A stretch of DNA of 15,584 nucleotides, from contig JALQVQ010000138.1 of the NCBI GenBank assembly GCA_023260315.1, positions 1 through 15,584 of the forward strand, read 5' to 3'. The first letter of the stretch is position 1; each line of letters begins with the position of its first letter. Shown here piece after piece: positions 1 through 15,584 of this stretch. The notes under the pieces are model-generated. The model did not search any database. It was not told the DNA's origin and saw only the letters and a program-made list of their open reading frames with translations. A program made the position numbers and the translations under genes. The stretch is from Burkholderiaceae bacterium (lineage in GTDB: Bacteria; Pseudomonadota; Gammaproteobacteria; Burkholderiales; Burkholderiaceae_C).

Positions 1-149
1 ATTATATTTTCTAACATATCCTACATCAGTAGTCTGCGAAAATATTTCATTATCGATAGTATAGGTAATTGTATCTTGCAATAAATTAAAATCAAATACA
101 ATATCGCCTACGTTTGAAATACTTCTATAACTTAATGGAAAGCCTTGAC
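1..149 (-). other. AT-rich open segment of foreign origin, partial ORF of unknown function
   Basis: Bases 1-120 contain 31 G+C (26%), far below the rest of the window. On the minus strand one frame stays open from about base 149 to the window edge. It reads [12 protein letters not shown], then VGDIVFDFNLLQDT and ends DVGYVRKYN. The residue pattern is that of a real beta-rich protein rather than random sequence, and its style reminds me of marine phage structural proteins. That is a weak impression and I cannot name a family. No start codon or ribosome-binding site belongs to it. It abuts a cysteinyl-tRNA synthetase fragment at about 135-150 in a different frame, so it seems to have been joined to the contig by a chimeric event. 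Confidence 0.4.
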
Positions 150-266
150 TAATAAATCGTTGGTGCCGGTGAACAGTTCTCCTGGTAGGATGGTGTTGCC
201 TGTGCTTTTGCTCATGCGCTTACCGTTGAGCGTCAGCATGTTGGCGTGCATCCAGTAGCGTGCTCG
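135..266 (-). pseudogene. cysS: Cysteinyl-tRNA synthetase fragment (KMSKS region), out of context
   Basis: Minus-strand translation from 266 to 135 reads [15 protein letters not shown], then [23 protein letters not shown] and VKAFH before a stop at 132-134. This matches the CysRS segment with the KMSKS ATP-binding loop, and the surrounding wording ([18 protein letters not shown]) is typical of Bacteroidetes enzymes. Only about 43 codons of a protein of roughly 460-500 residues are present, with no start and no catalytic N-terminal half. The frame differs from the upstream inositol oxygenase, whose last ~11 codons are read through the same DNA. The fragment is therefore a remnant or an artefactual insert and not a working gene. 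Confidence 0.75.
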
Positions 267-1107
267 GCAAATATTTAGCCATCAAATCTTCGTAATAAGG
301 GCGCAATTCAGACAAGACCGGCGGATTCGCACTTTTCGAATAAAGATCATATGGGTTGAATGCCTGTACCCACCGCAGATTTTCGGCGTCCTGCTCATTG
401 GTCAGGTAACCATAAGCCCCCTCCCGATGCCACGCGTAAAAGGAGTGGTAGCGAATCATATACAACGCCTCAATTGGCAAATAGGGCTTCATCAAGTGGT
501 ACAGGTACTCATCATGGCCCCAGGACAAGTGGACGGCATCCAGACCACAACCCGCTTCGTAAATACCAAGCCGCGTGTTGTATCGCGGGTCATGTGCATC
601 CGGATTTTCATTAAAGTAGCTTGAAAAAACGATTTCTTCCGCATGCTGACAGCCAACGGGAAACGTATCACCCACGACGGCCCACTGCGGCTCACCAAAC
701 AGACACAAGACTTTGCCAAGGTCATGCAAGAAGCCGGTGAGAACGAACCAATCGGGATGCCCATCGCGCCGGATGGCTTCCGCTGTCTGCAGCAAATGAA
801 CGACTTGTGGCAGTTCAATATCGGGGTCGGATTCGTCTACCAGGGTGTTAAGGAACTCAAGGGCAGCCCACGGCGACATGGTGCGCTGCTGAAAGGCTAA
901 CCAATGCGACTTTTTTTCGAGGACGAACGCGAGGGTCTGGTGAATATGATTGGTTCGGTAGAAGGTCCGTACCCGGTCGATACCCGCTTGTTCGTAATCC
1001 CTGAAGGCCGACTTGGGTTTTTCACCGACCGCCGTGAAACTTGGAGCGTCCATCTCAGATCCAATCTCTTTTGCAAACTGGTTTGACATTTGTTCTATAG
1101 TCGGCAT
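220..1107 (-). CDS. Inositol oxygenase (MIOX family), C-terminus altered
   Basis: Di-iron myo-inositol oxygenase, which cleaves the myo-inositol ring with O2 to give D-glucuronate in the cytoplasm. All six iron ligands known from human MIOX are visible in order (numbered from the chosen start): H104 in HLLQTAE, H128-D129 in LHDLGK, H198 in SWGHDEY, H221 in RYHSFY and D254 in YDLYSK. The GDTFPVGC and FRDYE signatures are also present. I chose the ATG at 1107 (295 aa; human MIOX is 285). The longer frame begins with TTG at 1185 inside the divergent phosphatase gene, and an ATG at 1089 is also possible. Homology ends near KYLPSTL at about 256. The last ~11 residues come from a CysRS fragment read out of frame, so the natural tail is lost. 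The active-site part is complete. Confidence 0.9.
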
Positions 1108-1143
1108 TAGACCGAAAGAACTTATCTTTTTCAAGAGAAAATC

Positions 1144-1953
1144 ATGACCGACCCGATAGATCAAAGACTTGTTGCTGCCAAACAAATCGCGGCCGAAGCG
1201 GCTTCGATTGCGATGACCTACTTCAATAACCGCGAATCGTTATTGATCGAGTCCAAAGGGCCACAGGATATGGTTTCGCAAGCGGATAAAAATGTGGAGA
1301 TGTTCATCCGCGAGCAAATTGGGAAGCAATTTCCCGACGACGCCATCATTGGTGAGGAGTACGGACGAACGGCTGGCGCCGCCGATTTCACTTGGGTCAT
1401 TGATCCAATCGACGGTACCGCTAACTTTGTCAGCGGTATCCCTGCTTGGTGCGTTGTGATCGCTTGTGTTCACAAAGAGACGGTGGTTATTGGCGTTACC
1501 GTTGATCCCAACCATGACAACCACTATTGGGCGCGCAAAGGGGGCGGCGCTTATCTGGATGGCAACCGGATGGCTGTTTCCAAGGCGCAATCGATCTCGG
1601 AAGGATCGATCGGTGTCGGTTATTGCAACCGCATCACGCCGGATACATTGCTGACCTTTCTCGATCCCTTTTTAAAGCGCGGGGGCATGTACTACCGTAA
1701 CGCATCAGGGGCATTGATGCTGGCCTATGTCGCTGCGGGGAAATTAACGGCTTACCACGAGGCGCACATCAACCCGTGGGACTGCTTGGCGGGTTTACTC
1801 ATGATTGAAGAAGCTGGCGGCGCGAGTTGGCCTTACAACACCCAGACGATGATGGAACAGGGCTGCGCAATCCTCGCTGGCGCGCCTGCCGTTTTCCAGG
1901 AGCTTGAACCGCTGGCAGCGTACGCAAAAGACTACCAACCGATCAAGCATTGA
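1144..1953 (+). CDS. Inositol monophosphatase family protein
   Basis: Mg2+-dependent phosphatase of the IMPase/SuhB superfamily, 269 aa, cytoplasmic. It likely hydrolyses myo-inositol monophosphate or a related sugar phosphate. The metal-binding set is complete: GEE with E71, DPIDGT with D87 and D90 in the WVIDPIDGTANF motif, and WD with D213 in WDCLAG, followed by IEEAGG. The length is normal for the family. A weak purine-rich stretch (AAGAG) precedes the ATG. The gene diverges from the inositol oxygenase, with only 36 bp between the chosen starts. A perfect TTGACA lies at 1083-1088, but I see only a poor -10 match 16-17 bp downstream (about 1105-1111), so its promoter is uncertain. It converges with afuC after 27 bp. 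Substrate is inferred: family members also act on fructose-1,6-bisphosphate, histidinol phosphate or PAP. Confidence 0.9.
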   Translation: MTDPIDQRLVAAKQIAAEAASIAMTYFNNRESLLIESKGPQDMVSQADKNVEMFIREQIGKQFPDDAIIGEEYGRTAGAADFTWVIDPIDGTANFVSGIPAWCVVIACVHKETVVIGVTVDPNHDNHYWARKGGGAYLDGNRMAVSKAQSISEGSIGVGYCNRITPDTLLTFLDPFLKRGGMYYRNASGALMLAYVAAGKLTAYHEAHINPWDCLAGLLMIEEAGGASWPYNTQTMMEQGCAILAGAPAVFQELEPLAAYAKDYQPIKH

Positions 1954-1980
1954 GGTGTCAACTCGCTGCCCGGCGTGTCA

Positions 1981-3069
1981 TCAATCGTCCAGCAGAACAA
2001 TCGCATCCGGCGGGATCGTCACGGTCACAACCGACCCTGCGAAGGGCGCGTCACTCACCACTGGCGTTCGCACCAAGATTTCGCCAATCGCCGTCTCAAC
2101 AACGCACTCCAGATGATCGCCAAGATAGCTCGCCTTTGACAGCATGCCGGTCATCGCATGCGGGCTGAGCGCCCCTTCCTGGTGAGGTTGAAGGCTAATT
2201 TTTCCAGGGTTGACCGCCATGTGCCCCTTGCCAACTCGATCGATACCTTCCGATAACTCGAAGCTCAACGGCCCTGCAACCACCTTTACGCCATGCGCGC
2301 TGGCGATCCGTTCACAGGGCAATATATTCGCTTCACCGATGAAGTCGGCGACAAATTGCGTACGGGGCTTTTCATACAATTCGCGCGGCGATCCCAATTG
2401 CGCCACAACCGCATTATTCAAAACAACGATGGTGTCGGAAATGGCCAGCGCCTCTTCCTGATCGTGGGTCACGTAGATCACGGTTAAGCCGAGAGACTGC
2501 TGCAAATCTCTTATTTCTTGGCGTACCTTGCGTCGCAATTTGGCGTCTAAATTGGAAAGAGGTTCGTCAAAAAGGAGAACCTGGGGCTCAATGACGAGCG
2601 CCCGCGCGACAGCAACACGCTGCTGCTGACCGCCAGATAGCTCATGTGGATAACGACTGCCCAGGGCCTCAAGGCCAGTCATGCGCATGATTGCGTCAAC
2701 GCGTTCGTCAATTTCCTCGGCTTTTAAAGACCCGACTTCAAGGCCGTACCGAATGTTTTCAAACACCCGCATGTGCGGAAACAAGGCATACGACTGAAAC
2801 ACCATTGATACATCACGCTGGGTCGCCGGCAGACGGGTGACATCGACGCCGCCAATCAGAATCTGTCCAGATGTCGCCATTTCCAGGCCAGCAATCATTC
2901 GAAGGGTTGTGGTCTTCCCGCAGCCAGATGGTCCCAACAATGTCGTCAAACAACCTGAATCAAACTGCAGTGATATGTTGTCAACCGCCGCCGGACTACC
3001 GGGACTGTATTGCTTGACAATTTGCTTCAGAACAACTGCGGCATCGCCGCTCTTGCGATTCAGACTCAT
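1981..3069 (-). CDS. afuC: AfuC-like ABC importer ATP-binding protein
   Basis: ATPase subunit of a MalK/PotA/FbpC-class importer, 362 aa, at the cytoplasmic face. The nucleotide-binding domain is complete: Walker A GPSGCGKT at 46-53, Q-loop Q92 in VFQSYALFP, signature LSGGQ at 144-148, Walker B LLFDEP near 165-170, D-loop SNLD and H-loop H202 in YVTHDQEEAL. Residues of about 250-360 form a TOBE-type C-terminal domain, normally regulatory or substrate-linked. It is the last gene of the afuABC operon, and its ATG overlaps the afuB stop by 4 bp (3066-3069). By sequence alone FbpC (iron), PotA (polyamine) and AfuC (hexose phosphate) are hard to tell apart. The AfuC name rests on the fused permease and the binding protein encoded upstream. 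Confidence 0.85.
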   Translation of the reverse strand: MSLNRKSGDAAVVLKQIVKQYSPGSPAAVDNISLQFDSGCLTTLLGPSGCGKTTTLRMIAGLEMATSGQILIGGVDVTRLPATQRDVSMVFQSYALFPHMRVFENIRYGLEVGSLKAEEIDERVDAIMRMTGLEALGSRYPHELSGGQQQRVAVARALVIEPQVLLFDEPLSNLDAKLRRKVRQEIRDLQQSLGLTVIYVTHDQEEALAISDTIVVLNNAVVAQLGSPRELYEKPRTQFVADFIGEANILPCERIASAHGVKVVAGPLSFELSEGIDRVGKGHMAVNPGKISLQPHQEGALSPHAMTGMLSKASYLGDHLECVVETAIGEILVRTPVVSDAPFAGSVVTVTIPPDAIVLLDD

Positions 3070-5288
3070 GGCACTCCTGACGTCAACGTCGTATCCGATG
3101 GCGCCATCCCTCGACGCCCAATATTTCGACCGCGCGTCAGTCGCTGAAAACTGAGGATCGCGGCCAACATGATCACAATTAAAACCACAGCGTAGGCAAC
3201 GGCAATGCCGTACTCGTTGTTTTCAACCCGACCAATGATGTAACTGGTCGCCATGTTGTGTTGCGCACTGACCAAAAAGATAACCGCGCTGATCGCCGTC
3301 ATGCTGCGGACAAAACTGTAGACCAAGGCCGACAAAATTGCAGGTTTTATCAACGGCAAGGTGATTCGCAAAAACGTTCGCGACGATGTTGCGCGCAAGG
3401 TCATCGATGCCTCATCCAAACTTTTGTCGATTTGCGAGAGCGAGGCAATACCCGAGCGAACACCGACTGGCATGTTACGGAAAACGAAGCAAATCACCAA
3501 AATCGCAGCCGTACCGGTGAGCTCGAACGGCGGGACGTTAAATGCGACGATGTAGCTCACGCCAATGACGGTGCCGGGAATCGCAAAACTCAGCAGCGTA
3601 CCGAACTCAAATGCAGCTTTCCCAACGAACGTTTGACGCGTCAACAGCCAGGCCGTTAAAAGACCAATCGCAGCTGTCAGGGGGGCCGCGATCAGCGAGA
3701 TCGTCAATGTGGTTCCCAAACTGCTCCAAGCAGATCCCTGCCACATCAGGCCATGTTCCGTCCATGAAACACCAAAGCCGCTGATGTAGTGCCTCAGCGT
3801 GAAGGTCCAGTCACGTCCCCAGATTTCAACAAAACTACCGTAAATGATCAGGGCGTAAACGACGATTGTGAAGACCGTCCAAACCAACGTCACACCGATA
3901 ACCGCCCATTTGATAGGCCAGGGTAAATCAGGATGAACGCCACTGTCACCCTTTCCATTGACGGTGATATACCGCTTCTTGCCGAGCCAAACGTTCTGGA
4001 GCATGAACGCGCCGATCGTGAATAACAACAACACCAGCGCTAACATCGCCGCGCGTGCCATATCGCTTTGCGATCCCACAATTGCGAAGAAAATCTCTGT
4101 CGAGAGCACGTTGAAGTTACCGCCAAGCACCAGCGGATTGCCGAAATCAGCCATGCTCTCGATAAAGCCGATCAGAAAAGCGTTGGCGAGGCCTGGCCTC
4201 AGAAGGGGCCACGTGACGGTCTTGAAAGTACGCCAGGGCGTCGCACGCAACGTCTGCGATGCCTCCTCCATCGAGGGACTGATCCCTTCGACAACACCAA
4301 TCAAAACCATGAAACTGATCGGTGTAAACGCCAACAACTGCGCCAATAAGACGCCATTGAAACCATATATCCAGCGCGAGGGCTCAATCGCTAACCAACC
4401 GGCAACCAGTTGCGTCACGAGTCCCGACATACCGAATAACAAAATGACAGACAAACCAATCACAAACGGTGGTGTGATGACGGGCAGCAAAGACAGCGAC
4501 CGCAGCAGCGGCCTGAAAGGCGTTCGCGTGCGCGTGAAGACGAGGGCAAACGCCAGACCCAGCAACGTTGTCAGGAAACCAACCGCAACGGCTAAACCCA
4601 AGGAGTTCCAAGCCGCCCCGCATTGCCCAACACCGCTTAAACATTGCAGTCGCCAGATTTTGGGGTCAAACAGCCGCTCCAGTACCGCGCCCAATATGGC
4701 CCCCTCCCCCTGAGGCTGGAAGGCGAGCAAGAGCATTTGCCCCACTGGCATGAAAATGAACAATCCCACCACGCCAATGATGAGTGCAAGCGACCCTGTG
4801 ACGAAGGGGTCTTGCTGTACACGTCCGCTGGCGGATAAGCCCCATGAAAAGGAGAACAGCAGGGAAAGCAGGCAAAACATGGCACCGTAACCCATGCCAA
4901 ACTGCCGATCTTGCATGTCGCCGAAAGCGTCACTCAAAAAGCTAAAAGACCAGCCCTGGATACCAACGATAAAGCCCTGCCCCAGGGCATATGCCAAACC
5001 AACGGCAGAGATCCAAAGGAACAACTCGCCCCTTTTTCGGCGCGTTAGGGGCAAGAGAGCCCCGGCGAAGAGCACCAGAAAGATGAGGCCGATTGGCGCA
5101 AGCCAAAGTTTTTGCCCTTGCAGTAACAGCGACAGAAGCGATGCACTCTCAGCATCAAGTGGATACCCAGACAACCACGTGAAGCTGAAAAACCCGTCCT
5201 GCAGCATGTACCAAGGCATCAAAGCGATGGCAAGCGCACCTAAAAAAATCGGCCCCGCGATTGACGAGGCCGAGAAATAACGAAACAT
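3066..5288 (-). CDS. afuB: AfuB-like fused ABC importer permease
   Basis: Inner-membrane channel protein, 740 aa, in which two BPD_transp_1 permease domains are fused in one chain. The two ATPase-contacting EAA loops are clear: about 341-361 (EEASQTLRAT, then WPLLRPGLANAF) and about 625-645 (DEASMTLRAT, then LPLIKPAILSAL). In both, the usual Gly is Ala. Domain 1 starts near residue 228 (NSLGLAVAVG), and domain 2 near residue 520 after a cytoplasmic linker with KKRYITVNGKG. Ahead of domain 1 lie about 220 residues with several extra hydrophobic segments (roughly 12-30, 62-80, 90-110, 130-152, 165-190). The gene starts 11 bp after the afuA stop. Ferric-iron FbpB permeases share the fused design, so the substrate is not settled by this protein. 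Confidence 0.88.
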   Translation of the reverse strand: MFRYFSASSIAGPIFLGALAIALMPWYMLQDGFFSFTWLSGYPLDAESASLLSLLLQGQKLWLAPIGLIFLVLFAGALLPLTRRKRGELFLWISAVGLAYALGQGFIVGIQGWSFSFLSDAFGDMQDRQFGMGYGAMFCLLSLLFSFSWGLSASGRVQQDPFVTGSLALIIGVVGLFIFMPVGQMLLLAFQPQGEGAILGAVLERLFDPKIWRLQCLSGVGQCGAAWNSLGLAVAVGFLTTLLGLAFALVFTRTRTPFRPLLRSLSLLPVITPPFVIGLSVILLFGMSGLVTQLVAGWLAIEPSRWIYGFNGVLLAQLLAFTPISFMVLIGVVEGISPSMEEASQTLRATPWRTFKTVTWPLLRPGLANAFLIGFIESMADFGNPLVLGGNFNVLSTEIFFAIVGSQSDMARAAMLALVLLLFTIGAFMLQNVWLGKKRYITVNGKGDSGVHPDLPWPIKWAVIGVTLVWTVFTIVVYALIIYGSFVEIWGRDWTFTLRHYISGFGVSWTEHGLMWQGSAWSSLGTTLTISLIAAPLTAAIGLLTAWLLTRQTFVGKAAFEFGTLLSFAIPGTVIGVSYIVAFNVPPFELTGTAAILVICFVFRNMPVGVRSGIASLSQIDKSLDEASMTLRATSSRTFLRITLPLIKPAILSALVYSFVRSMTAISAVIFLVSAQHNMATSYIIGRVENNEYGIAVAYAVVLIVIMLAAILSFQRLTRGRNIGRRGMAPSDTTLTSGVP

Positions 5289-5299
5289 CGATACTGAGA

Positions 5300-6334
5300 T
5301 TAATTGACTGGCATTGAGCCGACCTCATCGTCCCACTTTTTCAACAGTCGCTTGCGCTCGGCAGATGAGCCGTACTTCACAAAGTTGTAGTTGATGAGTT
5401 TGATGGTCGACAGGTTCGGCGTGAGTGGTGAGACCTCAGCATCAAGGTTCGAAGGCACCTGAAACGACTTCACGTCCTTCGCACGGCTCTGCGACTCAGC
5501 CGTCAGCGCCCAATCATAGAACTTCTTTGCATTCTCAAGGTTACGAGAACCCTTAATGATGCTCATCGAACCAATTTCATAACCCGTGCCCTCGCAAGGC
5601 GCGACGGGCTTTACGGGGAATCCAGCAGCAGCCTGCGCCACGGCATCGTGCATAAAGACGATACCGATGGTGGTCTCACCGCGGCCGGCCGCTTTGATTG
5701 GCGCTGAACCAGACTTCGTGTATTGGTTGATGTTTTTATGCAGCGCCTTCAGGTACTTGAAGGCATCATCCTCACCCATCAACTGAACCAACGTTGCCAG
5801 CGTGGTGTAAGCCGTGCCAGAGGAGTTCGGATTGGCCATTTGAATCTTGCCCTTGTAGGCTGGCTTGATCAAGTCAGCCCAACACATTGGCGCTGGCAAG
5901 CCCTGCTTGGTCAACAACTCGCTGTTGTAACCCCACCCCAGTGCACCGGAGTAGATGCCAATCGTCTTATCGCCGGAGGCTTTGGCTTGATTCATCGCAA
6001 ATGCAGCGATGCGGCGGCGGTTTGGCGAGACATACGCCTGCGTCAGATTTTCTTCTGCAGCCTGCAGATGGGGATCCCCTGTGCCACCCCACCAGACATC
6101 GCCCTTTGGATTGGCGGCTTCAGCCTTGATTTGGGCGTAGGTTTCGCCTGAGCTCTTACGCGTCATATCGACCGTAATGCCAGTCGCTTTCTCAAACTCC
6201 GTTTTAGCTTGTTGGCACCAGGCTTCATCGGAGCTGCAATACAGGGTCACACGACCGGCCGCAGAGGCCGACCCCGCGTAAAGCACACCCGCTGATAACA
6301 GCAATGCGGCGATGACATTTGAACGAAATTTCAT
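5300..6334 (-). CDS. afuA: AfuA-like periplasmic substrate-binding protein
   Basis: Periplasmic receptor of the ABC importer, 344 aa. A Sec signal peptide is visible: basic MKFRSN, a hydrophobic core and an ASA/SAA cleavage region near residues 24-26. The mature part has the SBP_bac_6/AfuA fold signatures, including VWWGGTGDPH and ANPNSSGTAYT. H229-D230 (FMHDA) and E253 (GTGYE) keep the spacing of the His/Asp/Glu trio I recall for glucose-6-phosphate binding in characterised AfuA (H205, D206, E229). I see no adjacent Tyr-Tyr pair of the kind used by ferric-binding FbpA proteins. This favours a phosphorylated sugar or polyol over iron. The start is fixed by GGAGG at 6339-6343, six bases before the ATG. 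It is the first gene of the afuABC operon. Phosphonate binding is an alternative. Confidence 0.82.
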   Translation of the reverse strand: MKFRSNVIAALLLSAGVLYAGSASAAGRVTLYCSSDEAWCQQAKTEFEKATGITVDMTRKSSGETYAQIKAEAANPKGDVWWGGTGDPHLQAAEENLTQAYVSPNRRRIAAFAMNQAKASGDKTIGIYSGALGWGYNSELLTKQGLPAPMCWADLIKPAYKGKIQMANPNSSGTAYTTLATLVQLMGEDDAFKYLKALHKNINQYTKSGSAPIKAAGRGETTIGIVFMHDAVAQAAAGFPVKPVAPCEGTGYEIGSMSIIKGSRNLENAKKFYDWALTAESQSRAKDVKSFQVPSNLDAEVSPLTPNLSTIKLINYNFVKYGSSAERKRLLKKWDDEVGSMPVN

Positions 6335-6338
6335 ATTA

Positions 6339-6343
6339 CCTCC
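6339..6343 (-). promoter_or_regulatory. Strong Shine-Dalgarno of afuA
   Basis: GGAGG on the minus strand lies five bases upstream of the afuA ATG (6332-6334), one of the clearest ribosome-binding sites in the window. It fixes the start, and fits the high expression expected of a periplasmic binding protein. Confidence 0.75.
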
Positions 6344-6357
6344 GTGGAAATAGGCGA

Positions 6358-6386
6358 AGTATCTGTCTCAGGCAAGCCCAAGACAA
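6358..6386 (-). promoter_or_regulatory. Candidate sigma70 promoter of afuABC
   Basis: On the minus strand TTGTCT (6381-6386, 4/6 to the -35 consensus) is followed after exactly 17 bp by GATACT (6358-6363, 4/6 to the -10). It lies about 25 bp ahead of the afuA start codon, in the only intergenic gap upstream of the operon. Because both boxes are imperfect, an activator could be needed. No terminator hairpin for the preceding FKBP gene is seen here, so read-through is also possible. Confidence 0.4.
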
Positions 6387-6437
6387 TCGGGTAAACACCG
6401 AATACCTCACCTTTTCACGGACGTAAGTGCCGGTTGT

Positions 6438-6791
6438 TTAGCCTAAAACCGCCAGCAACTCCACCTCAAAGCGCAGGGTTGCGTTTGGTGGGATCACGCC
6501 ACCAGCGCCCCGCGCGCCGTAACCCATCTCAGGCGGAATGATCAAGGTTCGGGCGCCACCGACGCGCATGCCAACAACGCCCTCATCCCAGCCTTTGATG
6601 ACCATCCCACCACCCAGCGGAAACGTGAACGGGTCACGTCGGTCTTTACTGGAATCAAACTTGCCGCCTTGTTGGCCATTGTTGAATAACCAGCCGGTGT
6701 AGTGCACGACCACGTTCTTGCCTGCGGTGGCCTCGTCGCCCTCACCGACGATGGTGTCTTCTGTCTGTAGGCCAGATGGATGGGTTTGCAT
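6438..6791 (-). CDS. FKBP-type peptidyl-prolyl cis-trans isomerase
   Basis: A single-domain FKBP of 117 aa, which catalyses cis-trans isomerisation of Xaa-Pro bonds. No signal peptide, so cytoplasmic. The active-site residues of human FKBP12 are nearly all present at a constant offset of +9 or close to it: Y31 (VHYTG), F45-D46 (KFDSS), F55 (DPFTF), V64-I65-W68 (MVIKGWDEG), Y91 (GYGARG) and F108 (RFEVEL). The starting ATG has AAAGGA a few bases upstream. The form beginning MQTHPSGLQ with this length is common in betaproteobacteria. It is divergent from the MDR oxidoreductase and lies upstream of afuABC on the same strand, but with its own 5' leader and a 103-bp gap to afuA. A functional link to the transporter is not evident. 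Confidence 0.95.
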
Positions 6792-6817
6792 GAGATGTCC
6801 TTTGCGAATGAATAGAG

Positions 6818-6832
6818 CCCCGAAACTCGGGG
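6818..6832. repeat. Perfect 6-bp inverted repeat in the FKBP 5' leader
   Basis: CCCCGA and TCGGGG separated by AAC form a tight GC-rich hairpin in the divergent spacer between the FKBP and MDR genes. It is not followed by a T-run in either direction, so it is not a standard terminator. It could be an mRNA leader hairpin or a small operator, or chance. Confidence 0.45.
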
Positions 6833-6844
6833 GTGTCAGGCAAA

Positions 6845-6853
6845 ATTATGCCA
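6845..6853 (-). promoter_or_regulatory. Candidate extended -10 element for the FKBP gene
   Basis: The minus strand reads TGGCATAAT: a TGn extension directly before CATAAT (5/6 to TATAAT). No good -35 is present 16-18 bp upstream, which is typical of extended -10 promoters. It would give an FKBP mRNA leader of about 45 nt that includes the small hairpin at 6818-6832. Confidence 0.4.
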
Positions 6854-6899
6854 GCGCAGGCAGCGCCTCAGTTTTCCACACCGTCCCCAAAGGATCACC

Positions 6900-8024
6900 A
6901 TGTCAGCGACGTTCACCGGTTTGCAATTGCAATCAACCATCCTGAATTCAGGCACCCTCGCAGTCACCCTCGTGCCGCAAACCCTGGACGAGCCCAAACC
7001 GGACGAGGTGGTCATTGCCGTGCAGGCAACCCCGATCAACCCATCTGACATTGGCTTGTTATTTGGTGCCGCTGACATGCAAACCGCGACAACCGATCGT
7101 GCCAACAAGTGCCTGCGAGCGGTGGTCCCCGAAAGAGCCATGGCAGGAATGCGGGCACGCATCGACCAGCCCTTGGCCGTTGGAAATGAGGGCGCCGGTG
7201 TGGTGATCGCGGCGGGAAAGCAAGCGGTTGACCTGATGGGGAGAACGGTTGCCGTCATGCCGGGCGGCATGTACGCGCAATACCGGACCGTAAAGGCGAG
7301 CGACTGCCTCGTGCTGCCCGAGGGTACCCCGGCGTCCGCCGCGGCCTCGTGTTTCATCAACCCACTCACGGCCCTGGGCTTCATGGAAACCATGAAACGT
7401 GAGGGCCACAAGGCGCTGGTGCATACGGCCGCCGCATCAAATTTAGGGCAAATGCTAAACCGCCTGTGTCAGGCTGATGGCGTCGATATTGTCAACATTG
7501 TTCGAAAGCCCGAACAGGTGGCGCTCCTCAAGGGACTCGGGGCCACACATGTTTACGACAGCACCGCCCCCACATTCATGGCAGAGCTAACCGAGGCCAT
7601 CGCGGCGACCGGCGCAACGCTGGCCTTTGATGCGACGGGCGGCGGCACCCTTGCCAACCAAATCCTGACGGCGATGGAGGGTGCACTCAGCCGAACCCTG
7701 ACGACCTATAGCCGATACGGCTCGCCAACGAAAAAGCAAGTGTATCTGTACGGCGGCCTCGACACGCGACCGACCGAACTCACTCGGAGCTACGGGATGT
7801 CATGGGCGATCGGCGGCTGGCTGGTTTTCCAATACCTACCTCAATTGGGCGAGGCCGCCAACAAAGCCCTTCGGCAACGCGTCGTCGATGAACTGACAAC
7901 CACTTTCGCGAGCCAATACGCCAAAGAGATCAGCCTCAGCGACATGATCCAAACCGAGCATGTGGCGATGTATAACCAGCGCGCAACCAATCTAAAAGTC
8001 TTGGTCAACCCGAGTAAGGGCTGA
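6900..8024 (+). CDS. Zinc-less MDR oxidoreductase (quinone/enoyl reductase-like)
   Basis: Medium-chain dehydrogenase/reductase, 374 aa, cytoplasmic and likely NADPH-dependent. The N-terminal GroES-like half carries the zinc-independent signature INPSD (about 47-51) and GNEGAG. The Rossmann half begins at INPLTALGF, with a nucleotide-binding VHTAAASNLGQM in place of GxGxxG, then VRKPEQ and FDATGGG. The AAASNLGQM wording is closest to enoyl reductases and crotonyl-CoA-reductase relatives. The Cys and His ligands for catalytic zinc are absent at the expected N-terminal sites. The region between the two halves of the GroES-like domain (about 58-85) is longer than in minimal quinone oxidoreductases. 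AAAGGA at 6889-6894 sets the start. The gene stands alone, divergent from FKBP and convergent with the solute-binding-like gene. The substrate is unknown. Confidence 0.8.
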   Translation: MSATFTGLQLQSTILNSGTLAVTLVPQTLDEPKPDEVVIAVQATPINPSDIGLLFGAADMQTATTDRANKCLRAVVPERAMAGMRARIDQPLAVGNEGAGVVIAAGKQAVDLMGRTVAVMPGGMYAQYRTVKASDCLVLPEGTPASAAASCFINPLTALGFMETMKREGHKALVHTAAASNLGQMLNRLCQADGVDIVNIVRKPEQVALLKGLGATHVYDSTAPTFMAELTEAIAATGATLAFDATGGGTLANQILTAMEGALSRTLTTYSRYGSPTKKQVYLYGGLDTRPTELTRSYGMSWAIGGWLVFQYLPQLGEAANKALRQRVVDELTTTFASQYAKEISLSDMIQTEHVAMYNQRATNLKVLVNPSKG

Positions 8025-8042
8025 CCTCGCGCCGACCTGCGT

Positions 8043-8780
8043 CTAAGCCAAGGGCGCGACGCTGAGGCCCTGCACGGCGTGCTTTTCAATCAGCGATGCA
8101 ACCAACCCAGAGCTGATCGCGTGCTGAGAAAACCGCTGCAAAAACTCGGCCGCCGCCGCGTGACGACGGTGCGTACCAATCGCCTGTTGTATCGCGGTGA
8201 AGCGACCGGAGACGATGCGGGTTCCTGCGATGGTTTGCACGTCTTTCAACAGTGCAGGCCTTAAACACGCGAGCGCTTCACATTTTTCATCAATGAACGC
8301 GGCCTTCGCGCCATCAAACCCCTGCGCGTGGACCAAGTGCGCTTGCTTGATATTGCGGACCAACCAGAGGTCATAAGCGGTGCGCTCGGAAACCGCAATT
8401 CGAACACCAGGTGCGTCCAACTCAGCCGCATCTTGAAACGCACTGTCCGCCCAAACCAAATACGTCGCCTCAATTTCGACGTACGCGTCTGAAAACTGAA
8501 TGTGCGTTGCACGTTGGGGTTCGGCCCCAATCAGCCCGATGTCCCACACATCGTCAACCGCTGCGTCGGCCAACGGTCCCGGTGAGGGAAACGGCACCAA
8601 CTGCAGGCCAACGCCGAGGTGGTCTGCGATGGCCTTGGCCATATCCGGGGCCACGCCGACGGGATCGCCAGCCATTGTCTTGCCGGTGACAAGTAGGAAG
8701 TTGCTGAGGTTAATTCCCGCGCGCAAGACACCGTTTGGTGCCAGTTGTGCAACGACGTCATGTGTATAGGAGATGTCCAT
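8043..8780 (-). CDS. SBP_bac_3-like solute-binding protein without signal peptide
   Basis: A 245-aa protein with the fold pattern of amino-acid-type periplasmic binding proteins. It opens LAPNGVLRAGINLSNFLL, then PVGVAPDMAKAIADHLGV, WDIGLIGAEPQRA, IQFSDAYVEIEATYLV and IAVSERTAYDLWL. All lobes appear present. Unusually, there is no signal peptide: the binding fold starts within about 15 residues of the Met. The frame cannot be extended to add one, because a TAA (8817-8819) lies 13 codons upstream with no start codon between. GGGA seven bases before the ATG supports this start. No permease or ATPase of a polar-amino-acid importer is nearby. It is either a cytosolic ligand-binding protein or enzyme (compare cyclohexadienyl-dehydratase relatives) or uses another export route. 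It diverges from the 2-hydroxy-acid oxidase gene. Confidence 0.75.
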   Translation of the reverse strand: MDISYTHDVVAQLAPNGVLRAGINLSNFLLVTGKTMAGDPVGVAPDMAKAIADHLGVGLQLVPFPSPGPLADAAVDDVWDIGLIGAEPQRATHIQFSDAYVEIEATYLVWADSAFQDAAELDAPGVRIAVSERTAYDLWLVRNIKQAHLVHAQGFDGAKAAFIDEKCEALACLRPALLKDVQTIAGTRIVSGRFTAIQQAIGTHRRHAAAAEFLQRFSQHAISSGLVASLIEKHAVQGLSVAPLA

Positions 8781-8845
8781 GGTTTGATCCCAAAAGCGGT
8801 ACGATGATCGGCATCTTTATCCAAGTTGAGGCTGTGAACCGTCAG

Positions 8846-9943
8846 ATGACCCAGGCAACTGAACCCGGACCCGATTGGCAAACCCTGCATCAAATGATCC
8901 GAAAGGCTCAGCAGAAACTCAATGTCGACGCTTGGGACTATATCGCAGGCGGCACCGAAACAGAGACCACCTTAAGGCGCAACCGACACGCGCTCGACAG
9001 CTTGGCGTTCCGACCGCGCGTCCTGCGTGACGTCTCGGCGGTAACGCCGCAACACACATCGTTTGGTGAAACCCTTCGCTTACCCGTTTGCCTGGCACCT
9101 GTTGGTAGTCTTGAGCTGTTTGCGCCAGACGCCGCCACAGCCAGCGCCATCGCGGCGCGAGACTTCAACTGTTTCACCATGCTCAGCTCCGTCTGCCAGC
9201 CGGGCGTTGAGCCCATGGCTACTGCCGTACCCGACAGCAAGCGGTGGTTTCAGCTCTACGTGCACGGGGATGCGAACTGGGTCGACGCAATGATTGAACG
9301 GGCGATCAACGCCGGCTATGCAGGCGTCATCCTCACCGTGGACTCAGCGGTTTACAGTCGCCGCGAACGCGACATCGCCAAACAGAACACGCGGCGGGTT
9401 GCCGTGCCAGGACGTGAACATCAGGCCCAACTAACGTGGGCTGATGTGGACCGGATACGAAGCCGTACCCGCGCACCCATTGGCCTGAAAGGCATCATGA
9501 CGGCCGAGGACGCCCAGCTGGCGCTCGACCACGGTGTCGATCTCATCTATGTCTCCAACCACGGTGGCCGTCAACTCGACCATGGGATGGGTACCATGCA
9601 CGCCTTGCCCGAAATCGTGGCGACCGTGAAAGGCCAAGTGCCCATTTGGATCGATGGTGGCTTCTATCGTGGCACTGACATTGTGAAAGCCAAATTACTG
9701 GGCGCGGATGTGATCGGATTGGGACGAATGCAGTGCTGGGCGCTTGCAGCGGGCGGTGCAGCGGGTGTCGTGCGCATGCTCGAACTGTTAGAAGTCGAGG
9801 TACGTCAATGCATGAGCCTTTTGGGTATCACCCAGTGGACCGAGGCGCACGCCAGCCTATTGCAGTCGGCGCAAGCCACAACTGGGCCTGATCTTTTGAG
9901 CGCCTTCCCTCTTCTGAACACCCAATCAACCGATTGGTATTGA
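8846..9943 (+). CDS. FMN-dependent alpha-hydroxy-acid oxidase/dehydrogenase
   Basis: A TIM-barrel flavoenzyme of the glycolate oxidase/LldD/mandelate dehydrogenase family, 365 aa from the chosen ATG. It oxidises a 2-hydroxy acid to the 2-oxo acid. Family catalytic residues are seen: Y32 (WDYIAGG), Y138 (WFQLYV), D166 (TVDSAVY), K215 (GLKGIM), H239 and R242 (SNHGGRQLD). The FMN-phosphate site IDGGFYRGTDIVKAKLLGA and GLGRMQ follows. The substrate-specificity region around SSVCQPGVEP differs from textbook glycolate oxidase, so I do not assign glycolate or lactate. The frame extends upstream to a TTG at 8735, inside the divergent gene, and another ATG at 8804 is possible. I prefer 8846 because homology starts right after it (PDWQTLHQ). 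An AEC transporter gene follows 21 bp downstream. Confidence 0.87.
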   Translation: MTQATEPGPDWQTLHQMIRKAQQKLNVDAWDYIAGGTETETTLRRNRHALDSLAFRPRVLRDVSAVTPQHTSFGETLRLPVCLAPVGSLELFAPDAATASAIAARDFNCFTMLSSVCQPGVEPMATAVPDSKRWFQLYVHGDANWVDAMIERAINAGYAGVILTVDSAVYSRRERDIAKQNTRRVAVPGREHQAQLTWADVDRIRSRTRAPIGLKGIMTAEDAQLALDHGVDLIYVSNHGGRQLDHGMGTMHALPEIVATVKGQVPIWIDGGFYRGTDIVKAKLLGADVIGLGRMQCWALAAGGAAGVVRMLELLEVEVRQCMSLLGITQWTEAHASLLQSAQATTGPDLLSAFPLLNTQSTDWY

Positions 9944-9964
9944 CCCAGATCTACGCTTTACACC

Positions 9965-10909
9965 GTGTCCACTGCACTTCAAATACTGGGGATCACCAGC
10001 CCAATTTACCTTGCCATTGCATTGGGTTACGTTGTCACCCGTTTCGGTGTTTTTGGGCGGGCCGACATGCGCCTGTTTGGTCGATTCACACTGAACATCG
10101 CATTACCGGCTCTGTTGTTCCATACCTTCTCAAGCCGAAACTTTGAAGACATCTTCAACCCAAACTATATCGGTGCCTACGCCCTATCAACACTGATCAT
10201 GGTGGCAATCAGTATGGTTTGGGCGCGCCGCGTCCTCAACCAACAACGCACCGCCAGCAGTATCTTTGCGATGGGAACGAGCTGCCCGAACAGTGGTTTT
10301 GTTGGGTACCCACTCATGCTCATTACCCTTGGGCCGGAAACCGCAGGCATTGCGCTGGCCTTGAACATGCTGGTCGAAAACCTGTTGATCATCCCGCTAT
10401 TACTCGCGTTCGCCGAGAGCGGCGCGACACAAGCGAGGTGGCAGGCAATTCTCCGGCACACCGTTCGGGGATTACTTCGAAACCCAATGATCTGGAGCAT
10501 CGCTGCAGGCTTTGGGTTTGCGGTGTCGGGGTGGTCATTACCTGAACCGGTTGGTCGGACCGTACAGATTTTTTCATCGGCGAGCGCGGCGTTATCGCTT
10601 TTCGTGATCGGTGGCTCGCTGGTTGGCCTGCGCCTCAGCGGGCTGCGACAAATGATTGCGAGCATCGCACTGGGCAAGCTCGTCATTCACCCCATCATCA
10701 TGGCGCTAACGCTCACCTATCTTTTCACCATCGAAAGCAGCGCATTGAACGAGGCTGCGATGTTGGTTTGTGCCATGCCGATGATGGGCATTTACACCGC
10801 CCTCGCCCAACGCTATGGTCACGAGGACATGGGTGCAGCCGCCTCATTGGTCACAACGGTTTTATCTTTTTTCACCATTTCAGCTTTGTTGTGGGCTATC
10901 CGTATCTGA
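9965..10909 (+). CDS. AEC-family transporter (auxin efflux carrier/MdcF-like)
   Basis: An inner-membrane carrier of 314 aa of the Mem_trans family (PF03547), with about ten hydrophobic segments and the discontinuous-helix signatures of the family: ALPALLFHTF early, and NSGFVGYPL at about 111-119. The related MdcF protein is linked to malonate transport, and other members carry organic acids or auxin. The only upstream start in frame is GTG at 9965. I see no good Shine-Dalgarno, so initiation may depend on translation of the oxidase gene ending 21 bp upstream. Placement behind a 2-hydroxy-acid oxidase suggests import of its substrate or export of its 2-oxo product. It converges with the histidine kinase gene across 9 bp, and no U-tract terminator is seen there. 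Confidence 0.85.
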   Translation: MSTALQILGITSPIYLAIALGYVVTRFGVFGRADMRLFGRFTLNIALPALLFHTFSSRNFEDIFNPNYIGAYALSTLIMVAISMVWARRVLNQQRTASSIFAMGTSCPNSGFVGYPLMLITLGPETAGIALALNMLVENLLIIPLLLAFAESGATQARWQAILRHTVRGLLRNPMIWSIAAGFGFAVSGWSLPEPVGRTVQIFSSASAALSLFVIGGSLVGLRLSGLRQMIASIALGKLVIHPIIMALTLTYLFTIESSALNEAAMLVCAMPMMGIYTALAQRYGHEDMGAAASLVTTVLSFFTISALLWAIRI

Positions 10910-10918
10910 ACCGAGCGT

Positions 10919-12349
10919 TTAGGGCGCGTCATCAATCGCGCCGTCTGGAACAGCAGGCAAGGTCACCGTAAAGCATGTACCCGCTTGGTCGGGTAAATCG
11001 CTGACGCTGACTGTTCCGCCCAGCTGCTGAATCGTCTCGTGAACAATTGCCAAACCCAAACCACTGCCATCCGCGTCCAAATCCGCACGACTTGGTGATC
11101 GATAGTGCGGACGAAAAATATGGGCCTTCTCCGCTGCCGGTATCACCTTGCCAAGGTTGTGGACCTGCAGCGTGACATCGCCATCCCGTTCAGCCAGAGC
11201 CAAGGTGATCGTGCTGTTGCTGTCGCCATACTTGGAGGCGTTCTCCAGTAAATTTTGAATCACGCTTGTTAATTGCTGTGGCATGGCTTGAACCACAACG
11301 CCCTGCGCACCGACGATCGCGACCGCCTGTTGCCGAAGTGTGAGCTGCGGCAACAGGGCTGTCCGAACTTCAGCGCAGACGGTATCTACCATCACGAAGC
11401 TCGGCGGCAGGTCAGTGCCTTTGCCGTGCGTTGTGCGGCTGAGCGTGAGCAGTTGCTCGATGAAGCGCGTTGTCCGCTTTACCCCCTCAAGCGCCTCTCG
11501 AAGTGCTTGGTCACGTGCCGCTTCGGTCGGTGCCTGCATGGCGTTTTGCAAGTGCAGTTGGATGCCCGCAACGGGCGTTCGCATCTCATGGGCTGCGGCA
11601 TCGATGAACCGCTGCTCGCGCGCAAACGCATCCTTGACCCGCGCCAGCAAGTCGTTGAGTGCCACAACCGAGGTTTTGAGCTCATCAGGCCACGAATCCT
11701 CCTCAATGGACTCCAAAGACTCCGGTCTTCGACTGCGAATACGCGCTGCCAAACGCTGTAGAGGCGTCAGACCTCTGTAGACCTGGATATTCACGAACAG
11801 AATCAGCAACAGCGTCCCGACGGCGAAGGGTGTCAGTACCGCATAAGCCAGTTTGTGGGCTTTCTCCTCGAGTACGTCATTGTGTTCGGCGGCCAACACC
11901 CAAATGGTGCCTGATTTGAGTGCAAACACCTCCCAAGTCTCATCCGCCAACGTCACCGACTGCGAGCCCTCTGTTAGCTCACCCAATCGTGTTGTCGGCG
12001 CGGATTCCGACTTTGCCAACAACACGCCCATGTCGTTCCAAACTTGGAAAGCAATTTTTTGCTCGTAGGGATGTACCGCGTTGTCCGCCGCCTCATCGTG
12101 CCTGTCGTGCCTGTCGTCAAAGTCATCGGGTAGCTCAATAAAGAGGGGTTCATCCTTCGGCATCCGATTAATCTGATTGGTAATTAATGCCTCTAAGACG
12201 CGGGCTGAGGTATTTAAACGTGCTCGAAAAATTTCATCGGACTCGTGCTTGAGCGCCCAGTAGACAGCGCCGCCCACCAAGCTCATCACGACCACCATCG
12301 AAATGACGACACCAAAAACCAACTGATTACGAAGAGAAGATTGCTTCAT
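10919..12349 (-). CDS. Sensor histidine kinase, QseC/TctE-like
   Basis: Membrane histidine kinase, 476 aa, partner of the response regulator whose stop overlaps its ATG by 4 bp. Architecture: TM1 at about 10-32; periplasmic domain about 33-167; TM2 about 168-190; HAMP-like linker about 191-245; dimerisation/phosphoacceptor helix with H254 in DAAAHEMRTP; HATPase with N-box LLENASKYG (N370) and G-box DGSGLGL (about 427-433). The periplasmic domain holds an Asp/His-rich patch at about 74-87 (LPDDFDDRHDRHDE) followed by HPYEQKIAFQVW, a theme seen in QseC-type sensors. The patch could bind a divalent cation. It is the last gene of an operon with a protease, a DUF4384 protein and a lipoprotein, so envelope state is a plausible signal. 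Ligand unknown. Confidence 0.92.
   Translation of the reverse strand: MKQSSLRNQLVFGVVISMVVVMSLVGGAVYWALKHESDEIFRARLNTSARVLEALITNQINRMPKDEPLFIELPDDFDDRHDRHDEAADNAVHPYEQKIAFQVWNDMGVLLAKSESAPTTRLGELTEGSQSVTLADETWEVFALKSGTIWVLAAEHNDVLEEKAHKLAYAVLTPFAVGTLLLILFVNIQVYRGLTPLQRLAARIRSRRPESLESIEEDSWPDELKTSVVALNDLLARVKDAFAREQRFIDAAAHEMRTPVAGIQLHLQNAMQAPTEAARDQALREALEGVKRTTRFIEQLLTLSRTTHGKGTDLPPSFVMVDTVCAEVRTALLPQLTLRQQAVAIVGAQGVVVQAMPQQLTSVIQNLLENASKYGDSNSTITLALAERDGDVTLQVHNLGKVIPAAEKAHIFRPHYRSPSRADLDADGSGLGLAIVHETIQQLGGTVSVSDLPDQAGTCFTVTLPAVPDGAIDDAP
12097..12117 (-). repeat. 9-bp tandem repeat inside the kinase sensor domain
   Basis: CGTGCCTGT occurs twice head-to-tail at 12097-12105 and 12106-12114, followed by a partial CGT. 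On the coding strand each unit codes Asp-Arg-His, giving DRHDRHD. In-frame slippage here would lengthen or shorten the charged sensor loop without breaking the frame. Confidence 0.8.
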
Positions 12350-13014
12350 CGCTCGTCTACCGCCTGAATACTGAAGCCAATACCGCGTACCGTACGGATA
12401 ATTTGAGGGGAAATCTTCTTCCGTAGATTGTGGACGTAGACGTTAATGGCGTTGCTCTCCACCCCCTCGCCCCAGCCATAAAGTGAGGCCTCAAGTTGCT
12501 CACGGCTGAAAATTTGACTCGGACTCTCGGCGAGCTTTCTCAGCAGCTTGAACTCGTAGGGCTGCAGCTCGACCGCCCGACCTTCCCATGACACGCGCAT
12601 CGCATTCAGATCAATTTCGAGTGCCCCCAACTGCAACAGGTTGGTGGACGTGCCCGTTCGGCGACGCTCCAAAACACGCAAACGAGCCTTGAGTTCGTCC
12701 AAGTCAAAGGGCTTGGTGAGGTAATCATCGGCACCCAGGTCAAGTCCCTGCACGCGGTGCGCGGCGCTATCGCGTGCCGACAATATCAGGACCGGCGTGT
12801 GATCAGGCCGTGCGCGCACAGTACGAAGGACCTCTAGGCCATCAACCTTGGGCAGGCCCAAGTCCAAAATCACCAGGTCAAAATCATGCGACGCCAACGC
12901 GGTCAAAGCCATTTGTCCGTCGGACACGTGATCGACCCAATAATTGGCCTGCCTGAGTGCCACTTGTAGGCCAGAGGCCAATAATGGATCGTCTTCGACG
13001 AGTAAAACGCGCAT
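12346..13014 (-). CDS. OmpR-family response regulator, QseB/TctD-like
   Basis: A two-domain transcription factor of 222 aa. The receiver domain has the acidic pocket E7-D8-D9 (VEDDP), the phospho-acceptor D51 (ILDLGLP), S79 (LILSARD) and K101 (LTKPFD). The winged-helix DNA-binding domain (about 125-220) shows LQPYEFKLL, FSREQLE and SNAINVYVHNLRKKI, then RTVRGIGF, the pattern of QseB, PmrA and TctD. Start supported by AGGA eight bases before the ATG. It is followed by its kinase with a 4-bp overlap and preceded by the LPP20 lipoprotein gene after 18 bp. Likely targets are its own operon and envelope genes, but no regulator repeat site is visible within the window because the operon promoter lies beyond the right edge. 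Confidence 0.93.
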   Translation of the reverse strand: MRVLLVEDDPLLASGLQVALRQANYWVDHVSDGQMALTALASHDFDLVILDLGLPKVDGLEVLRTVRARPDHTPVLILSARDSAAHRVQGLDLGADDYLTKPFDLDELKARLRVLERRRTGTSTNLLQLGALEIDLNAMRVSWEGRAVELQPYEFKLLRKLAESPSQIFSREQLEASLYGWGEGVESNAINVYVHNLRKKISPQIIRTVRGIGFSIQAVDER

Positions 13015-13032
13015 GGTGTGATCCTAAGGGAT

Positions 13033-13650
13033 TTAACGTGTTTTACCGATTTCAGCTTCCAACGCCTGAAACGCCTTCGAGGCGCGCAAGCGCGACTTTA
13101 AAACCGTGCTGTCAGTGCCTTGTTTAACCAGCGCCTGCTGGGTCTGCCCGGCTGGCATTTCGATCAGCACATAGGCACGGAAGTCGGTCCCTTCACGCGA
13201 GATCTCATGTTTTACGATGCGGTGTCCCGCCAGAGAGACCTCGGCAACCACATCTTTTGCGACCTTTTCGATCTCCCGCTCAACAACCGGATCTACGGGG
13301 TCACCTGACTCAGCAATGAACGATTTAATGCTCGCCGAAACCGCGCTGTTCACTTGCGCCGCTAACCCTGACTTGGCACTCAAAACGGCCTTATCGAGTG
13401 CAAACTGCATATCGGCAGACCGGTCGGTACCGGCAGAGACCAAATAGCCGGGTTTCACAATCGGCTGTCGATACCAGTCCGGTGATGCCTTCAAAGTGTC
13501 GTCAACACGTGCGATCGCCGCCTTGTTCGCTTGTTCGGCCATGTAGGCGTCATATTCGGGCGTTCCGGCAGGCGGCTTGGATGCGCAGGCGGTCAGTAAG
13601 CCCACGAGGGCCAGAGATGTCAGCGCGAGGCGTTGGGTTTGTTTTCTCAT
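13033..13650 (-). CDS. LPP20-type outer-membrane lipoprotein
   Basis: A 205-aa lipoprotein. The signal peptide ends in the lipobox LTAC with lipidated C22. The +2 residue is Ala, which in a proteobacterium favours outer-membrane sorting by Lol. The mature region resembles LPP20-family proteins: PDWY at about 57-60, a small beta region GYLVSAGTDRS, a helix with DMQFALDKAVLSAKSGLA, then VSLAGHRIVKHEI and FRAYVLIEMP. Its function is not established; members are surface or envelope lipoproteins in many Gram-negatives. It starts inside the stop of the DUF4384 gene (ATGA overlap at 13647-13650) and is followed after 18 bp by the response regulator, so it belongs to the five-gene operon. It could be a structural partner or a sensed component of the system. 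Confidence 0.82.
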   Translation of the reverse strand: MRKQTQRLALTSLALVGLLTACASKPPAGTPEYDAYMAEQANKAAIARVDDTLKASPDWYRQPIVKPGYLVSAGTDRSADMQFALDKAVLSAKSGLAAQVNSAVSASIKSFIAESGDPVDPVVEREIEKVAKDVVAEVSLAGHRIVKHEISREGTDFRAYVLIEMPAGQTQQALVKQGTDSTVLKSRLRASKAFQALEAEIGKTR

Positions 13651-14531
13651 TGCAAAGCTTCCTTTTTAAGTTGCGGTTTCTGTATCACCTGAAAGGCGTG
13701 GGATTGCCAGCGGATATCTCGCCGCGGAATTTCGTGTAACTTTCGGCCAAACTCAGACAAAGTCAGCGTTGCAGGCCATTCAATGGGGTCACGTGAATAG
13801 ACGACGATGAGGTATTCGGCCCACGTACTCGGCGGCACCCAGCGCGACTCACGGGGATCAATCGGAAAACCGCCAACCTCTAAGCGCGTCCCTTCGCGGG
13901 GAAACACACCCGCACCGCTGACGCTCAGCGGTGTTGATGTGTCAGCGGGTAGCACCCGCGTGAGTGGCGCTGTTTGGTCTTCAATTGGCGCCCAATTAAA
14001 GAGGGTCAAATACCCGCGGTGCGTCGGCGTCACCGTGAGCCGAAGCGCTTCCCCAACCCGGTAGATCGGGCGCTCAAGGGCTACGGTGAGATCAAATGAC
14101 GGATCAGGCTGACCGTTGGGAAGCGCGACCACAGCCGCCATCTCAACCGTGCAGGCGCGCCCGCCGAGATAAGGCTTGACCGCCGTCTGAATGACGTTTG
14201 CTTCGAGCAACAAACCTGACAACTCCGACCAGAGAGTTTGCGATAAGCGGCATGGTGAGCCAGGCGAGAGGGCTCCGGCGTCATCAGGCGATTTGCAGAC
14301 CAACAGACGGTCCGCGCGGATGGACTCGCCTCCAACCTGCTCAATCGCCAGGCGCTTCGCATCCGCAACCGCGAAGCGGCAAGCGTCAGCTTCAGAGGTA
14401 TCGGGCCCGAATCGATGAGTCCCCGTCACACGGACCGGTACCTGCGCCGTTGCCACCGTGTGCACCAGACAGCCCAAAACCACAGCGAGTGCCACGCTCA
14501 CCGCATTGGAGAAGATACGTCTTTGCATCAT
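13647..14531 (-). CDS. Exported DUF4384-domain protein
   Basis: 294 aa with a clear Sec signal peptide (basic MMQRR, long hydrophobic stretch, ATA-Q cleavage near residue 29; a VLGC at 18-21 is a poor lipobox). Two regions follow. Residues about 32-135 read VRVTGTHRFG, then EADACRFAVADAKRLAIEQVGG, a pattern reminiscent of the FlgT-N/LPP20 type of small alpha-beta domain, with Cys51, Cys79, Cys94 and Cys127 that could pair as disulfides in the periplasm. Residues about 146-240 match DUF4384: FDLTVALERPIYRVGEAL, RGYLTLFNW and LPADTSTPL. DUF4384 is often fused to caspase-like or other peptidase domains. Here it is separate but overlaps a serine protease gene by 4 bp. The double Met start (14531/14528) is resolved by that ATGA overlap. 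No enzymatic residues are recognised. Confidence 0.72.
   Translation of the reverse strand: MMQRRIFSNAVSVALAVVLGCLVHTVATAQVPVRVTGTHRFGPDTSEADACRFAVADAKRLAIEQVGGESIRADRLLVCKSPDDAGALSPGSPCRLSQTLWSELSGLLLEANVIQTAVKPYLGGRACTVEMAAVVALPNGQPDPSFDLTVALERPIYRVGEALRLTVTPTHRGYLTLFNWAPIEDQTAPLTRVLPADTSTPLSVSGAGVFPREGTRLEVGGFPIDPRESRWVPPSTWAEYLIVVYSRDPIEWPATLTLSEFGRKLHEIPRRDIRWQSHAFQVIQKPQLKKEALQ
13913..13933. repeat. Perfect 9-bp inverted repeat inside the DUF4384 gene
   Basis: CACCGCTGA and TCAGCGGTG flank a 3-nt loop (CGC). The hairpin would form in the operon mRNA. It lacks a following U-tract, so it is not an intrinsic terminator. It may affect mRNA stability or be a coincidence of coding sequence. 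Confidence 0.55.
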
Positions 14532-15584
14532 TTCACCGCCACCGCCACAATCACAACCCGGCCGAGCATGTCCTGATAGATCTGCTCAGGTGGCTTGACC
14601 GCCAAGTCTGCGGTTGCGTTGGTGTTCGCCACGGGGTCGATGCGGCCTGTCAGGGCCTGTCGGATGCGATCGGCCTGGATCGCAAAGTTGATGTCCTCGG
14701 GCATGATGCCTTCGGACAGTCGCAGGGCCTCGTTATCGAGCTTACCCATCGTCAAACCGACCAAATGACCGCGCATGTCAAACACAGGCCCCCCTGAGTT
14801 GCCGCGATTAATTTTGGCTGTTAACTGAAACATCTTGGGGTCCTCGTTGATACCAGCCACTTTCGCCACAACCCCATTGGTCAAGGATGGTGTTTGACTG
14901 CCGAGCAAGTACCACAGCGGATACCCCATCGCAACCACCTGACTACCTGGCTGAGCCATACGCAGATCGCTGAGCTCGATGGCCCGCTCTGCTGGCAGCG
15001 GCTTATCCAACTCAAGAATGGCCAAGTCATCGGTCTCGGACATGAAAACAACGCGCGCCTTGGACACCTCGCCAAGGCCGGTACGAACCGCGAAATCGCT
15101 CCCCCCCTCCACCACGTGGCGATTCGTCAACACGCGTCGACCGCCATCCACGACAACGCCGCTTGCGCCCCGAACGGCGGTTCCGCCGGGAAACGGGAAG
15201 CGCTCAAACGATTTTGGCGATAGGGGTTTGAAATAGGGGACCGCCTGCTGGCTTTCCTGCAGAAACGCGCCCCGACGTGTCAGTCGCATATCTCGACTCT
15301 CGATGGCCTGAAGCGGTGTCGTGTCGTTAGCAGGCCCCACGTCAGTCTCTTCGCTGGTCAACAAGTTGGCTTGTGAACGTTGGATCAAGTAAGCAACGTC
15401 GTTGCCGGCTTTTTGATAGCCCGTTGCGGCCTGAATATGGGCTGCGCGTGCGGCAGTGTCGTCACCGGATCGCTTGGCGAGTGTCGCTTTGATCGACCAG
15501 ACGGCGGGCGATCCCCCACCTTCCGCCATGCTTGGCATTGCGCCCAAAATTGCCTTTGTCTGTTGTGCGTTGATCAGATGTCCA
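14528..15584 (-). CDS. Trypsin/HtrA-like serine protease (N-terminus beyond window)
   Basis: C-terminal ~351 residues of a larger protein; the frame is open to the right edge with no convincing start. The protease domain carries a complete S1C/trypsin-type triad: His in TNRHVV (codon 15116-15118), Asp in ETDDLAIL (15026-15028) and Ser in RGNSGGPVFD (14795-14797). GASGVVVD and MGYPLWY are in place, so activity is expected. Ahead of it, about 85 residues are Ala-rich and helical (KATLAKRSGDDTAARAA, GYQKAGNDVAYLIQRSQANL), resembling a TPR- or Sel1-like repeat edge. No PDZ domain follows; the protein ends about 90 residues after the active Ser with a hydrophobic VVIVAVAVK. Its TGA overlaps the DUF4384 ATG by 4 bp. 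It is probably exported, but the signal peptide lies outside the window. Confidence 0.85.
   Translation of the reverse strand, partial: GHLINAQQTKAILGAMPSMAEGGGSPAVWSIKATLAKRSGDDTAARAAHIQAATGYQKAGNDVAYLIQRSQANLLTSEETDVGPANDTTPLQAIESRDMRLTRRGAFLQESQQAVPYFKPLSPKSFERFPFPGGTAVRGASGVVVDGGRRVLTNRHVVEGGSDFAVRTGLGEVSKARVVFMSETDDLAILELDKPLPAERAIELSDLRMAQPGSQVVAMGYPLWYLLGSQTPSLTNGVVAKVAGINEDPKMFQLTAKINRGNSGGPVFDMRGHLVGLTMGKLDNEALRLSEGIMPEDINFAIQADRIRQALTGRIDPVANTNATADLAVKPPEQIYQDMLGRVVIVAVAVK

Follow-up and report, generated by a model that had tools for sequence, protein, structure and literature searches.

Our data show that the five minus-strand genes at positions 10,919 to 15,584 of the window (i.e., the whole 15,584-nucleotide stretch analyzed here) are two units and not one known system. 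The first is a cassette encoding a serine protease, a DUF4384-like protein, and an LPP20-like lipoprotein, and the second is a two-component system (TCS) consisting of a response regulator (RR) and a histidine kinase (HK). We consider it probable that the five genes represent an exported S1C protease/caspase envelope module that carries a regulator of other origin.

The operon and its recurring cassette

The draft genome to which the window belongs (as contig C273) comprises 1.59 Mb in 317 contigs and is 67% complete. The gene order, coordinates, and overlaps reported in a first-pass annotation were all borne out by the ORF coordinates (Table 1), with 4-bp overlaps at three junctions (14528/14531, 13647/13650, and 12346/12349). 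Scanning positions 10880-15584 for sigma-70-like promoters gave no minus-strand match; the one site in this interval lies on the plus strand, and 1.7 are expected from shuffled sequences. Since no separate promoter was found in the window, the RR/HK pair is probably co-transcribed with the cassette.

Table 1. Features of the minus-strand operon in the window
Feature	Coordinates	Strand	Domains, motifs, or basis
Serine protease, 351 aa, 5'-truncated by the contig end	14528..15584	-	S1C/HtrA-like domain
DUF4384-like protein, 294 aa	13647..14531	-	Weak Pfam match, homologues
LPP20-like lipoprotein, 205 aa	13033..13650	-	Lipobox-like LTAC, Cys22
18-bp gap	13015..13032	-	TAGGAT Shine-Dalgarno-like stretch; no promoter match
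OmpR-type response regulator, 222 aa	12346..13014	-	Receiver + Trans_reg_C
Sensor histidine kinase, 476 aa	10919..12349	-	HisKA + HATPase_c

The protease has both features that define S1C (HtrA-like) members, i.e., a Trypsin_2 domain (Pfam, 94.4 bits against a cut-off of 27.6, E 1.4e-26) and a His-Asp-Ser triad (motifs NRHV, DDLAI, and GNSGG). A database protein that is 99% identical (P0013, 550 aa) aligns with the piece in the window over its residues 200-550, so that ~199 residues are missing from that piece. P0013 has a signal-like N-terminus with a hydrophobic N-terminal segment, and the window protease is probably exported. The structural model of P0013 comprises a helical solenoid (residues 34-273) and an HtrA-like domain. 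The protease domain fold and triad are common to the window protease and the HtrA/DegS family, whereas the window type has a modelled N-terminal alpha-solenoid in place of a PDZ domain, none of which was found in P0013 by a Pfam scan. Identity with the DegP, DegS, or DegQ equivalogs was rejected, since all NCBIfam scores were far under their cut-offs and no PDZ was found. Tetratricopeptide repeats (TPRs) were recognized by Pfam in the relative from Polynucleobacter locus L042 and not in P0013. A search at E <= 1e-60 returned the protease in 0 of 398 members of the order, its own genome aside.

The DUF4384-like protein scores 15.5 bits against DUF4384 (PF14326), under the Pfam gathering cut-off of 27, and its L042 relative scores 37.4 bits, over the cut-off. 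PF14326 is also the precomputed annotation of 7 of the 12 homologues found. Four cysteines (C51, C79, C94, and C127) are invariant in all 13 aligned sequences. The protein has a hydrophobic N-terminal segment and is probably exported. Similarly, the lipoprotein remains under the gathering cut-off of LPP20 (PF02169; 19.8 bits against 25.9), as does its L042 relative (25.4 bits). Its lipobox-like Cys22 is invariant in 12/12 aligned rows, and residue +2 is Ala; under the Lol +2 rule, Ala at this position directs a lipoprotein to the outer membrane. Among 5.8 billion proteins, the DUF4384-like protein had 12 relatives and the lipoprotein 15, in a search that reaches only relatives with shared short words; genome scans yielded more distant ones.

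The first-pass annotation suggested searching for this gene order across proteobacteria, and doing so revealed that the three envelope genes recur as a tight-operon unit. Scanning the genomes of 84,980 species with a lipoprotein profile gave 25 loci, and 15 further genomes, out of 399 searched from the order, had hits of greater or lesser strength. The order is probably GTDB's Burkholderiales, since the G432 locus matches the Betaproteobacteria locus L053. With two duplicates left out, DUF4384-like and LPP20-like genes occur together in 24 other proteobacterial loci (23 from the 84,980-species scan plus L067). These loci are partly redundant, in that L049/L051/L054 and L063/L064 are sets of near-duplicates and a single genome contributed L047/L048/L060. 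In the window, the protease, DUF4384-like, and LPP20-like genes are adjacent on one strand. Among the 24 loci, a TPR/S1C protease is visible in 15 and was not seen in 9, some of which lie on short contigs, although the gene would fit within L053 and L067. A further TPR-protein gene is present in 16/24 loci, the front of its product being GNA1162-like in the one copy scanned. The positions of the protease, the extra TPR gene, and the caspase gene described below vary among loci. At L067 (4130-9446), the DUF4384-like and LPP20-like genes are followed by genes for a TpsB-type outer-membrane transporter, a 7TMR-DISM kinase, and a response regulator.

Linkage to caspase-domain genes

The suggestion that caspase-like genes might accompany the operon was borne out in the relatives: 21 of the 24 cassette loci carry a gene with a Peptidase_C14 (caspase) domain. 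Seventeen of these were called by scanning over the Pfam cut-off and four (L051, L054, L060, and L064) by our own profile at >= 380 bits, a profile built from 8 of the same cassette loci. A C14 match was found in 1/12 control loci that have LPP20-like matches without a DUF4384-like gene and in 0/15 others (TCS relatives and a genus-mate), although these controls come from other genomes, so that caspase-rich lineages may inflate the contrast with the cassette loci. The C14 gene lies on the cassette strand in 20 of the 21 loci and on the opposite strand in L065. The domain was not shown in three loci, two of which, L045 and L057, are on contigs under 9 kb. The third is L059, whose Sel1-repeat ORF is cut by the contig end and was the one exception among 19 candidate ORFs submitted to Pfam, the other 18 having C14.

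Both catalytic motifs (H and C) were recognized in 18/24 loci; in L046, L048, and L058 the C14 match is over the cut-off and the Cys motif was not recognized. The His and Cys of the caspase dyad are invariant in all eight aligned caspases. A hydrophobic N-terminal segment was found in 24 of 34 caspase ORFs, and the caspases of the relatives combine Peptidase_C14 with Sel1 or MORN repeats or with other N-terminal regions. In Polynucleobacter L042, six contiguous genes spaced by 17 bp or less encode, in order, a small protein, a Sel1-caspase, a protein of ~150 aa, a TPR-protease, the DUF4384 protein, and the LPP20 protein. In L042, L052, L056, L063, and L064, loci with a protease that we take to belong to betaproteobacterial groups, the ~150-aa gene and the start of the protease gene share 4 bp. 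Since relatives' loci carry them, we expect by analogy that the ~150-aa gene and the caspase gene lie beyond position 15584 in the window's organism. Its own draft genome (67% complete) gave no match to Peptidase_C14 or to a full caspase query, and the contig ends inside the protease.

The Paramagnetospirillum caucaseum genome has three cassette copies (L047, L048, and L060), each with a downstream caspase-domain gene, and L056 (2-16909) has five caspase-domain ORFs around the cassette in one 18.5-kb stretch.

We propose that the protease, DUF4384-like, and LPP20-like genes probably belong to a cassette for envelope proteolysis, which in relatives recurrently includes the caspase-family protease as well. 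The alpha-solenoid of the S1C protease probably binds a partner, and the DUF4384-like protein together with the lipoprotein probably anchors the protease in the periplasm and at the outer membrane. In the periplasm, this protease and the caspase could act in sequence, giving a proteolytic switch with two steps. A more elaborate scheme, a periplasmic proteolytic cascade, appears quite unlikely to us. In it, an S1C protease with a solenoid sensor and an exported caspase would form a complex anchored in the outer membrane, with envelope damage triggering their mutual activation, and in this lineage they would signal to the genome via a captured TCS.

Relation to described caspase operons

Operons of caspase homologues have been cataloged before. 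The part of PMC3501461 available to us lists 23 with other proteolysis domains, reports Sel1 in 40 sequences, and gives the function as unknown for 70 of 217 operons. The relatives of the cassette share with these orthocaspases/metacaspases both caspases with Sel1 repeats and operons that include further proteolysis genes, whereas a cassette with DUF4384-like and LPP20-like genes is not described in that part of the paper, and the window has no visible caspase gene. According to the available text of PMC6426788, trypsin-like, p20(QC), and DUF4384 domains are fused in single alphaproteobacterial proteins. These are the same three domain types as in the cassette, and the trypsin-like triad is intact; however, the fusions have a substituted p20 dyad, whereas the cassette has separate genes, an H-C dyad in 18/24 loci, and an added lipoprotein.

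DUF4384 also occurs within cyanobacterial orthocaspases, as stated in the available portions of PMC7475262 and PMC8283722 (23 cases in the latter). The terms DUF4384, LPP20, and lipoprotein are absent from the available text of PMC8195603, and that of PMC7159879 mentions Sel1 as peptidoglycan-associating and does not mention DUF4384 or LPP20. The accessible text of PMC4933709 has one metacaspase with Sel1 x 3 and includes the speculation that Betaproteobacteria degrade proteins extracellularly. We found no description of the cassette in the parts of the searched literature available to us, a search whose scope excludes most subscription journals. Since it is often unclear with which partners, and in what setting, bacterial caspase homologues work, a cassette of caspase, S1C protease, DUF4384-like protein, and lipoproteins that recurs in Alpha- and Betaproteobacteria offers a defined, testable partner set. 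The window would add a natural case in which a regulator of other origin is attached to this cassette.

Setting of the two-component pair and alternative explanations

Pfam domains identify the RR/HK pair as an OmpR-type two-component system (Table 1). In NCBIfam, PmrA scored best for the RR and CztS/QseC for the HK, in each case below the cut-off. The HK has hydrophobic segments at residues 11-29 and 170-188, with ~140 residues between them. Among the 398 other genomes searched from the order, 13 have an HK relative at E <= 1e-75. We examined 13 TCS loci, i.e., those of 11 of these genomes plus two in cassette-bearing Oxalobacteraceae genomes. The nearest relatives found share 51-63% (RR) and 34-42% (HK) identity with the window pair, so that the HK reaches 42% at most.

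Genes for a TPR protein, the RR, and the HK are consecutive in all 13 loci, the TPR protein being 212 aa long in L122, with an N-terminus that is signal-like in the copies read. In 11 loci these three follow genes for an AMP-binding enzyme, an iron-containing redox enzyme (Haem_oxygenas_2), and an SDR, and the remaining two are truncated by contig ends; domains of this six-gene cluster were taken from one or two members. The cluster is conserved in L106, L107, L119-L124, L126, L150, and L151. Although it is the home of the nearest relatives found of the window RR/HK, it lacks the protease, DUF4384-like, and LPP20-like genes in all 13 loci examined. Conversely, the window-type TCS is absent from 24/24 cassette loci. 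A search for an HK of the window kind at E <= 1e-60 found no match in 19 of 21 cassette-bearing genomes, and in the other two the HK is on another contig, in the six-gene cluster. RR/HK genes of other types occur further downstream of the cassette in L042 and L067, which we take as unremarkable. Because its relatives sit in a six-gene cluster without the cassette, the RR/HK pair of the window looks like a recruited unit of different origin. We propose that it was placed behind the cassette in the window's lineage and probably adjusts transcription of the operon, including its own.

The first-pass annotation had instead suggested a self-contained envelope-surveillance circuit, in which the five genes evolved together and the kinase senses the lipoprotein, the DUF4384 protein, or the protease. 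The tight packing of the genes and the lack of a promoter match before the RR favor such a circuit. In addition, a sensor that reads a co-encoded exported partner is plausible, since the TCS of the relatives lies directly behind a TPR protein whose N-terminus is signal-like in the copies read. However, none of the 13 TCS loci has the cassette, none of the 24 cassette loci has the window-type TCS, and both genomes that have the two keep them on separate contigs. The relatives examined therefore do not support a five-gene system of fixed composition, and we regard a co-evolved circuit as unlikely. It is also possible, though somewhat unlikely, that the TCS is a chance neighbor serving another target and sharing only a transcript with the cassette. 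The separability of cassette and TCS is consistent with this reading, as are the sub-threshold NCBIfam matches, which give no tie to proteolysis; on the other hand, the 18-bp gap without a promoter match follows a series of overlapping genes, and the adjacent downstream gene (9965-10909) points toward the operon. The annotation's own sign of chance adjacency was the occurrence of the two-component genes without the other three and with a separate promoter; the former was seen in 13/13 loci, whereas the separate promoter was not found.

A mis-binned or chimeric contig, whose five-gene order is not that of the genome, might be suspected from the fragmentation of the draft and from the DUF4384-like gene, which was found in 0/59 relatives and 0/398 family members searched, its own genome aside. 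However, the tetranucleotide profile of the operon scored 0.923 against 17 of the genome's own contigs (17/20 were usable), in comparison with a median of 0.936 and a minimum of 0.784 for 28 of its own windows of operon size. Furthermore, two flanking genes are adjacent in the genus-mate G008 too, with 71-77% protein identity. This profile fit and the shared flanking genes make mis-binning highly improbable. Near-identical copies of the DUF protein (P0001, 98%) and the lipoprotein (P0133, 99%) are, like P0013, listed elsewhere; since they are on contigs shorter than the window's, they are probably from other assemblies.

Elsewhere in the window (220-6334), genes for a myo-inositol oxygenase, an inositol monophosphatase, and a binding-protein-dependent ABC transporter are grouped, possibly as an inositol-related uptake and use cluster.
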